Of a stretch of DNA of 64,000 nucleotides, positions 1 to 64,000 are shown piece after piece. Position numbers and translations under genes: made by a program. Below the pieces are notes generated by a model. It was not told the origin of the DNA. It made no database searches and saw only the letters and a list, made by a program, of their open reading frames with translations. Origin of the DNA: Thermoanaerobaculum aquaticum (GTDB lineage Bacteria; Acidobacteriota; Thermoanaerobaculia; Thermoanaerobaculales; Thermoanaerobaculaceae); assembly GCF_000687145.1 (NCBI RefSeq), contig NZ_JMFG01000011.1, positions 67,444-131,443 on the forward strand. The letters run 5' to 3'. Position 1 is the stretch's first letter; the number at the start of each line of letters is the position of its first letter.

Positions 1-589
1 GCAAGTTGGCGGGGAGAAAACCCGCCAGCCCGCCGGCCAGGCTGGCAGCCAGGATGGCCAAAAACGCCTGATCGGTAAAAAACGCCACCACCGCCATGCC
101 CAACGCGGCCAGCGCCGTAAGGCCGGGAGCCAAGCCGTCCATGACGTCCACCAGGTTGACGGCGTTGGCCACCAAGAAAAGCCAGAACACCGCCAAAATC
201 CAGTGGAGGGCAAAGGGAAGCTGCACAAGCTCCACCAGCACCCCGGCCCGCAGCAGAGCAAAAACCGAAACCCCAAGGCCCAGGAGCTTGGGGAGGGGGG
301 TGAGCGCTCCAAAGTCATCCACCAGGCCTACCAAAAGCGCCAGGGTCCCGGCCAGCAGCACCGCCAGCACCTGGCGATCGAACTCGGCAAAAAGCCCCAA
401 GCTCAAAAGGTAGGCCAGAAACACCGCCACGCCCCCCAGGTACGGCACCGGCTCCGCTTGCCTTTTGAGCTTGCCGTCCGGGCGGTCCACCACCCCCGCC
501 CGCAGCGCCACCTGCCGCAGCACCGGCGTGAGGTACAGGGAAAGCAGGAAAGCCAGCGCAAAAGCCACAGGCGCAAACCACCAGCTCAT
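1..589 (-). CDS. WecA/MraY-type polyprenyl-phosphate glycosyl-1-phosphate transferase (partial)
   Basis: The reading frame runs off the left edge, leaving 196 N-terminal residues. The protein is multi-pass, with hydrophobic segments near residues 4-22, 50-68, 72-92, 103-125 and 128-145. Family motifs are clear: VDRPDGKLKR at 34-43, the metal-binding pair DD at 91-92, and NLVDVMDGL at 145-153. Such enzymes transfer a sugar-1-phosphate from a UDP-sugar to undecaprenyl phosphate on the inner face of the membrane. This starts O-antigen, enterobacterial common antigen or exopolysaccharide units. The start ATG overlaps the stop of the upstream glycosyltransferase by ATGA, so the two are co-translated. 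The glycan context favours a WecA-like role over MraY (peptidoglycan), but the missing C-terminal half prevents a firm choice. Confidence 0.87.
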   Translation of the reverse strand, partial: MSWWFAPVAFALAFLLSLYLTPVLRQVALRAGVVDRPDGKLKRQAEPVPYLGGVAVFLAYLLSLGLFAEFDRQVLAVLLAGTLALLVGLVDDFGALTPLPKLLGLGVSVFALLRAGVLVELVQLPFALHWILAVFWLFLVANAVNLVDVMDGLAPGLTALAALGMAVVAFFTDQAFLAILAASLAGGLAGFLPANL

Positions 590-1533
590 GGCAAAAGCTC
601 CCGGAGACGTTTTTGCGGCAGGAGACGGCGCTGGTGAAAAGCCAGTGCCAACCTGTGGGGAAAGGCCCGCAGGGAAGAAACCACTGCCGGTTTCCGTACC
701 ACCAGAGCCGCCGCCATGGCCATATCCCAGGCTACCAGCAGCGGCAGCCGCCACCAAGCGTCGGCAATGTGGAGGTTTCGCACCAGGGTGGCCCAGCGGT
801 TCAAAAGGTAGCCGGCCGCCAGCGCCGGAGAGCGGCGAAAGAGAAGACGCCCCCTGCCCTCTTGGGCAGTGGCTCCCCGGCGGTGCACCGCCACCGCCCG
901 GGGTTCGTACACCACGTGATACCCGCAAGCGCTCACCCGCCAGCCCAGGTCCAGGTCCTCCCAAAAGGCAAAGAACTCCGGGGGAAACACCTCCCCGGCC
1001 ACCCTGACCCGTTCCAGGGCCTCCCTCCGGTACACCATGCCCGCCCCGCAAGCCGCCAGCACCTTTTCCGGGGAGAGAAAGCGGCCGATAGCTGGCTCCC
1101 CGTACCCCCGGTCCCGCACCATCAAAACCCATGGGGAAAGCACCTGCCCGCAGGAGTCCAGGGTGCTTTCCCCCGGGCGCAGGAGACGGGGGGCAACCCC
1201 GCCCACCTGCGAACTTTTTTGGAAAACCTCCAGGCAAACCGCAAAGAAGTCCGGGCGGGGAAAGCAGTCGGGGTTGAAGAAGCCCACCACGTGGACATCC
1301 GCGGCCAGCGCCGCCAAGCCCGCATTGGCCCCGCCGGTGTACCCGCGGTTTTCGAGTAGGGCCAAAACCCGCACCCCAGGCGGCGGGATTTCCACCCACC
1401 GGCGGGAAGCATCGGTGGAAGCACAGTCCACCAGCAGCACCTCCACCGGCACCGTTTGCTGCAGCAAGCTTTGCAGGCACAAACCCAGGTCTTCCCCGCC
1501 GTTGTGGTTGATAACGATGGCCGCGGCTTTCAC
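586..1533 (-). CDS. Glycosyltransferase family 2 (rhamnosyltransferase-like)
   Basis: This 315-residue GT2 enzyme probably adds a sugar from a nucleotide donor to a lipid-linked glycan on the cytoplasmic side. The N-terminus AIVINHNGGEDL, the acidic DCASTD site and the later FWEDLDLGWR segment are the usual layout of WbbL-like rhamnosyltransferases (GT-A fold). I place the start at the GTG at 1531-1533 because it overlaps the preceding stop codon as GTGA and puts the conserved beta strand at the very N-terminus. An ATG five codons upstream would lie inside the previous gene. The C-terminal 60 residues are basic with short hydrophobic stretches, suggesting peripheral membrane contact. Donor and acceptor cannot be read from sequence. 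Confidence 0.85.
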   Translation of the reverse strand: MKAAAIVINHNGGEDLGLCLQSLLQQTVPVEVLLVDCASTDASRRWVEIPPPGVRVLALLENRGYTGGANAGLAALAADVHVVGFFNPDCFPRPDFFAVCLEVFQKSSQVGGVAPRLLRPGESTLDSCGQVLSPWVLMVRDRGYGEPAIGRFLSPEKVLAACGAGMVYRREALERVRVAGEVFPPEFFAFWEDLDLGWRVSACGYHVVYEPRAVAVHRRGATAQEGRGRLLFRRSPALAAGYLLNRWATLVRNLHIADAWWRLPLLVAWDMAMAAALVVRKPAVVSSLRAFPHRLALAFHQRRLLPQKRLRELLP

Positions 1534-2570
1534 GCCACCTCCCGCCACAAAGCCCAGTGCTCCCGCGCCGCCTTTTCCCAGGAAAAGCTTTCCGCAAATA
1601 AAAGCCCCCGTTCCCGCAGCTTCTGGCGCTCCTCGCGGTCCTGCAGGACCTCCTCAAGGGCCGCGGCCAAGCCTTCGGCGTCGCCCACGGGGAAAAACCG
1701 CACCGCTCCGGAAAACACCTCGCGGTGAACGGGGATGTCGGAAGCCACCACGCAAGCGCCGCAGGCCAGGGCCTCCAAAACCGGCAGGTCAAACCCTTCA
1801 CCCCGGGAGGGGGCCACCACCGCTTGGGCGCCGGCGTAAAGCACCGGGAGCAGCCGGTCCTCCACGTAACCCAAAAGCCGCACAGTGGGCGGCGGTGGTG
1901 GCAAAGCAGGTACCGGAGCCCGCAGCGCCCCTGCCAGCACCAGCTCCAGCTCGGGAAAGCGCGAACGGAGGATCCCCCAAGCCGAAAGCAGCGTGTCCAC
2001 CCCCCGCCGCGGCTCCAGGGCTCCCACCATCAAGAGGTAGGGGCGGTTCAGACTCAGCTCCGCCAGTCCCTGGGCCAAAGAAGCTTCAGCGGGCGGGGCA
2101 AAAAGGCTGCGGTCTACGCCGTAGGGGATCACCCGCACGCGCTCCCCCGGTACCCGGCACAACCGCACGATTTCCTGAGCCACCCAGTGGCTTCCCGTGA
2201 CGATGGCGGAAGCGTTCCGGGCGGTCCTTGGAATCAGCCACCGCAGGGTATTGGGGCGAGCTCCAGGGAACCACTGCGGGTGGGAAAGCACCAGGACGTC
2301 GTGAATGGCCACCGTCACCGGACAGGCGGGGAAAAGCGGGGTGTAGTAAAAGGGAAAGTGAAAGACCGAAAAGCCGCGTGCCGTTGCCCGTTGCAAGCTC
2401 CAAAGCACCCAGGGGGCGGTGCGCGTGGGCTTTTCCGGGTAGACCACCACCACCTCCAGCTCTTCCGGCGGCAAAGCCGCAAGGCCCCGAAGCAGGCCCT
2501 CGGCATAGCGGGAAACCCCGGCTTTTGGGGGAAGGAGCGGTTTGCCGTCAAAGCCTACCTTCAGCCGCAT
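1530..2570 (-). CDS. Glycosyltransferase family 4 (GT-B fold)
   Basis: A 346-residue GT4 glycosyltransferase. The N-terminal acceptor domain starts MRLKVGFDGKPLLPPKAGVS. The C-terminal donor domain carries GEGFDLPVLEALACG, the GT-B signature whose glutamates hold the nucleotide-sugar. It is the first gene of a leftward chain with the GT2 enzyme and the WecA-like transferase, linked by four-base overlaps. A divergent second GT4 gene begins only 35 bp away. A TAGCTC hexamer lies six bases before the ATG and there is no Shine-Dalgarno sequence. It probably extends the same repeat unit; sugar specificity is not visible. Confidence 0.87.
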   Translation of the reverse strand: MRLKVGFDGKPLLPPKAGVSRYAEGLLRGLAALPPEELEVVVVYPEKPTRTAPWVLWSLQRATARGFSVFHFPFYYTPLFPACPVTVAIHDVLVLSHPQWFPGARPNTLRWLIPRTARNASAIVTGSHWVAQEIVRLCRVPGERVRVIPYGVDRSLFAPPAEASLAQGLAELSLNRPYLLMVGALEPRRGVDTLLSAWGILRSRFPELELVLAGALRAPVPALPPPPPTVRLLGYVEDRLLPVLYAGAQAVVAPSRGEGFDLPVLEALACGACVVASDIPVHREVFSGAVRFFPVGDAEGLAAALEEVLQDREERQKLRERGLLFAESFSWEKAAREHWALWREVA

Positions 2571-2605
2571 TGTCCGGAGCTACCCTTTCGTGCCAAGCTT
2601 GCGCT

Positions 2606-3694
2606 GTGACCTTTGCCTTTGATGCCCGCGCCGCCTTTGTGGACCCCCACCGCGGGTTCGGCCGCATGGTGCGGGAGCTGGTGCCGGCCCTGGCCCAGCT
2701 GGCTGCCGAGTCCCTGGTGGTTTGCGTTCCCGCCCATGCCTCAATCCCCGCCGCATGGTACCCGTGGTCCGCGCAAACCCTCAAGCTGCGCCGTCCGCGG
2801 AGAGGTGCGTTTTTGACCGACGGCCTGGCCTGGGCCTGGACCGCCCGGCGCCACCGGTTTTCCTGCTTGCACCTTCCCGCGTGGGGCGTGCCCGCCGGGG
2901 TTCCCGTCCCGGTGGTGGCCACCTTTCACGACGCCACCCCGCTGTTGTTCCCCACCGGCCTTTCCTGGTGGCAAAAAAAGCGAGTCGCCTTGGGCCTGGC
3001 TTCCCTCCGGCGGGCCATTCTGGTACACACACCATCGGCTTTTGCCAAAAGGCAATTAGGGCTGCTTTTTCCGGAGCTGGAGGCCAGAGCCGTGGTGGTC
3101 CCTCACGGTGTTCATCCCCGGTTCCAGCCCCTTCCCACGCCCACCGGCGAGTTTGTTTTGGGCGTAGGGGGCGGCGAGCAGCACAAGAACTGGGAAGTCA
3201 TTCTCGAGGCGTACGCCCAACCACAGGCCCACGCCCTCCCTCCCTTGAGGCTTTTGGGAGCCGTGGCCAAAGAAGCCCGGATTTTGCGCCTGGTGCGGGA
3301 AAAGCGGCTGGAAGGGAGGGTGCTCCTTTCCCCTGACGTGGACGAGGCCACGTTGGTGGGCGCCTATCAAAACGCCTGGGCTTTGGTGTTCCCCTCGAAA
3401 AACGAAGGCTTCGGCCTGCCGGCCTTGGAAGCCATGGCCTGCGGCTGCCCGGTGTTAGCGGCCAACGCCGGGGCCCTGCCGGAAGTGTGCGGGGATGCGG
3501 CGGTGTTGCTGCCGCCGGAGGATCCCAAAGCTTGGCTTTTGGCACTGGTTGCCCTGCAACAAAACCCCTCCCTGCGTCTTGAACTTCGGGAAGCGGGGCT
3601 GGCTCGCGCCCGCCAGTTCACCTGGGAACGCACGGCGCGGGAGCTTCTGGAGGTTTACCGCGCGGCCATCCGCCGGGCAAGTTCGGCGCGGTGA
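2606..3694 (+). CDS. Glycosyltransferase family 4 (GT-B fold)
   Basis: A 362-residue GT4 enzyme, divergent from the GT4 gene at 1530-2570. I chose the GTG at 2606 because residues 2-20 (TFAFDARAAFVDPHRGFGR) match the usual first strand and substrate loop of family members. The frame stays open further upstream but would run through the divergent gene. Donor-site signature KNEGFGLPALEAMACGCPV lies in the C-terminal third, followed by the acidic DPKAW helix. The last 40 bp overlap tail-to-tail with the MFS/spermidine-synthase gene. It shares only the family core with its neighbour, so a different acceptor is likely. Confidence 0.84.
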   Translation: MTFAFDARAAFVDPHRGFGRMVRELVPALAQLAAESLVVCVPAHASIPAAWYPWSAQTLKLRRPRRGAFLTDGLAWAWTARRHRFSCLHLPAWGVPAGVPVPVVATFHDATPLLFPTGLSWWQKKRVALGLASLRRAILVHTPSAFAKRQLGLLFPELEARAVVVPHGVHPRFQPLPTPTGEFVLGVGGGEQHKNWEVILEAYAQPQAHALPPLRLLGAVAKEARILRLVREKRLEGRVLLSPDVDEATLVGAYQNAWALVFPSKNEGFGLPALEAMACGCPVLAANAGALPEVCGDAAVLLPPEDPKAWLLALVALQQNPSLRLELREAGLARARQFTWERTARELLEVYRAAIRRASSAR

Positions 3695-6003
3695 GCGGCC
3701 AGGGCCTGGTCGCGCCGCCTCATGGCTTGCGGCCAATCCCCGGGGAAAGAAGCAAACGGGCTTGCCGTGCTGCGGAAGCCTGCAAGCACCGTGAGGTTCG
3801 CCAACCACGAGCCCTCCCGATCCAAAAGCCGACCGGAAAGGTACTCCACCTCGGGGAAGTCGTCACGATGGGGGGTGTGGTTGGCCACCAACCGCGCCAC
3901 CTCTTCGGGTCCCAAAAGCACCATGGCCGCCAAGTCATCAGGGGTGGCAATTCCAGCTTCCCACAGCGAGGGCTGCAGGCCGGGATCGGCTAAGGCTTCC
4001 CAGCGAAGCTTCACCGGGGGCGGAGAAAGGCTTCCGGTGACCACCGTGAACTCGTTGAGGACGTTGGGGTTGTACCAGACCACGGTGTTGGGGAAAACCT
4101 CCCAAAAGGCCCGCAGGATTGCCAAGTAAGAATCGGTGCGCAGGGAGTAAAGCGGCAACCACATGGAAACCACGCCCCCGGGGTTGAGCCGGTCCCGGCA
4201 AAGCTGGAAGTACTCCCGGGTGTAGAGGCTGGAGTTGCCGGCAAAAACCGGATGGATGGAGTCGGAAAGGATGACGTCAAAGCGCTCTTGGGTGGCTAAG
4301 AGCACGTTCCGCCCGTCGTTGAGCACCACCCGCACCCGGGGATCACCCAAGACCCCGTGATTGACGTTGCGGAAAAGCCGATCGGCCAGGCGCAAAACCG
4401 CCGGAGAAATCTCAGCCACCACCATGCGTTGCACGGAGCTGTGCTGGGCCACCGCCCAAGCCGTGCCTCCCGAGCCAAAGCCAATGTGCAAAACCCGCTT
4501 GGGGTAGGGATGAAGCAGCAACGGGATGTGACCCTGCAGCCTTTGAATGGCCCATAGCTCCTGGGAGGTGCCGGCCACGTTGACGCCGTTGATTTCCAAA
4601 GACCGCCAAACGCCGCGGCCGTCTTGGACCGAGCGCACAATCACCGTGCCTTCGGAGCTTTCCTCCAGCTCCTCCACCTTGCCTTCCTGCAATACGCCGG
4701 CACCGGAAAGCACCGCCCCGCGCGGCAACACCGCCCCCGCCACCAAAACCCCGGCAAGCAGGCTACTCCCAACCATCCGCATGGGCCCGGAAGAACAAAG
4801 GGTAACCGCCAAAACTGCAGCCAGGGCAGCAAAAGCCAAAAGCAAACCCTGCGTACCCAAAAGCGGAACCAAAACCAGCGGCCCGAGAAGCGTTCCCAGA
4901 ATTGCGCCCAGGGTGTTGGCGGCGGCCACCAAGCCGGTGTGTGCCCCACCCGAGCGGTCCCCAGGGACGACCTCCACCGCCAGGGGAAAGCTCGCCCCAA
5001 AGCAAAGCGTGGGGAAAGCCAAAAGCACCGCCACGGCCAGGGCCAAGGTCAGCTCCAGGCCAAGAAAGCTCTGCGGCTTGAAAACCCCGCCCAGTGCCGC
5101 CAAAAGCTCAGAAAAGCCCATGAGGATTGGCACCTGAAGCAAAAGGGAAAAAGCCAAAAGCGCTTGGCACCACGCCAAGGCCCGCCGACCGGCGGGGAGC
5201 ACAAAGCGAGCCAGCGCAGAACCCAGAGCCAAACCCAAAAGGTAAACAGCCAGCACCAACACAAAGGCGTAGACCCGAGAACCCAGGTGCAGGAGCAAAA
5301 TGCGGGTCCACACCAGCTCCAGGCTCAAGGCCACAAAGCCAAACAAGAACGGGTAAAGGAGGTACCAACCGGGGCGGCCGGCGTGGGTGGGCATAACCTC
5401 CGGTCCTGCGGGCAGCAGGCGCTCCAAAAACCACGCCACCGTGGCCACCAGCAAACCCACGGTGGCAGCAACCGCCATGGTTCCCTGCTCCCCCAAAAGC
5501 GGAAGGCCGAAAAAGCCCGCCCCTACGGTGCCCAGCACCGCCCCCAGGGTGTTGGCCGCGTAAAGCCGCGCCACGGCTCCCCCAAGAAGGCCGTGGCCCA
5601 CGCGGCCTACCAAGATGGGCAGGGTGGCGCCCAGAGCTACCGTCGGCAAGCCCAAAAACAGCCAGCTCAGGGCGAACCGTCCCAACAGCGGCAAACCCCA
5701 GGGTCGGAAAAGCTCAGGGCCGAAGCCGGCAGCCAGGCGCGTCAGCACTGGCAACACCCACGGGGTCGCCAACGCCCAAACCGCCACCAGCGCCTCGCAG
5801 GCAGCGTAAACCCGCAGGTGCTGACGAATCCGTCCCGCCCAGCGGCCGGCAAGCCAGCTCCCCAACGCCATCCCCCCCATGTACGCCGCCACCACCGCCA
5901 CCGCCGCCCACAGGGAGTTCCCCACCAAAAGCCCCAGGGCCCGTACCCACACCACCTGGTAGGCCAGGGCGCAAGCTCCGGAAAGCACGAACAGGAAAAG
6001 CAC
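3655..6003 (-). CDS. MFS-like transporter fused to a spermidine-synthase-like methyltransferase-fold domain
   Basis: A 782-residue fusion. Roughly residues 1-440 are a dozen hydrophobic helices with two pseudo-repeats (GALWRTLG-type loops such as ANTLGAILGTLLGPL). From about residue 500 there is a Rossmann domain of the spermidine synthase family, with VLHIGFGSGG, VVAEISPAVL, DGRNVLL and FDVILSDSIHP. The start is a GTG at 6001-6003 overlapping the upstream TAG by one base; the open frame continues 61 codons further up but lies within the previous gene. Such fusions are common in Acidobacteriota, Deltaproteobacteria and Planctomycetes, but their reaction is not known. Polyamine transfer onto a surface glycan is only a guess from context. 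Confidence 0.8.
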   Translation of the reverse strand: MLFLFVLSGACALAYQVVWVRALGLLVGNSLWAAVAVVAAYMGGMALGSWLAGRWAGRIRQHLRVYAACEALVAVWALATPWVLPVLTRLAAGFGPELFRPWGLPLLGRFALSWLFLGLPTVALGATLPILVGRVGHGLLGGAVARLYAANTLGAVLGTVGAGFFGLPLLGEQGTMAVAATVGLLVATVAWFLERLLPAGPEVMPTHAGRPGWYLLYPFLFGFVALSLELVWTRILLLHLGSRVYAFVLVLAVYLLGLALGSALARFVLPAGRRALAWCQALLAFSLLLQVPILMGFSELLAALGGVFKPQSFLGLELTLALAVAVLLAFPTLCFGASFPLAVEVVPGDRSGGAHTGLVAAANTLGAILGTLLGPLVLVPLLGTQGLLLAFAALAAVLAVTLCSSGPMRMVGSSLLAGVLVAGAVLPRGAVLSGAGVLQEGKVEELEESSEGTVIVRSVQDGRGVWRSLEINGVNVAGTSQELWAIQRLQGHIPLLLHPYPKRVLHIGFGSGGTAWAVAQHSSVQRMVVAEISPAVLRLADRLFRNVNHGVLGDPRVRVVLNDGRNVLLATQERFDVILSDSIHPVFAGNSSLYTREYFQLCRDRLNPGGVVSMWLPLYSLRTDSYLAILRAFWEVFPNTVVWYNPNVLNEFTVVTGSLSPPPVKLRWEALADPGLQPSLWEAGIATPDDLAAMVLLGPEEVARLVANHTPHRDDFPEVEYLSGRLLDREGSWLANLTVLAGFRSTASPFASFPGDWPQAMRRRDQALAAHRAELARRMAAR

Positions 6004-7907
6004 TAGCGCCGCCACAGCACCCCCAAAAGGAAAAGCGAGGCCAAGCTCACAACCAACCCGGCCATCAAACCCGGCGGTCGGTACACCACCCGCACCTCGT
6101 GATCCCCCGCCGCCACCGGAACCCCCTGGAGTATCCCCGCACCGCGGATGGGTTTGACCTTCTTCCCGTCCACCACAAAACGCCATCCGGGGTCAGGGGC
6201 AAAAAGCCAGAGGAAAACCCCATTGGTCTGTGCCCTCACCTGGAACTGCCAGGAAGTCCTCCCCTGGCCTTTGAGCACCGCTTCCCCTGCCGGGACGGGC
6301 AGCTCCCCCGGGGTGGGCAGGTGGGACACCACCGCCCATAGGGGAAAGGCGCTGGGGTTGCGGAAAACCCAAAGTTTGTCCCGCTGGCAAAGGGGAGGGT
6401 AGCCGGGGATCGGGTGCAAGCCCACCATCGTCTTGGCACCCAAAGCCGAAACCCACCACCATCCCTCCGAAAAGCCCCGATCGGCCTGGGCCAGGTGCTG
6501 CGCCAGAGCCCGGTTGGTCACCGGAGCAAAGCTGCGGGCCAGAGACCTCCCGTCCAACAGCACCGAATAGCCCCACCCCAGAGAGGCTGCACCTCTTGTG
6601 CCCCGCTCCAAAGTCCAGCGCAGCTGCACCCCATCCACCGGCAGGGGGTAAAGCCGGCCCGCGCTTTGGGCAGAAAGGCACAGCACGGGCTCGGGCTTCC
6701 ATTTTTGCAGCTGCAAAACCGGTACCGTGTAGGTCGCCAAAAAGAGCGAGCCGGCAGCTGCCCATCCCATGCCCCAGGGGGCGAGGGCTGCCAGCACCCC
6801 TTGCCCGGCGGCCAGCCAAGGCTCCCTGGACACCACGGCCCCTACGGCTCCAAGCCCCAACGCGGTAGCCACCCACTTGCGGCTTTGCGGGAGCTTTCCG
6901 GAACCCGCCACCGCTGCCAAAGCTACCGTTGCGGGGATCAGGAAGCGGCCAGGGAGGCGTACGAGACCGAAGGAAAGCCCGGCCCATAGCGCATCCCCCC
7001 AGGGAAGAGCCGGCAAAACCGCAAGGAACGTGAAAACAGCCGCCAAAGACGCCAAGCGAGTTCTGGCGGTTTCGCCCCTTCGGAGCGACCCCAAAGCCAA
7101 AAACAACCAAAGCGGCAGAGCAATAATCGGCAAGAAGCGAACTTCAACAGGAGGCAGCGGAAAACCGGGCACAACCAAAGCCGGAAGCTCCCCCAGGCTC
7201 ACCCCTCCCAGGCTCACGGCCTCCAGGGGCTTGTCCGGGCCGCGATCGCCACCGGCAATCCAAAAGGCCATGGGCAAAGCTTGTACCGAGCAAAGGGCAA
7301 AGCCCAAGAGCACAGCCCGCACCGCTTGCCACCGGGGCAAAAGCCACACCGCCCCTGCCGCTCCAAGCAGGGCCAAAACCGGCTCGGCCGCCAGGAAGCT
7401 CCCTGTCACCGTTAAGGCCAAGACCCCAAAGCGGCCGGAAAGCGCCGCGTCCCAAACCCAGGGCAACCAGGCCGCAGTTTCCAGGTTGTTGAGCATCCCA
7501 GCGGACGACAGCACCGGACCCGAAAGGGCAGCCCCCCAAGCAGCGGCCAGGCTTCCCGTGGGCGTACCCCCCAAACGGCGGGCCAGCCGCGCCACGCCCA
7601 GCGCCAAAAGCATCAGGTGTAACCCCACCTCCACGCCAATGGCTTGCTCTGGTGGCAAAAGCAAAGCCCCCCATGCCGGCGGGTAAAGCAGTGCCGATTG
7701 CGGGTTGGCAAAGAAAGGCTCACCGCAACCCACCTGGGGGTTCAGCCAGGGCGAGGCCTCACCGGTAAACACGCGGGCAAGCTGGGCTCGGAGGGGAACA
7801 AAATATGTGGGGTTGTCCCGCGCCGCGGGCACCCAACCGGCAAAAGATGCCAGCACCAGGGCTAGCCCCGGGAGCACCGCAAGCGAAAAAGCGTGGCGGA
7901 AGCTCAC
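6003..7907 (-). CDS. YfhO-like multi-pass membrane protein
   Basis: A 634-residue protein with many transmembrane helices and a C-terminal extracytoplasmic beta-rich part, ending in a last membrane helix (GLVVSLASLFLLGVLW). The ending GWRFVVDGKKV followed by AGDHEVRVVYRP is characteristic of the bacterial YfhO family, thought to act in lipid-linked sugar transfer at the cell surface. The N-terminal loop DNPTYFVPLRAQLARVFTGE resembles GT-C transferases. Start is a GTG that overlaps the previous stop as GTGA. A paralogue sits at 16980-19244. Function in this species is inferred from family only. Confidence 0.72.
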   Translation of the reverse strand: MSFRHAFSLAVLPGLALVLASFAGWVPAARDNPTYFVPLRAQLARVFTGEASPWLNPQVGCGEPFFANPQSALLYPPAWGALLLPPEQAIGVEVGLHLMLLALGVARLARRLGGTPTGSLAAAWGAALSGPVLSSAGMLNNLETAAWLPWVWDAALSGRFGVLALTVTGSFLAAEPVLALLGAAGAVWLLPRWQAVRAVLLGFALCSVQALPMAFWIAGGDRGPDKPLEAVSLGGVSLGELPALVVPGFPLPPVEVRFLPIIALPLWLFLALGSLRRGETARTRLASLAAVFTFLAVLPALPWGDALWAGLSFGLVRLPGRFLIPATVALAAVAGSGKLPQSRKWVATALGLGAVGAVVSREPWLAAGQGVLAALAPWGMGWAAAGSLFLATYTVPVLQLQKWKPEPVLCLSAQSAGRLYPLPVDGVQLRWTLERGTRGAASLGWGYSVLLDGRSLARSFAPVTNRALAQHLAQADRGFSEGWWWVSALGAKTMVGLHPIPGYPPLCQRDKLWVFRNPSAFPLWAVVSHLPTPGELPVPAGEAVLKGQGRTSWQFQVRAQTNGVFLWLFAPDPGWRFVVDGKKVKPIRGAGILQGVPVAAGDHEVRVVYRPPGLMAGLVVSLASLFLLGVLWRR

Positions 7908-9601
7908 GGTTTTTCCCCCAGCACCGCAGCCAAGCGAGCTTTAAGCAACGGATCGGGGGACGCCAAAGCGCGCTCGTACGCGCTGACGAAGGGGTAGCCG
8001 CGGGCCCGACGTTCCGCCGCCAAGGCCTTTTGGAACGCCTGCCGGGCGGGTTCCGGCATTCCCAGGAAAAGCTGGCTTTGCGCCACCGTGAGCCAACAGG
8101 GCACGCAGTTAGGCTCTAGGGCAAGGGCGCGGAGGGCAGCCCCCCGGGCCCCTTCCCACTGCCCCAAGACCACCCGCGCGTCCGCTTCCCCGTAAAAAGC
8201 CCACACGTCTTGGGGGTTGGTTTCCTGAGCCCGGCGGAAAGTGCCGATGGCGGCCTGGGCGGCGCTGGCGTCACCGGTTGCGCGGGCCAATCGCAGCTGA
8301 GCGAGCCCCACGGTCCGCAACGCCTCCCCCGAACGGGGCAGCTCGCGGGCAATGGCGGTGGCCTCCACCAAGGCCTCAGCGAGCTGTTGGGAGCTCGCCT
8401 CCTGCCGCAGCACTTCCTTGACCTTTCCAAGCCGCTCCTGAAGGGAAGGCACCAAAACCCCGTTGGGCCAAGGGAGCACCGCAGCTGCCCATCCCAGCAG
8501 CGGCCACAGCAACAAGAAAGCAGGTCCAGGCGCCAGCTTCAGCCGCCAACGCCCGGAAAACCGCCCGGCAGAAACGGCAAGAAAAGCCACCACCGGCCAA
8601 AGCATTTGGCTGTGGAAAAGGCCGGTAACCACCAAAGCGAAAGCTGGACTCAAGGCCTTAAGGCCGCCACCGACCCACGCTCGAACCGTGGACCACAGCA
8701 GCCCCGCTGCCAGCACCAACCCCGGAACCCCCAGAGAAGCTGAAAGCTGCAGGAGATCGCTTTCCGCCAAATCGGGAATCCGGTGGAAACGGGCAAACTC
8801 CCCCTCCCGCGGGAAGTTTTGCGGCAGTACAGCATCCCCAAACCCTCCCGGTCCCGTGCCCCACGGGGCAAAATCCCAAGCGGTTTTGAGCGCGGTTTTC
8901 CAAATCCGCAACCGCTCGAAGCGCAACGGGTCGGGAGCAAAGGCCATTCGCCACCCCAGGCCCAAGGCCGCCACAATTGCACCAAGGAGCAGCAAGGCTT
9001 TCCACCGGCGGTCAAGGCGCAAGCCCAGCCAAAAAACGCACAAGACCGTAACCGCCAGCATGGCTGCGCGGCTCTCGGCCGCCAGCACGCCGGCAACAAG
9101 CAGGGGCAGCCATACCCAACCCCTCCGGCTTTCGACCAGAGCGCAATGGGCTAAAGCCAAAACCACCACGGTGGCGGCCACGTTGGGGTTGCCGAAGGGC
9201 CCCGCCGGCCGGCCGCCGAGGGAGAGGCGCTCCACCAAAAGCCACAAAGCGCAGAGCACTCCGGCAGCCATTACCGCCACCGCCATCCACCTGTGTCCTC
9301 CAGGGTGGGCGGTAATTAGCGCCAAAACGCCGGCCAACATCCCAATGGCCGAAAGCTGCGCCGCTCGATCCCAGGCCACAGGTTGGATGAGGGAGGAAAG
9401 TAAGAGCCAAAGGCAAAAGCCCAAAAGCCAGAGCAAGGGCGGCCCCACCCTCACCCCGCGAACCAAACGCCGCCACGCCAGAAACCCCGCTACCCCCGCA
9501 CTTGCTGCCGCCACCCAGGGAGCGACAAAAACCCCATCGGCGCTGGCCACCCACAGCAGCGCCAGCGGCACCAGCAGGGCTTCGAGGCTTAAGGCCGGCA
9601 T
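7904..9601 (-). CDS. O-antigen ligase/polymerase-like (Wzy_C) protein with C-terminal TPR-like tail
   Basis: A 565-residue integral membrane protein with about ten helices. It has the Wzy_C-type periplasmic loop: RIWKTALKTAW, then PWGTGPGGFGD, then LAESDLLQLSASLGVPGL. The last 160 residues are soluble and helical with tetratricopeptide-like spacing (GTFRRAQETNPQDVWAFYGE, ALRALALEPNCVPCWLTVAQ). I use the ATG at 9599-9601; it overlaps the upstream gene by 13 bp, and the longer frame would lie deeper within that gene. The family joins sugar polymers to lipid A, to other glycan units or to proteins. Direct proximity to pilin genes makes a protein-linked role worth testing. Confidence 0.78.
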   Translation of the reverse strand: MPALSLEALLVPLALLWVASADGVFVAPWVAAASAGVAGFLAWRRLVRGVRVGPPLLWLLGFCLWLLLSSLIQPVAWDRAAQLSAIGMLAGVLALITAHPGGHRWMAVAVMAAGVLCALWLLVERLSLGGRPAGPFGNPNVAATVVVLALAHCALVESRRGWVWLPLLVAGVLAAESRAAMLAVTVLCVFWLGLRLDRRWKALLLLGAIVAALGLGWRMAFAPDPLRFERLRIWKTALKTAWDFAPWGTGPGGFGDAVLPQNFPREGEFARFHRIPDLAESDLLQLSASLGVPGLVLAAGLLWSTVRAWVGGGLKALSPAFALVVTGLFHSQMLWPVVAFLAVSAGRFSGRWRLKLAPGPAFLLLWPLLGWAAAVLPWPNGVLVPSLQERLGKVKEVLRQEASSQQLAEALVEATAIARELPRSGEALRTVGLAQLRLARATGDASAAQAAIGTFRRAQETNPQDVWAFYGEADARVVLGQWEGARGAALRALALEPNCVPCWLTVAQSQLFLGMPEPARQAFQKALAAERRARGYPFVSAYERALASPDPLLKARLAAVLGEKP

Positions 9602-11130
9602 TGCTGCTCCAGCTCCGCCAGGTCTCGGCGGAAAGGCGCCCGACGCAACGCTTCCCGGGCCCACGCCCAGGCTTCCGCTTTTCTCCCTTGCAACAGCAAA
9701 AGCGTCGCCTTAGCTTGGGCCCAGGAAGCCGATTGCGGGGCCACCCACGCCCGACGGTCCAAAAGCTCCTCCACCAGCTGAACCTTTTGCCGATCCCCGG
9801 TTTGGACCACAAGCCACGCGGCTTCCATAGGCTCGGCTAACCGCCACGGTGAAAGTGAAGCGGCACGCAGCAGCACATTCAACTGTTGCTCGGGCGGCTG
9901 TTGCCGGGCCTGGTCAGCCATGCCTTGGGTTCGAGCCTGCAAAGCCGCCACCACCGCCGCCCCCCCTAAAAGCAGCGAAAGTAGGGGGAAGAAGAGACGC
10001 GAAGTAGCCTCTGGTTGTAGACTTCGGGCACCGGCCAGGAGGCAAAAGGGGAAAAGCAGCGCCGGCTCGTAAAAGGAAAAGTCAAAGAAGTTGTGGAAAA
10101 GCGCCACCAAGAGCGCCACCGCAGTTGGCCGATCCGCCAACCAAAGGCGAAACGCCAAGCGGAAAGCGAGGAAGAAAAGCGCCAGAAAAAAAGGCAGGCC
10201 TAGCAAGCCAAACTCGGCCAGGAGCTGCAGTGGAGTGTTGTGGGCAAACGGGGTGATGTTGTGCTCACCCCAAGGCGAGGTGAGCCCGGCAATGCCCACC
10301 CCTCCCAACCCTACGCCCACCCACGGATGCTGCAGGAACACCCAAAATGCCACCCGCCAGTTCACCGCCCGCAAAGCCAGGGGCTCAAAGCGCGCCATGT
10401 CTTCCCGCAAAAACAAAACCAAGGCCAAAGCCGCCAGGCCTGCGGCTGGCAGAAGGACCCGCAGCGGGCGAGGACCGGAGCGGTAAAGGGTCAAAACCAC
10501 CGCGAGTACCCAAAGCCCCGTGCCTAAAAGCGAGCGGGAGGCAAGACAGCCAGCCAAGCTAAGGACTAATAAGCCCACCGGCAAAAGACGTCGCCAGCCA
10601 TGCGTTTGCTTCAACCAGGCGATCAGGAATGGCGCTAAAAGCGCCTGAAGGGCCGCAAAGTGGCCTGGGATCGGCAGCGTTCCAAAGGCCCGGCCGGTGG
10701 CCAGCCGCGCTGCCCCCACCTCGCGCAGCGCCGGAGGGAGCAATGCCACCGCATCGCCTGCCGCTTGGAGCCCGCCAAGCGCTTGCGCCAACGCCACCAG
10801 TGAGGCCGCAGCACCCGCCGCTGCCACAAACCTCCAGAAGCCCTCTCCGAACCGTTGCGAAGCCCCCCAGCTCCAGGCCGCCAGCGCCAAAGGAAAGAGC
10901 GGCACGAGCTCCACCACACGTTGGTGGTCAAAGGCTATCGGAAAGGTCAATGCCAAAAGAAAAGCAGGTACCAAGAAGAAAGGCAAAGGCAGGCTTATGC
11001 GTTGGGCCTGAGGCAAAGCCAATAGCCCCAGGGCCGTGGCGATGCAGGCCAAAGTTACCACCCACGGCCGGGAAAAAACCAGAGCTCCCCAGAAACACAA
11101 GACCACCACGACCCGTGGCCAGACCGTCAC
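9589..11130 (-). CDS. O-antigen ligase/oligosaccharyltransferase-like (Wzy_C) membrane protein
   Basis: A 513-residue polytopic protein. Its large periplasmic loop holds NWRVAFWVFLQHPWVGVGLG and then FAHNTPLQLLAEFGLLGLP, the pattern with an essential histidine seen in WaaL, PglL and TfpO-type transferases. A soluble helical C-terminus (about residues 400-513) includes TPR-like repeats. The GTG start has no Shine-Dalgarno sequence, but TAAACT lies exactly six bases upstream, just past the pilin terminator. The next gene, a second Wzy_C protein, overlaps its 3' end by 13 bp. Polymerase, ligase and protein glycosyltransferase functions cannot be told apart from sequence alone. Confidence 0.78.
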   Translation of the reverse strand: MTVWPRVVVVLCFWGALVFSRPWVVTLACIATALGLLALPQAQRISLPLPFFLVPAFLLALTFPIAFDHQRVVELVPLFPLALAAWSWGASQRFGEGFWRFVAAAGAAASLVALAQALGGLQAAGDAVALLPPALREVGAARLATGRAFGTLPIPGHFAALQALLAPFLIAWLKQTHGWRRLLPVGLLVLSLAGCLASRSLLGTGLWVLAVVLTLYRSGPRPLRVLLPAAGLAALALVLFLREDMARFEPLALRAVNWRVAFWVFLQHPWVGVGLGGVGIAGLTSPWGEHNITPFAHNTPLQLLAEFGLLGLPFFLALFFLAFRLAFRLWLADRPTAVALLVALFHNFFDFSFYEPALLFPFCLLAGARSLQPEATSRLFFPLLSLLLGGAAVVAALQARTQGMADQARQQPPEQQLNVLLRAASLSPWRLAEPMEAAWLVVQTGDRQKVQLVEELLDRRAWVAPQSASWAQAKATLLLLQGRKAEAWAWAREALRRAPFRRDLAELEQQCRP

Positions 11131-11136
11131 GGGTCA

Positions 11137-11142
11137 AGTTTA
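11137..11142 (-). promoter_or_regulatory. Probable -10 element of a leaderless transcript
   Basis: TAAACT reads on the minus strand exactly six bases before the GTG of the 9589-11130 gene, with no ribosome-binding site between. No good -35 is visible because the pilin terminator hairpin lies there. Confidence 0.35.
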
Positions 11143-11146
11143 GGAC

Positions 11147-11174
11147 AAAAAAAACGGGAGGCTTTCGCCTCCCG
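11147..11174 (-). terminator. Rho-independent terminator after the pilin gene
   Basis: An eight-base-pair stem (CGGGAGGC with GCCTCCCG) with a four-base loop is followed on the minus strand by eight consecutive T. It ends transcription of the pilin at 11198-11680 and separates it from the Wzy_C genes. Confidence 0.85.
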
Positions 11175-11197
11175 CTTGGGTCTTTGCGAAGAAAAGC

Positions 11198-11680
11198 TTA
11201 GTTGATTTGCTGACCCTCAGGCCACTGAACAAATTGGCCGTTGGCAAAAATGATGTCGTCATCGAAGCTAGTGGTGGGCCCACCCGCGCCTCCGTTAGCG
11301 AGCGTGAAGCCACTGCACGCACCAGTCCCATTCCGCGCGTTTGACCAAAGTGTGTAGGATGCAAGGGTGGTGTCGATATTGACACAGTTGGATCTGTTCC
11401 AGCCATCGTTGTCGGGCAGCTTCTTTATGTAGGTCGGTGTAAGGTAAGGTGCGAGTTTTGCACTTACGGTACCGGCACCGGTAGAATCGGGATAATGGTT
11501 GAAGTCAATCGAATAAGCCTCCAAGGCGGTACCGATAGACCGGAGATCCGCCATCGTACGCCGCTGACGGCCACGGTTGATGGCGTTCAGCAGGTTGGGG
11601 ATCGCAATGGCGGCGATGATGCCGATAATGGCCACCACGATCAACAACTCAATAAGGGTAAAACCTCTTTGCCTCCTCAT
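11198..11680 (-). CDS. Type IV pilin / GspG-like (pseudo)pilin
   Basis: A 160-residue prepilin with a short leader MRRQRG, cleaved before Phe7 by prepilin peptidase and N-methylated there. The mature N-terminus is the hydrophobic helix FTLIELLIVVAIIGIIAAIA with Glu at +5. The globular part resembles GspG/PilE pilins (TMADLRSIGTALEAYSIDF, then YLTPTYIKKLPDNDGW). Two cysteines (SNC and GAC) could form a disulphide, and Ser/Thr are plentiful. The strong AAAGGAGG site seven bases before ATG and a sigma-54-like promoter suggest high, regulated expression. It may be a major pilin or a type II secretion pseudopilin. It ends FVQWPEGQQIN, like its paralogue upstream. Confidence 0.9.
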   Translation of the reverse strand: MRRQRGFTLIELLIVVAIIGIIAAIAIPNLLNAINRGRQRRTMADLRSIGTALEAYSIDFNHYPDSTGAGTVSAKLAPYLTPTYIKKLPDNDGWNRSNCVNIDTTLASYTLWSNARNGTGACSGFTLANGGAGGPTTSFDDDIIFANGQFVQWPEGQQIN

Positions 11681-11706
11681 AACTGCCTCCTTTCAAAATG
11701 GGTTTA

Positions 11707-11724
11707 ATGCACGTTTTGTGCCAG
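11707..11724 (-). promoter_or_regulatory. Sigma-54 (-24/-12) promoter of the pilin gene
   Basis: The minus strand reads CTGGCACAAAACGTGCAT. TGGCAC and TGCA match the -24 and -12 elements, and GG and GC are ten bases apart as sigma-54 requires. The predicted start near 11698 leaves a 17-base leader containing AAAGGAGG. Pilin genes in several Gram-negative groups use sigma-54. Confidence 0.65.
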
Positions 11725-11801
11725 AAGAACCCACGGTGAGAAACCTCGGCGATGCACATGTTTGTCACCCAAGGGTGCCGTAGCTTCCCAGCGGCGCCAT
11801 C

Positions 11802-12281
11802 TCAGCGTACCTGGATGCCTTCCGGCCATTGCACGAAGATCCCATTCACCATGGCTATATCCGCGTCGTAGTGGGTCGTAGGCCCTAGGTAAGGTCCCCC
11901 TTGCGCTACGCCATCCCCGCCGTAACTCACCACAGTGTAATCAAGCCCCGAACCTTCGTAGCGCAAGTCTCGTCGCCATCCGTCGTGCACAGGCAGCACC
12001 TTTAAGTAGGTCGGTTCAAGGTAAAGTCGCAGATCCGTTGCGGTTCCCGAAACCTGGGGGACAAGGACATGATCGGTGGCATAGGAGTTAATGGCCAGCG
12101 CCAAGGTCCGCATGTCGGCCATCGTTCTTTTTTGCCGGGCCCTTTCCAGCATCTGATAGATCCGCGGGATGGCAATGGCAGCCAAAATACCCAAAATGGC
12201 CACCACAATGAGAAGCTCGACCAGCGTAAACCCTTGATGGCGTCTCACGACCGGGTCAGATGCAAAATTCTTGCCTAACAT
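11802..12281 (-). CDS. Type IV pilin / GspG-like (pseudo)pilin, paralogue
   Basis: About 159 residues from the ATG at 12281, or 148 from a GTG at 12248. The shorter form gives a six-residue leader VRRHQG before the FTLVELLIVVAILGILAAIA helix, like the neighbouring pilin; the longer gives a 17-residue leader. Neither start has a clear ribosome-binding site, so the start is open. The globular region follows the same plan as the downstream pilin (TMADMRTLALAINSY, YLEPTYLKVLPVHDGW), and the end NGIFVQWPEGIQVR repeats its tail. Unlike that pilin it has no cysteine. The two are tandem duplicates that have diverged, perhaps as major and minor subunits. Confidence 0.85.
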   Translation of the reverse strand: MLGKNFASDPVVRRHQGFTLVELLIVVAILGILAAIAIPRIYQMLERARQKRTMADMRTLALAINSYATDHVLVPQVSGTATDLRLYLEPTYLKVLPVHDGWRRDLRYEGSGLDYTVVSYGGDGVAQGGPYLGPTTHYDADIAMVNGIFVQWPEGIQVR

Positions 12282-12363
12282 CGCCAGTTTAGGATTGTCT
12301 ATCAGCAACAAAAACGTCACCGACAGAGACACCGTGCACGGAGTCCGGAAAAACCAGCGAGCG

Positions 12364-13911
12364 TTACTCCTTCCCCGGTGGGGGAGGTTGGTGAAGAAAA
12401 CGGTAAAGCAAGCGCTGCTCCTGGTCGCTCCGGGCCTCCCGCTGCAGGCGAACGAGCCAGCTTTCCCCCGGCGTGCCGGTGTAAAGGTCGTGGACCACAG
12501 CAAGCTCCAGTTTTTGGCGGAAAGAAAGGGCTGGGCTCCAGGAGCCGGCGGAAAACCACAAGGCGGCCGATACCGTGAGAGCGAGAGCCGGCACAAGCCT
12601 CGTCCCCGATGGGAAAAACACCAGCCAAGCCGCCGCCACCGTCACCAACAAAACCAAAAGCCACAAACCAAAGCCTCCGGAAGCCAGGGTAGGCATGAAG
12701 GTTCCAGCCTGCAACAGGGGCCAGTGGAAGGTCACCGGAGCCAGGGGAAACTCCGGAGGGGAAAAGGGGAACGTGAAAAGCGGCAGCCAGGCCGCTGGCA
12801 AGCCCAGGAAAAACGCCACCAGTGCCACCCCCCGCACCCACGGGAGGTGCCAACGGAAAGCGAGAGCTCCCGCTGCTCCCACCGCCAACAGCGGGAAAAC
12901 CGAGATGAGGTAGCGGGGGCCCGGAAACCAGCCACCGTGGGCGTTGGGATAGCCGGACAGGAGCACCAAAAGCGCCAAAGCCCCTACCCAAGCCTCCAGG
13001 CAAAGCGGCTCCTTTCGCGGTAAAAGCCCCAAAAGCAAAAAGGGAGCCCAAAAGAGCATGCCCCGCTGCGGGGAAAAGAGCAAAAGCCAAAAGTTTGAAA
13101 GCCGAGGCCAGCCAATGCCGAAAAACCCCTGCTGGCTTAAGGCGGAAAACTGCGGGTAAAGCTCTCGGGCTGAGGAAAGCACAAAGGGGCTGCCGAAGCA
13201 AACCCAGTTATAAACGGCCAGCAAAGCCAAAGGCACAGCAAAGCCTAGCCACGCCGGCCACACCCTCCATCGCCCGCGCCAACTGCTAATGACGAGCCAA
13301 AAAAGCCCCACCAAAGCCGTGGGGTACTCGCTCACCGCCGCCCAACCCAAAAGCAGGCCAGCGAAAAGCAGCGATTTGTGTTGCGAAAGCAGCACCAAGC
13401 CGGCCAAAAGGCAAGCTCCCGCCAGAGCGTGAGAAAAAAGAAGGGCACCAGCTGGAAGCCAGGGCGTGGCCAGCACCAAAGTTCCAGCCACCAGCGTCCC
13501 CGCCTCACCCCAGCGACGGCCCAGCTCCCGGGCCAAAAGCAACGAAGCGAAAAGCCAGGGGAGGCCAGAAGCCAGAATCCGCCCCACAAGGTAGGCCAGC
13601 CGCAGCTCGCCGGGCCCGTGGGCCACCACGTGGGCCAAACCCGCCGCGGGCAGCAACAGCGGCAAAAGCCCGGGGGCTTTGTTAGGGTAAAGCTTGCCTT
13701 CCGCTGAGCTGAGGTCTTCGCAGGCGCCCCACTCGCCCACCTCTTCGTTCACCGCCAGCGAGCCCCGATGCACCACAGCTAGGCCTTGGTACACCCGGGG
13801 CCATTCGTTGGGGCTCACAAAGGCGGGCCAAAAGGGCAAAACCCAAAGGATGGCGGCAAACCCCACCGCGGAAGGAAGCCACCCGAATCGCTGAAACTTC
13901 GTCTCCACCAC
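12364..13911 (-). CDS. GT-C-like polytopic membrane protein (ArnT/PMT-type)
   Basis: A 515-residue protein with a dozen hydrophobic helices. The first extracytoplasmic loop contains SPNEWPRVYQGLAVVHRG and LYPNKAPGLLPLLLPAAG, the acidic and NKAPG-type pattern of polyprenyl-phosphate-sugar-dependent transferases. A later GPRYLISVFPLLAVG motif supports this. Such proteins move a sugar from a lipid carrier to a protein or glycan outside the inner membrane. The soluble C-terminal end is charged. It stands alone between the pilins and a divergent methyltransferase gene. The exact family is uncertain because sequence conservation is low. Confidence 0.65.
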   Translation of the reverse strand: MVETKFQRFGWLPSAVGFAAILWVLPFWPAFVSPNEWPRVYQGLAVVHRGSLAVNEEVGEWGACEDLSSAEGKLYPNKAPGLLPLLLPAAGLAHVVAHGPGELRLAYLVGRILASGLPWLFASLLLARELGRRWGEAGTLVAGTLVLATPWLPAGALLFSHALAGACLLAGLVLLSQHKSLLFAGLLLGWAAVSEYPTALVGLFWLVISSWRGRWRVWPAWLGFAVPLALLAVYNWVCFGSPFVLSSARELYPQFSALSQQGFFGIGWPRLSNFWLLLFSPQRGMLFWAPFLLLGLLPRKEPLCLEAWVGALALLVLLSGYPNAHGGWFPGPRYLISVFPLLAVGAAGALAFRWHLPWVRGVALVAFFLGLPAAWLPLFTFPFSPPEFPLAPVTFHWPLLQAGTFMPTLASGGFGLWLLVLLVTVAAAWLVFFPSGTRLVPALALTVSAALWFSAGSWSPALSFRQKLELAVVHDLYTGTPGESWLVRLQREARSDQEQRLLYRFLHQPPPPGKE

Positions 13912-13938
13912 TTCAGTGTATAGTTTCGGGCGGGGCCG

Positions 13939-14613
13939 ATGACGTCAGCAGGTTACGTGTTCAAGGACTTCCCCCACTCCTCCCACCGCTGGCTGGTGGA
14001 ACGGGTGGGCAGGCCACCGTCGAGGGTATTGGACGTGGGGACCTGGAACGGTTTTCTGGGCCGGCAGCTTGCCTCCCAGGGGCATGAGCTGTTCGGCATC
14101 GAAAAGGACCCCATCCAAGCTCAGCACGCTGCCGCCTTTTACCGCGAGCTTCTGGTAGCTGACCTGGAGACCCTGCCGCCCCTGCCGGGGGCTCCCTTTG
14201 ACGTGATCCTCTGCGGCGATGTGCTGGAGCACCTGCGGGAGCCGCTGGTGGTCCTTAAGCACTTGGTTTCCTCTCTGCGGCCGGAGGGTAAGCTCTTGAT
14301 CACCGTGCCCAACGTAGCTTTTGTAGGCTGCCGCGTGTCGCTGCTTTTCGGGGTCTTCGAATACCGCGACCGCGGCATCCTGGACCGCACCCACCTGCGG
14401 TTTTTTACCAAGGCTTCCCTGCTGCGACTTCTCCGGGAGGCAGGGCTGAAGGTGCAGCGGGTTCACGGCCTGCCGCCACCTCTACCGCTGGTCTTCCCGC
14501 CCAGCGCCCGCTGGCCCCTGCGGGGGTTTTTCGAATGCCTGGCGCTGGCAGCGCAGCTTTGGCCTACCCTCTGGGCTTACCAGCTGGCCGTCGAAGCCCG
14601 GAGGCCCTCATGA
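13939..14613 (+). CDS. SAM-dependent methyltransferase (class I)
   Basis: A 224-residue class I methyltransferase. Motif I is VLDVGTWNGFLG (residues 30-41), the acidic ribose-binding residue lies in LFGIEKDP, and FDVILCGDVLEHLREP forms motif II. LRPEGKLLITVPN is motif III. Members next to glycosyltransferases often methylate a sugar or a lipid carrier. TATAGT lies 14 bases before the ATG and may be a -10. It overlaps the following GT2 gene by ATGA, opening a rightward chain that continues to 19244. Confidence 0.85.
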   Translation: MTSAGYVFKDFPHSSHRWLVERVGRPPSRVLDVGTWNGFLGRQLASQGHELFGIEKDPIQAQHAAAFYRELLVADLETLPPLPGAPFDVILCGDVLEHLREPLVVLKHLVSSLRPEGKLLITVPNVAFVGCRVSLLFGVFEYRDRGILDRTHLRFFTKASLLRLLREAGLKVQRVHGLPPPLPLVFPPSARWPLRGFFECLALAAQLWPTLWAYQLAVEARRPS

Positions 14614-15356
14614 AGGTCACGGTGGTCATGCCTGCGTACAACGCCGCCCGCACCCTGGAGGCGTGCGTGGCCGACATCCCGCGGGACGTGGTGGACGAGG
14701 TCATTCTGGTGGACGACGCCTCCACCGACGAAACCGTGAGCCTCGCCCATAAGCTAGGGCTGGAAGTCGTCGTGCACCCGGAAAACCGCGGCTACGGGGG
14801 CAACCAGAAGACCTGCTACCGCCATGCTCTGGCTCGGGGCGCCGACATCGTGGTGATGGTGCACCCCGACCACCAGTACGACCCGAAGGTCATCCCCCAG
14901 CTGGTGGCGCCCCTTCGGGAAGGCCGGTGCGACGCGGTTTTCGGCAGCCGCATCTTAGGGGGAAAGGCGAAGGAAGGGGGCATGCCGTGGTGGAAGTACC
15001 TGGGTAACCTGCTCCTCACCCGCATCGAAAACCTTTTCTTCGGCCTTTCCCTCACCGAGTACCACTCGGGGCTCAGGGCTTATAGCCGGCGTTACCTGGA
15101 GGCGGTGCCCCTGGAAAAAAACTCCGACGGGTGGGTTTTTGACTCGGAGATCATTGCCCAGGGGGCCCTGGCCGGCATGCACATTGAGGAAATCCCCATT
15201 GCCACCCGCTACTTTCCCGAGGCCTCGCAAATCGGCTTTTGGCCTTCGGTGGGGTACGGTCTTGCCATCCTCAAGCTCTGCCTCAAGTTTACCTTGCACC
15301 GCTGGGGCCTGTGGCCACAGGAGCAGTTCCAGGTGGCGAGCCCGGCAAACCGCTAG
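14610..15356 (+). CDS. Glycosyltransferase family 2 (polyprenyl-phosphate sugar synthase-like)
   Basis: A 248-residue GT2 enzyme similar to dolichol-phosphate mannose synthases. It has VTVVMPAYNAARTLE at the N-terminus, VDDAST near 34-39, and VMVHPDHQYDP near 82-92 holding the metal-binding acid. It lacks the C-terminal membrane helices of GtrB types, so it is probably cytosolic and membrane-associated. It may load a sugar onto polyprenyl phosphate for the GT-C-like proteins at 12364-13911 or 15772-16983. The start ATG shares ATGA with the methyltransferase stop. Confidence 0.85.
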   Translation: MKVTVVMPAYNAARTLEACVADIPRDVVDEVILVDDASTDETVSLAHKLGLEVVVHPENRGYGGNQKTCYRHALARGADIVVMVHPDHQYDPKVIPQLVAPLREGRCDAVFGSRILGGKAKEGGMPWWKYLGNLLLTRIENLFFGLSLTEYHSGLRAYSRRYLEAVPLEKNSDGWVFDSEIIAQGALAGMHIEEIPIATRYFPEASQIGFWPSVGYGLAILKLCLKFTLHRWGLWPQEQFQVASPANR

Positions 15357-15394
15357 CCCACAGCGTGCTCACGCCCTCCCTGCGCCAGGGTACG

Positions 15395-15775
15395 ATGGTA
15401 GCCGTGATTTTCCGCAACCGACTGGCGACAGGACTCGCGGTCGCTTTACTGGCGGTGGGCCTGGGGGAGCTTTCGGGGTGGCTCAAAGGCCCGCAGAAAC
15501 CGGTGTGGCTTGGTAACTTGGCGCCGCTTTCGAAAGCACCCTTGCCCGCCGGAGAAGCTGTGGCGGTAGTGCTTCCGCCGCATTTCGATCCGAAACAAAA
15601 ACAGTGGGTGCTTATGGAGCTTTACTGGCAGTTCCCGCAGGTGCGGTGGACGCTGGCCGCCGAGCATGGCCCCAAGTCTTTTTGGTTCCTGGCAGCTCCC
15701 GGGACGGTTTCACCGGGGCACGCCGTTTGGCAGGAGGGTGGGTGGACCCTGGGGCGGGGGGAGAAAAGCCCATGA
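15395..15775 (+). CDS. Small membrane-anchored protein of unknown function
   Basis: A 126-residue protein I do not recognise. One N-terminal hydrophobic segment (LATGLAVALLAVGLGELSGW) is followed by a soluble part with WVLMELYWQFPQVRW and a short C-terminus. Translation may begin at the ATG at 15395 or at the GTG at 15404; the latter has TACGAT seven bases upstream, matching the leaderless pattern of this window. The stop overlaps the next gene's ATG as ATGA, so it is probably a partner of the polytopic protein that follows. Confidence 0.55.
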   Translation: MVAVIFRNRLATGLAVALLAVGLGELSGWLKGPQKPVWLGNLAPLSKAPLPAGEAVAVVLPPHFDPKQKQWVLMELYWQFPQVRWTLAAEHGPKSFWFLAAPGTVSPGHAVWQEGGWTLGRGEKSP

Positions 15776-16983
15776 TCCTGGCCGGGCTCTTGCTGCTTTC
15801 TGGGTGGGGGTGGGCTGCGCTGGCCGAAAAAGGCAAACCGACCCTCTGGCAAGCCGTGGTGGGTGCCGTGGCATCCTGCGGAGGGTGGTTTCTGCTTTTG
15901 GCCCTGATCGGTGTTCGTTGGAAGCCGTGGCTGGCGGTCCTTCCCCTCCTCGTTGGGTTGACGCTTACTATTTCGCGGGCAGGTACCTTGGGCCGGGCGC
16001 TGCGATCAAGACCGGGGCACGCCGTTGCCGCGGTTTTGGCTCTAGCTGTGTTTTCTCAACTGCCGGCATGGGGTTGGGACTTCCGTTACCAGTGGGGCTT
16101 AAAGGCCAAGGTCTTCGCCGCCTTCGGCGGCATCGATGGCGTCTGGCTTGCCAACCCCGAGGTGGCCTTTGCCAACCCCCACTACCCTCCCCTTTGGCCC
16201 ACCCTGCTGGCCTTTGGTATGCACCTGGGGAATAGCGCTGAGGAGGCAGCGGGCATCTGGACTGCGCTTTTACGGGTGGGGCTGGCCGGTGCTGGCTGGA
16301 GCTTGGCCTTCCGCGGGCAGCTGTGGCAGCGCTGGCTGGCATGGGCTTTGGGGCTTCTGGCGCCGGTGCTCTTTCGCCCCTTTTTTTCGGGTTACGCCGA
16401 GCCCCTTTTGGCGCTTCTGTTGGCCAGCGCGGTGGTGGCCACGGCATCGGAACTCGGCCCTTCGACGCTTGCCCTTTGGGTGCTTTTCAGCCTCCTGGGT
16501 CTGGCCAAAGGGGAAGGACTGCTGTGGCTGGCATGCTTGGGAGCTGCTGGCTGGCGACGGTGGGAGAAATCCCAGCGCCTGGCCTTTTTGCTCGCCTTGC
16601 TGCCTGCTCTTGGCTGGTCTTTGTGGGCCAGCCGCACCGTTCCGGGCAGGGGTGTTGCGGAGCTCGCTTGGGAACGGTTGGTTCCTAGGGTTCTGCAGCT
16701 GCCTTCCGCCTTGCTCCAAGCCGGGCCTGAAGCTTGCCTTGCTGTGCTGGCCTTTGGTTTGGCGGTTTTTGCAAGCTGGGGGCATACGCCGTTGGCGAAG
16801 GCGAGCTTTTGGTTTTTCCTCGGGCTGGCGCTGGTCTACGTAGCCGGACCCCACCCCCTTCCCTGGTGGCTGGCCAACTCCCTACAGCGGGTTTTAGCGG
16901 TGCCGGTTCCGGCCCTGTTGGCTTCCGGTTTGGTTTGCGGAAAACCCATGGCTCCTGCTCCCCGGGGTGAGTCGGCGGCTTGA
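15772..16983 (+). CDS. Polytopic membrane protein, possible GT-C glycosyltransferase
   Basis: A 403-residue protein with about ten transmembrane helices. The first large loop has WGWDFRYQWGLKAKVFAAFG and ANPHYPPLWP, where acidic and aromatic residues recall the GT39/ArnT catalytic loop. The ATG overlaps the preceding small membrane protein by ATGA, and its TGA overlaps the TTG start of the next gene, so all three are translated as a unit. I cannot assign a family with confidence; lipid-linked sugar transfer is the most likely role given its neighbours. Confidence 0.6.
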   Translation: MILAGLLLLSGWGWAALAEKGKPTLWQAVVGAVASCGGWFLLLALIGVRWKPWLAVLPLLVGLTLTISRAGTLGRALRSRPGHAVAAVLALAVFSQLPAWGWDFRYQWGLKAKVFAAFGGIDGVWLANPEVAFANPHYPPLWPTLLAFGMHLGNSAEEAAGIWTALLRVGLAGAGWSLAFRGQLWQRWLAWALGLLAPVLFRPFFSGYAEPLLALLLASAVVATASELGPSTLALWVLFSLLGLAKGEGLLWLACLGAAGWRRWEKSQRLAFLLALLPALGWSLWASRTVPGRGVAELAWERLVPRVLQLPSALLQAGPEACLAVLAFGLAVFASWGHTPLAKASFWFFLGLALVYVAGPHPLPWWLANSLQRVLAVPVPALLASGLVCGKPMAPAPRGESAA

Positions 16984-19244
16984 AGGACCGTTACACTGGG
17001 CAGGTGCGAAGCTGGCGATGGGCGTTTGTCCTGTGCGCCGGGGTTTGGCTTTCCCTGCTCCTTTCCGGTCGCACCCTGGTCACCCGCGACCTGGGGGCCA
17101 CCCACCTCCCCTGGCGGGCGGAGTGGGCCCGGCAGGTCAAAAACGGCTGGTTTCCCCTCTGGAACCCCAAGGCCAATGGGGGCAGACCCCTCTGGGCCGA
17201 CCCCAACACCCAGGCAGCCTACCCGGGGACGCTTTTGTTCCTTTTGCTCCCTGCTTCCCAGGCCATGGTGGTGTTCTTGGCGGCCCATCACCTTTGGCTT
17301 TTGGCGGGTCTGGCGTACCTGGCCAGGAAGACCGGCACCGAGGGGGAAGCGGCCTGGGCTTCGGCGTTCATCGTGGGCACCGGCGGTATAGCGTTTTCGC
17401 TCACCACCTTCCCCAACGCCCTGGCGTCCTTTTCCTGGCTCCCCTGGGCTTTGGGCCTTTTGCTTGCGGAGAAAAAACAGCAAAACCTGCAAGCCCTGGG
17501 TGCGGGAGGGCTTTTGGGGGTCAGTTTTCTGGCCGGAGAACCGGTCACCGCCGCCTTGGGTTTCGGGCTTGCCGGGGCGCTGATGCTGACCCAGCGGCGG
17601 TCCTTTAAGGCAGTCTTACTGCTGCTTTTGGGTTTCCTCCTGGTGGCCCTGCCGGTTCTGCTGCCGCTTCTGGCGGTTTTCTCGGAAACCGTGCGGGGAT
17701 CCCTGGGGGTAAGCCCCGAGGCTTTAGCCGCCGACTGTTTGGCTCCCCGGCGTTTTGTGGAGCTTTTCTTCCCCCGCCTTTTGGGAGAACCTCTGGGTGA
17801 TGCCACGTCCGGTTTTTGGGCCGCCCCTTCCTTCCCCTGGCAACGCTACTACCCCCTCCTCTTCGTGGGTGCTGGAACCGCTGCTCTGGTTTGGGCCGGA
17901 ATCCGCCGTGGAAAAGGGCAGCGGTTTTGGCTTTGGGTGCTGGTTTTCGGTGTGATTGTGGCGCTCCTCCCGGCCTGGGAGCCGGTGCGGGCTTTTCTCA
18001 TCCGCCTGCCGGGGGGCCAGCTGGCCCGCTTCGCCATTAAGGGATTGCAGCTTTCGTGGCTTGCCGCCACCCCGTTGGTGGCCTTCGGCTTCGAGCAACG
18101 AAAAAACACCCATGGCCGCCCATGGGCTCTGCTGGGAGCTGCCCTTGTTTTGCTGATCCCGGGCTTTTTCCCCGAAGCCTCTCGGAGCGCGCTGTCTGTG
18201 CTTTACCCGGCCTCTGCATCTTTGCTGCAACAAACTCCCGCCGATGTGCTTCGCCAAAGCCTGCTCCTCGATGGGCTCACCAACGCATTGCCCTTGCTGG
18301 CGCTGGCGGTTTCCCGCCCCACCGCGCTGGCGGTTTTTGCCTTTCTTGCGGCACAGTGGCCGCTTTTCTTTACAACTCACGTGGTAAGCCCCACCAAGCT
18401 CTGGGCCGAGCCGCCTGCAGCCGTAAAGGCCCTTCCCCAGGGGGCCGCCTTCGTTTCCTGGGCCCAAGCGCCGGGCTCTGCTTCTTCCCCTCGCGCCCGC
18501 ACCTTGGCCTTCCGCGACGCCTTGCTCCCCGACTACGGCATGGCTTACGGGCTTTCCTACGTTTTGGCCCGGGGTCCCGACGGCTTGGAGCCCATCCGAG
18601 GGGAGGTCTTGGCGGCGTACGCCGAGAAGATGCTCCCGGAGAAAAAGCTCCGCCTGGCCGCCGCGCTGGGTGCCCAGGCGGCAGTCTTCAATGAAGAGAT
18701 CCCCGAAATTTCTTGCCAAAAAGCGGGGGGAGTGGCGGTTTGCCCGGCGCCTCGCTTTGCCCCCGAGGTTTTCCTGGCCCAACGGCTTTTCCCCGCCGAA
18801 AACCTGGAGCAAGCGGTGGCTTGGCTCACCGCCGAAAGCTTCGTCCCCGGTGCCGATGTGACGTTGGCAGGGATTGCCACACCCCTAAGCACTGCCGGTG
18901 GTCAGGTAAGCGAGGAACCAGGATCCCCCCATCACCGCCGTTTCCGCGTGCAAGCCCACCAACGCACCTGGCTGGTAGTGCAGCAAAACTACCTTTCCCG
19001 CTGGAAGGCATTCGTGGATGGCCAACCCGTACCGGTGGTCCCGGCCAACTTCGCGCGCCTGGCCATAGCTGTCCCCGCCGGGAACCACCGGGTGGAGCTT
19101 CGGCTGGAGACAAGCCCTTACGTCTTGGGGGCTTTGGGGCCTTTGTTTTTCGGCCTTACGTGGTTTTATTGGCGAAGCGCGGACCGGCGGGCAGCCACCG
19201 GTGCTCGGGCGCGTAACACCCCGGCCACGGCACCGGCGCCGTAA
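16980..19244 (+). CDS. YfhO-like multi-pass membrane protein
   Basis: A 754-residue membrane protein, paralogue of the one at 6003-7907. Shared features include the loop LVTRDLGATHLPWRAEWARQ followed by PLWNPKANGGRPLWADPNTQ, and the ending RWKAFVDGQPVPV...AGNHRVELRLE before a final helix. The TTG at 16980 overlaps the upstream TGA as TTGA and gives the full conserved first helix. The last 89 bp overlap tail-to-tail with the ABC ATPase gene. Family members are thought to transfer lipid-linked sugars at the cell surface. Two diverged copies in one cluster suggest two acceptors or two sugar units. Confidence 0.72.
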   Translation: MKDRYTGQVRSWRWAFVLCAGVWLSLLLSGRTLVTRDLGATHLPWRAEWARQVKNGWFPLWNPKANGGRPLWADPNTQAAYPGTLLFLLLPASQAMVVFLAAHHLWLLAGLAYLARKTGTEGEAAWASAFIVGTGGIAFSLTTFPNALASFSWLPWALGLLLAEKKQQNLQALGAGGLLGVSFLAGEPVTAALGFGLAGALMLTQRRSFKAVLLLLLGFLLVALPVLLPLLAVFSETVRGSLGVSPEALAADCLAPRRFVELFFPRLLGEPLGDATSGFWAAPSFPWQRYYPLLFVGAGTAALVWAGIRRGKGQRFWLWVLVFGVIVALLPAWEPVRAFLIRLPGGQLARFAIKGLQLSWLAATPLVAFGFEQRKNTHGRPWALLGAALVLLIPGFFPEASRSALSVLYPASASLLQQTPADVLRQSLLLDGLTNALPLLALAVSRPTALAVFAFLAAQWPLFFTTHVVSPTKLWAEPPAAVKALPQGAAFVSWAQAPGSASSPRARTLAFRDALLPDYGMAYGLSYVLARGPDGLEPIRGEVLAAYAEKMLPEKKLRLAAALGAQAAVFNEEIPEISCQKAGGVAVCPAPRFAPEVFLAQRLFPAENLEQAVAWLTAESFVPGADVTLAGIATPLSTAGGQVSEEPGSPHHRRFRVQAHQRTWLVVQQNYLSRWKAFVDGQPVPVVPANFARLAIAVPAGNHRVELRLETSPYVLGALGPLFFGLTWFYWRSADRRAATGARARNTPATAPAP

Positions 19245-20394
19245 CCAGAAAATCCAAGACCTCGCAGACGTAGTCGTAAGCCAGTCCGGCCACGCTGTGC
19301 ACCGCCGCATCCACCCGGTAACGTCCCGGGGCCAACTGCAAGGAGGGAAACACGATGCTGATGCTGCCCTGGCCTGCCAGGGCTTCCGGCGTGAGGCCGT
19401 CCAAATGGGTGTTGGTGCCGAAAACGTGGGTGCCGTCCTCCCGGTGAATGGCAATGCCAAACACGAAGTCTTCCTTGGGCACGTGGACTTTGTAGCTCAG
19501 GCGAATGGCTGCCGGCTCACCGCTGCGCACCATCTTGAGCGGCCGGCCTTCGCGATCCACCAGTTCCACCGCCGTGAGCTCCACGTCGCGGTTGCCCCAA
19601 CGTTTGCCCTTTTCCTGGGAAACGGCTTCCCCGGCTTCCGTGCTGGCCACATCGGAGCGGTAGCGGGCCACCGCCGCCGCTGCCGGGCCCAAGAAAACCA
19701 CCTCCCCGCGGTTGAGGTACAAGCCCCGATGGGCCAGCTTTCCCGCCAGGGCCAGGTCGTGGGTCACCAGCAGCACCGCGCAACCCCGGCGCTGCAACTC
19801 CGCCACCCGATCCAAAGCACGATGGGCGAAAAGCTCATCGCCCACCGCCAAAACCTCGTCCACCACCAGGATGTCCGGCTCCACCGCGGTGGCCACCGCA
19901 AACCCCAAGCGCACGAACATCCCCGAGGAGTAGGTCTTCACCGGCTCGTGGGCAAACTCCTCAAGACCGGCAAAGGCCAAAATCTCCGGCAGCTTGGCCT
20001 CGATTTCTTTGCGGGAAAGCCCCAAAAGCATGCCGTTGATGATGGCATTGTCGCGTCCAGAGATTTCCGGATGGAAGCCGGCACCCAGCTCGATGAGCGC
20101 CGTGAGCCTTCCCCGCACCGTGACCGTGCCCCGGGTGGGACGGAGGATGCCGGCCACCAGCTTCAACAGCGTGGACTTTCCGGAGCCGTTGGGCCCAATG
20201 ACCGCCAGGGTCTCCCCGGGCTCCAGGGTGAAGCTTACGTTTTTAAGCGCTTCAAACCCTTCCTGCTCCGCAAGCTTTCGCCAGACCTGGCCGTGCAGCA
20301 AAGCGCCTTTGAGCGAATGCAGCTTGCCGCGGGTGGAGCTCAGGCTGTAGGTCTTGCTGACGCCGTCCACCACCACCCGGGCCTCGCGGCTCAT
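19156..20394 (-). CDS. ABC transporter ATP-binding protein for glycan export, with Wzt-type C-terminal domain
   Basis: A 412-residue ATPase of the polysaccharide exporter class (Wzt/RfbB/TagH). Walker A is GPNGSGKST (67-75), the signature YSSGM (155-159), Walker B ILVVDE (175-180) and the switch histidine H212. From about 265 to the end is a beta-sandwich typical of Wzt C-terminal domains, which bind the polymer and give substrate choice. The protein drives export of finished O-antigen-like glycan together with the permease just upstream, with which it overlaps by ATGA. The presence of both Wzy_C proteins and an ABC exporter suggests more than one glycan route here. Confidence 0.9.
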   Translation of the reverse strand: MSREARVVVDGVSKTYSLSSTRGKLHSLKGALLHGQVWRKLAEQEGFEALKNVSFTLEPGETLAVIGPNGSGKSTLLKLVAGILRPTRGTVTVRGRLTALIELGAGFHPEISGRDNAIINGMLLGLSRKEIEAKLPEILAFAGLEEFAHEPVKTYSSGMFVRLGFAVATAVEPDILVVDEVLAVGDELFAHRALDRVAELQRRGCAVLLVTHDLALAGKLAHRGLYLNRGEVVFLGPAAAAVARYRSDVASTEAGEAVSQEKGKRWGNRDVELTAVELVDREGRPLKMVRSGEPAAIRLSYKVHVPKEDFVFGIAIHREDGTHVFGTNTHLDGLTPEALAGQGSISIVFPSLQLAPGRYRVDAAVHSVAGLAYDYVCEVLDFLVTAPVPWPGCYAPEHRWLPAGPRFANKTT

Positions 20395-21203
20395 ACCGCC
20401 TCCGCCAGGCCTTCCCGCAACCGGCCAAACACCCAACAACCCAAAAGCAGCGAAACCAACGCCACAAGCACGCACCACCCCCAGGTGGCCACCGTGGGGA
20501 GCTGGCCTTCCACCGCCAGCAGCCGGTAGGCGGTGACCAGCGGCGTCATGGGGTTGGCCAGAACCAGCCGCCGCAGCACCCCCGCCGGCACCACGTCCGC
20601 GGTGTAAATGATGGGCGTGAGGAAAAACCACAGGGTAAAGATGTTGTGGAGGAGGTCCTTGAGGTCCCGGAAGTGCACGGCCAAAGCCGCCACCCCCATG
20701 GCCAAGCCGAAAATCGTGGTGAGCCACAGAAGCACCACCACCGGCAGCAGGAAAAGCGTCCAGGGGAAGGCATGTCCCAGGATGAGGCTGGCCAGCACCA
20801 CCCCCACCAGCAGCACCGGCAGCGCCAAAAGGTGGTGCACAGCGTGGGAGAGCACGGTCACCGCCGGGAAAACCTCAGGTTCCACCATGACCTTCTTCAA
20901 AAGCGGCCCGTTATCCGGCAGCACCACCGCGGCATCCAAAAGCGCCCCGGTGAAGAACACCCAGGGTAAAAGCCCGGCAAACAGGAAGAGCGGGTAGGGT
21001 GCGGCGCTGGCCACCCGCGCCGGGATCACGAAGGTAAAGACCACCGTGTACACGGAAAGCAACAGCAACGGGTTGAGCAAGGACCAGAAGTAGCCAACCA
21101 CCGTCCCGCGGTAGCGGGCTTTCAGCTCCCGCCCCACCAACACCCAAACCAGGGCCCGTTTTTTGTAAAGCGAGGCAATAAGCTGGCGTACCGCCGCCGT
21201 CAC
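20391..21203 (-). CDS. ABC-2 type glycan export permease (Wzm-like)
   Basis: A 270-residue inner-membrane permease with six helices. RELKARYRGTVVGYFWSLLNP at 26-46 is the classic entry of the Wzm/TagG family. Later segments FPAVTVLSHAVHHLLALPV and LTPIIYTADVVP also fit. Start is GTG, three bases after the TAG of the upstream binding-protein gene. It works as a dimer with the Wzt-like ATPase encoded downstream to move lipid-linked polysaccharide to the periplasm. Confidence 0.92.
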   Translation of the reverse strand: MTAAVRQLIASLYKKRALVWVLVGRELKARYRGTVVGYFWSLLNPLLLLSVYTVVFTFVIPARVASAAPYPLFLFAGLLPWVFFTGALLDAAVVLPDNGPLLKKVMVEPEVFPAVTVLSHAVHHLLALPVLLVGVVLASLILGHAFPWTLFLLPVVVLLWLTTIFGLAMGVAALAVHFRDLKDLLHNIFTLWFFLTPIIYTADVVPAGVLRRLVLANPMTPLVTAYRLLAVEGQLPTVATWGWCVLVALVSLLLGCWVFGRLREGLAEAV

Positions 21204-21206
21204 CGG

Positions 21207-22370
21207 CTACTGGCCCCCACCTGTGGCCAGTTCCAAGAGCTTCCGGCGAAGCTCAGCTTCCTTTTGCTCCAAGTACTGGTCGTAGTCCTCGGCCTTGCCA
21301 TCACGGACCCAGTAGCTGTGGGGGAAGTGCTTGATGTTGCCGTAATCGTCAAAGGCCAGGGGACCCGTCACACCCCGACGCTCCCCCAGCCCCTTCAAGC
21401 GCAGCTGGATATCCCGCCCGGAGCGCGGAGGCTGTCCTTCCAAAGCGTAAATGAGCGCCAGCGCCGCATCGTACCCATGCGCGGCGTAGGTATCGGGCAG
21501 CAAGTTGTACACCTCGTGGTAGCGCTTCACAAAGGTGTGGGTGGGTTCCTGGGTGGTGGCCAGGTCCAAGCCAGCCAAGGGGAAATAGACCCCCTCCAGG
21601 AGCTTTCCGCCCTTTTGCAAGAGGGTAGCGGTGTTGATCGCCGATGTGGTGACGATGTTGCCGGCAAAACCGGCACCGCGGATCACCGAAACGGCGTTGA
21701 GGATGGCGTCGCCGTAGCCGCAGATGTACACCACCTCCGGTTGCAGGGCGGTCAAGCTGTCGCGCAGCTTTTGCTCCCAACCTGCCTCACCCACCACCAC
21801 CGTCCCCACCACCGTGCCGCGGGCCGAGTTCAGCTGTCCCAGGAAAACCGGCAAAAGCCCCCGGGTGTAGGGGTTGTCCTCCTGCACCACGAGCACCTTT
21901 CTCTTGGACAGCGTGGTGGTGATGAGAGCCGCGGCCTTGGCCCCTTCCAGGTCGTCCGAGGGGTAAACGCGGAAGAAGTACACGCTCATGCGCGCCAGCT
22001 GCGGTGCAGAAGCGGAGGGCGAGATAAGGACCCTTTCCCGCTTGTCGGCAATGGGGATCATGGCCTGGGCTTCCGAGGTGGTGACCCCGCCCACAATGGC
22101 CAAGGCCCCGGCCTTGTACAGGGCATCGGCCAAAGCTGCGGCTTTGGCCGGGTCGGAACCGGAATCCCGGTACTCCACCACCAGGCCCGGGGGCAGCTTT
22201 TGCGTGGCCTTTGCTTCGTCAAAGGCCAGCTTGACCCCGGTTTTGATGGACGCCCCGTACACAGCCGCCGGTCCGGTTTCCGGCAAAACCACGCCAACCA
22301 TGAGCTTTTTTTCACAACCCCAGAGAAACAGCGACCCCGCCACCAACAAACCAAGGGTTTTTCGCGTCAT
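21207..22370 (-). CDS. Periplasmic binding lipoprotein of the branched-chain amino acid (LivJ/Peripla_BP_6) type
   Basis: A 387-residue lipoprotein. The signal peptide ends in the lipobox LWGC with Cys19. The mature protein has the two-lobe type I binding fold: VGVVLPETGPAAVYG, then AIVGGVTTSEAQAMIPIADK, then VLISPSASAP, HGYDAALALIYAL and the ending YWVRDG. Such proteins usually bring amino acids, amides or urea to LIV-type importers. None of the matching permeases is nearby; instead it precedes the Wzm/Wzt exporter by three bases. It could act as a sensor, or a partner for transporters elsewhere. The ligand is unknown. Confidence 0.85.
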   Translation of the reverse strand: MTRKTLGLLVAGSLFLWGCEKKLMVGVVLPETGPAAVYGASIKTGVKLAFDEAKATQKLPPGLVVEYRDSGSDPAKAAALADALYKAGALAIVGGVTTSEAQAMIPIADKRERVLISPSASAPQLARMSVYFFRVYPSDDLEGAKAAALITTTLSKRKVLVVQEDNPYTRGLLPVFLGQLNSARGTVVGTVVVGEAGWEQKLRDSLTALQPEVVYICGYGDAILNAVSVIRGAGFAGNIVTTSAINTATLLQKGGKLLEGVYFPLAGLDLATTQEPTHTFVKRYHEVYNLLPDTYAAHGYDAALALIYALEGQPPRSGRDIQLRLKGLGERRGVTGPLAFDDYGNIKHFPHSYWVRDGKAEDYDQYLEQKEAELRRKLLELATGGGQ

Positions 22371-22435
22371 TGCACACCCCCGGCGCTTCCGCGCACAACA
22401 CCTTTTACCACGAATGCCTTGCGCGGTAAAGGCCG

Positions 22436-22464
22436 TTGCCGCGGTGGGCGAACTGCAGTACTCT
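22436..22464 (+). promoter_or_regulatory. Sigma-70-like promoter of the small lipoprotein gene
   Basis: TTGCCG and TACTCT are separated by 17 bases. The predicted start is near 22471, only a few bases before the ATG at 22475, so the transcript is nearly leaderless. Confidence 0.45.
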
Positions 22465-22474
22465 AGTGGCTAGC

Positions 22475-22768
22475 ATGAAACGGGGGCTCCTGGCGGCGGT
22501 CATGGTTTTGCTTGTCGGTTGCGGCTCCGACATCCTGGACGACAAGAGCGACCTTATCGTGGTTAACGAGAGCCCCTGCGACGTCACGGTTTTCGTCGAT
22601 GGCCAGGAAGTCCTCTCGGTGGAAGCCGGCTCCGACCGCGCCTTTAGCGACATTGGCTACGGACGTCACGTGATCGAAGCGGTGAATTACCAGGGGGAAG
22701 TGGTGGTGCGCAAGGTGGTTGACCTTGCCCCCGCCGAGGACTTTTACCTGGTGGTGAACAACTGCTGA
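22475..22768 (+). CDS. Small lipoprotein of unknown function
   Basis: A 97-residue lipoprotein with signal peptide MKRGLLAAVMVLLVGC, Cys16 being the lipidated residue. The mature part is a compact beta-rich domain (DLIVVNESPCDVTVFVDGQE, then YGRHVIEAVNYQGEVVVRKV) with one further cysteine pair (SPC and the C-terminal NNC) that could form a disulphide. It resembles small PEGA-like surface domains, but I do not recognise the family. It is a single-gene unit between the divergent binding protein and the convergent ManC gene. Confidence 0.75.
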   Translation: MKRGLLAAVMVLLVGCGSDILDDKSDLIVVNESPCDVTVFVDGQEVLSVEAGSDRAFSDIGYGRHVIEAVNYQGEVVVRKVVDLAPAEDFYLVVNNC

Positions 22769-22772
22769 AGCC

Positions 22773-23855
22773 TTAAAGCAAATGGCTTAGACCCCGCTTC
22801 TCCAGCTCCGCCACCAGCGCCTTGACCTTTTGCGCGTTTTCCACAGTGGTCACCAGCACCGCATCTTCGGTGGCCACCACCACCAGGCCCCGAACCCCCA
22901 GGGTGGCCACCAGCGGCCCCCGGGAAAGCACCACGCAGTCGTGGGTTTCCATGGCCACCACCGGACCCAAACTCACCCCCGCTTCACCCCTGGGCAGGAT
23001 CTCGGCAAAGCTGGCAAAGGAACCCACATCGTGCCAGGGGAAGGCACCGTCCACCGCCCACAGGTTGTCGGCCTTTTCCATGACCCCGTAATCAATGGAA
23101 ATCCGCGGCAAAGACGGGTAATGCTGGGAGACAGCCCCGGTCTCACCCCGGTGGCGGCTATCGGCCAGCATGGCGTCCAGGCCCCGGGCCAGCTCCGGCA
23201 GGTGCTTCCGCACAGCCTCCGCCAGAGCCTGCGCGGTAAAGGCAAAGATCCCGGCGTTCCAGCGGTAGCAACCGGCAGCAAGGAAGGCCATGGCCTTTTC
23301 CAAGTCCGGCTTTTCCACAAAACGCCGCACGCGAAAGCACCGAACGCCGTTTCTTTCGCCCGTCTCTTCGGCCAGCTCCAGGTAGCCGTAGCCGGTTTCC
23401 GGTCGGGTGGGGAGGATGCCCACCGTCACCAAGCCGCCGGATTCCACCGCCAGCTCCGCGGCAGCGCTGAGAACACGACGAAAAGCTTCCCCATCGCCAA
23501 CCCAGTGATCGGCGGGCAAGACCCAAAGCACGGGGTTTCCCCCTGCTGCCAGCTCCCGCCAGGCAGCCCACGCTACCGCGGCAGCGGTGTCTCGCCCGCA
23601 GGGCTCTATCAGAAACTGCTCCGGGGAAAGCTCGGGAAGCTCCTGCCTTACCGCCTCGGCAATGCCCTTACCGGTAACCACCGTCACCCCTTCCCGGCCG
23701 CAAAGGGGCAGCACGCGATCCACGGTCATGCGCAACAGCGAGCGGCCCTCCACCAGGGGGAGCAGCTGCTTTGGCAACGAGCTGCGGGAAAAGGGCCAAA
23801 AGCGGGTGCCGGAGCCCCCCGCCAGAATCACGGCTTTAACCGAAAACGAGCTCAT
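22773..23855 (-). CDS. manC: Mannose-1-phosphate guanylyltransferase
   Basis: A 360-residue nucleotidyltransferase that makes GDP-mannose from mannose-1-phosphate and GTP, a donor for the surface glycans made upstream. The GTP-binding signature LAGGSGTRFWPFSRSSLPKQ is at 11-30. FLIEPCGRDTAAAVAWAA, VLPADHWV and the FVEKP motif follow, and EKADNLWAVDGAFPWHDVGS forms the sugar site. The length fits the monofunctional class without the C-terminal phosphomannose isomerase domain. The ATG at 23855 overlaps the HAD hydrolase gene by 20 bp; a longer frame lies inside that gene. Confidence 0.92.
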   Translation of the reverse strand: MSSFSVKAVILAGGSGTRFWPFSRSSLPKQLLPLVEGRSLLRMTVDRVLPLCGREGVTVVTGKGIAEAVRQELPELSPEQFLIEPCGRDTAAAVAWAAWRELAAGGNPVLWVLPADHWVGDGEAFRRVLSAAAELAVESGGLVTVGILPTRPETGYGYLELAEETGERNGVRCFRVRRFVEKPDLEKAMAFLAAGCYRWNAGIFAFTAQALAEAVRKHLPELARGLDAMLADSRHRGETGAVSQHYPSLPRISIDYGVMEKADNLWAVDGAFPWHDVGSFASFAEILPRGEAGVSLGPVVAMETHDCVVLSRGPLVATLGVRGLVVVATEDAVLVTTVENAQKVKALVAELEKRGLSHLL

Positions 23856-24558
23856 AGGCCTCCCCCAGGTGGCTGGCGCGGACGTAGGAGTCAAAGAACA
23901 AACCGTGACGATCGATGAGCACCGGAAAGATCCCGCAGGCTTGCGCCCCCCGGTAATCGTCCAAAGGCGAATCGCCCCAGTGGGTGGCCTCCGCGGCGCT
24001 CACACCCAGCCGCTGCAGGGCCCGGCAGAAGATTTCCGGGTTTGGCTTTTCCACCCCTTCCAAAGCGGAAACCACCACCACGTCCAGAAGCGGGGCAAGC
24101 CCCAGGCCATGCAAAAGCTGGGGCAGCCGGGAATCCCAGTTGGAAACCGCACCGACTTTGACCCCATTTTCCTTTAGCTTCTTGAGCACCGGGAACGCTT
24201 CGGGGTAAACCCGCCACCGCTCGGGGCGGGCGAAGGTGGCAAAAAGCTCATCCAAAACCTCCTGCCAAGGGGCGGGGTGGTGGAGACGCTCCAGCACCCG
24301 CCGCAGAAAAGCCCCCCACCACGCCCGCTCGCCACCCTTCCAAAGGTGGTAGCGGTCCAGGCCCAGTGGGTGCTCCTGGGTCATCTCCTGCCACACCTCG
24401 GTGAAAACCGGTGCTACCTCCGCTGGGGAAACCGCAGGGCCGTAGCGGGACAGCGTTTCGGCGTACACCTCCGGAGGTGACGGCACTGCTTCAATAAGCG
24501 TGCCACCCACGTCCACCAGCACCGCTTTCGGTTTTTGCCCCCTTACCAAGCCGCCCAT
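23836..24558 (-). CDS. HAD-superfamily hydrolase
   Basis: A 240-residue HAD subfamily IA protein. Motif I reads LVDVGGTL instead of the usual DxDxT, so the second aspartate, the general acid/base of phosphatases, is replaced by glycine. The same change occurs in other HDHD3-like HAD proteins. Motif II is AVSNWDSR, motif III the lysine in EKPNPEIF, motif IV HWGDSPLDDYRGAQ. The four-helix cap lies at about 20-110. It precedes ManC, suggesting a sugar-phosphate or nucleotide substrate, yet activity may be altered by the missing residue. TAGAAT lies eight bases before the ATG. Confidence 0.82.
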   Translation of the reverse strand: MGGLVRGQKPKAVLVDVGGTLIEAVPSPPEVYAETLSRYGPAVSPAEVAPVFTEVWQEMTQEHPLGLDRYHLWKGGERAWWGAFLRRVLERLHHPAPWQEVLDELFATFARPERWRVYPEAFPVLKKLKENGVKVGAVSNWDSRLPQLLHGLGLAPLLDVVVVSALEGVEKPNPEIFCRALQRLGVSAAEATHWGDSPLDDYRGAQACGIFPVLIDRHGLFFDSYVRASHLGEAYELVFG

Positions 24559-24566
24559 GCCCAGCT

Positions 24567-24572
24567 ATTCTA
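24567..24572 (-). promoter_or_regulatory. Possible -10 element for the HAD-manC unit
   Basis: TAGAAT on the minus strand lies eight bases upstream of the ATG at 24558, with no ribosome-binding site in between. No convincing -35 is visible. Confidence 0.3.
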
Positions 24573-24591
24573 CGCGGAGAAAGGGGGAGCC

Positions 24592-24822
24592 GTGCCGATT
24601 ACCTGTCGCCGTTGTGGAACCGTAAGTGAGCCCATGCCTGCCCCTCCCATGCCCGGGAGCCTGGGGGAAAAGGTGCAGCAATCGGTGTGTGGTCCATGCT
24701 GGCAGGAATGGCTGCGCATGCAGGTCATGATCATCAACGAGTACCGCTTGAGCTTGGCCGACCCGCAAACCCGCACCATCCTCACCCAGCACATGGAGGA
24801 GTTCCTCCACTTAAAGCCGTGA
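24592..24822 (+). CDS. Fe(2+)-trafficking protein (YggX-like) with extra CxxC pairs
   Basis: A 76-residue protein. The core PGSLGEKVQQ and CWQEWLRMQVMIINEYRLSL, then MEEFL near the end, follow the YggX/Fe(2+)-trafficking family, linked to repair of iron-sulphur clusters and oxidative-stress protection. Two CxxC pairs, CRRC near the N-terminus and CGPC in the middle, could bind zinc or iron; the Escherichia coli protein has a single key cysteine. The GTG start follows a GGGGGAG ribosome site. Its TGA overlaps the glycerate kinase GTG as GTGA. Confidence 0.75.
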   Translation: MPITCRRCGTVSEPMPAPPMPGSLGEKVQQSVCGPCWQEWLRMQVMIINEYRLSLADPQTRTILTQHMEEFLHLKP

Positions 24823-26192
24823 CCCCTCTGGCCCAGCTTGCCCGCGAGGTTCTCGCCGTGGGTCTCGAGGCGGTTCACCCGCGTACCCTCATGCGGCAGT
24901 TGACCTTTACCCCCCGGGGCTTGGGTTTCGGGGAGCACGTGCTGGAACCCCCGGGGAAGCTTGCGGTGCTGGCGGTGGGCAAGGCAGGCGGCACCCTGGC
25001 GGAAGCCTTTCTCACCCACAGCTTGCGCCGCCCGGATGCTCTGTGGGTTTACGTGCCGCACCAGGCCCCGGTGCCCGCTTCGGTGGCGCCGCACGCAAAG
25101 TACGGAAGCCACCCCCGGGTCTCGCAAGAAAACCTGGCCAACGCCCGGGAAATAGCCGCTGCCGTTGCCGCCCTTACCGCCGAGGACGGCCTTTTGCTGT
25201 TGCTTTCCGGCGGTAGTTCCGCCCTGCTAATGGCGCCGCTTCCCGGCCTGGAAACCACCACAGTGGACACCTTGCTCTGGGAGCTCATGACCGCCGGCGC
25301 CACCATTGCCGAGCTCAACACCGTGCGCAAGCACCTGGGGATGCTCTTTGGGGGTCGGCTGGCCGCACTTTGCCCGGCTTCGCTTTTGGCCTTGGTGCTT
25401 TCCGACGTGCCCGGGGACGACCTGGCCATTGTGGGCTCAGGGCCCACGGTGCCGGACCCCACCACCGCTGCCCACGCTCTGGCCGTCCTGCGGCGCTTTG
25501 GCCTGGAGTCCCGTTTCCCCCAGGTGGTCCACACGCTGCAAAGCCCGGAAAGCGAAACCCCGAAGCCCGGGGACCCGCGCCTGAACGGCAAAGCCACCGC
25601 GCTTTTGGGTTCTAACCGGGAGGCGCTGGAGGCCATGGCCGCCACTTTGGCCAGCGAAGCCTTCCGGCCGCGGATCCTCACGCGCCGCTTGCGGGGGGAA
25701 GCGCGGGAAGTGGGCCGGGTGCTGGCGGCCTTGCTTGTGAACGCAGCTCCGGGAACGGCGATCCTGGCGGGGGGTGAAACCACCGTGCGCGTTTCAGGGG
25801 AAGGGCGCGGCGGGCGCAACCTGGAGCTGGCCCTAGCCGCCGCGGTGGGGCTTTCCGGCCACCGCCACCGGTGCCTGCTGGCCGCCGGCAGCGACGGTGT
25901 TGACGGCACCTCCCCGGCAGCCGGTGCGGTGGTGGACGGCTTTACCGTGGCCCGTGCCGCCAAGCGCGGTAAAAGCGCCCAAAAAGCGCTTGCCGAAAAC
26001 AACAGCTGGGGATTTTTCGCCGATCTTCCCGAAGCCATCATCACCGGCCCCACCGGCACCAACGTGGCCGACCTGGTCGTTGGCCTGGTGGCCCCGCAGG
26101 CGCAACGTCCCCTTGCCCTGCGCACGCCCACCCGAGCGCCGCAACCCCAGCCGCCGTGGGGTTTGAAAAGCAGGGAGGAGCCCAGCGAATGA
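24819..26192 (+). CDS. Glycerate 2-kinase (GckA/MOFRL family)
   Basis: A 457-residue class II glycerate kinase that makes 2-phosphoglycerate from glycerate and ATP in serine, glyoxylate or sugar-acid breakdown. The DUF4147 N-terminal domain has VLAVGKAGGTLAEAF, LLLLSGGSSALL and SDVPGDDLAIVGSGPTVPD. The MOFRL C-terminal domain has GRGGRNLELALA, then SDGVDGTSPAAGAVVDG and ITGPTGTNVADL. The start is the GTG at 24819, coupled to the iron-trafficking gene. The last 25 residues are rich in proline and arginine and look unstructured. The DUF3891 gene follows with an ATGA overlap. Confidence 0.9.
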   Translation: MTPLAQLAREVLAVGLEAVHPRTLMRQLTFTPRGLGFGEHVLEPPGKLAVLAVGKAGGTLAEAFLTHSLRRPDALWVYVPHQAPVPASVAPHAKYGSHPRVSQENLANAREIAAAVAALTAEDGLLLLLSGGSSALLMAPLPGLETTTVDTLLWELMTAGATIAELNTVRKHLGMLFGGRLAALCPASLLALVLSDVPGDDLAIVGSGPTVPDPTTAAHALAVLRRFGLESRFPQVVHTLQSPESETPKPGDPRLNGKATALLGSNREALEAMAATLASEAFRPRILTRRLRGEAREVGRVLAALLVNAAPGTAILAGGETTVRVSGEGRGGRNLELALAAAVGLSGHRHRCLLAAGSDGVDGTSPAAGAVVDGFTVARAAKRGKSAQKALAENNSWGFFADLPEAIITGPTGTNVADLVVGLVAPQAQRPLALRTPTRAPQPQPPWGLKSREEPSE

Positions 26193-26944
26193 TCGTGAGG
26201 TCCACTGCCGATGGTTTGGTTCTCGTGACCCAATCCGCCCACGCTCTCTTGGCCTTCCAGCTGGCGGAACACTGGGGTAACCGCATCACCCCACGCCCCT
26301 CCCCCCGGGCCGAGGTCCTGGCCGCGGCGCTGCTCCACGATGCGGGCTGGGACCACTGGGACCAGCACCCGCAATGGGATGAAGCCCAAGGACCGCAAGG
26401 GTTTGAAACGTGGCCTTCGGGGGAAGAGCGGGAGAAGCTCTGGCGAGAAAGCCTCGCCCACGCCGCCCAGCGGGGTCGCTACGTGGAGTACCTGGTGGGG
26501 CACCACGTGCTGCACCTGGCGGAAACCTACTCCCCAAACCAGCACCAAGAGTTTGTGCTCGAGCTTCGCCAGCACCTGCAACGGCTCCGGGAGCAACTGG
26601 TCCATGAGCCGCGTTTCCGGCAAATCCTGGCCACAGGCCAGGACGAGGTAAACCGCCACATCCTGCGGGTAGTGGACGCGCTGGCGATTTACCTTTTGCG
26701 CCCCCCAACGCGGTGGGAGATTCCCGAAGTGCCGCTCAAAGAGGGCCCGGCCTCCCTCCAGCTCATCCCCGCCGGCCCCAACCTCTTCCGCCTCCACCCC
26801 TGGCCGTTTGTGGGCTCGCGCCTCACGGTCCGCGTGGAGGGCTATTGTTTGCCCACCCAAGCCCCCGTTCCCAAAGACACCTGGCCCCAGCTCCCGAGGG
26901 TTACGTTGGCCTTTACGCTCGTGAGGCTTGGGAAATCCTCGTAG
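26189..26944 (+). CDS. DUF3891 family protein
   Basis: A 251-residue protein with the DUF3891 opening MIVRSTADGLVLVTQSAHAL. It carries histidine- and aspartate-rich stretches (ALLHDAGWDHWDQHP, GHHVLHLA) that resemble an HD-type metal site. The family is uncharacterised, so hydrolase activity on phosphorylated compounds is only a guess. It overlaps the glycerate kinase by ATGA, which suggests a shared metabolic task. The C-terminal third is beta-rich and lacks recognised motifs. Confidence 0.75.
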   Translation: MIVRSTADGLVLVTQSAHALLAFQLAEHWGNRITPRPSPRAEVLAAALLHDAGWDHWDQHPQWDEAQGPQGFETWPSGEEREKLWRESLAHAAQRGRYVEYLVGHHVLHLAETYSPNQHQEFVLELRQHLQRLREQLVHEPRFRQILATGQDEVNRHILRVVDALAIYLLRPPTRWEIPEVPLKEGPASLQLIPAGPNLFRLHPWPFVGSRLTVRVEGYCLPTQAPVPKDTWPQLPRVTLAFTLVRLGKSS

Positions 26945-27006
26945 CGACCCCAATTTACGTATTTTCGGCCGATCTTCATAAGGACCTCCTGAGATTTTCA
27001 AAGGCC

Positions 27007-27035
27007 TTGACAACCCAAGGGGCAAGCACTAGATT
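27007..27035 (+). promoter_or_regulatory. Sigma-70 promoter of the LacI-family regulator gene
   Basis: A perfect TTGACA (27007-27012), 17-base spacer and TAGATT (27030-27035). The predicted start near 27042 falls at the first bases of the operator that follows. Confidence 0.8.
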
Positions 27036-27040
27036 GGGGA

Positions 27041-27054
27041 TGAAAACGTTTTCA
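27041..27054 (+). promoter_or_regulatory. LacI-family operator
   Basis: TGAAAACGTTTTCA is a perfect 14-base palindrome with the central CG typical of LacI/GalR-family sites. It overlaps the predicted transcription start of the adjacent regulator gene, so the regulator should repress itself. I found no second exact copy within the window. Confidence 0.8.
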
Positions 27055-27064
27055 TGGAGCCGCC

Positions 27065-28105
27065 GTGGCCCAACGCCCCAAAGCCCGCACCGGTCGCCCT
27101 CCTCAGCGCCGGGAGCCTACTATCCGGGATGTCGCTGCGCGTGCTGGCGTGTCACTTGCTACCGTCTCAAGGGTCCTGAACAACTCAGCTTTAGTGAGCG
27201 AAGAAAAGAAAAGACGGGTTCTCGCCGCGGTAGCCGCTTTGGGTTATACCCCTCACGAGGCCGCCCGCAGCTTAGTGCGACGGCGGACCAACACCGTGGC
27301 CTTCATCCTCCCGGAGGTGTCCGGCGATTTTTACTCCCAGCTGCTCAAAGGCGCCGAGCTTGCTGCCCGCGAGTTTGGGTTTCACCTCTTGGTTTCTGGG
27401 TTTCACGGCGAATCGGCAGAGGTGAGGAAAACCCTCCGTGCCACCCGCGGGCGGGTTGACGGCATCGTGCTCATGTGGCCGGAAGTGCACAGGGATGGAC
27501 TCCTTTCGGCGATTCCTGAAGGCACCTCTGTGGTCCTTTTGGGGGGGGCCGAGGACCCGCACCACCCCTCGCTGGCTTTGGACAACGTGGCCGGAACGGA
27601 AGCCGCGGTGCGTCATCTGGTGAGCCTCGGCCACCGAGTCATCGGGCACCTTCAAGGACCCGAAACCAACCTCGATGCCCAGGCCCGGCGACACGCCTTC
27701 CTCTCGGTGATTCGCCAAACGCCAGGCGCGGTCGCCGTGGAACTCCCCGGCGATTTCACGGAAGGGCGCGGCTACGAAGCCGCGCCTCTTTTTTTGGCGC
27801 AAAAGCCCCGACCCACAGCCATTTTTGCCGCCAACGACGCCAGCGCCATTGGCTTGCTGCTGCGCTTAGCCGAGCTTGGCGTTGCCGTGCCCGAAGAAAT
27901 CTCCCTGGTGGGCTTTGACGACATCCCCCTGGCCCGCCTGGTGAACCCGCCGCTCACCACGGTGGCAGCAGGAGCGGAGGAGTTGGGACGGAAGGCAGTG
28001 GAGCTGGTGGCGGCAAGCCCACCTCACCCCCAGCCCCAACGCGTGCTACTTCCCACCCGCTTGGTGGTGCGGCGCAGCACAGCGCCACCCAAGGAGCAAC
28101 CGTGA
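27065..28105 (+). CDS. LacI-family transcriptional regulator of the beta-glucan locus
   Basis: A 346-residue regulator. The DNA-binding domain is TIRDVAARAGVSLATVSRVLNN at 19-40 with the hinge helix SLVRRRTNTVAF; the rest is a sugar-binding core (FILPEVSGDFYSQLLKGAEL, DGIVLMWPE, PTAIFAANDASAIGLL, VGFDDIPLARLVNPPLTTV). The GTG start follows GGAG at 27056-27059; the nearer ATG at 27054 is out of frame. Its own promoter carries a matching palindrome. Position directly before the receptor, GH144 and ABC genes points to control by a beta-gluco-oligosaccharide. The first 18 residues are basic and add to DNA contact. Confidence 0.92.
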   Translation: MAQRPKARTGRPPQRREPTIRDVAARAGVSLATVSRVLNNSALVSEEKKRRVLAAVAALGYTPHEAARSLVRRRTNTVAFILPEVSGDFYSQLLKGAELAAREFGFHLLVSGFHGESAEVRKTLRATRGRVDGIVLMWPEVHRDGLLSAIPEGTSVVLLGGAEDPHHPSLALDNVAGTEAAVRHLVSLGHRVIGHLQGPETNLDAQARRHAFLSVIRQTPGAVAVELPGDFTEGRGYEAAPLFLAQKPRPTAIFAANDASAIGLLLRLAELGVAVPEEISLVGFDDIPLARLVNPPLTTVAAGAEELGRKAVELVAASPPHPQPQRVLLPTRLVVRRSTAPPKEQP

Positions 28106-28175
28106 GGTCCGTGGCCGACCATTTCCGAGCAGTTCCGCGGGAATCCCTAGGTCCCGCAAAGAAAGGAGGAGACGT

Positions 28176-31106
28176 ATGAAACGCGCAACCCTAGCCCTTA
28201 CGTTGGTGCTACCGCTGGTCCTTGCCGGTCCAGCGTTGGCCCAGGTCACCACCGCTTCCCTTGCCGGGAAGGTGAGCGACGAGCAGGGACTGCCCTTGCC
28301 CGGTGCTACGGTGGAGGCCAAGAACTTAGCCTCGGGCTTTACCTTCCGGGCCGTGACCAAGGAAAACGGCACGTTTCTCCTGGCCAATTTGCCCCCGGGG
28401 AAGTACGAGGTTACGGTCAGCTTGTCCGGCATGAAACCGGAAAGCCAAACCTTGGAGGTGCTCTTAGGTCAAACCGCCACCGCCAACTTCCGCCTCACCG
28501 TGGATCAGCTCTTTGTGGAGGAAGTTACGGTGGTGGGCAGCAAGATCATTGACATCAAAAGCCCGGAAATTGCCACCAACATCAGCCCCGACCAGCTGGT
28601 TTACCTGCCTCAACGAGAGCGTAACTTTATTAACTTTGCCGCCCTGGCACCGGGGGTGTACGTCGATCCCCGGGAGGACTCGTCCCGTTACTTCCGCGCC
28701 GGCGCTTCCTCCGCCAAACAGGTGAACGCGTTCATCGATGGGGTTTCCTACAAGAACGACATGATGGAAGGGGGCGCCTTCATGCAGGATGCCTCCAAGG
28801 GTAACCCATTCCCCCAAAATGCCGTGCAGGAGTTTCAAGTCCTCACCCAAAACTACAAAGCAGAATACGAGAAATCGGCATCAGCGGTGATCACCGCTAT
28901 CACCAAATCGGGAGGCAATACCTTCAGCGGCGATGCCTTTTTCTACTATCAAGACAAGGACATGGTGACCTTGGACAAGCTTTCCAAAGAACGCGGGCTT
29001 TCCAAGCCGGATTACAAGCGGCAGTTGGGGGGCCTGAGTCTGGGCGGACCCATCACCAAGGATAAGCTCCACTTCTTTTTCGCTTATGAGCGAAACGATC
29101 AAGACCGCTTCAACCAGGTGTTCCACGGGCCGCTCTGGGACAGCCCCAACGTGCCCCCGGAGCTGAAGAACCGCTTGTCCCAGTACGCCACCGGAAACGT
29201 CAAAGCACCTTATGAATCCAACCTTTACTTTGGCAAGCTTTCCTGGCAGCCCAACCTTGGCTCCACCGTGGATGTTTCCTATTACAGCCGCGACGAAGAC
29301 GAACGGCGGGGCTTTGGCGGACAAAGGGTGGAGGAGGGCGCTGAGCGCTTCCGCATTACCAGCGACTCGTTAGTTACGAAGTGGTCGGCGGTGGTGGGGA
29401 GCCAAAGCTTCAACGAGCTCACCGGCACCTGGCAGGAACTGCGGTGGTTCCCCTCGGCCTTTGGCTCCACCCCTCGGCAAAACTACATTGGCCTTCTGGA
29501 CGTCGGCAGCAAGGACGCCTCCCAGGACTTCAAGCAAACCCGCTATACCCTGCGCGAGGACTTCACCACGTACTTCTCCTACCGTGGGGAGCACACCGCC
29601 AAGGCCGGCGTTTCGGCCAACTTCATGGACTACACGATCATCAAGACCCTGTTCCCCAACGGCTACTACGAGTACCGAGAAGCCGAGCACTGGCAGTACC
29701 CGGTCTTGGCCCGCCTGGGCTTTGGGGACCCCAAGTTGGCCTTTAGCAACAACCAGTACGGCGTGTACCTGCAAGACGATTGGCGCATGAGCCCGACGTT
29801 TACGCTGTCGCTGGGTCTGCGCTGGGACTACGAGACCAACATGCTCAACAACAAGTGGAAGACCCCCAGCGGCCTGCTCTCCGCCATGCAAAACGCTTGC
29901 CGCACGTACTCCCAGCCCGTAGGTGGGAAAACCACCTGGTGCTTGAACGAAATTCTCGACTTTAACCGCTTCACCACTGACGGCACCAAACGGGACTCGT
30001 ACAAAGGCATGATTCAGCCGCGGCTTGGTTTTTCCTGGGATGCTTCCGGTCACGGCACCACTGTTGTTTTTGGCGGGTGGGGCAAATACTACGATCGCGT
30101 GGCGCTCAACGACATCTTTGACGAAAAGTACCGCCACAGCTACAAGATCTACACCTTCTGCTTTGTGGAAGGGGCGTGCTCCAACCCAATTCCCTGGCGG
30201 CCCGAGTACGCCACACCCGAAGGCCTTGCCGGAATCATCAGCTCGGGCCAAGCTCCGGGTCCGGAGGTGTTCTTAGTGGCCAACGATATGAAACCGCCCC
30301 GCAGTGATCAGTGGACCCTGGGCTTGCGCCAGCAGCTGGGCTCCTGGCTGGTAGGGGCCTCCTACGCCGGGATCCGCACCTACAACCTCATGGCTTGGAT
30401 CTTCGCCGACCTGCCGCCGGGCACCACCTTTAACGACCGCTGGAGCGGACAAATCCCCATTCCGGGCTACGCCCGCGCCTTCAAGACCACCACGGCTCGC
30501 AAGAGCAAGTACGATGCCCTCTACCTGACTCTCGACAAGCCCTACACTGCCGACTCCCGTTGGGGTGCCAACGTTGCGTACACCTACGGCAAAGCCAAGG
30601 CCTTTGGCCCCGGCACAGATGGGGTCATCTTTGCCCTCGATTACGTAGCCCCTCAGGATTTCGACTGGCATCCGGCAGACTTCGACGAGCGCCACCGCTT
30701 GGTGGCTAGCGGTACTGTGGGCTTACCTTGGGGTTTCCGTCTTTCCAGCATCCTCACCTTGGGCTCCGGTACGCCGTTCACGATTTACGATGCTTCCGCC
30801 GGGTGGAACAACTTCAAGGTTCGCTTTGGCGATGGCCGGTTTGAAAAGCGCAGCTTCTTGGGCATCAAGGAGTGGGTCTACCGCTCGCTGGATTTGCGGC
30901 TGGACTGGGAGAGCCCCAGCGTGGGTGGGGTGAGGTTCGGCGTTTCCGGGGAAGCCTTTAACGTCTTCAACTACGTGAACGAGGGGTGCCCCGGTTGGGG
31001 TACCGGCTTCATCCCGCCGGCCGGGGAAAGCAACCCGTCCTTCGGCAAGGGCGAGTGCCAGTTCAACCCGCGGCGCTATCAGGTTGGTGTGCGGGTAAGC
31101 TTCTAG
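28176..31106 (+). CDS. TonB-dependent receptor, Oar-like, with carboxypeptidase-regulatory domain (beta-glucan locus)
   Basis: A 976-residue outer-membrane receptor. Signal peptide 1-22 ends ALAQ; a CarboxypepD-like beta domain spans about 25-105 (LAGKVSDEQGLPLPGATVEA, NLPPGKYEVTVSLSG); the plug covers about 110-250; the rest is the barrel, ending YQVGVRVSF with a terminal Phe. No SusD-like partner is present, unlike Bacteroidetes glycan loci. Six cysteines in three close pairs (near 600-625, 675-680 and 950-970) may form loop disulphides. AAGAAAGGAGGAG is the ribosome site. Position after the LacI regulator makes a glucan or oligosaccharide the likely cargo. Confidence 0.88.
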   Translation: MKRATLALTLVLPLVLAGPALAQVTTASLAGKVSDEQGLPLPGATVEAKNLASGFTFRAVTKENGTFLLANLPPGKYEVTVSLSGMKPESQTLEVLLGQTATANFRLTVDQLFVEEVTVVGSKIIDIKSPEIATNISPDQLVYLPQRERNFINFAALAPGVYVDPREDSSRYFRAGASSAKQVNAFIDGVSYKNDMMEGGAFMQDASKGNPFPQNAVQEFQVLTQNYKAEYEKSASAVITAITKSGGNTFSGDAFFYYQDKDMVTLDKLSKERGLSKPDYKRQLGGLSLGGPITKDKLHFFFAYERNDQDRFNQVFHGPLWDSPNVPPELKNRLSQYATGNVKAPYESNLYFGKLSWQPNLGSTVDVSYYSRDEDERRGFGGQRVEEGAERFRITSDSLVTKWSAVVGSQSFNELTGTWQELRWFPSAFGSTPRQNYIGLLDVGSKDASQDFKQTRYTLREDFTTYFSYRGEHTAKAGVSANFMDYTIIKTLFPNGYYEYREAEHWQYPVLARLGFGDPKLAFSNNQYGVYLQDDWRMSPTFTLSLGLRWDYETNMLNNKWKTPSGLLSAMQNACRTYSQPVGGKTTWCLNEILDFNRFTTDGTKRDSYKGMIQPRLGFSWDASGHGTTVVFGGWGKYYDRVALNDIFDEKYRHSYKIYTFCFVEGACSNPIPWRPEYATPEGLAGIISSGQAPGPEVFLVANDMKPPRSDQWTLGLRQQLGSWLVGASYAGIRTYNLMAWIFADLPPGTTFNDRWSGQIPIPGYARAFKTTTARKSKYDALYLTLDKPYTADSRWGANVAYTYGKAKAFGPGTDGVIFALDYVAPQDFDWHPADFDERHRLVASGTVGLPWGFRLSSILTLGSGTPFTIYDASAGWNNFKVRFGDGRFEKRSFLGIKEWVYRSLDLRLDWESPSVGGVRFGVSGEAFNVFNYVNEGCPGWGTGFIPPAGESNPSFGKGECQFNPRRYQVGVRVSF

Positions 31107-31114
31107 GAGAAGGA

Positions 31115-31140
31115 GGGGAGGGCCCGCCCGGGCCCTCCCC
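31115..31140 (+). terminator. Strong hairpin between receptor and GH144 genes
   Basis: An 11-base-pair perfect stem (GGGGAGGGCCC with GGGCCCTCCCC) and a GCCC loop start eight bases after the receptor stop. There is no T-run after it, so it may be a partial terminator or a 3'-end stabiliser. The TATCCT that follows suggests a fresh start for the next gene. Confidence 0.6.
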
Positions 31141-31146
31141 TATCCT
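31141..31146 (+). promoter_or_regulatory. Probable -10 element of a leaderless GH144 transcript
   Basis: TATCCT lies exactly six bases before the ATG at 31153, and no ribosome-binding site is present. It directly follows the hairpin ending the receptor unit. Confidence 0.4.
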
Positions 31147-31152
31147 TGAACC

Positions 31153-32580
31153 ATGGGGATCCTGCGGCGGCAAGCCCTTTGCCTTTTGCTCTTGGCCTCC
31201 TGTGCGGTACCCACCGATCCGTCCGACCGAGGGATACATCGGCGCTTGCAGCCGGTGCAGCTTTCCCCGCTTTTAGCAGAAGTCCAGAGGCGGGCCTTCC
31301 TTTACTTTTGGGAAACTGCGGATCCCACCACCGGCCTGGTTCCCGATCGCTGGCCCACCCCTTCCTTTGCCAGCATTGCTGCCGTAGGATTTGCCCTGAC
31401 CTGCTACCCCATAGGGGTGGAACGGGGCTGGATCACCCGTGACCAAGCCCGGGATCGCACCTTAACCACCCTGCGTTTCTTTGCCCATGGACCGCAAGGC
31501 CCTGAAAGCTCCGGGACCATTGGCTACAAGGGCTTTTTCTACCACTTCTTGGACATGAAAAGCGGCACCCGCTTTGGCACCGTGGAGCTTTCTTCGGTGG
31601 ACACGGCGCTTTTGCTCATGGGCGTTCGCTTTGCTGCCCGCTACTTCCGAGAGGACACCCCGGAAGAAGCGGAAATCCGCACGCTGGCGGAGCAACTCAC
31701 CAACGCCACCGATTGGCGTTGGATGCAACCACGGCCCCCTCGCATTGCCATGGGGTGGAAACCGGAAACCGGTTTTTTATCTGCCGATTGGTGGGGGTAC
31801 AACGAAGCCATGGTGGTGTACCTTTTGGCCTTGGGGTCCCCCACCTATTCAGTAGCCCCCGAGGCCTGGCAAGCGTGGACCAGCTCCTACCGGTGGGGTA
31901 GCTTCTACGGTTTTGAGCACGTGGGTTTTGCCCCGCTGTTTGGTCACCAGTACTCCCATTTGTGGGTGGATTTCCGTGGGATTTACGACGGCTTCATGCG
32001 CGAAAAAGGCATTGATTACTTTGAAAACTCCCGCCGGGCGGTGCTTGCGCAAAGGGCCTACGCCCAAGCCAACCCCGAAGGCTTTCAAGATTACAGCAAG
32101 AACATTTGGGGCCTTTCCGCCTGCGATGGCCCCGCAGATGTCACGATGGAGGTGAACGGTCGGCAAGTGCGGTTTTACACCTACGCCGCCCGGGGGGCCT
32201 CCCACACCGAAGTGCGGGATGACGGAACGCTTTGCCCCACGGCGGTGGTGAGCTCCCTGCCCTTTGCCCCGGAAGTGGTGGTGCCCGCTACCGAAGCGTT
32301 GTACCGGCGCTACCGGCCCTGGCTTTGGGGAGCTTACGGTTTTCTGGACGCTTTTAACCCTACCTTCCGGTTTACCCAGGTGCCCGTGCGCCACGGGCGG
32401 GTGGTCCCGGACGTGGGGTGGTTCGACACCGATTACCTGGGCATTGACCAGGGGCCCATGGTGATCATGATTGAAAACTACCGCTCGGAGCTGGTCTGGC
32501 GGCTCATGCGCGGCGATCCGGTTTTGCGGGAAGGGCTGAAAAAAGCCGGATTTACCGGCGGCTGGCTGGACGCACCATGA
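31153..32580 (+). CDS. GH144/glycoamylase-like (PF10091-type) lipoprotein, candidate endo-beta-1,2-glucanase
   Basis: A 475-residue lipoprotein with lipobox LASC (Cys17). The catalytic region matches the glycoamylase-like family that includes GH144: LAEVQRRAFLYFWETADPTT, GFALTCYPIGVERGWI, GFFYHFLDMKSGTR, ELSSVDTALLLMG, WWGYNEAMVVYLLALGSPT and YGFLDAFNPT. Characterised GH144 members cut beta-1,2-glucan internally with an (alpha/alpha)6 fold; related subfamilies are untested. Anchored in the envelope, it would cut imported or external glucan to oligosaccharides for the ABC importer encoded next (ATGA overlap with the binding protein). The exact linkage is inference. Confidence 0.8.
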   Translation: MGILRRQALCLLLLASCAVPTDPSDRGIHRRLQPVQLSPLLAEVQRRAFLYFWETADPTTGLVPDRWPTPSFASIAAVGFALTCYPIGVERGWITRDQARDRTLTTLRFFAHGPQGPESSGTIGYKGFFYHFLDMKSGTRFGTVELSSVDTALLLMGVRFAARYFREDTPEEAEIRTLAEQLTNATDWRWMQPRPPRIAMGWKPETGFLSADWWGYNEAMVVYLLALGSPTYSVAPEAWQAWTSSYRWGSFYGFEHVGFAPLFGHQYSHLWVDFRGIYDGFMREKGIDYFENSRRAVLAQRAYAQANPEGFQDYSKNIWGLSACDGPADVTMEVNGRQVRFYTYAARGASHTEVRDDGTLCPTAVVSSLPFAPEVVVPATEALYRRYRPWLWGAYGFLDAFNPTFRFTQVPVRHGRVVPDVGWFDTDYLGIDQGPMVIMIENYRSELVWRLMRGDPVLREGLKKAGFTGGWLDAP

Positions 32581-33827
32581 GATCGGCGTGGCTGGCAGTG
32601 GCCCTTTTGGCGGCCGCCTGCACCGGGAAAGAGGACCCGTCGGTGTTGACCTTTTGGGCCCTGGGCAGGGAAGGGGAAGCTGTCGGCCCAATCCTGCAGG
32701 AATTTGAAAGGGAAAACCCCGGCGTCCGCGTGCGGCTGCAGCAAATCCCCTTTACCGCCGCCCATGAAAAGCTGCTCACCGCCATCGTGGGGCGCAGCAC
32801 CCCCGATGTGGCGCAGGTGGGCAACACCTGGATTCCTGAGCTGGCCGCCCTCAAGGTGCTGGAGCCTTTGGATCCGTGGCTTCCCCGCTTTCCGGTTTTG
32901 AGTTCAAAAAACTTCTTCCCGGGCATTTGGGAAACCAACGTGGTAGAGGGGGTGGTGTGGGGCATCCCCTGGTACGTGGACACCCGGGTGTTGTTTTACC
33001 GCCAGGACCTCCTGGCCGCTGCTGGCTTTATCGCCCCACCCAAGACCTGGGAGAGCTGGCGTAAGGCCATGCGGGCTTTGAAGCAAAAGGGCCTCTGCCC
33101 CTTTGCCATTTACCTGCCCACCGACGAGTGGGCGCAGCTGGTGATCCTGGCCATGCAGCAGGGTGCCACCCTGGTGAGCCCGAAGGCTGAGCCCAAGTTT
33201 TCCGAAGCGAGCTTCACCCAAGCCTTGGAGTTTTACCTGGGCCTCTTCCACGAAGGCCTGGCCCCGGTGTTGGGCAACGCCCAGGTGGGCAACTACTACC
33301 AGCGCTTTGCCGACGGGTGGTATGCCATGTACATCACCGGTCCTTGGAACCTGGGAGAGTTCCGCCGCCGCATGCCACCTTCGGTGTCCTGGAGCACGGC
33401 CCCCCTGCCGGCACCGCAGGAAAACGCTTACCCCGGCGTTTCCCTGGCCGGTGGCTCCTCGCTGGTGGTTTTCCGGCGCTCTTCCAAAAAAGAGCTGGCG
33501 GTGCGGCTTTTGGCGTATTTGAGCCAGCCGCCGGTGCAGAGGCGTTTTTTCCAGGAAACCGGAGACCTGCCTTCGCAGCTTGCCGCCTGGGAGTACCCCG
33601 AGCTGCACCAGGATCCCCAGGCCCAAGCCTTCTGGCAGCAGCTCCACCGCGTTCGCCCGCTGCCGCTTTTGCCGGAATCCGAGCGCTTAATGCAGAGGCT
33701 CTGGGAAGTGGTGGAAAGCGGCATCCGCGGCCAAGCTTCGGCACAGCAAGTGGCTCAGCAGATGGATCAGGAGGCTTCCTGGATGCTGGAAAAGCGCCGA
33801 TGGCTTTTAGCGCGGAGAAAACCATGA
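32577..33827 (+). CDS. Sugar ABC transporter binding lipoprotein (extracellular solute-binding family 1)
   Basis: A 416-residue periplasmic lipoprotein (LAAAC, Cys15). The mature protein starts VLTFWALGREGEAVGPILQE and shows the family 1 motifs ARSTPDVAQVGNTW-like GRSTPDVAQVGNTW, GIPWYVDTRVLFYRQDLL, WYAMYITGPWNLGEF and GGSSLVVFRRS. It delivers oligosaccharides to the two permeases that follow. The ATG overlaps the GH144 stop and its TGA overlaps the first permease ATG. Aromatic residues along the cleft fit a gluco-oligosaccharide ligand. Confidence 0.9.
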   Translation: MRSAWLAVALLAAACTGKEDPSVLTFWALGREGEAVGPILQEFERENPGVRVRLQQIPFTAAHEKLLTAIVGRSTPDVAQVGNTWIPELAALKVLEPLDPWLPRFPVLSSKNFFPGIWETNVVEGVVWGIPWYVDTRVLFYRQDLLAAAGFIAPPKTWESWRKAMRALKQKGLCPFAIYLPTDEWAQLVILAMQQGATLVSPKAEPKFSEASFTQALEFYLGLFHEGLAPVLGNAQVGNYYQRFADGWYAMYITGPWNLGEFRRRMPPSVSWSTAPLPAPQENAYPGVSLAGGSSLVVFRRSSKKELAVRLLAYLSQPPVQRRFFQETGDLPSQLAAWEYPELHQDPQAQAFWQQLHRVRPLPLLPESERLMQRLWEVVESGIRGQASAQQVAQQMDQEASWMLEKRRWLLARRKP

Positions 33828-34699
33828 AAGAGCACCAAGCTGGTTGGTTGTTTGTGGCCCCAGCCTTGCTGCTTGTTGGCCTTTTCTTTGTGCTGCCGGT
33901 GGTGGTGGGCTTGGCCCTTTCGCTTACGGACTTTGACATCTACGGCATTGGTGACCTAACCACCGTGCGCTTTGTGGCCTTTGCCAACTACTCCCAGCTG
34001 GCGGGTAACCCGCTTTTTTGGCAAGCCTTGAAAAACACTGCCGTTTTTGTTTTGCTCGGAGGAATCCTGTCCATCCTCTTGGCGTTGGCTTCTGCTCTGG
34101 CTTTGGCCAGCCGCCTTACCGTATGGCCCAGTTTCTTTCGCACGGTTTACTTTGCCCCGGTGGTAATGACCCTGGTGGCGGCAGCGGTGGTGTTCCGCTA
34201 TCTGTACCACCCGGACTTTGGCTTGCTCAACCGGGTGTTGGGCCTTTTTGGGGTAAGCCCGGTGTTTTGGTTGGGGGATCCCCGCTACGCGCTTTTGGCC
34301 ATCATCCTTTTAGCCACCTGGAAAAACTTTGGGGCCAACATGGTGGTGTTATTGGCGGGTTTGGGTACGATCCCGGAAAGTCTTTACGAAGCTGCCAAGC
34401 TGGACGGTGCTTCAGCGGTTCGCATCTTTTGGCACGTGACCTTGCCGGGGTTGCGTCCCACCCTGCTTTTCGTTTCGCTTACCACCGTCATTGGCTACTT
34501 CCAGCTCTTTGCCGAGCCCTACGTCATGACCGGCGGAGGTGGGCCCAACAACGCCACGCTTTCCCTGGTTTTGCACATGTACAAAGAGGGCTTCCGCTGG
34601 TGGAACTTGGGTTACGCCGCGGCGGTGGCGGTGGTGCTGACCCTCATCATTGCCGCGGCCAGCACGGTGCTGTGGCTGGTGCAGAGGAAAAAGGCATGA
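33824..34699 (+). CDS. Sugar ABC transporter permease (MalF-like)
   Basis: A 291-residue inner-membrane permease with six helices. The EAA loop reads YEAAKLDGASAVRIFWHVTL, where it docks with the ATPase. I chose the ATG at 33824, which overlaps the binding-protein stop as ATGA and starts MKEHQAGWLFVAPALLLVG, the normal first helix. An upstream ATG eight codons earlier is in frame but lies within the previous gene. It pairs with the MalG-like permease (ATGA overlap). Confidence 0.92.
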   Translation: MKEHQAGWLFVAPALLLVGLFFVLPVVVGLALSLTDFDIYGIGDLTTVRFVAFANYSQLAGNPLFWQALKNTAVFVLLGGILSILLALASALALASRLTVWPSFFRTVYFAPVVMTLVAAAVVFRYLYHPDFGLLNRVLGLFGVSPVFWLGDPRYALLAIILLATWKNFGANMVVLLAGLGTIPESLYEAAKLDGASAVRIFWHVTLPGLRPTLLFVSLTTVIGYFQLFAEPYVMTGGGGPNNATLSLVLHMYKEGFRWWNLGYAAAVAVVLTLIIAAASTVLWLVQRKKA

Positions 34700-35517
34700 G
34701 AAACCTGATCCCTCGCGTCGCGCTGCACGTTTTCCTGGTTCTTTTGGCCCTGGCTATCCTCACCCCGCTGGTTTGGATGGTTTTGGTCTCGCTCATGGAA
34801 ACCGGCGAATCACAAAGGGAGCCCCCGCCGCTTTTGCCGCAAAAACCCTCCCTGCAGCAGTACCACCAGCTTGGAAAGCGACTGCAGCTTACCCGCGCCT
34901 TTGGCAACTCGCTGGTGGTGGCCACCGGGGCCACGGTGGGGGCAGTTTTGGTCAACGCCCTGGCGGGTTACGCCTTTGCACGCTTGCGTTTTCGCGGGCG
35001 GGACAAGCTCTTTGCCGGCTTGCTCCTGTTGTTGCTGGTCCCGGGACAGGTGGCCATGGTGCCGCTGTTCCTCCTTCTGCGGGGGCTGGGGTTGACCAAC
35101 ACGCTCTTGGGTGTGGTGGTGCCCGGTTTAGCTTCGGTGTTTGGGATTTTCCTGGTCCGGCAGTACACCCTTTCCCTGCCCCAGGAGCTCCTGGATGCTG
35201 CCCGGCTGGATGGCGCTTCGGAAGCCCGGATTTTCACCAGCGTGGCCTTACCGCTCATGCGCCCCATCCTGGTGACTCTGGCGGCTTTCACCTTCATCGG
35301 CACCTGGAACGACTTCCTCTGGCCTTTAGTGGTGCTGAGCGACGATGAGCTTTACACCTTACCGGTGGCGCTGGCCACGCTTTCCGGGGAGCACACCCAG
35401 GACACCGAGCTGATGATGGCCGGGGCCGTGCTCACCATGGCGCCGGTGCTGGTGCTGTTCGCTTTCCTGCAACGCTACTACGTGCGGGGGTTGACTATGG
35501 GAGGCTTGAAGGAATGA
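34696..35517 (+). CDS. Sugar ABC transporter permease (MalG-like)
   Basis: A 273-residue permease with six helices and EAA loop LLDAARLDGASEARIFTSVALP. The N-terminus RVALHVFLVLLALAILTPLV is the first helix. Start ATG overlaps the MalF-like stop. The last codons GGLKE contain the ribosome site AAGGA of the following gene, whose ATG overlaps this stop as ATGA. No ATPase gene follows directly; the fitting one is at 42248-43312. Confidence 0.92.
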   Translation: MRNLIPRVALHVFLVLLALAILTPLVWMVLVSLMETGESQREPPPLLPQKPSLQQYHQLGKRLQLTRAFGNSLVVATGATVGAVLVNALAGYAFARLRFRGRDKLFAGLLLLLLVPGQVAMVPLFLLLRGLGLTNTLLGVVVPGLASVFGIFLVRQYTLSLPQELLDAARLDGASEARIFTSVALPLMRPILVTLAAFTFIGTWNDFLWPLVVLSDDELYTLPVALATLSGEHTQDTELMMAGAVLTMAPVLVLFAFLQRYYVRGLTMGGLKE

Positions 35518-38483
35518 CCCTGGGCCTAGCGTTGGCAATGGTCCTCCATAACTTTCTGCCCACCCTGTGGCAGCCGGTGGCATCTGACGGGGTCATTTCT
35601 CAGCTCAGTCAAACCGCCACCTGTCCGGTGGTTTTACGTTACGACTTCAAGGGCTTTGGCGGTTGGGTGGGGGTCAAACAGGATGCCGATCTCCAGCTGC
35701 CAGACAACTTTGTCCTCAGGCTGCGGCTTTCCGGGGAAGGCTTGCCCAACCGCTTGGAAGTGAAGCTGGTTTCCGGGGCCAACGTGTTTTGGCACGTGAC
35801 CCCGGACTACCAGCCTAGCCCTGCCGGGGTGGAGCTTTCCCTCCACCGCCGGGACTTTTCCTTTGCCTGGGGCCCCCGGCCTGACGCCGCCCTCAAACAC
35901 CTCTCGGGGTTGGAGGTGGTGCTGTCCGCCCAGCAAGGAGGTGCCGGAAGGCTTTGCCTGGAGCGTGCTGAGCTGGCCCCTTTGCCCCCGGAGCCCACCC
36001 CGATCCCGCCCAGCGTGGCCGCCAGCTCGCAGGTAGCGGATCACCCTCCCCAGCTGGTTTTGGACGGGGACGCCAAAACCTACTGGCAGCCGCAACGAGC
36101 TGACGAGCAGATGCTGGAGTTTCACAGCCACCCCCAGCCGGTGGCCGGGGTCACGGTGCTCTGGCGTGGCCCGGAGCGCCCGCAATGGCTAATGGTGGAG
36201 GTACAAAAAGGAGGGGAATGGCAGACCCTGGCGCAAGGAGCTCCCGGGGTGGGGCCAGTGACCACCTGGTTTTGGCCTGCCCAAGAGCTTTCCCACCTGC
36301 GGCTGGTTTTCAAGGGGAAGCAACCCCTGCATGTGGCCGAGGTCATGTGGGAAGGGGCAAGCTTTGGTCCGGTGGCCGCGGCTCAGCGCTTAGCAGGCTT
36401 TTCCCAGCGGGGGCTTTTGCCACGGGGCTTTTTGCAGGAACAGGTTTACTTCACAGCTTTTGGTCTGCCTTCAGGCCCGGTGGGGCTTTTTTCCGAGGAT
36501 GGGGCTGTGGAGCTGGGAAACACCGGCATCACCCTGGAGCCCATGGTTGAGGTGAACGACCGCCTGGTGACTTGGGCGGACGTAACCACCACCCGCAGCT
36601 TGGCCAAAGGCTTTTTGCCTTTGCCCACCCTCACCTGGAGCCACCCTTCCTTCACCCTGGAGCTTTCCCCGCGGTACCTGAACGGGGGCCTTTTGGAAAT
36701 TAAAGCTCGGCTTCACGCCCGGCAGCCCCTTTCCGGGCGTTTTTTTTGGCTGCTGCGCCCCTGGCGGGTGACACCCCCTTGGCATAGCTTGAACCTGCCC
36801 CGCCTGGTGGGTTCCGTGACCAGGCTGGAAAAGCAGGGAAACGCAGTGACCGTGAACCAGAGCTGGAAGGTGCGGCCAGCCGACGGGGGCTTTTCTTTTC
36901 ACGGGGTGCCGTTTGCCACCGGGGAAATTGCGAGGTACCTCGAAAACCACAGGTTGCCACCACAAGGCCCGGTGGATGATCCGCACGGACTTGCTTCCGG
37001 CGCTTTGGTTTTTGCGCTGGATTTGCAAGCAGGGCAATCCCGAAGCTTCGATGTGGCCGTGGAGCTCGTGCCACAGACAACGGCCGCTGTCACCTCCAAC
37101 CCCGAAGAGCTTTGGTCTTCCCAGCTCGCCGGCTTCGACCTGCGGTTACCCCAGACCGCCGGGGCGTTACCGGCGCTGGTAAAAACGAACGTGGCCTACA
37201 TCCACCTCCTGCGCCAGGGGCCAGCGCTCATGCCCGGCCCCCGCAGCTACGCCCGGGTGTGGATCCGGGATGCGGCGCTCATGGGCTGGGTTTTGCTGCG
37301 CTTGGGCTATTTCCAGGAAGTGGAGGAGTTCCTGCGCTTTTTCATCCCCCTGCAGTTTCCCAACGGCAAGGTACCTTGCTGCTGGGACAGCCGGGGAGCG
37401 GATCCAGTGGCGGAGCACGACTCCTTTGGGGAGCTGGTCTTTCTCGTGGCGGAGTTCACCCGCTTTTCCGGACGGAAAGAGCTCGCGCAAACCTTTTGGC
37501 CACAGCTGGTGAAAGCAGCGGACTACGCCAACAGCCTGCGCCAGCAAAACCGCACGCAAGCGTTCGCCTTGCTGGAAAAGGCCCGTTTTTTTGGGCTTCT
37601 CCCTCCTTCCATCAGCCACGAAGGCTACGCCGCCAACCCGGTTCACTCCTACTGGGATGACTTTTGGGCGCTGCGGGGCTTTCAGGACATGGCCTTCCTG
37701 GCCCAGCTTTTGGGCCAGAGTGCCGAGGCCCCGCGCTGGCACGCTGTAAGCCAGGAGTTTGCCCAGGAGCTGGTGCGCTCGCTGGCCCGGGTGGTGGCCG
37801 AAGAAAAGCTCGCCTACCTGCCGGCCAGCGCCGATCTGGCGGATTTTGACCCCGCGTCGTCCGCCATTGCTTTGTCGCCTTTGGAACTCACGGAGCTCCT
37901 GAGCTCCCTGCCGTTGCGGGAAACCTTTGAGCGCTACTTAAAGGAAGCGCAAGGCCCCCGCACCTACACCCCTTACGAGGCGCGCATTGCAAGCGCCCTG
38001 GTTCGCCTGGGCATGCGGGAACAGGCGGCAGCGCTGCTACAAAAGATCGCCGCAGATACCCGCCCTGCCGGCTGGAACGGCTTTCCCGAGGTCGTCACCG
38101 AAAACCCCCGGGAGCCCCGGTTTGTGGGGGACATGCCCCACGGCTGGGTAGGGGCCGAGTTCGTGCGGGCCGTTTTGGACCTTCTGGCGTTTTCCCAGGG
38201 AGACCAGCTGGTGGTGGCTGCCGGAGTCCCTCAGCCATGGCTCGCCGAAAGTTCGGAAGTTCGGCTGGAGGGCCTCCGCACTCCCTGGGGAAGCTTTGGC
38301 CTCCGGGCCCGGGGGGCAGCGGATCGGGTGGTGTTTTGGCTGAAGGGGGATAACCCACCAAAAGGGGTTTGGCTGGCCTGGCCCTTCACCCGTCGAGCCA
38401 CGGTAAATGGCTTACCGGCAGACGTGCAACCGCAAGGGGTTTTCCTTGCCTCCTTACCGGCGGAGGTGGTGCTGTGGCGTTAG
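35514..38483 (+). CDS. F5/8-type domain protein with predicted (alpha/alpha) barrel, unknown carbohydrate-active enzyme
   Basis: A 989-residue protein. A short hydrophobic N-terminus (LGLALAMVLHNFLP) may be a signal or anchor. About 30-155 is a beta-sandwich; 165-285 looks like an F5/8 type C (discoidin) domain (DHPPQLVLDGDAKTYWQP, LRLVFKGKQPLHVAEVMWEG). A further beta region runs to about 540. Residues 560-900 are helical pairs with YARVWIRDAALMGWVLLRLG, FPNGKVPCCWDSRGA and HDSFGELVFLV, similar to the helical barrels of GH15, GH63 and GH94 enzymes. I cannot assign a known GH family. Translational coupling to the permeases places it in glucan use. Confidence 0.75.
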   Translation: MTLGLALAMVLHNFLPTLWQPVASDGVISQLSQTATCPVVLRYDFKGFGGWVGVKQDADLQLPDNFVLRLRLSGEGLPNRLEVKLVSGANVFWHVTPDYQPSPAGVELSLHRRDFSFAWGPRPDAALKHLSGLEVVLSAQQGGAGRLCLERAELAPLPPEPTPIPPSVAASSQVADHPPQLVLDGDAKTYWQPQRADEQMLEFHSHPQPVAGVTVLWRGPERPQWLMVEVQKGGEWQTLAQGAPGVGPVTTWFWPAQELSHLRLVFKGKQPLHVAEVMWEGASFGPVAAAQRLAGFSQRGLLPRGFLQEQVYFTAFGLPSGPVGLFSEDGAVELGNTGITLEPMVEVNDRLVTWADVTTTRSLAKGFLPLPTLTWSHPSFTLELSPRYLNGGLLEIKARLHARQPLSGRFFWLLRPWRVTPPWHSLNLPRLVGSVTRLEKQGNAVTVNQSWKVRPADGGFSFHGVPFATGEIARYLENHRLPPQGPVDDPHGLASGALVFALDLQAGQSRSFDVAVELVPQTTAAVTSNPEELWSSQLAGFDLRLPQTAGALPALVKTNVAYIHLLRQGPALMPGPRSYARVWIRDAALMGWVLLRLGYFQEVEEFLRFFIPLQFPNGKVPCCWDSRGADPVAEHDSFGELVFLVAEFTRFSGRKELAQTFWPQLVKAADYANSLRQQNRTQAFALLEKARFFGLLPPSISHEGYAANPVHSYWDDFWALRGFQDMAFLAQLLGQSAEAPRWHAVSQEFAQELVRSLARVVAEEKLAYLPASADLADFDPASSAIALSPLELTELLSSLPLRETFERYLKEAQGPRTYTPYEARIASALVRLGMREQAAALLQKIAADTRPAGWNGFPEVVTENPREPRFVGDMPHGWVGAEFVRAVLDLLAFSQGDQLVVAAGVPQPWLAESSEVRLEGLRTPWGSFGLRARGAADRVVFWLKGDNPPKGVWLAWPFTRRATVNGLPADVQPQGVFLASLPAEVVLWR

Positions 38484-39811
38484 CCGGTCAAGTTCGCCCC
38501 GCGGCTGGCAAGGACGTCCCGGTAAAACCAGCCGGAATCCTTCACCGTTCGCTTTTGCGTGGCAAAATCCACAAAAACCAAGCCAAAACGCTTGGAAAAG
38601 CCAAAGCTCCACTCGAAGTTGTCCAGAAAAGACCACACGAAGTAGCCCTTGAGGTTTACCCCCTGGGCCAGAAGCCCAGCCACCACCTGCAAGTGCTCCC
38701 GGAGGTAGGCCACCCGCTGCGGATCTCGCACCCGCCCTTGCTGCGGTTCGGGATCCGGGAAGGCCGCGCCGTTTTCGGTGATGTAAAGGGGAAGGGCCCC
38801 GTAGCGTTCCTGCACCCACAGCACCGCTTCCGCCAAACCCTGGGGGTACACCTCCCAGCCCATGGCGGTGCTGCGCTCCGGGGGTGGCGAAAGGCGACGC
38901 ACAAAGGGTGGGGGAGCGCCGGGGTCATGGCCAACCACCCCCCGGGTGTAGTAGTTGATGCCCACAAAATCCGGCTTGCCCTGGCTCAAAGGGGAAGCGT
39001 CCAGTTCCTCCCAAAACGGACCCCAAGCTTCCTCCGCTTGGGGTGGATAGCGGCCAAAAAACAGCGGGTCCAAAAACCACTGGTTTTGGTAGGCGTGGGC
39101 CCGCTCCTGGGCCTGGCGGTCGGCTTCCGAAGCAGCCGCCTTGGGTTCCAGGTTCACCACCAAACCCACTTGCCCCACACCCAGCGCCCGGCCCTGCTGC
39201 ACTGCCAGGCTATGACCCAAAAGCAAGTGGTGGGCCACCCACAGTGCCAGCTTAGGATCTCGCAAACCTGGAGGATGAACCCCGTGGACGTAACCGGCGT
39301 CCATCACCACCCACGGTTCGTTAATGGTGGCCCAAAGGGAAACCCGATCCTGCAAAGCTCGAAACACCACCGCAGAGTAGTCGGCAAAGTACTTCGCGGT
39401 GTCGGGGTTCGCCCATCCCCCGCGCTCGGCCAGAGCTTGCGGCAAGTCCCAGTGGAACAGGGTCACCATGGGCCCGATGCCGGCTTTGAGGAGCGCGTCC
39501 ACCAACCGCTGGTAAAAATCCAGGCCCCTGGGGTTGACCGCGCCAACGCCTTCAGGCAAAACCCGGCTCCAGGCCACGGAAAAGCGGTACGCTTCAACCC
39601 CCAACTGCGCCATGAGCGCCACGTCTTCCCGGTACCGGCGGTAGTGATCACAGGCCACCTCGCCGGTGTGCCCTTCAAAAATGCGCCCTGGCTGCTGGCA
39701 CCAAACGTGCCAGTTGCTGGGACCGGCACCGTCGGCCAAAGGGGAACCCTCGATTTGGTAAGCCGACGTGGCAACCCCGAGCAGGAAATCCTTGGGAAAA
39801 CCTTGACCCAT
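38480..39811 (-). CDS. Beta-glucosidase, GH1
   Basis: A 443-residue GH1 enzyme, full length for the family. The start GFPKDFLLGVATSAYQIEG is diagnostic. The acid/base is Glu165 in TINEPWV and the nucleophile Glu346 in ITENGAAF; WSFLDNFEW near the C-terminus binds the glucose at subsite -1. No signal peptide, so it is cytosolic and hydrolyses imported beta-glucosides to glucose. Start ATG at 39811 has TATACT six bases upstream and no ribosome site; the frame is open further but falls into the divergent gene. It is the only leftward gene in the locus, its stop overlapping that of the 989-residue protein. Confidence 0.93.
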   Translation of the reverse strand: MGQGFPKDFLLGVATSAYQIEGSPLADGAGPSNWHVWCQQPGRIFEGHTGEVACDHYRRYREDVALMAQLGVEAYRFSVAWSRVLPEGVGAVNPRGLDFYQRLVDALLKAGIGPMVTLFHWDLPQALAERGGWANPDTAKYFADYSAVVFRALQDRVSLWATINEPWVVMDAGYVHGVHPPGLRDPKLALWVAHHLLLGHSLAVQQGRALGVGQVGLVVNLEPKAAASEADRQAQERAHAYQNQWFLDPLFFGRYPPQAEEAWGPFWEELDASPLSQGKPDFVGINYYTRGVVGHDPGAPPPFVRRLSPPPERSTAMGWEVYPQGLAEAVLWVQERYGALPLYITENGAAFPDPEPQQGRVRDPQRVAYLREHLQVVAGLLAQGVNLKGYFVWSFLDNFEWSFGFSKRFGLVFVDFATQKRTVKDSGWFYRDVLASRGANLTG

Positions 39812-39817
39812 GAGCCA

Positions 39818-39823
39818 AGTATA
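39818..39823 (-). promoter_or_regulatory. Probable -10 element of a leaderless GH1 transcript
   Basis: TATACT on the minus strand is six bases before the ATG at 39811. Only 34 bp separate this start from the divergent GH94 gene. No good -35 is seen. Confidence 0.4.
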
Positions 39824-39845
39824 AAGCGAGGTTGGGAGCAAACCC

Positions 39846-42251
39846 ATGAATGATCCGCGGCAATTTTTCCTGAACGATTTCAAAGACAACCCCTTTGGCG
39901 AGTTTTCAGCCGACGGCCGGGAGTTTTACGTAACGCACGTGCACCTCCCCCGTCCATGGGTCAACGTGCTGGCCAACCCCCACTTTGGTTTGGTGGTGAG
40001 CCACACGGGCTCGGGTTTTACCTTTGTGGAAAACTCGCAGCTTTCGGTGCTCACCCGCTGGCAGCAGGATTTGGCCGACGACACCTCGGGGAAGTTCCTC
40101 TACCTGTTCATCCCGGCCACGGGAGAGCTTTGCTCCCTTTCGCCGGCCCCCACTTGGGCTCCGCTGGATTCCTACCGATGCATCCACCGCCTGGGCTCCA
40201 CCACGTTCTTGGGAAAAAAGGGAAACGTGGCGTGGTCCTGGACGCTGTTGGCCCATCCCCGGGAAACCGCCGAGCTTTGGCTGGTGGAACTGGAAAACCT
40301 GGGGCCTTCACCCCAGGAGCTGGAGCTCACAGCGTTTTTGGAGTGGAACTGCGGGGTGGCACCCTCGCCTCGCCGGGAGTTTTCCAAGCTTTTCCTGGAA
40401 ACCCAGTTCCTGCCGGATTCGGGGCTTGTTTTAGCGAAAAACCACATGTGGGACGTGGGCTCCCGCCGCTTTGGGCATTGGAACACCAGCTACCCGTTTG
40501 TGGCGGCGTTCGGGGCCGATCGGCCGCCAGCTCACGCCCAGGGCGATAAGGCCCTGTTCTTCGGCCCGGGGGGTTCCCTCCGGCATCCCCTGGCGCTGCA
40601 GGACGCCCAATGGGAGCCGGCCTTTGGCCGCCACTGGGATCCGGTGGCGGCCCTCCGGTACCCTGTGGCCCTGGCTCCGTACGAAAAGGCCACCTTGGTT
40701 TTCGTCCTGGCGGCAGGAAAAAGCCGAAAAGAAGCCGTGGAAACATGGCAGCGCTTGGCAAACCCGGAGGAGGTGCAAAAGGCCCTGGAGGAAACCCACC
40801 GCTTTTGGGATGAGCTGCTTGGCCGCCACAGCATTAACACCCCTGACGACTCTCTCAACGCAGTGCTCAACTGGTGGTCCCGCTACCAGGCCATTGCCGG
40901 AAGGCTGTGGGCCCGCTGTGGCTATTACCAGCAATCCGGCGCTTTTGGCTTTCGTGACCAGCTGCAGGACGCCCAGGTTTTTCTCCCCCTGGAACCCCAG
41001 CGCACCCGGGAGCAAATCCTGCTCCACGCCGCCCACCAGTTTGCCGACGGCTCCGCCTACCACTGGTGGCACCCGCTCACCGAAGAGGGCCTCCCCAGCC
41101 GGTATTCCGATGACTACCTGTGGCTGGCTTTTGTCACCGCCAACTACCTCAAGGAAACCGGGGATTTCTCCATCCTTGAGCAAGAAGTCCCTTTCCTGGA
41201 TGCCGAAGCCAAAACCCTCACGGACCACATTGAACGGGCCTTTGCCCTGGCGTTCTCCCGTTTTTCTCCCCGGGGGTTGCCGCTCATTGGCTGTGGGGAT
41301 TGGAACGACGGGCTTTCCGCCTGCGGCTTGCAGGGACGGGGGGAATCGGTGTGGCTCGCCCATTTTCTGGTGCTCCTGACCCAAGAGTGGAGCCGCATCT
41401 TCCGGGAGCTGGGGGAGCACGAAAAGGCATCGAGTTTCCAGGAAAAACGAAACCAGTTAATTGCGGCCATCAACCAGCACGCCTGGGACGGCGAATGGTT
41501 TTGGCGGGCCAGCCTCGATGATGGCAGCCTCATCGGCAGCCACCACAACTCCGAAGGCCGCATCTTCCTCAACGCGCAATCCTGGGCCATCCTGGCGGAA
41601 AGCACCTCCCGGGAAAGACAGGAGAAATGCTGGCGTGCCGTCAAGGAGCATCTATTTTCGCCCATTGGCGCCCTGCTTCTGACCCCTGCCTACACCCAGC
41701 CTAACCCCGCCATTGGCTACATCACCCGGTACGCCCCGGGAGTGCGGGAAAACGGCGGGGTTTACACCCACGCCTCCACCTGGGCCCTGGCCGCGGCCTG
41801 CAAGATGCGGGATCATGAAGCGGTGGCTTACCTCTTGCGAACGTTGAACCCGGCGCTCAAAGACCCGCGGCGCTCCTGGGCCGAACCTTACGTGCTCCCC
41901 GGCAATGTAGATGGTCCCCCTTCGCCGCTTTTGGGGCGGGCAGGCTGGAGCTGGTACACCGGCTCCGCCGCCTGGTTCCACCGGGTGGTCAGCGAATGGG
42001 TCTTGGGCGTGCGGCCCACGTGGGATGGCTTGCAGGTAGACCCCTGCCTTCCTAGCTCGTGGTCGAAGGTTCAGGTGCTCCGCCAGTTTCGCGGGGCTCC
42101 GTTGTCCATCACCATGCACCGGCAACCGGGAGTAGCAAGAACCCAGGTACTGCTTGAAGGCAAGCCGCTTGAGGACAACCTTGTCCCTCCCGAGGTGGAG
42201 GGGCCCCTGTCCTTGGAAGTGCTCCTCCCGGAAGAGGAGATTCAGACATGA
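39846..42251 (+). CDS. GH94 family phosphorylase (cellobiose/beta-gluco-oligosaccharide phosphorylase-like)
   Basis: An 801-residue GH94 enzyme, which splits beta-gluco-oligosaccharides with phosphate to give alpha-glucose-1-phosphate. An N-terminal beta-sandwich (to about 270) precedes the (alpha/alpha)6 barrel: QQSGAFGFRDQLQDAQVFL, HQFADGSAYHWWHPLTEEG, then CGDWNDG with the probable general acid Asp488. Phosphate-binding region includes GVYTHASTWALAA and GRAGWSWYTGSAAW. The length fits cellobiose-type phosphorylases, not the much larger cyclic glucan synthases. No signal peptide, so cytosolic. GGGAG precedes the ATG. Linkage specificity cannot be read; beta-1,2 would fit GH144, beta-1,4 or beta-1,3 remain possible. 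ATGA overlap with the ABC ATPase. Confidence 0.88.
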   Translation: MNDPRQFFLNDFKDNPFGEFSADGREFYVTHVHLPRPWVNVLANPHFGLVVSHTGSGFTFVENSQLSVLTRWQQDLADDTSGKFLYLFIPATGELCSLSPAPTWAPLDSYRCIHRLGSTTFLGKKGNVAWSWTLLAHPRETAELWLVELENLGPSPQELELTAFLEWNCGVAPSPRREFSKLFLETQFLPDSGLVLAKNHMWDVGSRRFGHWNTSYPFVAAFGADRPPAHAQGDKALFFGPGGSLRHPLALQDAQWEPAFGRHWDPVAALRYPVALAPYEKATLVFVLAAGKSRKEAVETWQRLANPEEVQKALEETHRFWDELLGRHSINTPDDSLNAVLNWWSRYQAIAGRLWARCGYYQQSGAFGFRDQLQDAQVFLPLEPQRTREQILLHAAHQFADGSAYHWWHPLTEEGLPSRYSDDYLWLAFVTANYLKETGDFSILEQEVPFLDAEAKTLTDHIERAFALAFSRFSPRGLPLIGCGDWNDGLSACGLQGRGESVWLAHFLVLLTQEWSRIFRELGEHEKASSFQEKRNQLIAAINQHAWDGEWFWRASLDDGSLIGSHHNSEGRIFLNAQSWAILAESTSRERQEKCWRAVKEHLFSPIGALLLTPAYTQPNPAIGYITRYAPGVRENGGVYTHASTWALAAACKMRDHEAVAYLLRTLNPALKDPRRSWAEPYVLPGNVDGPPSPLLGRAGWSWYTGSAAWFHRVVSEWVLGVRPTWDGLQVDPCLPSSWSKVQVLRQFRGAPLSITMHRQPGVARTQVLLEGKPLEDNLVPPEVEGPLSLEVLLPEEEIQT

Positions 42252-43312
42252 GCGTGGAGCTGTGCGGGGTCTCCAAGCGGTTTGGGGAGAAAACCGTCAT
42301 TGCGCCCCTGGACCTGCAGGTGGCTACCGGGGAATTCCTGGTGTTGGTGGGGCCTTCGGGGTGCGGCAAGACCACAGTTTTGCGGCTGGTGGCGGGGCTG
42401 GAAGAGCCCTCCACCGGTCGCATTTTGGTGGATGGAAAAGACGTCACCTCATTGCCCCCAGGCCAGCGGGACGTGGCCATGGTTTTCCAAAACTACGCGC
42501 TTTACCCGCACATGACGGTGGCGGAAAACCTGGAGTTCCCTTTAAAAATGCGGCGCTTACCGAGACCGGAGCGCCAGCGCTTGGTGCAGGAGGTGGCGGA
42601 GGTGCTGGACATTGGCCACCTCTTGAATTCCCTTCCCCGCCAGCTTTCCGGCGGCCAGCGGCAGCGGGTGGCGCTGGGTCGCGCCATGGTGCGCAAGCCT
42701 GCGGTTTTCCTCTTCGACGAGCCCCTTTCCAACATTGACGCAAAGCTGCGGGTGCAAACCCGCGCGGAGCTGGCCCGTCTGCAGCAGCGGTTGGGCACCA
42801 CCACCCTGTACGTCACCCACGACCAGGTGGAAGCCATGACCTTGGGCCACCGGGTGGCGGTCATGAAGGAGGGACGCATCCTCCAGGTGGGGCCACCTTT
42901 GGAGGTGTACCGCTTGCCAGCCGATACCTTCGTGGCCACCTTCATTGGCAGCCCACCCATGAACCTCTTTCCCGCCACCGTCCAAGCCGGCGGGCTTGTT
43001 ATTGCCGAAACCTTTTTCCCTCTCCCACAAGCGGTTTTGCCTTTGCACCCTGGGGAGGCCTGCACCGCCGGCATTCGCCCCGAGCACTGGCGTCCGACTT
43101 CCGCGGAGGAGCCAGCTTTGGCGCTGGGCGTAGCGGTGGTGGAGCTTTTGGGTCCCACGGTTCAGGTGGGGGGGTACGTGGGCCAAACCTGGGCCACGGT
43201 GCTTTTGCCGGCTGACGCCCGACCTCGGCCAGGCGATACGCTGAAGTTGACCTTTTCCCCGGAAAACCTCTGCCTCTTTGCTCCCGATTCCGGCCAAAGG
43301 CTGTACCCTTAA
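42248..43312 (+). CDS. Sugar ABC transporter ATPase (MalK/UgpC/MsmX type)
   Basis: A 354-residue CUT1-class ATPase. Walker A GPSGCGKT 35-42, signature LSGGQ 133-137, Walker B VFLFDE 153-158, switch His191. The C-terminal OB-type regulatory domain starts about 240 (GSPPMNLFPATV, GIRPEHW). It lies 6.7 kb from the two permeases but is the only sugar ATPase in the locus, so it most likely powers the same importer. It overlaps the GH94 gene by ATGA, coupling import energy to the phosphorylase. Confidence 0.93.
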   Translation: MSVELCGVSKRFGEKTVIAPLDLQVATGEFLVLVGPSGCGKTTVLRLVAGLEEPSTGRILVDGKDVTSLPPGQRDVAMVFQNYALYPHMTVAENLEFPLKMRRLPRPERQRLVQEVAEVLDIGHLLNSLPRQLSGGQRQRVALGRAMVRKPAVFLFDEPLSNIDAKLRVQTRAELARLQQRLGTTTLYVTHDQVEAMTLGHRVAVMKEGRILQVGPPLEVYRLPADTFVATFIGSPPMNLFPATVQAGGLVIAETFFPLPQAVLPLHPGEACTAGIRPEHWRPTSAEEPALALGVAVVELLGPTVQVGGYVGQTWATVLLPADARPRPGDTLKLTFSPENLCLFAPDSGQRLYP

Positions 43313-43345
43313 GGGCTCCGCAGTGCCACGAGGTACAGACCAAAA

Positions 43346-43372
43346 GCGATCGGCCGCCCGACCGCCTTTTTT
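43346..43372 (+). terminator. Rho-independent terminator of the glucan locus
   Basis: GCGATCGG pairs with CCGACCGC (one mismatch) around a CCGC loop, followed by C and six T. It ends transcription after the ABC ATPase. Confidence 0.7.
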
Positions 43373-43440
43373 AACACGCTGCAAAACCGCCGCGTGATCC
43401 TTACGTAAGAAGGCAGGGGTTCATCCCCGAGGAGGGCGCT

Positions 43441-46400
43441 ATGCGTTGGATTAAGGTTGCTGTGGTCATGCTGGCGGTGGGGTTTGCCCAGGCCAGCGAA
43501 AAGAAAGCCGAAACCCCCAAAGACCCGGTGTGGAACGAGGAAAACTTTGCGGGGCTGGAGTTTCGGGCTTTGGGGCCGGCGGTGGCTTCCGGGCGCATTT
43601 GCGATATTGCCGTGGATCCCCAAAACCCCAAGCGCTACTTCCTGGCGGTGTGTTCGGGTGGCGTCTGGAAAACCGAAAACGGCGGCGTCACCTTCACTCC
43701 GGTCTTTGACAAGGAAAAGTCCTACTCCATTGGCTGCGTGGCCCTGGACCCCCAAAACCCCCACACCGTTTGGGTGGGAACCGGCGAAAACAACAGCCAG
43801 CGCTCGGTGAGCTGGGGGGATGGGGTATACGTTTCGCGGGACGACGGCCAGAGCTGGCAGCGTGTGGGCCTGGAAAAATCCGAGCACATTGGACGCATCG
43901 TGATTGATCCTCGCGATTCAAACGTGGTGTTCGTGGCCGCCCAGGGGCCCCTGTGGGCTGCCGGCGGCGACCGGGGTCTTTACAAAACCACCGACGGCGG
44001 CAAGACCTGGAACCGCATCCTCCACGTGTCCGAAAACACCGGCATCAACGAAGTGTGGATGGATCCCCGCAACCCCGATGTGCTGTACGCCACCTCCTAT
44101 CAGCGGCGGCGGCACGTCTGGACTCTCATCAACGGAGGGCCAGAGTCCACGATTTACAAATCAGAAGATGCCGGCAAAACCTGGCGCAAGATCGAAAAAG
44201 GTCTGCCCAAGGAGGACAAGGGGCGCATTGGGCTTTGCGTTTCTCCCGCCAACCCTGACGTGATTTACGCCATTGTGGAGGCCGCCAACGGCAAATCCGG
44301 GGTTTTCCGCTCCACCAACCGCGGGGAATCCTGGGAAAAGCGCTCGGATTACCACACCTCCTCGGGGCAGTACTACAACGAGCTCACCTGCGATCCCAAG
44401 GACGAAAACACCGTGTACGCCATGGACACCTGGCTGCACGTTTCCACCGATGGCGGCAAGACTTTCCGGCGCGTGGGGGAAAAAACCAAGCACGTGGACA
44501 ACCACGCCATGTGGATTGATCCCACCGACACCGCCCACTGGCTGGTGGGCTGCGATGGCGGCCTTTACGAAACCTGGGACCGCGGGGCCACCTGGCATTT
44601 CAAGCCCAACCTGCCGGTGACCCAGTTTTACCGGGTGACCGTGGACAACTCCAAGCCGTTTTACTTCGTGTACGGCGGCACCCAGGACAACAACACCCTA
44701 GGCGGGCCTTCCCGCACCACCTCGGCTTCCGGCATCGTCAACAGCGATTGGTTCGTCACCACCGGTGGCGACGGCTTCGTCACCCGGGTGGATCCCGAAG
44801 ACCCCAACATCCTCTACAGCGAATCCCAGTATGGGGGGCTGGTGCGCTACGACCGGCGCAGCGGCGAGGAGGTGGACATCCAGCCCCAGGAGGGCCCGGG
44901 GGATCCCCCCAACCGCTGGAACTGGGACTCCCCGCTCATCATTTCCCCCCACAACCCCAAGCGGCTTTACTTTGCCTCGCAAAGGGTGTACCGCTCCGAC
45001 GACCGTGGGGACAGCTGGGTGCCCATTTCCGGCGACCTTACCCGGCAAATTGACCGCAACCAGCTGCCGGTGATGGGTAAGGTTTGGCCAGCCGATGCGG
45101 TAGCAAAGAATGCCTCCACCTCCTTTTACGGCAACATCGTGGCGCTTGCGGAATCGCCCCTCAAAGAAGGGCTGCTGTTCGTGGGCACCGACGATGGCCT
45201 CATTCAAATCACTGAAGACGGTGGCAAAACCTGGCAAAAAATCGAAAAAGTGGGTCAGGTGCCCGAGCGCACCTACGTTGCTGACCTGGAACCCTCCCAC
45301 TTTGACCGCCACACCCTTTACGCTGCCTTCGACAACCACAAGATGGGGGACTTCACACCGTACCTGTACCGCTCCCGGGACCTGGGCAAAACCTGGGAAA
45401 ACATCGCTGGCAACTTGCCGGCTAACCACGTGGTGTACAGCATCGTGGAGGACCCCAAGGATCCCAACCTGCTGTTTGCCGGCACCGAGTTTGGCGTGTT
45501 CTTCAGCGCCAACGCCGGCCAAAACTGGGTCAAGCTCACCGGCGGCATCCCCACCATTGCCGTGCGCGACATTGCCATTCAGGAACGGGAAAACGATTTG
45601 GTGCTGGCCACCTTTGGCCGCGGCTTTTACGTGCTGGACGACTACACGCCCCTGCGGGGTTTGACCCGGGAAAAGCTGGAAAAACCGGCGCTGCTGTTCC
45701 CGGTTAAACCCGCCTGGGCCTACATCGAGCGCACCCCCCTCGGCAGCCGTGGCAAAGGCTCCCAAGGGGACAGCTTCTTCACCGCCCCCAACCCTCCCTT
45801 TGGCGCCACCTTCACTTACTTTTTGAAGGAAGAGCTCCTCACCCTCAAAGAACAGCGCCACAAAGCGGAAAAAGAAGCAGAAAAGCAAGGAAAAACCCCA
45901 CCCTACCCCACCCCTGAGCAGCTGCGGGCCGAAGCGCAGGAGGAGCCACCGACCATCATCCTCACCGTCAGCGACCCGGATGGCAACGTCATCCGCCGGC
46001 TGGAGGGCAGCAAGGAAAAGGGCATGCACCGGGTCACCTGGGACCTGCGTTTTCCACCCGCCCACCCCATCCGTGGCGAAAGGCCCCAGGACGAGCCCGC
46101 CCCCTGGGAACCCCGGGAGCTCGGGCCTCTGGTGGCCCCGGGTACGTACCAGGTGAGTCTCTCCCAGCGCGTGCGGGGGGTGGAAACCCTCCTGGCCGGA
46201 CCGGTTTCGTTTGAGGTCATCCCCTTGGGCCAGGCCACCCTGGAGGCCAAGGACAAGCAAGCTGAGCTGGCCTTCCACCGCAAGGTCCAGCGGCTGCAGC
46301 GGGCGGTGCTGGCCGCCTCCGAGGTGGTTCGCGACACCGGCGAGCGCATCAAGCGCTTGAAGGTGGCCATCGAGCGCACCCCGGCAGCCAAACCCGAATG

Positions 46401-46728
46401 GGGCACCCGCCTGCGCCAGCTGGAAGCTGAGCTCCTACGGCTAGACATGGAGCTTTTCGGCGACCGGGAAATGGCCCGGCGCAACGAACCCACCCTTCCG
46501 GGCATTCGCGATCGGGTGGTGCGCATCGTCTCCAGCCTCTACACTGCGACTGCCCCGGCTACCGGCACGCAAAAGCAGGGCTACGAAATTGCTGCAAACC
46601 AATTTGAAAAGTTCCTAAGCGGCTTGCGGCAACTGGTCACCACCGACTTGCCGGCGCTGGAATCGGAGCTGGAAAAAGCTGGTGCACCCCACACCCCCGG
46701 CCGCTTCCCGGAGTGGCATAAGGAATAG
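43441..46728 (+). CDS. Large secreted BNR/sortilin-like beta-propeller protein
   Basis: A 1095-residue exported protein with signal peptide cut near AQA (residue 19). Residues 35-740 hold about ten BNR/Asp-box repeats (TTDGGKTWNR, SEDAGKTWRK, STDGGKTFRR, TEDGGKTWQK, SRDLGKTWEN), forming two VPS10/sortilin-like propellers. About 740-910 are linker and beta-sandwich regions, the rest helical (LQRAVLAASEVVRDTGERIK). Such proteins are frequent in Acidobacteriota and are often called glycosyl hydrolases, but catalytic residues of sialidases are not evident. A peptide- or glycan-binding role is possible. GAGGAG precedes the ATG; it forms its own unit between two terminators. Confidence 0.85.
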   Translation: MRWIKVAVVMLAVGFAQASEKKAETPKDPVWNEENFAGLEFRALGPAVASGRICDIAVDPQNPKRYFLAVCSGGVWKTENGGVTFTPVFDKEKSYSIGCVALDPQNPHTVWVGTGENNSQRSVSWGDGVYVSRDDGQSWQRVGLEKSEHIGRIVIDPRDSNVVFVAAQGPLWAAGGDRGLYKTTDGGKTWNRILHVSENTGINEVWMDPRNPDVLYATSYQRRRHVWTLINGGPESTIYKSEDAGKTWRKIEKGLPKEDKGRIGLCVSPANPDVIYAIVEAANGKSGVFRSTNRGESWEKRSDYHTSSGQYYNELTCDPKDENTVYAMDTWLHVSTDGGKTFRRVGEKTKHVDNHAMWIDPTDTAHWLVGCDGGLYETWDRGATWHFKPNLPVTQFYRVTVDNSKPFYFVYGGTQDNNTLGGPSRTTSASGIVNSDWFVTTGGDGFVTRVDPEDPNILYSESQYGGLVRYDRRSGEEVDIQPQEGPGDPPNRWNWDSPLIISPHNPKRLYFASQRVYRSDDRGDSWVPISGDLTRQIDRNQLPVMGKVWPADAVAKNASTSFYGNIVALAESPLKEGLLFVGTDDGLIQITEDGGKTWQKIEKVGQVPERTYVADLEPSHFDRHTLYAAFDNHKMGDFTPYLYRSRDLGKTWENIAGNLPANHVVYSIVEDPKDPNLLFAGTEFGVFFSANAGQNWVKLTGGIPTIAVRDIAIQERENDLVLATFGRGFYVLDDYTPLRGLTREKLEKPALLFPVKPAWAYIERTPLGSRGKGSQGDSFFTAPNPPFGATFTYFLKEELLTLKEQRHKAEKEAEKQGKTPPYPTPEQLRAEAQEEPPTIILTVSDPDGNVIRRLEGSKEKGMHRVTWDLRFPPAHPIRGERPQDEPAPWEPRELGPLVAPGTYQVSLSQRVRGVETLLAGPVSFEVIPLGQATLEAKDKQAELAFHRKVQRLQRAVLAASEVVRDTGERIKRLKVAIERTPAAKPEWGTRLRQLEAELLRLDMELFGDREMARRNEPTLPGIRDRVVRIVSSLYTATAPATGTQKQGYEIAANQFEKFLSGLRQLVTTDLPALESELEKAGAPHTPGRFPEWHKE

Positions 46729-46752
46729 CGGCAGCTCTTTTTTCACATCCCA

Positions 46753-46782
46753 CCCGGCGCGCTGCGGCGCGCCGGGTTTTTT
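46753..46782 (+). terminator. Rho-independent terminator of the propeller gene
   Basis: A ten-base-pair perfect stem (CCCGGCGCGC with GCGCGCCGGG), TGCG loop and six T. Confidence 0.9.
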
Positions 46783-46790
46783 GTGGGAGG

Positions 46791-47507
46791 TCAGCATTGG
46801 CAAGAGCCGGAAACCAACTGGAGCACCGGCTGCCAGCGCTTGCGAAGCTCTTCGGCCACTTGGGGCCACTTCTGGGCATGGGGCGGTTGCCAGGCAAAAA
46901 GGAACGACACAAAAGAGCCGAACACCGCGGCCACCTGTGACCCAGGGGTATGCTCCCCCAAGGCAGAAAGGCGGCTTTGCAGGTAGGAAATCCGGGGTTT
47001 TCGGGGCAGGTATTGGAAGACCACCAGCGAAAGCCCCTGGGACCAGAGGGCCTCCACTTCATGCCAAAACAGGTAGCGCTCAAAGCCCCGCCGTCCCCAA
47101 GGCACTGAGGGAATCTCCAGGCCGTTGTCGGGATCCAAAAACACCATATCGGAACCGTGTGCTGCGGCTTGCAGTCTTTGGAACCAGACCTTCCGAGCCC
47201 CCACGTCCACCGGAACCGGCAAGGAAAAGAAACGGGTCTTGCCCAAAAGGCCGCTGTGTTCGAAAAGGGTTAGGCCCTCCTCGGTCGCCCGGGCAGTCAT
47301 GTCCCGCAAGGCATCAAACAGCTCCGGATCAAAGACCTGCCATTTTTCAGGTTGCGCCAAATACTGCCGCCGCTGGCCTGTCCCTTTGGGCTCGTCGTCC
47401 GTGAGCATCCACACCACCAGGAGCTTGAAGCCGCCGGCCCGCAGCACACAGCGCAACACGCCGTAAGTGAGGTAGTCGTTCACATCCCCGAAGTACTGTC
47501 GCTTCAT
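46791..47507 (-). CDS. Uncharacterised protein with N-terminal YFGDVNDYLTYG motif
   Basis: A 238-residue protein of a family I recognise by its start (MKRQYFGDVNDYLTYGVLRC) but cannot name. Other marks are WMLTDDEPKG, MVFLDPDNGLEIPS and VFQYLPRK, suggesting an alpha/beta fold with an acidic site. No signal peptide or membrane segment. Proteins with this opening occur sporadically across bacteria, often among accessory genes, so a defence or nuclease-like role is conceivable but unproven. It stands alone, with convergent and divergent neighbours and 404 bp of apparently non-coding DNA upstream. The ATG at 47507 is preferred because the conserved motif begins there. Confidence 0.65.
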   Translation of the reverse strand: MKRQYFGDVNDYLTYGVLRCVLRAGGFKLLVVWMLTDDEPKGTGQRRQYLAQPEKWQVFDPELFDALRDMTARATEEGLTLFEHSGLLGKTRFFSLPVPVDVGARKVWFQRLQAAAHGSDMVFLDPDNGLEIPSVPWGRRGFERYLFWHEVEALWSQGLSLVVFQYLPRKPRISYLQSRLSALGEHTPGSQVAAVFGSFVSFLFAWQPPHAQKWPQVAEELRKRWQPVLQLVSGSCQC

Positions 47508-47874
47508 CGCAACTCTCGTGACGCCTCGCTTCAGAATATGCCCCAAAAAAACCCAGAGCGCCCTCCGGCCGCCCGGGAGGCGAAAAAACCTGGAAATTCT
47601 CGGGGTCGGTCACCGGCGCAAGAGCGACGCGAAAAGAGCAACTGGAAGGTGCTTGCCAAATGCGGCTTCGGCGGTGACCCCTGGGGACCTACCGGTGTTT
47701 TCTCAACGGCTGCAGGCGAGAGCATCCTGCCCGGGCCGGTCCTGTTGGGGTTTGCACCCTTGGGTTACGCGAATCCGCCAGCTAAGGACCGGTGCAGGGC
47801 TTCTCTTTCCAGCACGTGCTCAGCCACCAGCGTGCCGCCTGAGGCGCCCTCCTTTCTCTCAATCCAAAAAGGCC
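47508..47874. other. Intergenic stretch without a recognised gene
   Basis: I see no convincing coding frame or RNA. Two eight-base complementary arms, GGTCACCG at 47608-47615 and CGGTGACC at 47672-47679, could pair over a 56-base loop, but nothing else supports a structure. Confidence 0.5.
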
Positions 47875-47903
47875 TTGCGATGTTTGTCAATACGTCGTAG
47901 AAT
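47875..47903 (+). promoter_or_regulatory. Sigma-70-like promoter of the ArsR-DoxX operon
   Basis: TTGCGA, 17-base spacer, TAGAAT. TAGAAT ends eight bases before the ATG at 47912, so the mRNA would begin at or just before the start codon. Confidence 0.6.
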
Positions 47904-47911
47904 GGGGGACG

Positions 47912-48232
47912 ATGGACGAGCGGCTCTTCCTCCAGGTGGCCAAGGCCATCGCCGACCCGCGGCGGTTGGCGATCCTCGAAGCCATCACCCGTGCCGGGGA
48001 AATCACCTGCGGCGAGCTCGCTCGCCTTTTCCCCATCGGGCAGTCCACGGTTTCGCACCACGTGGGCATCCTGGAGCGGGCCCAGCTTGTGAACGTACGG
48101 CGCCAGGGGCAATACGCGATTTTTTCAGCGCGCCCGGAAACACTCAAAATGTTTTTGGAAAGGCTTAACTCTCGGCTCTTGGATGTGGCTCAAACCACGG
48201 CCCAAAACGGGCCAAAGGAGGGAGGACCATGA
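47912..48232 (+). CDS. ArsR-family winged-helix regulator
   Basis: A 106-residue repressor: helix-turn-helix GEITCGELARLFPIGQSTVSHHVGILERAQLV and wing NVRRQGQYAIFSA. The metal-binding ELCVCDL motif of ArsR/SmtB sensors is absent; one cysteine lies at the first recognition region, so a redox or other signal is possible. It is translated as one unit with a DoxX-family membrane protein (ATGA overlap) and probably controls it and itself. Confidence 0.88.
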   Translation: MDERLFLQVAKAIADPRRLAILEAITRAGEITCGELARLFPIGQSTVSHHVGILERAQLVNVRRQGQYAIFSARPETLKMFLERLNSRLLDVAQTTAQNGPKEGGP

Positions 48233-48633
48233 TGGACACGATCAACCGTTTTTCTCCACCCTTGGGCAGGCTTTTGTTGTCCCTCATCTTTATCACCTCG
48301 GGGATCAACAAAATCCTTAACTTTTCCGGCACCGCGGGCTACATGGAGAGTAAGGGCATGCCGCTGGTCCCGCTGTTCCTCACCGCCGCCATCGTCCTGG
48401 AGCTGGCTGGCGGGCTTTCGCTGCTTTTGGGGTTTAAAGCTCGCGTTGGCGCCTTGCTTTTAATTGTGTTCCTGATCCCCACGACCCTCATCTTCCATAA
48501 CTTCTGGGCACTGGAAGGGGCAGACCGCCAAATGCAAATGATTCACTTCATGAAAAACCTCGCCATCCTCGGCGGGCTTTTGGTGGTCTTCGGACTGGGT
48601 CCCGGGCCGGTGAGCATGGATCAAAAGGAGTAA
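48229..48633 (+). CDS. DoxX family membrane protein
   Basis: A 134-residue protein with four hydrophobic helices. LGRLLLSLIFITSGINKILN is the family's opening; AAIVLELAGGLSLLLGFKAR and MIHFMKNLAILGGLLVV follow. DoxX relatives take part in redox or stress functions of the membrane, not well defined. Pairing with an ArsR or MarR-type regulator is common in bacteria. A second ATG three bases on is possible. Confidence 0.88.
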   Translation: MMDTINRFSPPLGRLLLSLIFITSGINKILNFSGTAGYMESKGMPLVPLFLTAAIVLELAGGLSLLLGFKARVGALLLIVFLIPTTLIFHNFWALEGADRQMQMIHFMKNLAILGGLLVVFGLGPGPVSMDQKE

Positions 48634-48640
48634 AAAAGGT

Positions 48641-48683
48641 GCCGCGGAGGGGGTACGGCGTGCCGTACCCCCTCCATTGCGGC
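48641..48683 (+). terminator. Long hairpin after DoxX
   Basis: A 13-base-pair perfect stem (GGAGGGGGTACGG with CCGTACCCCCTCC, CGTG loop) extended by an outer five-base-pair stem GCCGC/GCGGC after a three-base bulge. No T-run follows on either side, so termination is likely but not certain. Confidence 0.6.
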
Positions 48684-48845
48684 AACTCTCCACAGACGGC
48701 TTCTCTCTGGGCGTTTTAGCTGGAGAAGCCTCGCTCCTAACTCTGCCACAGACGCATCTCTACGAATCGGAAAGCGAAGCTCTCGTCTCGCGTTTGTCCA
48801 CAAAATTACCCAAGTTTAAAGATCCCTGTCCGAACACCAATTTCA
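48684..48845. repeat. Short imperfect direct repeats downstream of DoxX
   Basis: Two copies of AACTCT(G)CCACAGACG at 48684-48698 and 48739-48754 are each followed by a CT-rich TCTCT tract. Between them GGCTTCTC (48698-48705) can pair with GAGAAGCC (48723-48730). No coding frame is seen. The role is unknown. Confidence 0.4.
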
Positions 48846-51353
48846 TCAGTAGACCTTCGCAGGACCACTGTCCAACGGGATCGGGTGCCACCTGATCACC
48901 TCGAACGGTGAAATGTGTTCCGCCTCAAGGACTTTGCGCACGGTAGCAAGCTCGTCGTCGAAGCGGGCACCGTACCTCCTGAGGTGCTTCTTTATTTCCC
49001 TCTGGAAAACGCGGAGCTTTTCTTTCAGCTTTCGAATATCTTCGGCAAACGCCGGTGCTATCTGAGGAGACTCCTTTCCCACCCGTTCCAGGGCCTCAAG
49101 GAGAAGGACGGCAGCTAAAAGCCTGGCAAGCGCCGGCGCGAGGAGAAGAGCTTTACTTAATTTTCGTGCGGCACAGACCAAACGACTGAGACCGTCAGTT
49201 ATCCAGATTTCCAAGACCCAAACGGTAACCAGCGGTTCCACAGCGGCGATCGTGGCGCGGAGCAATTGGGGTTTTTGAGCCATGGCTGCAGGTAAGCGGT
49301 CCACGGAAAAATTGTGCGTTTCCAGCCACTCCAGGAGCTCCTGGGAAATGGCAAAGGGAGGATCCTGCGGTTCGCTATTGACTAACCCTAGGTCGTCCTC
49401 GTAGCGCCGCAAATCTTCCTCGCTGGGTTTGCAAAATCGGAGATTATCGAAGTCGTGCTTTCGTAACAAGAGCTCGTGGCCGATGCCCACCGCTGCGGTG
49501 GACGCCGGCGCCTGGATGGTTGACGCCACGGTAATCCCACCCCATCCGTAGGTGAGCATGGTGGGGACTCGGCGAAGCTCTGGAGCCCGCTCGTTGCTCT
49601 TTTCTTGCCGCTCTTCCACCCCCACGAAGGAAGTAAGGGAAGAGGCCAGGTTATAGCGCAGCGCCAGGCGCAGGATCCGCTCCCGCAGGGCCTCCTGACG
49701 GCGATCGTGGCGGTTGGAACCCCCAAAACGCGGGGCGCTCAGCTGTTCCTCCCAGGTTCGCACCGCTGCCCGCGCAGCCAGGATAGCCAGGCTGGGGTCC
49801 TCCCCAGCTTCCCCCGCCACCACCGGCAGGGCCCAGGTAACCGCCTCGCCGTTACAGGTAGCGCGGAGCTCTACCGAGCTGGGCAAGCCATCGCGGAAGC
49901 AACCGTACACCGTGATGGGTTCGCCGGCAAAGATCGCGAGCTCTTCCGGCGCTTGCCATTCCGGATCCGAACCCTGCCAGCAAACCTCCAGGTCGGTCCA
50001 CAGCGGCTGGCGAGCCCGCTGGAGGTGGCGCATGATGGCCGGGCTAATGGGTTCGTTGGGGTGAACCAGCTCAGCGGCGCCAAGGCCGACCCGGGCCAGG
50101 GAGCGGATAAGGAACTCGTTGGGTCCGTAGCCCACACCCACCATGAACACCCGGGTTTCACGCTCCCGTTTGCTACGGAGAAGCTCGAGGATGGCCTGCT
50201 CGTTGCTGATTTCACCATCGGTGAGCACGATGGCCACCCGCTGGCGGGTGGGGTCCAGCGGCCGGTTGAGGAGGAACTCCAAAGCCGGTAGCAGCTCCGT
50301 TCCCCCCAGATTGGCTTCCAGAGCGCGCACGGCTTCCCGGGCCTTGGCGCGCCACAGCTCATCCGCCGGACGAGAAGCCCCCAGCAAACTGCCCACGGTG
50401 CTGCCAAACACCAAAATGTCGAACGTATCCGCCTCGGTCAGTTCGTCCAGGGCTGCGAGCAAGGCTTGCTTGGCGTGTTCCAGGGAATGACCCTCCATGG
50501 ACCCGGAGCAGTCCACCAAAAAGAGGAACTCCCGCGGCTCTTTTTTGGCCAGATCGCTTACGGGAGGCACAAAGGTCGCAGCCACAAAGCGGTCGCCGTC
50601 GGCTCCTTTCGCCACCCGGGTAAAGGGCTCCCAAAGCTTCTGTGGGGTCACCAGCAGCACCAGGTCCCGGTCCATGGCCACCACTGGGCTGGTGAGCTGT
50701 ACCCTGAAGCCGCCGTCTTCCGGCTTTACCCGCACCTGGTGGGAGGGGCACGCAATTTCGCGCACGCCGTGGGGGTGGCTTACCCAGGCGGTGAACTCAA
50801 GCCCGTAAGGCACATCCAGGCTAATCGGCGGGTTCACCTGTTCCGCAGGGGTTGGGCTCACCCCCAGCCGGTCCTCCAGCGGCGCATACCTGGGGGCTAC
50901 GGTGGTAGGAAGCACAAATCGCACCGCCTCCCCGCTGCGCTCCAGCTCCGCCACCCACCGCAGTTCCACCGTCACTTCCTGCCCGGGCAGCACGTTGCCC
51001 ACGGAAACGGTGAACACGTTGGGCCTCTCCCGATCCACCAGCACTGCCCCATGACCGCCGCGGATGGCGTCGTCGTAGGTGGCAAACGCTTGCTCCCTCT
51101 CCTGGACCTGGCCAGTAATCCGCCGCCCGTTGGTTTCCACGGTTAGCGCAAAAAGGGCCGAAGCCTCCGGGAGTGGAAAAACGTACACGGCTTCGATGGG
51201 CACGTCTTCGGCGTTGCGAAAGCGCTGCTGAAGCGTGACCTGGCTGGAAAAGCCCCGAATTTCGGCCAACACCTTGACACCCATCAAAGGCAGCGGCTTT
51301 TGGCTGGACGCCACGAAAATGCCGCTGGCCGTTTCTTTGGTTGCAACGCTCAT
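48846..51353 (-). CDS. VIT and von Willebrand factor A domain protein
   Basis: An 835-residue protein with an N-terminal VIT domain (about 20-135: LQQRFRNAEDVPIEAVYVFP, EREQAFATYDDAIRGGHGAV) and a vWA domain at 275-445 with the metal-dependent adhesion motif DCSGSM (281-286) and VAIVLTDGEIS. The C-terminal part has a beta region, a hydrophobic patch (LLLAPALARLLAAVLLLEAL, about 735-755) and a helical basic tail. No signal peptide is seen, so it is probably cytosolic. Such inter-alpha-trypsin-like proteins are widespread but without known function in bacteria. AAAGGAG precedes the ATG. It probably shares a transcript with the MerR regulator upstream. Confidence 0.87.
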   Translation of the reverse strand: MSVATKETASGIFVASSQKPLPLMGVKVLAEIRGFSSQVTLQQRFRNAEDVPIEAVYVFPLPEASALFALTVETNGRRITGQVQEREQAFATYDDAIRGGHGAVLVDRERPNVFTVSVGNVLPGQEVTVELRWVAELERSGEAVRFVLPTTVAPRYAPLEDRLGVSPTPAEQVNPPISLDVPYGLEFTAWVSHPHGVREIACPSHQVRVKPEDGGFRVQLTSPVVAMDRDLVLLVTPQKLWEPFTRVAKGADGDRFVAATFVPPVSDLAKKEPREFLFLVDCSGSMEGHSLEHAKQALLAALDELTEADTFDILVFGSTVGSLLGASRPADELWRAKAREAVRALEANLGGTELLPALEFLLNRPLDPTRQRVAIVLTDGEISNEQAILELLRSKRERETRVFMVGVGYGPNEFLIRSLARVGLGAAELVHPNEPISPAIMRHLQRARQPLWTDLEVCWQGSDPEWQAPEELAIFAGEPITVYGCFRDGLPSSVELRATCNGEAVTWALPVVAGEAGEDPSLAILAARAAVRTWEEQLSAPRFGGSNRHDRRQEALRERILRLALRYNLASSLTSFVGVEERQEKSNERAPELRRVPTMLTYGWGGITVASTIQAPASTAAVGIGHELLLRKHDFDNLRFCKPSEEDLRRYEDDLGLVNSEPQDPPFAISQELLEWLETHNFSVDRLPAAMAQKPQLLRATIAAVEPLVTVWVLEIWITDGLSRLVCAARKLSKALLLAPALARLLAAVLLLEALERVGKESPQIAPAFAEDIRKLKEKLRVFQREIKKHLRRYGARFDDELATVRKVLEAEHISPFEVIRWHPIPLDSGPAKVY

Positions 51354-51530
51354 GATTGAATCTCCTTTCTTGTTTGTTTTGTTTATTTGCCTTACATTTG
51401 GTTTTTAAAAGCAGCCTGCTTTGCAAATGCACGTTGCCGGGATCAAAAGGTTATGTTGTTCACCTACTTTTAATGAACTCTTGTACTTATCCGTCGCATT
51501 GGTTCTTTTCTGGAGCCATATTTCACCTCC
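51354..51530 (-). other. AT-rich leader between MerR and VIT genes with a tiny ORF
   Basis: This 177-bp stretch is far richer in A and T than its surroundings. On the minus strand GGAGGTGAAAT precedes a 10-codon frame (51519 to 51487) reading MAPEKNQCDG and stop. AAAGCAG and CTGCTTT around 51415 make a seven-base near-perfect palindrome. The rest holds A-rich single-stranded sequence up to the AAAGGAG of the VIT gene. Translation of the short frame is a suggestion from its strong ribosome site. Confidence 0.4.
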
Positions 51531-51950
51531 TTAACGGTTTTCATCCTGCAAAAGCTCCTGCAAGGTCAGCGCCAGACGTCGCAGCTGCCCTTCGTCCAGC
51601 GCCGCAAACCCCTCCTGGACGTGAAGCTCGTAACCGGGCATGACGGTTTGCCGCAGCCAGCGTTCCCCAGGGGCAGGCTTTCGCAAGCGCACCGCCATAT
51701 CCGAAACCTGTGGCGCACCTAGCCCCTCGTTGCCACCAAAGCGCCGCTTGATTTCTTCCAAAGTCAGCCCCTGCTCCTGCAAAGCCTTGATCCGCAAAAG
51801 GGTGGCCAAATGGGAGTCGTCGTAGTGCTCGCCCCGCCCCCGCCCCAGCGGTGCGGGCAGGAGGCCCTGCTGAACGTAGTAGCGCACGGTTCGCCGGGAA
51901 ACCCCCGCCGCCGCCGCCAGCTCCCCAATGGCGTAACGCTTCCTGCTCAC
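51531..51950 (-). CDS. MerR-family transcriptional regulator
   Basis: A 139-residue MerR-type regulator: IGELAAAAGVSRRTVRYYVQQGLLP is the winged helix-turn-helix, with RGRGEHYDDSHLATLLRIKAL and LQEQGLTLEEIKRRFGG completing the DNA-binding domain. The C-terminal 50 residues include a helix (GQLRRLALTLQELLQDE) and no cysteine sensor site. The start is the GTG at 51950, where the conserved KRYAIGE begins; the frame is open upstream but does not look coding. It precedes the VIT/vWA gene and probably regulates it. Confidence 0.85.
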   Translation of the reverse strand: MSRKRYAIGELAAAAGVSRRTVRYYVQQGLLPAPLGRGRGEHYDDSHLATLLRIKALQEQGLTLEEIKRRFGGNEGLGAPQVSDMAVRLRKPAPGERWLRQTVMPGYELHVQEGFAALDEGQLRRLALTLQELLQDENR

Positions 51951-52158
51951 GGCACAATCACTCCTTCTGCCCCATCGCCGGGAAAAGCCCGAGGTCGTGT
52001 GCTTTTGCTCCTCTGTCCCCTGTCGGCAGGGCAGCCAAAACCAGCACAAGCCCTCCCACGGCCTCGTGGTGGGCGAACCCAACCGTGAACCGCCTGAAGA
52101 CCAGCTCTTTCCAAACTCGCGCCCAGCACCGGTCACCCCCCACGAATGCGACACCTGT

Positions 52159-52187
52159 AATGTAACACCTCACTGCCACATTGTCAA
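52159..52187 (-). promoter_or_regulatory. Consensus promoter for the MerR-VIT transcript
   Basis: On the minus strand TTGACA (52182-52187), 17-base spacer, TACATT (52159-52164). The start would be near 52152, leaving about 200 bases of untranslated leader before MerR. A direct repeat ACACCT (plus strand 52151-52156 and 52165-52170) flanks the -10 and may bind the regulator. Confidence 0.7.
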
Positions 52188-52281
52188 CCTGTCACCGACC
52201 GGACGATGCGCACCGCCCCTGGGCGCACCAGGCCAATTGCAGGAAAGCTGGTTTGCGGAGACGAAGCGTACTCTCCACGTT

Positions 52282-52311
52282 TTGACGAGAAATGCAAGAG
52301 CCTTGTATATC
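52282..52311 (+). promoter_or_regulatory. Possible rightward promoter with operator-like dyad
   Basis: TTGACG (52282-52287), 18-base spacer, TATATC (52306-52311), directly followed by the dyad TGAGAC-CA-GTCTCA (52316-52329). The local AT-rich patch stands out from its GC-rich surroundings. Confidence 0.4.
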
Positions 52312-52317
52312 ATTCTG

Positions 52318-52680
52318 AGACCAGTCTCAACGATCTCGGGGGGGCTAAAAAATCAGCGTCCCACCTGCGCGAGCGCGACCGACGGCTTCGTTCTTGATGC
52401 CTGCTTCGGGCCTCCGGGAGCTGGCTGCGGAAGCTCCTCCGGTAGCGCAGCCGTTACCCTCGGGCCGGAGAAAGTCCTCCGCAGCGCGAGCTTTTCACAG
52501 GCCAGCGGATGAAACCCTCCTGGAGACGCAAGGGACTTCAAGAAAGGCGCCTGGTGGCCTTACGGTAGGAAGGCCTTGGCGCGGGGCAGTGGAGCCGTTT
52601 CTGCTTAGCCCACGCGCCACCCATCCCGGCCTTACTGGCGAGGGGGGAGGAGGATCCCAACAGCTGAGGAGAAACCACTA
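52318..52680 (+). ncRNA. Candidate structured non-coding RNA (unidentified)
   Basis: This stretch between MerR and tRNA-Asn has no credible protein frame but many complementary arms. GGCTGCG and CGCAGCC flank a 16-base interior near 52425-52455. GCGCC (52547-52551) pairs with GGCGC (52578-52582) around the inner stem GGCCTT/AAGGCC (52556-52561 and 52570-52575). GGCGCG (52578-52583) can instead pair with CGCGCC further on, so two structures compete. It does not fit the conserved cores of RNase P RNA, tmRNA, SRP RNA or the T-box that I know. Strand is set by the promoter-like element upstream and is uncertain. Confidence 0.28.
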
Positions 52681-52688
52681 AAAGGAAA

Positions 52689-52763
52689 TGGCTCCGCAGG
52701 AGGGACTCGAACCCCCAACCCTCCGGTTAACAGCCGGACGCTCTACCGTTGAGCTACTGCGGA
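52689..52763 (-). tRNA. tRNA-Asn (anticodon GTT)
   Basis: The minus strand gives a full cloverleaf: acceptor stem TCCGCAG/CTGCGGA, D loop with AGCTCAACGGTAGAGC, anticodon arm TCCGG-CTGTTAA-CCGGA with GTT, and T arm GGGGGTTCGAGTCCC. The 3' CCA is encoded. It is 75 nt including CCA. Confidence 0.97.
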
Positions 52764-52787
52764 CCAGCTCCCTCGCGGGAGCAAGGC

Positions 52788-52817
52788 TTTGTAGCGCAAA
52801 AGCCTGGCCGTTGTCAA
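52788..52817 (-). promoter_or_regulatory. Promoter of the tRNA-Asn gene
   Basis: On the minus strand TTGACA, 18-base spacer, TACAAA, about 25 bases before the tRNA 5' end. Confidence 0.65.
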
Positions 52818-52906
52818 GGTTGCAGGGTCTGCTTGCCAGCCCGCAAGGAGCCTTCCGGGCAAACGGGGTTTTTGCGGCAGCGCAAAGAAGAAACGGGGCG
52901 ACGGAT

Positions 52907-52912
52907 TAGCCT
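52907..52912 (+). promoter_or_regulatory. Probable -10 element of a leaderless transcript
   Basis: TAGCCT lies exactly six bases before the ATG at 52919; no ribosome-binding site is present. Confidence 0.3.
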
Positions 52913-52918
52913 GGACTT

Positions 52919-53152
52919 ATGGGTGAATGCCTCGTGGACCGGCGCTGGACGGTGGCTGAGCTCCTGGCCCTCTACCCCCAGGCGGCGAGCGTTTTTACCA
53001 GGCATGCCATGGCCTGCGTGGGGTGCGATTTGAGCCGCTTCGACACGCTGGCGATGGTGGCAGCTACTTACGGTCTCTCATGGGAGGCCTTTGCCGCCGA
53101 GCTTGCGGAGGCGCTCTCCTCGGCCCAAGCCGCCAGCTCTTCCACCACCTGA
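52919..53152 (+). CDS. DUF1858 domain protein
   Basis: A 77-residue protein with the DUF1858 pattern: TVAELLALYPQAASVFTRHAM, then ACVGCDLSRFDTLAMVAATYG. The CxxC pair (ACVGC) is typical; relatives are fused or adjacent to hybrid-cluster and disulphide-redox proteins. It is small and soluble. Its last 85 bp overlap tail-to-tail with the pseudouridine synthase gene. Partner and ligand are unknown. Confidence 0.8.
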   Translation: MGECLVDRRWTVAELLALYPQAASVFTRHAMACVGCDLSRFDTLAMVAATYGLSWEAFAAELAEALSSAQAASSSTT

Positions 53153-53847
53153 GAAAGCCCCAAAGCTTCCAGCACCGCGCGAAACTCCTCTGGCAAGGGT
53201 GCGGTGACCACCGAGGGGGTCATACCCTCCGGCAGCTGCAACCGCCAGGCGTGGAGCAGCGGATGGGAAGGTGCCAAAAGACGGCGGAGCTCGGGGTCCT
53301 TGACGCCACGGTGTCTGGGTCCTCCGTAAAGGTCATCGCCCACGATGGGGTGACCGGCGGCCGAGAGGTGCACGCGAATTTGATGGGTGCGGCCAGTGCG
53401 AGGTTGCAATAAAAGCAAGCTCACAGGGGGAACATGGGCCACGCGGCGGTAAGCGGTCACGGCTTTTTTGCCTGCCGGGTCCACCCGCATTTTGCGGCGA
53501 TCCCTGGGATCCGGCGAAAGCCCGGACTCCCACACCCCTTCTTGCGGTCGGGGTTTTCCCCAGACTAATGCCAGGTAGCTGCGGTGGATTTCACCCTGTG
53601 ACAGGGCCTGGGACAAAAGCCGTAACGTGGCAGCATTGCGGGCCACCAGCACCAGTCCTGTGGTGCCCACATCCAATCGGTGCACCAAAAACAAAGGACC
53701 TGGACCCAAAGCCAAGGCTTCGGAGGCCAAGAGCTTGCGGAGGCGCTCCTCCACGTCGCCGGGGGCGCTTCGTCGGGTGGCCAAGCTGAGGCCCGGCGGT
53801 TTGTTGAGGATCAAAAGCTCAGGGCTTGAAAACACCACCACGCTCAC
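53068..53847 (-). CDS. RluA-family RNA pseudouridine synthase
   Basis: A 259-residue enzyme that turns uridine into pseudouridine in rRNA or tRNA. Catalytic motif HRLDVGTTGLVLVA places the nucleophile at Asp59. LILNKPPGL, SYLALVWG, AVTAYRRV and GRTHQIRVHLSAAGHPIVGD complete the family. There is no S4 domain, as in RluA or TruC types. Start GTG at 53847. The target site is not readable from sequence. Confidence 0.92.
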   Translation of the reverse strand: MSVVVFSSPELLILNKPPGLSLATRRSAPGDVEERLRKLLASEALALGPGPLFLVHRLDVGTTGLVLVARNAATLRLLSQALSQGEIHRSYLALVWGKPRPQEGVWESGLSPDPRDRRKMRVDPAGKKAVTAYRRVAHVPPVSLLLLQPRTGRTHQIRVHLSAAGHPIVGDDLYGGPRHRGVKDPELRRLLAPSHPLLHAWRLQLPEGMTPSVVTAPLPEEFRAVLEALGLSQVVEELAAWAEESASASSAAKASHERP

Positions 53848-53967
53848 GGTTCCAGGTTGCCAGCTGGAGGTTTGCCTGTCCAGGGCTTCACGGGGTTTTC
53901 AAGGTCATGGCTTAGGTTTAGAGTGTAAGATGCCCCTCGATGTTTGGGGGATGAAAGGAGGAGGTCT

Positions 53968-56865
53968 ATGCGAGGAAGGGCACTGTTGTTACGAAGCGTG
54001 GCCTTGGCGCTGCTGCTCTTTTCTGCAGCTGCCGCCTGGGCGCAAACCGATGTCACCATGGCGCGCATCACCGGTACGGTCAAGGACGAGCAGGGTCAGC
54101 CGCTGCCGGGGGCTTTGGTGGAAGCCAAAAACCAGGAAACCGGCCTGATGGCGCGGGCGGTGGCTGATACTAACGGGTTTTACCGGCTTTTGAACCTGCC
54201 GCCCGGGGTGTATACCCTCACAGCCAGCCTCTCGGGTTTTGCCACCCTGGAGAAAAGCGATGTGAGGCTGGTTCTGGGCTCGGCGCCCACGGTGGACTTC
54301 ACGCTGCCGGCCGCCACCACCGCTGAAACCGTGACTGTCACCGCCGAAACGCCGCTGGTGGAGGTCACCAACACCACGGTGGGGGCCACGATCCTCAACG
54401 AGCAAATCAAGAGCTTGCCCCTCAACGGCCGGGACTTCACCTCCCTGGTGTACCTCACCCCGGAGACCCGCCGGGAATCCCAGCGGGGCTACATCTCCAT
54501 TTCCGGGCAGCGGGGGATTAACACCAACGTCACAGTGGACGGCGTGGACTACAACAACGCCTTCTTCGGTGGCCAGTACGGCACTGCCGAAGGACGGGCA
54601 CCCCTGGCCATTTCCCAGGAGTCCATTAAGGAGTTTGCGGTGATCACCAACGGTGCTTCCGCCGAGTTTGGCCGCTCGGGCGGCGGTTTCGTCAACGTGA
54701 TTACCAAGAGCGGCACCAACGACTACCACGGTTCCGCTTTTTACTACTGGCAGCCCCAGGATCTCGCCTCCGATCCGCCGGTGGGCGAAAAGCTGGACCA
54801 GGAGAAGAAGCAGTTCGGCGGCTCCTTCGGCGGCGCCTTTATGAAGGACAAGCTCTTCTTCTTCACCTCTTACGACCAGCAAGACCAGAGCTTGACGATC
54901 CCCATTGACCCCCGGGTGCTGGACGCCGACATCTTTGCGAAGTACCCGGTGCTGGCCTCCCCGCCGCAGTACGTGCAAACCCGCGACGGGCGGGTGCTTT
55001 TTACCCGCTTTGACTTCTTTGCAAGCCCCCAGCACCGCTTCATGGCCCGCATGAACTACGGGGACTACGAGGGGATCAACGGTACCTCCACCAGCCCCAC
55101 CCGTACCGAGTCCTACAACGGCATCGAGGGGATGTTCTCCCGTTCCTACGTGGCCTCCTATTCCGGTACCTGGTCCGATAACCTGCTCAACGACTTCAAC
55201 TTCCAGTACGTTTTGGAGGACACGCCCCGGCGGGATAAGGGGCTGGGCTTGCCGGACATTCAGGTGCGGGGCATCGGCAACTACGGGGAGGTGAGCTTCC
55301 TGCCCATTACCTCCACCGCCGACCGCACCACCATCTTTGACACCGTCACTTACATGTGGCAGGACCACGTGTTCAAGGGCGGTTTTGAGTACAACGACAC
55401 CTCCATTGACCAGATCTTCAAGGGCAACTGGCGGGGGGTCTTCATCTTCAACAACAAGGCCGACTTTTTGGCCGGCAAGTGGTCCGAATACCGGCAGTTC
55501 GGCGGTCTGCAGGGCTTGACCGCCGATGAGGCCGGTCGCTCCAACTTTGGGCAAAAGGAGTACGCGGCGTTCCTGCAAGACCAATGGTTCATTTCCCCCC
55601 AGCTCACGCTCACCTTGGGATTGCGGTGGGAACGGCTGGATAACCCCGACTTCCCGATCCTGAACCTGCGGGAGCAAAATCCCGACGGCACCTACAAGCT
55701 CAACGGCAAGATCCCCGATGAGGATAACCAGTGGTCGCCCCGCATCGGTGTTTCCTGGGCCCCGGCTCCCAAAACCGCGGTGCGCTTTTCGGCCGGCCGC
55801 TTCTGGAGCCGTACACCGGCCCTGCTTTGGGCGCAAACCAACACCTCCAACGGCTTGAAGGGCACCCAGTACCTGATCTTCGCCCAGCGGGACAACCGCG
55901 GCAACGTCATTGGGCCACCCACCGACCCGCTGGCTCCCGGCTGGGGCTCCGCCTGGGATCCTCACGGCGTCGAGCGGGTGGACTTCTCCTCCATTCCCAT
56001 CCCCCGCGGCGTGGGGGTGTTTACGGTGGACCCCAACTTCCGCAACCCCTACACGGACCGCGTCACCCTGGAGTTTGAGCGGGAGCTCTTTGCCAACACC
56101 GCCGCTTCCTTGAGCATCACCTACGCCGAGTCCAAGCACCTGGAGCGGCTTACCGATGCTAACCTCCGGTACGATGGCACCACCTCCGCCAACGGCCTGC
56201 CCCACTACGACCGCAACCGTCCCAACCCGGCCTACGGCCGCGTTACCGTGTACACCTCCGATGCCCGTTCCAAGTACTGGGGGATCAGCTTGCTCCTGCA
56301 GCGCCGGTTTGTGGAGCGCTTCTTCGGCATGCTGTCGGTGACCTGGTCCGAGGACAAGGACAACGACTCCAACGAGCGCAACTTTGCGGGGCTCTTTGCC
56401 GAGGACAAGAACAACCTGGATTTGAACTGGGGCTGGGCCGACCGCGACCAGCGGTGGAAGATTGCCGCCAACGGGACCTGGAACACGCCGTGGTGGGGGA
56501 TTTCCCTCTCCGGTTTGTTCCGCTTTGCCACCGGCCAGCCCTACACCGCCTTTGCGGGCGCCGATCTTAACGGTGACCAGGACTCCGGGACTGACCGTCC
56601 CACGGTGGGCGGCAAGCACTTCCCCCGCAACAGCTTCCGCCAGCCGGACACGTGGTCTTTGGACCTGCGCCTGCAAAAGACCTTTGACATCAAGGGCTTT
56701 AAGCTGGCGGCCATTGCCGAGTGCTTTAACTGCACCGATCGCGAGGAGTACACGGTGACCAACACCATTTGGGGCACGGGGGAAACGCCGCGCTCCACCT
56801 TTGGCGCCAAGTCCTACACCGGCACGCCGCGCACCATTCAGCTGGCCATCCGCCTGGACTTCTAG
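53968..56865 (+). CDS. TonB-dependent receptor, Oar-like, with carboxypeptidase-regulatory domain
   Basis: A 965-residue outer-membrane receptor. Signal peptide 1-26 (ending AWAQ), CarboxypepD-like domain about 33-115 (ITGTVKDEQGQPLPGALVEA, LPPGVYTLTASLSGF), plug about 120-260 (LPLNGRDFTSLVYLTPETRR, VDGVDYNNAFFGGQYG, EFGRSGGGFVNVITKSGTND), then the barrel to the terminal FRLDF-like RLDF. The start ATG follows AAAGGAGGAGG; an earlier ATG lacks the ribosome site. It is a single unit ended by a strong terminator, so its cargo cannot be inferred from neighbours; similar Oar proteins interact with peptides or protease products, and a protease gene follows. Confidence 0.9.
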   Translation: MRGRALLLRSVALALLLFSAAAAWAQTDVTMARITGTVKDEQGQPLPGALVEAKNQETGLMARAVADTNGFYRLLNLPPGVYTLTASLSGFATLEKSDVRLVLGSAPTVDFTLPAATTAETVTVTAETPLVEVTNTTVGATILNEQIKSLPLNGRDFTSLVYLTPETRRESQRGYISISGQRGINTNVTVDGVDYNNAFFGGQYGTAEGRAPLAISQESIKEFAVITNGASAEFGRSGGGFVNVITKSGTNDYHGSAFYYWQPQDLASDPPVGEKLDQEKKQFGGSFGGAFMKDKLFFFTSYDQQDQSLTIPIDPRVLDADIFAKYPVLASPPQYVQTRDGRVLFTRFDFFASPQHRFMARMNYGDYEGINGTSTSPTRTESYNGIEGMFSRSYVASYSGTWSDNLLNDFNFQYVLEDTPRRDKGLGLPDIQVRGIGNYGEVSFLPITSTADRTTIFDTVTYMWQDHVFKGGFEYNDTSIDQIFKGNWRGVFIFNNKADFLAGKWSEYRQFGGLQGLTADEAGRSNFGQKEYAAFLQDQWFISPQLTLTLGLRWERLDNPDFPILNLREQNPDGTYKLNGKIPDEDNQWSPRIGVSWAPAPKTAVRFSAGRFWSRTPALLWAQTNTSNGLKGTQYLIFAQRDNRGNVIGPPTDPLAPGWGSAWDPHGVERVDFSSIPIPRGVGVFTVDPNFRNPYTDRVTLEFERELFANTAASLSITYAESKHLERLTDANLRYDGTTSANGLPHYDRNRPNPAYGRVTVYTSDARSKYWGISLLLQRRFVERFFGMLSVTWSEDKDNDSNERNFAGLFAEDKNNLDLNWGWADRDQRWKIAANGTWNTPWWGISLSGLFRFATGQPYTAFAGADLNGDQDSGTDRPTVGGKHFPRNSFRQPDTWSLDLRLQKTFDIKGFKLAAIAECFNCTDREEYTVTNTIWGTGETPRSTFGAKSYTGTPRTIQLAIRLDF

Positions 56866-56888
56866 CAGCCGCAAGCTGCACTGGAACC

Positions 56889-56918
56889 GGGGGGCGCTTC
56901 GGCGCCCCCCTTTTCTTT
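56889..56918 (+). terminator. Rho-independent terminator of the receptor gene
   Basis: Nine-base-pair stem GGGGGGCGC/GCGCCCCCC with a stable TTCG loop, then TTTTCTTT. The same core recurs at 59068. Confidence 0.93.
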
Positions 56919-57049
56919 CACCGGGATGGACACCCGCCGGCGCGTTCTGAAAACTTTTCAGGCAGGTGGCTCGAGAGCAGCTCCCCATTGAAACATTTTC
57001 GAGCTAGTACGAAAGCTTGTGAGCAATTTTTGTCACTGCGGCAAGGGCC

Positions 57050-57078
57050 TTGACAGGCTTTCTGGGGCCACCTTAGCT
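57050..57078 (+). promoter_or_regulatory. Possible promoter of the protease gene
   Basis: TTGACA, 17-base spacer, TTAGCT. The start near 57085 gives a short leader with GGAGGGGG before the ATG at 57103. The -10 is weak. Confidence 0.45.
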
Positions 57079-57102
57079 TGGTGCCAGGAAAAGGAGGGGG
57101 CT

Positions 57103-59013
57103 ATGCGAAAGGCACTAACAGCATTTTTGGTTTTGACGATGGCAAGCGGAGCTTTTGCCGCGGTACAGCAAGCCCCGCGCCACGAGCAGGAGGGGATCCT
57201 CTCGGGCATGGAGCTGTCGCTGGCGTCCTTCGACGAACGGGGCGTTCCCACCTTCCTCGCCGGCAACCTCGGCCAGGTTTCTGGGGGCGATCCGGTTGGA
57301 GCTTCGCTCGCCTTTCTGGAAGAAAAGCGGGCGGTATTTCTTGCCACGGGCCAGGAAGAGTTTGCCTTCAATCGGGTCCAGGAAGATGAGCTCGGGCAAA
57401 TCCACGTGCGCTTCCAGCAGACGTTTCAGGGCCGACCGGTGGTAGGTGCCGAGCTCATCGTGCACCTGGAGGCAGCCTCCGGAAAGGTTTTGGCCATCAA
57501 CGGGAAGTTCGTGCCTGCGTCGGAAATACCGACGCAACCTCTCCTGGAAGCAGAAACCGCCCTGCAAGCGGCCGCCCCGGCGGCGGGAATTGCCTCGGGA
57601 ACGGTAGTGACGGCCCCCGAGCTGGTGTATGTACCTACCGATGAGGGCCTGCGGCTGGCCTGGCAAGCGACGGTGGCCTATGAGAGGGATGGAGAACCTT
57701 ACCTCGATCGGGTTTACGCGGATAGCGATACCGGTGAGTTCCTGGGGGCAGAGGGCCTCCTTCACCGTGCCCTGTACCGCAAGATCTACACCGCCAACAA
57801 CGGCACGTCCTTGCCCGGCACCTTGATGTTTGTGGAAGGTGGGTCCTCTTCGGACACCACCGCCATGGCCGCCTACAACAACTCGGGCATTACGTACAAC
57901 TACTACAAGACCAAGTTCAACCGCGACTCCTACGACAACGCCGGTGCCCAGTTGATTTCCACGGTTCACTATGGCAGCAACTACAACAACGCTTTCTGGA
58001 ACGGCTCGCAAATGGTCTATGGGGACGGTGATGGCACAACGTTCGGACCCTTTGCCAAAGCCCTGGACGTGGTGGCCCACGAGCTCACCCATGCGGTCAC
58101 CGACCGCACGGCCGGGCTTGCCTACCAGAACGATTCCGGCGCTCTCAACGAAGCCATGTCCGACATTTTTGGCGCGGCCACCGAGGCGTACAGTGCGGGC
58201 GGTATCAGCTCCAACACATGGAAGATTGGCGAGGCCTGCTACACCCCCGCCACCGCAGGGGATGCCCTCCGTTACATGAACAACCCCACGGCTGACGGGT
58301 ATTCAAGAGACTATTACCCGGAGCGGCTTTACGCCTACAACTGCACGCCATCCTCCAGCAACGACTACTGCGGGGTGCACGGTAACTCCGGCGTTGCCAA
58401 CCTGGCCTTCTACCTGATGGTCAGCGGTGGCAGCCATCCCCGGGCCAAGACCTCCATTGCCGTAACCTCGATTGGGCTTTCCCGGGCCGAGCAGATCTTT
58501 TACCGGGCCCTTACCGTCTATCTGACCTCCTCCAGCACCTACGTGGGAGCCCGCAACGCCACCGCGCAGGCAGCTACCGACCTTTACGGCTCCACCTATG
58601 CCACCTATGTGCATAAAGCTTGGGACGCGGTTGGCGTGCCTGGCGGACCGGTGAACATGAATGAGACCGAGTCCAACGGCTCGCTCTCCACCGCAAACAC
58701 CATCGGCACCAACGGCACCAACCTCCAGGGCTTCGTCGGCAGCTCCACCGACAACGATTACTTCAAGATCGGCGTGCCGGCGGGTAAGACCCTGGTGGTG
58801 TTCATGACGCCCCCCAGCACCAAGGACTACGAGCTTTACCTTTACAACAGCTCGGGAACCACCCTGGCCTCCAGCACTTACGGAACCGGTGTGAGGGAGC
58901 AGGTAATCTGGAAGAACACAGGGACGGCTACGGCCTACGTGTACGCCCGGGTCTACGGGTACAGCGGAGCCTACTCCACGACCTCGCCGTACTACCTAAA
59001 GGTGATTTGGTAA
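57103..59013 (+). CDS. Secreted thermolysin-family (M4) metalloprotease with PPC domain
   Basis: A 636-residue preproenzyme. Signal peptide ends AFA (17-19); the FTP/PepSY propeptide covers about 25-215; the M4 catalytic domain covers about 220-515. Zinc ligands are His326 and His330 in HELTH, with Glu327 the catalytic base, and Glu350 in GALNEAMSD. His426 in GVHGNSGVANLAFY stabilises the transition state. A bacterial pre-peptidase C-terminal (PPC) beta domain at about 530-636 is usually removed on maturation. Two cysteines near 395-425 may pair. The start ATG has GGAGG in front; an upstream in-frame ATG lacks a signal-peptide pattern. Confidence 0.93.
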   Translation: MRKALTAFLVLTMASGAFAAVQQAPRHEQEGILSGMELSLASFDERGVPTFLAGNLGQVSGGDPVGASLAFLEEKRAVFLATGQEEFAFNRVQEDELGQIHVRFQQTFQGRPVVGAELIVHLEAASGKVLAINGKFVPASEIPTQPLLEAETALQAAAPAAGIASGTVVTAPELVYVPTDEGLRLAWQATVAYERDGEPYLDRVYADSDTGEFLGAEGLLHRALYRKIYTANNGTSLPGTLMFVEGGSSSDTTAMAAYNNSGITYNYYKTKFNRDSYDNAGAQLISTVHYGSNYNNAFWNGSQMVYGDGDGTTFGPFAKALDVVAHELTHAVTDRTAGLAYQNDSGALNEAMSDIFGAATEAYSAGGISSNTWKIGEACYTPATAGDALRYMNNPTADGYSRDYYPERLYAYNCTPSSSNDYCGVHGNSGVANLAFYLMVSGGSHPRAKTSIAVTSIGLSRAEQIFYRALTVYLTSSSTYVGARNATAQAATDLYGSTYATYVHKAWDAVGVPGGPVNMNETESNGSLSTANTIGTNGTNLQGFVGSSTDNDYFKIGVPAGKTLVVFMTPPSTKDYELYLYNSSGTTLASSTYGTGVREQVIWKNTGTATAYVYARVYGYSGAYSTTSPYYLKVIW

Positions 59014-59067
59014 GGGGATTGGTCGCGGGGTTTAGGCACGCGTAACAGCTGCTTAACAACACCAAGA

Positions 59068-59095
59068 GGGGCGCTTCGGCGCCCCTTTTCCTTTT
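59068..59095 (+). terminator. Rho-independent terminator of the protease gene
   Basis: Seven-base-pair stem GGGGCGC/GCGCCCC with TTCG loop, then TTTTCCTTTT. Confidence 0.93.
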
Positions 59096-59111
59096 GCGCG
59101 AGGGGCTTGTG

Positions 59112-59117
59112 TAAAGT
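59112..59117 (+). promoter_or_regulatory. Probable -10 element of a leaderless transcript
   Basis: TAAAGT lies exactly six bases before the GTG at 59124; no ribosome-binding site is present. Confidence 0.4.
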
Positions 59118-59123
59118 AGCGGC

Positions 59124-60335
59124 GTGGACTGGCTGGTTTTGGCGGTGTTTGTGGCGGTTTACCTGGGCATGTTCCTGGGTGAGCTGCCGGGCCTGGCTTT
59201 GGACCGCACCGGCGTGGCGGTGTTGGGCGCCATTGCCCTGGTTGCCAGCGGCCGGGTCACGCCGGAAATGGCGTGGCAAGCGGTGGATGTCCCCACGTTG
59301 GCGCTTTTGGCCGGGCTCATGGTGGTTTCCGCGCAGTTTCGCCTGGCCGGGTTTTACACGTTTATTGCCCGGCGGCTGGCTTCAGCGGCGGTGGCGCCCC
59401 CCGTGCTGTTGGCCTGGCTGTTGGTAGTCGTCGCGGTGCTTTCGGCTTTTCTCGTGAACGACATCGTGTGCTTGGCCATGGCTCCCATCTTGGTGGAAGG
59501 GTGCGCCCGCCGGGGCTTGGACCCGGTGCCTTTTCTTTTGGGGCTTGCCTGTGCCGCCAACATCGGTTCCGCCGCCACGCTCATGGGCAACCCTCAAAAC
59601 ATGCTCATCGCCCAGAAGCTCCACCTGGGGTTTTTGTCCTACCTGGGTTTGGCTTTCCCGGTGGTGATTCTGAGCCTGGCTGCTTGCTGGCTGGTGCTGG
59701 TACTCCAGCAAAAAGGCCAGTGGTTCGCCCACACGCCCATACCCGCCATCACGGCCCGGGAGCTGTCCCGCTGGCAAGCGGCTAAGGGGCTCGTGGTGTT
59801 AGGCGCGGTGGTGCTGGCGTTTAGCGTGACCCCCTGGCCCCGGGAAATCGTGGCGGTCACCGCGGCAGGGCTGTTGCTCACCTCAAGGAGAATGGCCTCC
59901 CGGGAGATGCTGGGGCTGGTGGACTGGCAGCTCTTGGCGCTTTTTGTGGGGCTTTTTGTGGTGAACCACGCCTTTGCGGTGGAGGGGTGGATGGCGGCAG
60001 CTTTGAGCAAGCTTTCCGGCTGGGGCCTGGATCTCTCGCAACCGGCAGTGCTTTTCCTTTCCGCCGCGGCGCTTTCCAACCTGGTTTCCAACGTTCCTGC
60101 GGTGATGTTGCTCTTGCCTTCTGCCACCTATCCGGCCGCAGGACCTATCCTGGCTTTGGCTTCCACCCTGGCGGGCAACTTGCTGGTGGTGGGCAGCATC
60201 GCCAACATCATCGTGGTGGAGCAAGCGGCGCAACTGGGGGTCGGGATTTCAGCCCGAGACCACGCTCGGGTGGGGGTGCCGGTGAGCCTCATCACGCTTT
60301 TCCTCGCCTTAGCTTGGGTTTTGCTGGCGTTTTGA
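59124..60335 (+). CDS. ArsB/NhaD/SLC13-like anion or ion permease
   Basis: A 403-residue membrane protein with about eleven helices of the ion-transporter superfamily. Key signatures are VDVPTLALLAGLMVVSAQFR, LVNDIVCLAMAPILVE and AANIGSAATLMGNPQNMLIA in the first half, with the inverted-repeat counterpart ALSNLVSNVPAVMLLLP and VGSIANIIVVE in the second. The NPQN and SNVPA loops form the substrate site. Substrate may be arsenite, a dicarboxylate or sodium/proton; sequence does not decide. The GTG start fits the first helix. It is probably a one-gene unit. Confidence 0.85.
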   Translation: MDWLVLAVFVAVYLGMFLGELPGLALDRTGVAVLGAIALVASGRVTPEMAWQAVDVPTLALLAGLMVVSAQFRLAGFYTFIARRLASAAVAPPVLLAWLLVVVAVLSAFLVNDIVCLAMAPILVEGCARRGLDPVPFLLGLACAANIGSAATLMGNPQNMLIAQKLHLGFLSYLGLAFPVVILSLAACWLVLVLQQKGQWFAHTPIPAITARELSRWQAAKGLVVLGAVVLAFSVTPWPREIVAVTAAGLLLTSRRMASREMLGLVDWQLLALFVGLFVVNHAFAVEGWMAAALSKLSGWGLDLSQPAVLFLSAAALSNLVSNVPAVMLLLPSATYPAAGPILALASTLAGNLLVVGSIANIIVVEQAAQLGVGISARDHARVGVPVSLITLFLALAWVLLAF

Positions 60336-60346
60336 CCCGGACCCCC

Positions 60347-60374
60347 TTGACAACTGGAAAAGAAGGTTTACCTT
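60347..60374 (+). promoter_or_regulatory. Possible promoter of the beta-lysine cassette
   Basis: TTGACA, 16-base spacer, TACCTT. The start would fall near 60382, the first base of a small open frame, or give a 200-base leader for the radical SAM gene. Confidence 0.5.
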
Positions 60375-60381
60375 TCGCGCC

Positions 60382-60501
60382 ATGGAGCTAGACTCGGCTA
60401 CCGAAAAGCCTCCAAGTAGTAGCCTCGGAAAGCTGCTCATCTCTCCTTTCAACGGCAGTGCCTTTTTCTCGGGACAGGTGAGGTGCGAACAGCTTTCCTA
60501 A
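60382..60501 (+). CDS. Possible 39-residue small protein ahead of the radical SAM gene
   Basis: An ATG-started frame of 39 codons reads MELDSATEKPPSSSLGKLLI, then a Phe/Gly/Ser stretch and the ending VRCEQLS. It begins seven bases after a TACCTT -10, the leaderless spacing seen elsewhere here. About 60% of third codon positions are G or C, less than in neighbouring genes, and no ribosome site exists, so chance is possible. If real, it could be a leader or a precursor peptide for the ATP-grasp and radical SAM enzymes downstream. I know no homologue. Confidence 0.25.
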   Translation: MELDSATEKPPSSSLGKLLISPFNGSAFFSGQVRCEQLS

Positions 60502-60588
60502 GCTCGCCGTTTACTTTACAAGCCGTCATTCGGTTCCACCTGGAGTTTCCCCCCGTGGACTGGAGTGAGGCTAGGGAGGAACACGTTC

Positions 60589-61749
60589 ATGCTTGAGGCA
60601 CAGGCGTTCCCATCGGCAACCCAGCAGTTTGTAAGCCGCGAAGCCATCTGTGCGGTGTTCGGGGAGACCTACGATCCGGTTTCCTGGCAAGACTGGCGTT
60701 GGCAGATGCGCCACCGCCTCCACCGGCTGGACCAGTTTGAGAAGCTCTTGAGCTTGACCCCAGCCGAGCGGGTGGGGTTGACCATGGCTTCCCAGCGCTT
60801 TGCGGTGGCGGTTACCCCCCACTTTGCGGCGCTCATGGACTCCGAGGACCCCAACTGCCCCATCCGCAAGCAGGTGATCCCCCGGGAAGAGGAGCTGGTG
60901 GCCGCTCCCGGGGACTTGGTGGACCCCTGCGGGGAAGACCAGCACATGGTGGTGGAGGGATTGGTGCACCGCTACCCGGACCGGGTGCTGCTGCTGGCCC
61001 AGGATGCCTGCGCGGCGTACTGCCGGTACTGCACCCGCTCGCGCCTGGTGGCGCAAGGGGACTTAAACGCCTTACCCAAGCGGCTGGAGGCCATTTTGGA
61101 TTACCTCCGCGCCCATCCCGAGGTGCGGGACGTGCTGATTTCCGGCGGCGATCCCCTGCTTTTCTCCGACGATCGGCTGGACGCTTTGCTTTCCGCCGTC
61201 CGCTCGGTGCCGTCGGTGGAGTTCGTGCGCCTGGGCAGCCGGGTCCCGGGCTTTCTCCCCCAGCGCATTACCTCGGAGCTGGCGGCGGTTCTCCGCAGGC
61301 ACCGGGTCTGGCTTTCCTTGCACTTTTCCCACCCGCGGGAGCTAACCCCGGAGGTAGCGGCCGCTTGCGACACCCTGGCCGATGCCGGCGTCCCCTTGGG
61401 CAGCCAAACGGTGCTTTTGGCCGGCGTCAACGATGACGCCAACACCTTGCGGGAGCTGTTTACTGGCTTGCTCAAGCTGCGGGTGCGGCCTTACTACCTC
61501 TACCAGTGCGATCCGGTGCTGGGAACCTCGCACTTGCGCACCTCCATTGCCAAGGGGCTGGAAATTATGGGCCAGCTGCGCGGCTTTACCACCGGTTACG
61601 CGGTTCCCACCTACGTGGTGGATGCCCCGGGCGGCGGGGGCAAGATTCCCTTGCAACCGCCATCCGTGGTGGCCCATGAGGGCGAAACCTGGGTTCTGCG
61701 CAACTGGTCGGGAAGGCTCTTTACCTACCAAGACCCACCGCAAGCATGA
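60589..61749 (+). CDS. Lysine 2,3-aminomutase-like radical SAM enzyme (KamA family)
   Basis: A 386-residue radical SAM/PLP enzyme expected to convert L-lysine to beta-lysine. The cluster motif is CAAYCRYC (Cys141, Cys145, Cys148). The PLP lysine is Lys352 in PGGGGK. The two aspartates that hold the lysine side chain in the clostridial enzyme are kept: Asp308 in YQCDPVLGTSH and Asp345 in VDAPGGGG. Glutamate 2,3-aminomutases replace these, so lysine is the likely substrate. It lacks part of the C-terminal tetramer tail of the 416-residue enzyme. I use the ATG after GGAGG; a GTG eight codons upstream is possible. ATGA overlap with the first ATP-grasp gene. Confidence 0.87.
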   Translation: MLEAQAFPSATQQFVSREAICAVFGETYDPVSWQDWRWQMRHRLHRLDQFEKLLSLTPAERVGLTMASQRFAVAVTPHFAALMDSEDPNCPIRKQVIPREEELVAAPGDLVDPCGEDQHMVVEGLVHRYPDRVLLLAQDACAAYCRYCTRSRLVAQGDLNALPKRLEAILDYLRAHPEVRDVLISGGDPLLFSDDRLDALLSAVRSVPSVEFVRLGSRVPGFLPQRITSELAAVLRRHRVWLSLHFSHPRELTPEVAAACDTLADAGVPLGSQTVLLAGVNDDANTLRELFTGLLKLRVRPYYLYQCDPVLGTSHLRTSIAKGLEIMGQLRGFTTGYAVPTYVVDAPGGGGKIPLQPPSVVAHEGETWVLRNWSGRLFTYQDPPQA

Positions 61750-62732
61750 AGGCGCTGCATCTCGGCTTCGTCTTCGATTGCCAGGAGGACTACCTGGCCC
61801 AGGGCTTCACCCCTGAGCAGGTGGCGGAGTTCGATCCCCGGGTCACCGTGGAGGGCATTGCCGCAGGCTTGCACGCTTGCGGCCATGAAGTGAGCTTGGT
61901 AGGAAACGGCCAAGCTTTGGCTCGGTCTCTTGCCCAAGGGCAGCGCTACGACTTGGTCTTCAACATTGCCGAAGGGCTGACCGGCTTTTCCCGGGAAGCG
62001 CAGGTGCCGGCGCTTTGCGAGCTTTACCGGCAAAAGTACACGTTTTCCGATCCCCTCACCTGCGCCCTCACCTTGCACAAAGCCATGGCCAAGCGGGTGG
62101 TGCGCGACGCGGGCTTGCCCACCGCCCCGTTTTTCGTGGTAGAAAGCCCGCAAGACCTGCGGGAAATCCCCTTTCCCGGGCCTTACTTTGCCAAACCGGT
62201 GGCAGAGGGAAGCTCCAAAGGCATTTCCGCCCGCTGCCAGGCGCAGGCCGCCAGCACGCTCCAGGAGGTGTGCCGGGAGCTGCTTGCAAGCTTCCAGCAA
62301 CCGGTGCTGGTGGAGCGGTTCCTGCCCGGGAGGGAAGTCACCGTAGGGATCGTTGGCAACGGGGGCGGAGCCCGGGTGCTGGGGGTCATGGAGGTGGAGT
62401 TTACCGAGCGGGCCGAAACCCAGGCGTACACCGCGCTGAACAAGGAACAATACCGGGAAAGGGTCCGCTACCGCTTGCTTCAGGATGAGGAGCTCGCCCG
62501 CCAGGCCGGTGATCTGGCATTGGCGGTGTATCACCTTTTGGGTTGCCGGGATGCGGCGCGGTTGGACCTCCGCTGCGATGAAACCGGCACACCGCAGTTT
62601 CTAGAAGCCAACCCTCTTCCCGGCCTGGACCCCATCCGCTCGGACCTGCCCATCCTCGCCCGCCTGGCGGGCGTGGAGTACGTGGAGCTGCTTTCGGCCA
62701 TCGTGGAGGCCGCGTGGACCCGTCGGTGGTAG
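61746..62732 (+). CDS. D-Ala-D-Ala ligase-like ATP-grasp enzyme 1
   Basis: A 328-residue ATP-grasp enzyme. N-terminal substrate domain has DLVFNIAEGLTGFSREAQVPAL, as in Ddl enzymes (FNxxEG). The ATP-grasp core has YFAKPVAEGSSKGISARC (phosphate-binding loop), VLVERFLPGREVTVGIVG and the magnesium triad in DLRCDETGTPQFLEANPLPG. The serine-tyrosine pattern of true Ddl is not clear, so a different acceptor amine, such as beta-lysine, is plausible. It forms an amide or peptide bond through an acyl phosphate. Cotranslated with the radical SAM enzyme and, by a 19-bp overlap, with ATP-grasp 2. Confidence 0.87.
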   Translation: MKALHLGFVFDCQEDYLAQGFTPEQVAEFDPRVTVEGIAAGLHACGHEVSLVGNGQALARSLAQGQRYDLVFNIAEGLTGFSREAQVPALCELYRQKYTFSDPLTCALTLHKAMAKRVVRDAGLPTAPFFVVESPQDLREIPFPGPYFAKPVAEGSSKGISARCQAQAASTLQEVCRELLASFQQPVLVERFLPGREVTVGIVGNGGGARVLGVMEVEFTERAETQAYTALNKEQYRERVRYRLLQDEELARQAGDLALAVYHLLGCRDAARLDLRCDETGTPQFLEANPLPGLDPIRSDLPILARLAGVEYVELLSAIVEAAWTRRW

Positions 62733-63679
62733 TTGCCCATAACCCGGTGCCGGCCGGTGCCGATCCCGCCACCGCCGACGTTTTGGAACAAGTAGCGTTG
62801 GTCGCCGAAGCCCTCGAGGAGCTGGCCATTCCCTACGAGGTGCGCGAGGTTACCGATCCCACGGCGGTGGAGCCATTCCGGGGCAAGGTGGTGTTTAACC
62901 TTTTTGAGGCTGAAGCCGGGAAGTTTCAGCTCCCCCTGGTGTTTGCCCAAACGTTAGAAGCTTCAGGCATTCCCTTTACCGGCTCATGCCGTGACGTTTT
63001 AGCCCTCACCACCAACAAGGTGGCCACCCGCCAGCGGCTCGCCGAGTTTGGCGTTCCGGTGGCGCCAGGGGGCGTGGCGTTCCAAGACCTTGCTTCGGTG
63101 CCATCCCCGTGGCTCGTCAAGCCCGCCTGGGAGGACGCCTCGGTGGGTTTGGAGGGCAACCCGGTGTGTTTCACCAGAAAGGATTTAGAGCAAAGGGTGG
63201 CGCAGCTGACCCGGCGCTTTCCCGGTCAGGAGATCCTGGTGGAGCACTTCCTGCCAGGTCGGGAGTTCAACGTGTCGCTCTTGGCAGGCGGTAACACGCT
63301 GGAGGTGTTGCCGGTCGCCGAAATAGCGTTTGTGGACTTTCCCCCCGATGTGCCGCCCCTGGTGAGCTACGAAGCCAAATGGGAAGCGGGCTCCTTTGCC
63401 GACACCCACACTGTGCGGGTCTTCCCACCGGCCGAGGATCCTGTGGTTGCCACCGCGCGGGAGCTGGCCCTGCAGGCGGCCCTGGCTTGCGGGGTTTCCG
63501 GGTACGCCCGGGTGGATTTGCGGTGCAACGAAGAAGGCAGGCCTTGCGTGCTGGAGGTCAACGCCAACCCCTGCCTGGCCCCGGGGGCGGGCTTTCTGGC
63601 AGCTGCCGCCCAGGCTGGCCTGAACCCGCCTCAGGTGGTTTCCCGCATCCTGGCGGCCACGGGAGTGGTATGCGCCTGA
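62714..63679 (+). CDS. D-Ala-D-Ala ligase-like ATP-grasp enzyme 2
   Basis: A 321-residue ATP-grasp enzyme, distantly related to its neighbour. It has VVFNLFEAEAGKFQLPLVFA, then PWLVKPAWEDASVGLEG (ATP loop), ILVEHFLPGREFNVSLLAG and DLRCNEEGRPCVLEVNANPC (magnesium site). GTG start at 62714 lies inside the previous gene, 19 bp before its end. Loop differences from ATP-grasp 1 in the 190-225 region suggest a separate acceptor, so the two may act one after the other to build a tripeptide-like product. Its stop overlaps the GNAT gene by 10 bp. Confidence 0.87.
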   Translation: MDPSVVVAHNPVPAGADPATADVLEQVALVAEALEELAIPYEVREVTDPTAVEPFRGKVVFNLFEAEAGKFQLPLVFAQTLEASGIPFTGSCRDVLALTTNKVATRQRLAEFGVPVAPGGVAFQDLASVPSPWLVKPAWEDASVGLEGNPVCFTRKDLEQRVAQLTRRFPGQEILVEHFLPGREFNVSLLAGGNTLEVLPVAEIAFVDFPPDVPPLVSYEAKWEAGSFADTHTVRVFPPAEDPVVATARELALQAALACGVSGYARVDLRCNEEGRPCVLEVNANPCLAPGAGFLAAAAQAGLNPPQVVSRILAATGVVCA

Positions 63680-64000
63680 GGCGCGAGCTTTTGCCCGCGG
63701 ACCGTGAGGCTATCGCCTTGCTGCTTGCGGCCACCGGCTTTTTCAACCCGGAAGAAAGTGCTGTGGCGCTGGAACTGGTGGATGAGCGGCTGAGCCAGGG
63801 TCCCGAAAGCCACTACCGCTTCTTGGTGGCCGAAGAAGCTGGCCAAGTCTTGGGTTACGCCTGCTGGGGGCCCATCCCCGGCACCCGTTTTTCAGCGGAC
63901 CTCTACTGGATTGCCGTGAACCCAAACGCCCAAGGCCACGGGGTGGGGCGAGCGCTTCTAGCTGCCATCGAAGCGTGGATGGCCGAACAGGGCCGCTTCC
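63670..64000 (+). CDS. GNAT-family N-acetyltransferase (partial)
   Basis: The first 110 residues of a GNAT enzyme, cut by the right edge. YRFLVAEEAGQVLGYACWGP and LYWIAVNPNAQGHGVGRALL hold strands 2-4 and the acetyl-CoA loop QGHGVGR. It overlaps the ATP-grasp 2 gene by 10 bp. In other bacteria and methanogens a GNAT enzyme (AblB) acetylates beta-lysine made by lysine 2,3-aminomutase (AblA); this one could act similarly or cap the peptide product. That link is inference. Confidence 0.87.
   Translation, partial: MRLRRELLPADREAIALLLAATGFFNPEESAVALELVDERLSQGPESHYRFLVAEEAGQVLGYACWGPIPGTRFSADLYWIAVNPNAQGHGVGRALLAAIEAWMAEQGRF

Follow-up and report, generated by a model that had tools for sequence, protein, structure and literature searches.

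A four-gene cassette at the end of the window

The window, a stretch of 64,000 nucleotides from a Thermoanaerobaculum aquaticum contig, ends in 3.4 kb filled by four overlapping, co-directional genes. The preliminary description had read these as a KamA enzyme, two ATP-grasp ligases resembling D-Ala-D-Ala ligase (Ddl) and a GNAT acetyltransferase, and this gene set is real (Table 1). KamA overlaps the first ligase (AG1) by 4 bases, AG1 overlaps the second ligase (AG2) by 19 bases, and AG2 overlaps the GNAT gene by 10 bases. The Pfam domains are LAM_C and Radical_SAM for KamA, Dala_Dala_lig_C for each ligase, and Acetyltransf_1 for GNAT. KamA may start at the listed ATG or at a GTG at 60565; position 60347, where the region was first placed to begin, lies about 240 bases 5' of KamA, in the gap after a transporter gene. 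The GNAT gene ends about 158 bases beyond the window (L009:7602, equivalent to 64158).

Table 1. Genes of the cassette and its upstream surroundings, in window coordinates
Feature	Coordinates	Strand	Evidence
TonB-dependent-receptor-like protein, carboxypeptidase-regulatory-type start	53944..56865		by reading
M4 thermolysin-like peptidase	57019..59013		
CitMHS-family (MamN-like) membrane transporter	59124..60335	+	PF03600, E 7e-55
KamA-family radical SAM/PLP aminomutase, predicted lysine 2,3-aminomutase	60589..61749	+	TIGR00238, 2a5h, conserved residues
AG1, Ddl-like ATP-grasp ligase	61746..62732	+	PF07478, E 9e-29
AG2, second Ddl-like ATP-grasp ligase	62714..63679	+	PF07478, E 1.6e-20
GNAT N-acetyltransferase, predicted amine cap	63670..64000, cut by window	+	Acetyltransf_1, E 5e-16

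The CitMHS-family transporter lies directly upstream of the cassette in the window and in 8 other loci of the host's family. Outside that family it was found near the cassette once (L045, from another phylum), and it is a possible accessory to the cassette. Downstream of GNAT, on the opposite strand, a gene reads by eye as pyruvate dehydrogenase E1.

The aminomutase carries the residues of a lysine mutase

KamA scores above the cut-off of the KamA-family radical SAM model of NCBIfam (TIGR00238; 325.9 bits, cut-off 199.2). Among the mutase models, its highest score is with lysine 2,3-aminomutase: it reaches 442 bits against the AblA model TIGR03820, below the cut-off of 525.4, and its cassette relatives reach 455-495 bits. 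Scores also stay below the cut-offs of the models for glutamate 2,3-aminomutase (396 bits, cut-off 650), arginine 2,3-aminomutase (384 bits, cut-off 600) and EpmB (TIGR03821; 248 bits, cut-off 369). The sole PDB match is L-lysine 2,3-aminomutase (2a5h, E 3.5e-123).

The CxxxCxxC motif, the PLP lysine and the equivalents of Asp293 and Asp330 are present in KamA and, cut-short sequences aside, in essentially all sampled relatives; the lysine-contacting Asp pair was found in every sampled KamA that covers the site. The positions originally given for these aspartates, 308 and 345, are exact with the ATG start, and the retained pair bears out the assignment of a lysine-type enzyme by its residues. 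The YQCD and VVDAPGGGGK motifs likewise match the lysine mutase. The Asp pair is established as the lysine recognition element of the solved enzyme, and arginine mutases are thought to keep it too, so these residues cannot separate lysine from arginine with certainty.

The window protein lacks the zinc-binding C-terminal extension known from the classical clostridial enzyme: the model match stops at 362 of 417, and the chain ends about 35 residues past GGGGK and has no C-terminal cysteines. The AblA-like proteins of L249 and L250, in the stretches scanned, similarly match the AblA model only to 364. Many type-I KamA proteins (L018, L037, L045, L089, L248) begin with an extra acidic segment that bears a D/E-rich PP motif; this N-terminal extension is missing from the window protein and from cyanobacteria. 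The host genome also holds a second, partial KamA-like frame at a contig end (L247:2-622, G000:C25). It has neither the GGGGK nor the YQCD motif, is followed by unrelated genes, and by these features seems to be a homologue that has diverged or been put to another use.

AG1 and AG2 are diverged from D-Ala-D-Ala ligases

The AF2 models of AG1 and AG2 reach pLDDT values of 93 and 92, respectively, and the nearest folds of both are all D-Ala ligases. Residues were compared by alignment to E. coli DdlB, for which a reference sequence checked for its length and key residues was used. Seven of the ATP/Mg positions are invariant, and two others show one conservative exception. In the D-Ala pocket, E15 is replaced by Ala and H63 by Glu in both window ligases, while Y216 becomes Glu in AG1 and Trp in AG2. 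S281-L282 is Ser-Asp in AG1 and Ala-Gly in AG2; S150 and S281 are retained in AG1 only. Neither ligase reaches the D-Ala-D-Ala ligase subfamily cut-off of 243 (AG1, 145.5 bits; AG2, 92.7 bits), and the host genome encodes a separate, normal Ddl elsewhere (217.9 bits).

The two enzymes are thus diverged Ddl-like ATP-grasps, as first described, in which the catalytic ATP/Mg residues are intact and the D-Ala pocket is mostly lost. Residues and scores together indicate that neither is a D-Ala-D-Ala ligase, a function that the preliminary description had set against its own proposal. A cationic substrate, for instance beta-lysine, would match the extra acidic residues of AG1 and AG2. Proteins named D-alanine--D-alanine ligase that are encoded beside KamA are probably misnamed.

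The acetyltransferase and an associated deacetylase fusion

The cassette GNAT scores 19.8 bits against the AblB model TIGR03827 (cut-off 205.1) and, judged by this comparison, is not AblB. Its family profile matches PDB entry 2r7h (E 3e-59, 202 bits), which belongs to the same GNAT family and which we take to be a Desulfovibrio protein. The entry is annotated as a putative D-alanine N-acetyltransferase, a name that is a structural-genomics prediction, and we know of no functional test of it. A search with the 2r7h sequence returned relatives up to 55% identical. Some cassettes encode an extra fusion protein that joins a GNAT domain to a deacetylase, the latter nearest to acetylpolyamine amidohydrolases (6phr, E 1e-70).

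The cassette is conserved in order across several phyla

Cassettes were sought by a KamA scan of genome contigs with a profile check, in which stop-to-stop frames were scored. Conservation of the gene set was the preliminary description's own test of its proposal, and the set is conserved: 33 of the loci sampled, spread over several phyla, carry KamA-AG1-AG2-GNAT in one and the same order. The ordered set occurs in Planctomycetota, Thermodesulfobacteriota, Alpha- and Gammaproteobacteria and one Myxococcota-assigned genome; most carriers are metagenome assemblies, for which single taxon labels may be wrong. Conservation of the order in other phyla, where the proteins are roughly 35-55% identical, excludes chance. 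An added acetylpolyamine-amidohydrolase/GNAT fusion marks 14 loci (11+1+2), a CxxCxxCC protein marks 3, and 5 belong to a diverged type in which KamA comes last (AG1-AG2-GNAT-KamA); the remaining loci are partial or cut by contig ends. A small CxxCxxCC (YkgJ-like) protein was seen between KamA and AG1 in the planctomycete loci L022, L025, L037, L040, L049 and L080.

Within the host's family, AG1 is present in 16 of 17 genomes, host included, and all four genes stand in order in the loci retrieved. Across the host's wider phylum, strong AG2 matches again fall within this set, and the weaker matches uncovered the AG1-AG2-GNAT-KamA type. The phylum of L045 gave AG2 matches at E<=1e-80 in 41 of 198 sampled genomes; AG1 stands beside AG2 in all 19 of the inspected loci, and KamA lies within the short flank in 17. 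For comparison, 52 loci with KamA alone, mostly from Verrucomicrobiota, served as a negative control and showed no strongly conserved neighbour. Among the neighbours of the sampled loci, no conserved small carrier gene or cell-wall gene was seen in or beside the cassette; this neighbour clustering is noisy in G+C-rich loci, where length-greedy gene calls pick antisense frames.

KamA and AG1 also track each other at the level of whole genomes. In a KamA search of 45 related genomes, whose counts are not independent, cassette-type KamA (~437 bits or more) accompanies type-I AG1, except in the more diverged G083 (400 bits), and is absent where that AG1 is absent. Three genomes of the host's wider phylum (G030, G043 and G068) have the ligase block without a nearby KamA and carry cassette-type KamA on another contig (54% identity). 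Neither AG1 nor cassette-type KamA was found in G297, a 94% complete genome of the host's own genus.

A separate ablAB operon exists in the host's order

In two genomes without AG1, G313 and G321, a KamA and a GNAT lie side by side and exceed the AblA cut-off (at 541 and 554 bits) and the AblB cut-off (at 289 and 293 bits), respectively; by these scores the pair is a genuine ablAB operon. G312 and G314 hold the cassette together with a second, AblA-like KamA of the same score class as those of G313 and G321. The cassette and ablAB coexist in the host's order as distinct pathways. Since genuine ablAB is present in neighbouring genomes and the cassette GNAT is not AblB, the cassette represents a different pathway.

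Cyanobacterial versions and exchange of modules

AG1 is rare in cyanobacteria (5/292). In trees, cyanobacterial KamA and AG1 nest inside the clade of the host's family, pointing to transfer. AG2 is absent from the cyanobacterial genomes checked, and these also lack an adjacent cassette GNAT. A SET-domain gene stands between KamA and AG1 in five cyanobacterial loci (L013, L014, L016, L235, L236), and two others (L011, L237) have an amidinotransferase gene in this place, whose product is close to inosamine-phosphate amidinotransferase 1bwd (E 1e-127); the other cyanobacterial loci have no gene there. The amine-tailoring step is apparently swappable, with a SET methyltransferase or an amidinotransferase in its slot, and the KamA-SET-AG1 and KamA-amidinotransferase-AG1 arrangements are possibly another set of undescribed pathways.

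A second kind of exchange is seen in L153 and L159: next to a KamA native to the family stand an AG1 that looks foreign in the tree and an AG2 and a GNAT that look foreign by identity and score. In these loci AG1-AG2-GNAT was apparently replaced as a unit beside a native KamA, and the three genes thus behave as an exchangeable block, with the KamA product as the common point. The reactions in question (acetyl transfer, deacetylation, methylation and amidination) all act on amines, and from this genomic context they would suit a product bearing an amine, free or capped, like that of beta-lysine.

A proposed pathway and its alternatives

We consider it rather probable that the cassette is an operon for making a di- or tripeptide of beta-lysine with a capped amine. 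This follows the preliminary inference, in which the two ligases join beta-lysine to one or two partners and GNAT caps the product. From its residues and family, KamA would isomerise L-lysine to beta-lysine. With their intact ATP-grasp sites, AG1 and, in most lineages, AG2 would use ATP to convert a carboxylate to an acyl phosphate and then to an amide bond. AG1 would join beta-lysine in such a bond and AG2 would add a second residue, giving a beta-lysine-containing di- or tripeptide. AG1 is predicted to use beta-lysine directly, because it alone stays with KamA in cyanobacteria. GNAT would N-acetylate an amine of the building block or of the product; in some lineages, the GNAT-acetylpolyamine-amidohydrolase fusion could reverse or edit this acetylation, and in cyanobacteria the SET methyltransferase or the amidinotransferase would take the amine-tailoring slot. 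We expect, as the most likely product, a small metabolite that stays inside the cell. That it might serve as a compatible solute or in stress is our guess, for which the grounds are analogy and a transporter conserved mainly within the host's family. Against the pathway as a whole stand the three genomes whose ligase block is unlinked from KamA and the ambiguity of the Asp pair between lysine and arginine.

The identity of the mutase substrate gives rise to one alternative, in which the cationic amino acid that KamA rearranges is arginine or ornithine instead of lysine, and the peptide made by the cassette contains the corresponding beta-amino acid. The missed AblA cut-off, the arginine 2,3-aminomutase score, the amidinotransferase of two cyanobacterial cassettes and the acidic pocket that arginine mutases share would all agree with this. 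We nevertheless regard it as unlikely, given that lysine 2,3-aminomutase is the top mutase model, that PDB offers no match other than a solved lysine mutase, and that the YQCD and VVDAPGGGGK motifs are those of the lysine enzyme.

The Ddl-like ligases might also act on carrier or envelope substrates rather than build a free beta-lysine peptide. Attachment of beta-lysine to a macromolecule (a protein, a carrier or a tRNA) would parallel the action of EpmA and EpmB on EF-P: the KamA paralogue EpmB serves macromolecule modification, and ATP-grasp enzymes such as RimK modify proteins. However, no protein of the host genome scores above the EpmA cut-off, and the best match (253 bits, a 503-residue frame) looks like lysyl-tRNA synthetase. 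With both ligases of Ddl rather than RimK form and no conserved small carrier gene seen in the cassette, we find such an attachment improbable. We hold it to be just as improbable that the ligases serve the cell envelope, supplying the stem or cross-bridge of peptidoglycan with an unusual dipeptide that GNAT modifies. The Ddl ancestry of the ligases and the annotation of 2r7h speak for an envelope role of this kind, but E15, H63, Y216 and S281-L282 are largely replaced, the 2r7h name is a prediction, and no conserved cell-wall gene was seen beside the cassette.

Finally, the proximity of KamA and GNAT resembles ablAB and could mean that these two make N-acetyl-beta-lysine as an osmolyte and that the ligases are unrelated, which is very improbable in view of the 19.8-bit AblB score, the separate ablAB operon in the host's order, the second AblA-like KamA of G312 and G314, and the cyanobacterial loci, where a ligase kept without an adjacent GNAT marks the ligase as core.

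Relation to known systems

The proposed beta-lysine peptide pathway shares single elements with three known systems. The AblA/AblB operon for the osmolyte N-epsilon-acetyl-beta-lysine also places a KamA-family lysine mutase near a GNAT; the cassette differs in a KamA below the AblA cut-off, a GNAT that is not AblB, and two ligases in between. Ddl and Van enzymes share the ATP-grasp fold and the ATP/Mg residues with AG1 and AG2, which in contrast score below the subfamily cut-off, have replaced D-Ala pocket residues and occur in a genome with a separate Ddl. EpmB and EpmA, acting on EF-P, likewise use a KamA-family mutase as a beta-lysine source; here, however, KamA falls under the EpmB cut-off, no EpmA above cut-off is found, and ATP-grasp ligases replace the synthetase-like enzyme.

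ATP-grasp ligation of small molecules is also the chemistry of NAGGN synthesis, mycosporine MysD and the L-amino acid ligases, and NAGGN synthesis includes a GNAT acetylation as well. To our knowledge, these pathways have no aminomutase, use other ligase subfamilies, and have operons that are not known to be homologous to the cassette. A 2009 computational survey of ATP-grasp amidoligases by Iyer and colleagues reportedly lists many such neighbourhoods. We therefore rate the cassette as kin of known ATP-grasp small-peptide pathways and not as categorically new. The preliminary description knew of no pathway with this four-gene set, and none was found in the literature searched, which consisted mostly of open-access papers.

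A wider reading, which we advance only tentatively, is that the cassettes define an undescribed but widespread metabolite class: beta-lysine di- and tripeptides made by paired Ddl-derived ligases, with lineage-specific acetyl, methyl or amidino caps and, in places, a deacetylase dedicated to their turnover. Since the cassette turns up in about one fifth of the genomes sampled from one phylum and in almost all of those sampled from the host's family, a carrier can be selected for a direct search for the product. If the proposed pathway is true, it would add a new use of beta-lysine to those in the Abl osmolyte, EF-P modification and antibiotics, and it would give ligases of the Ddl fold a new job.
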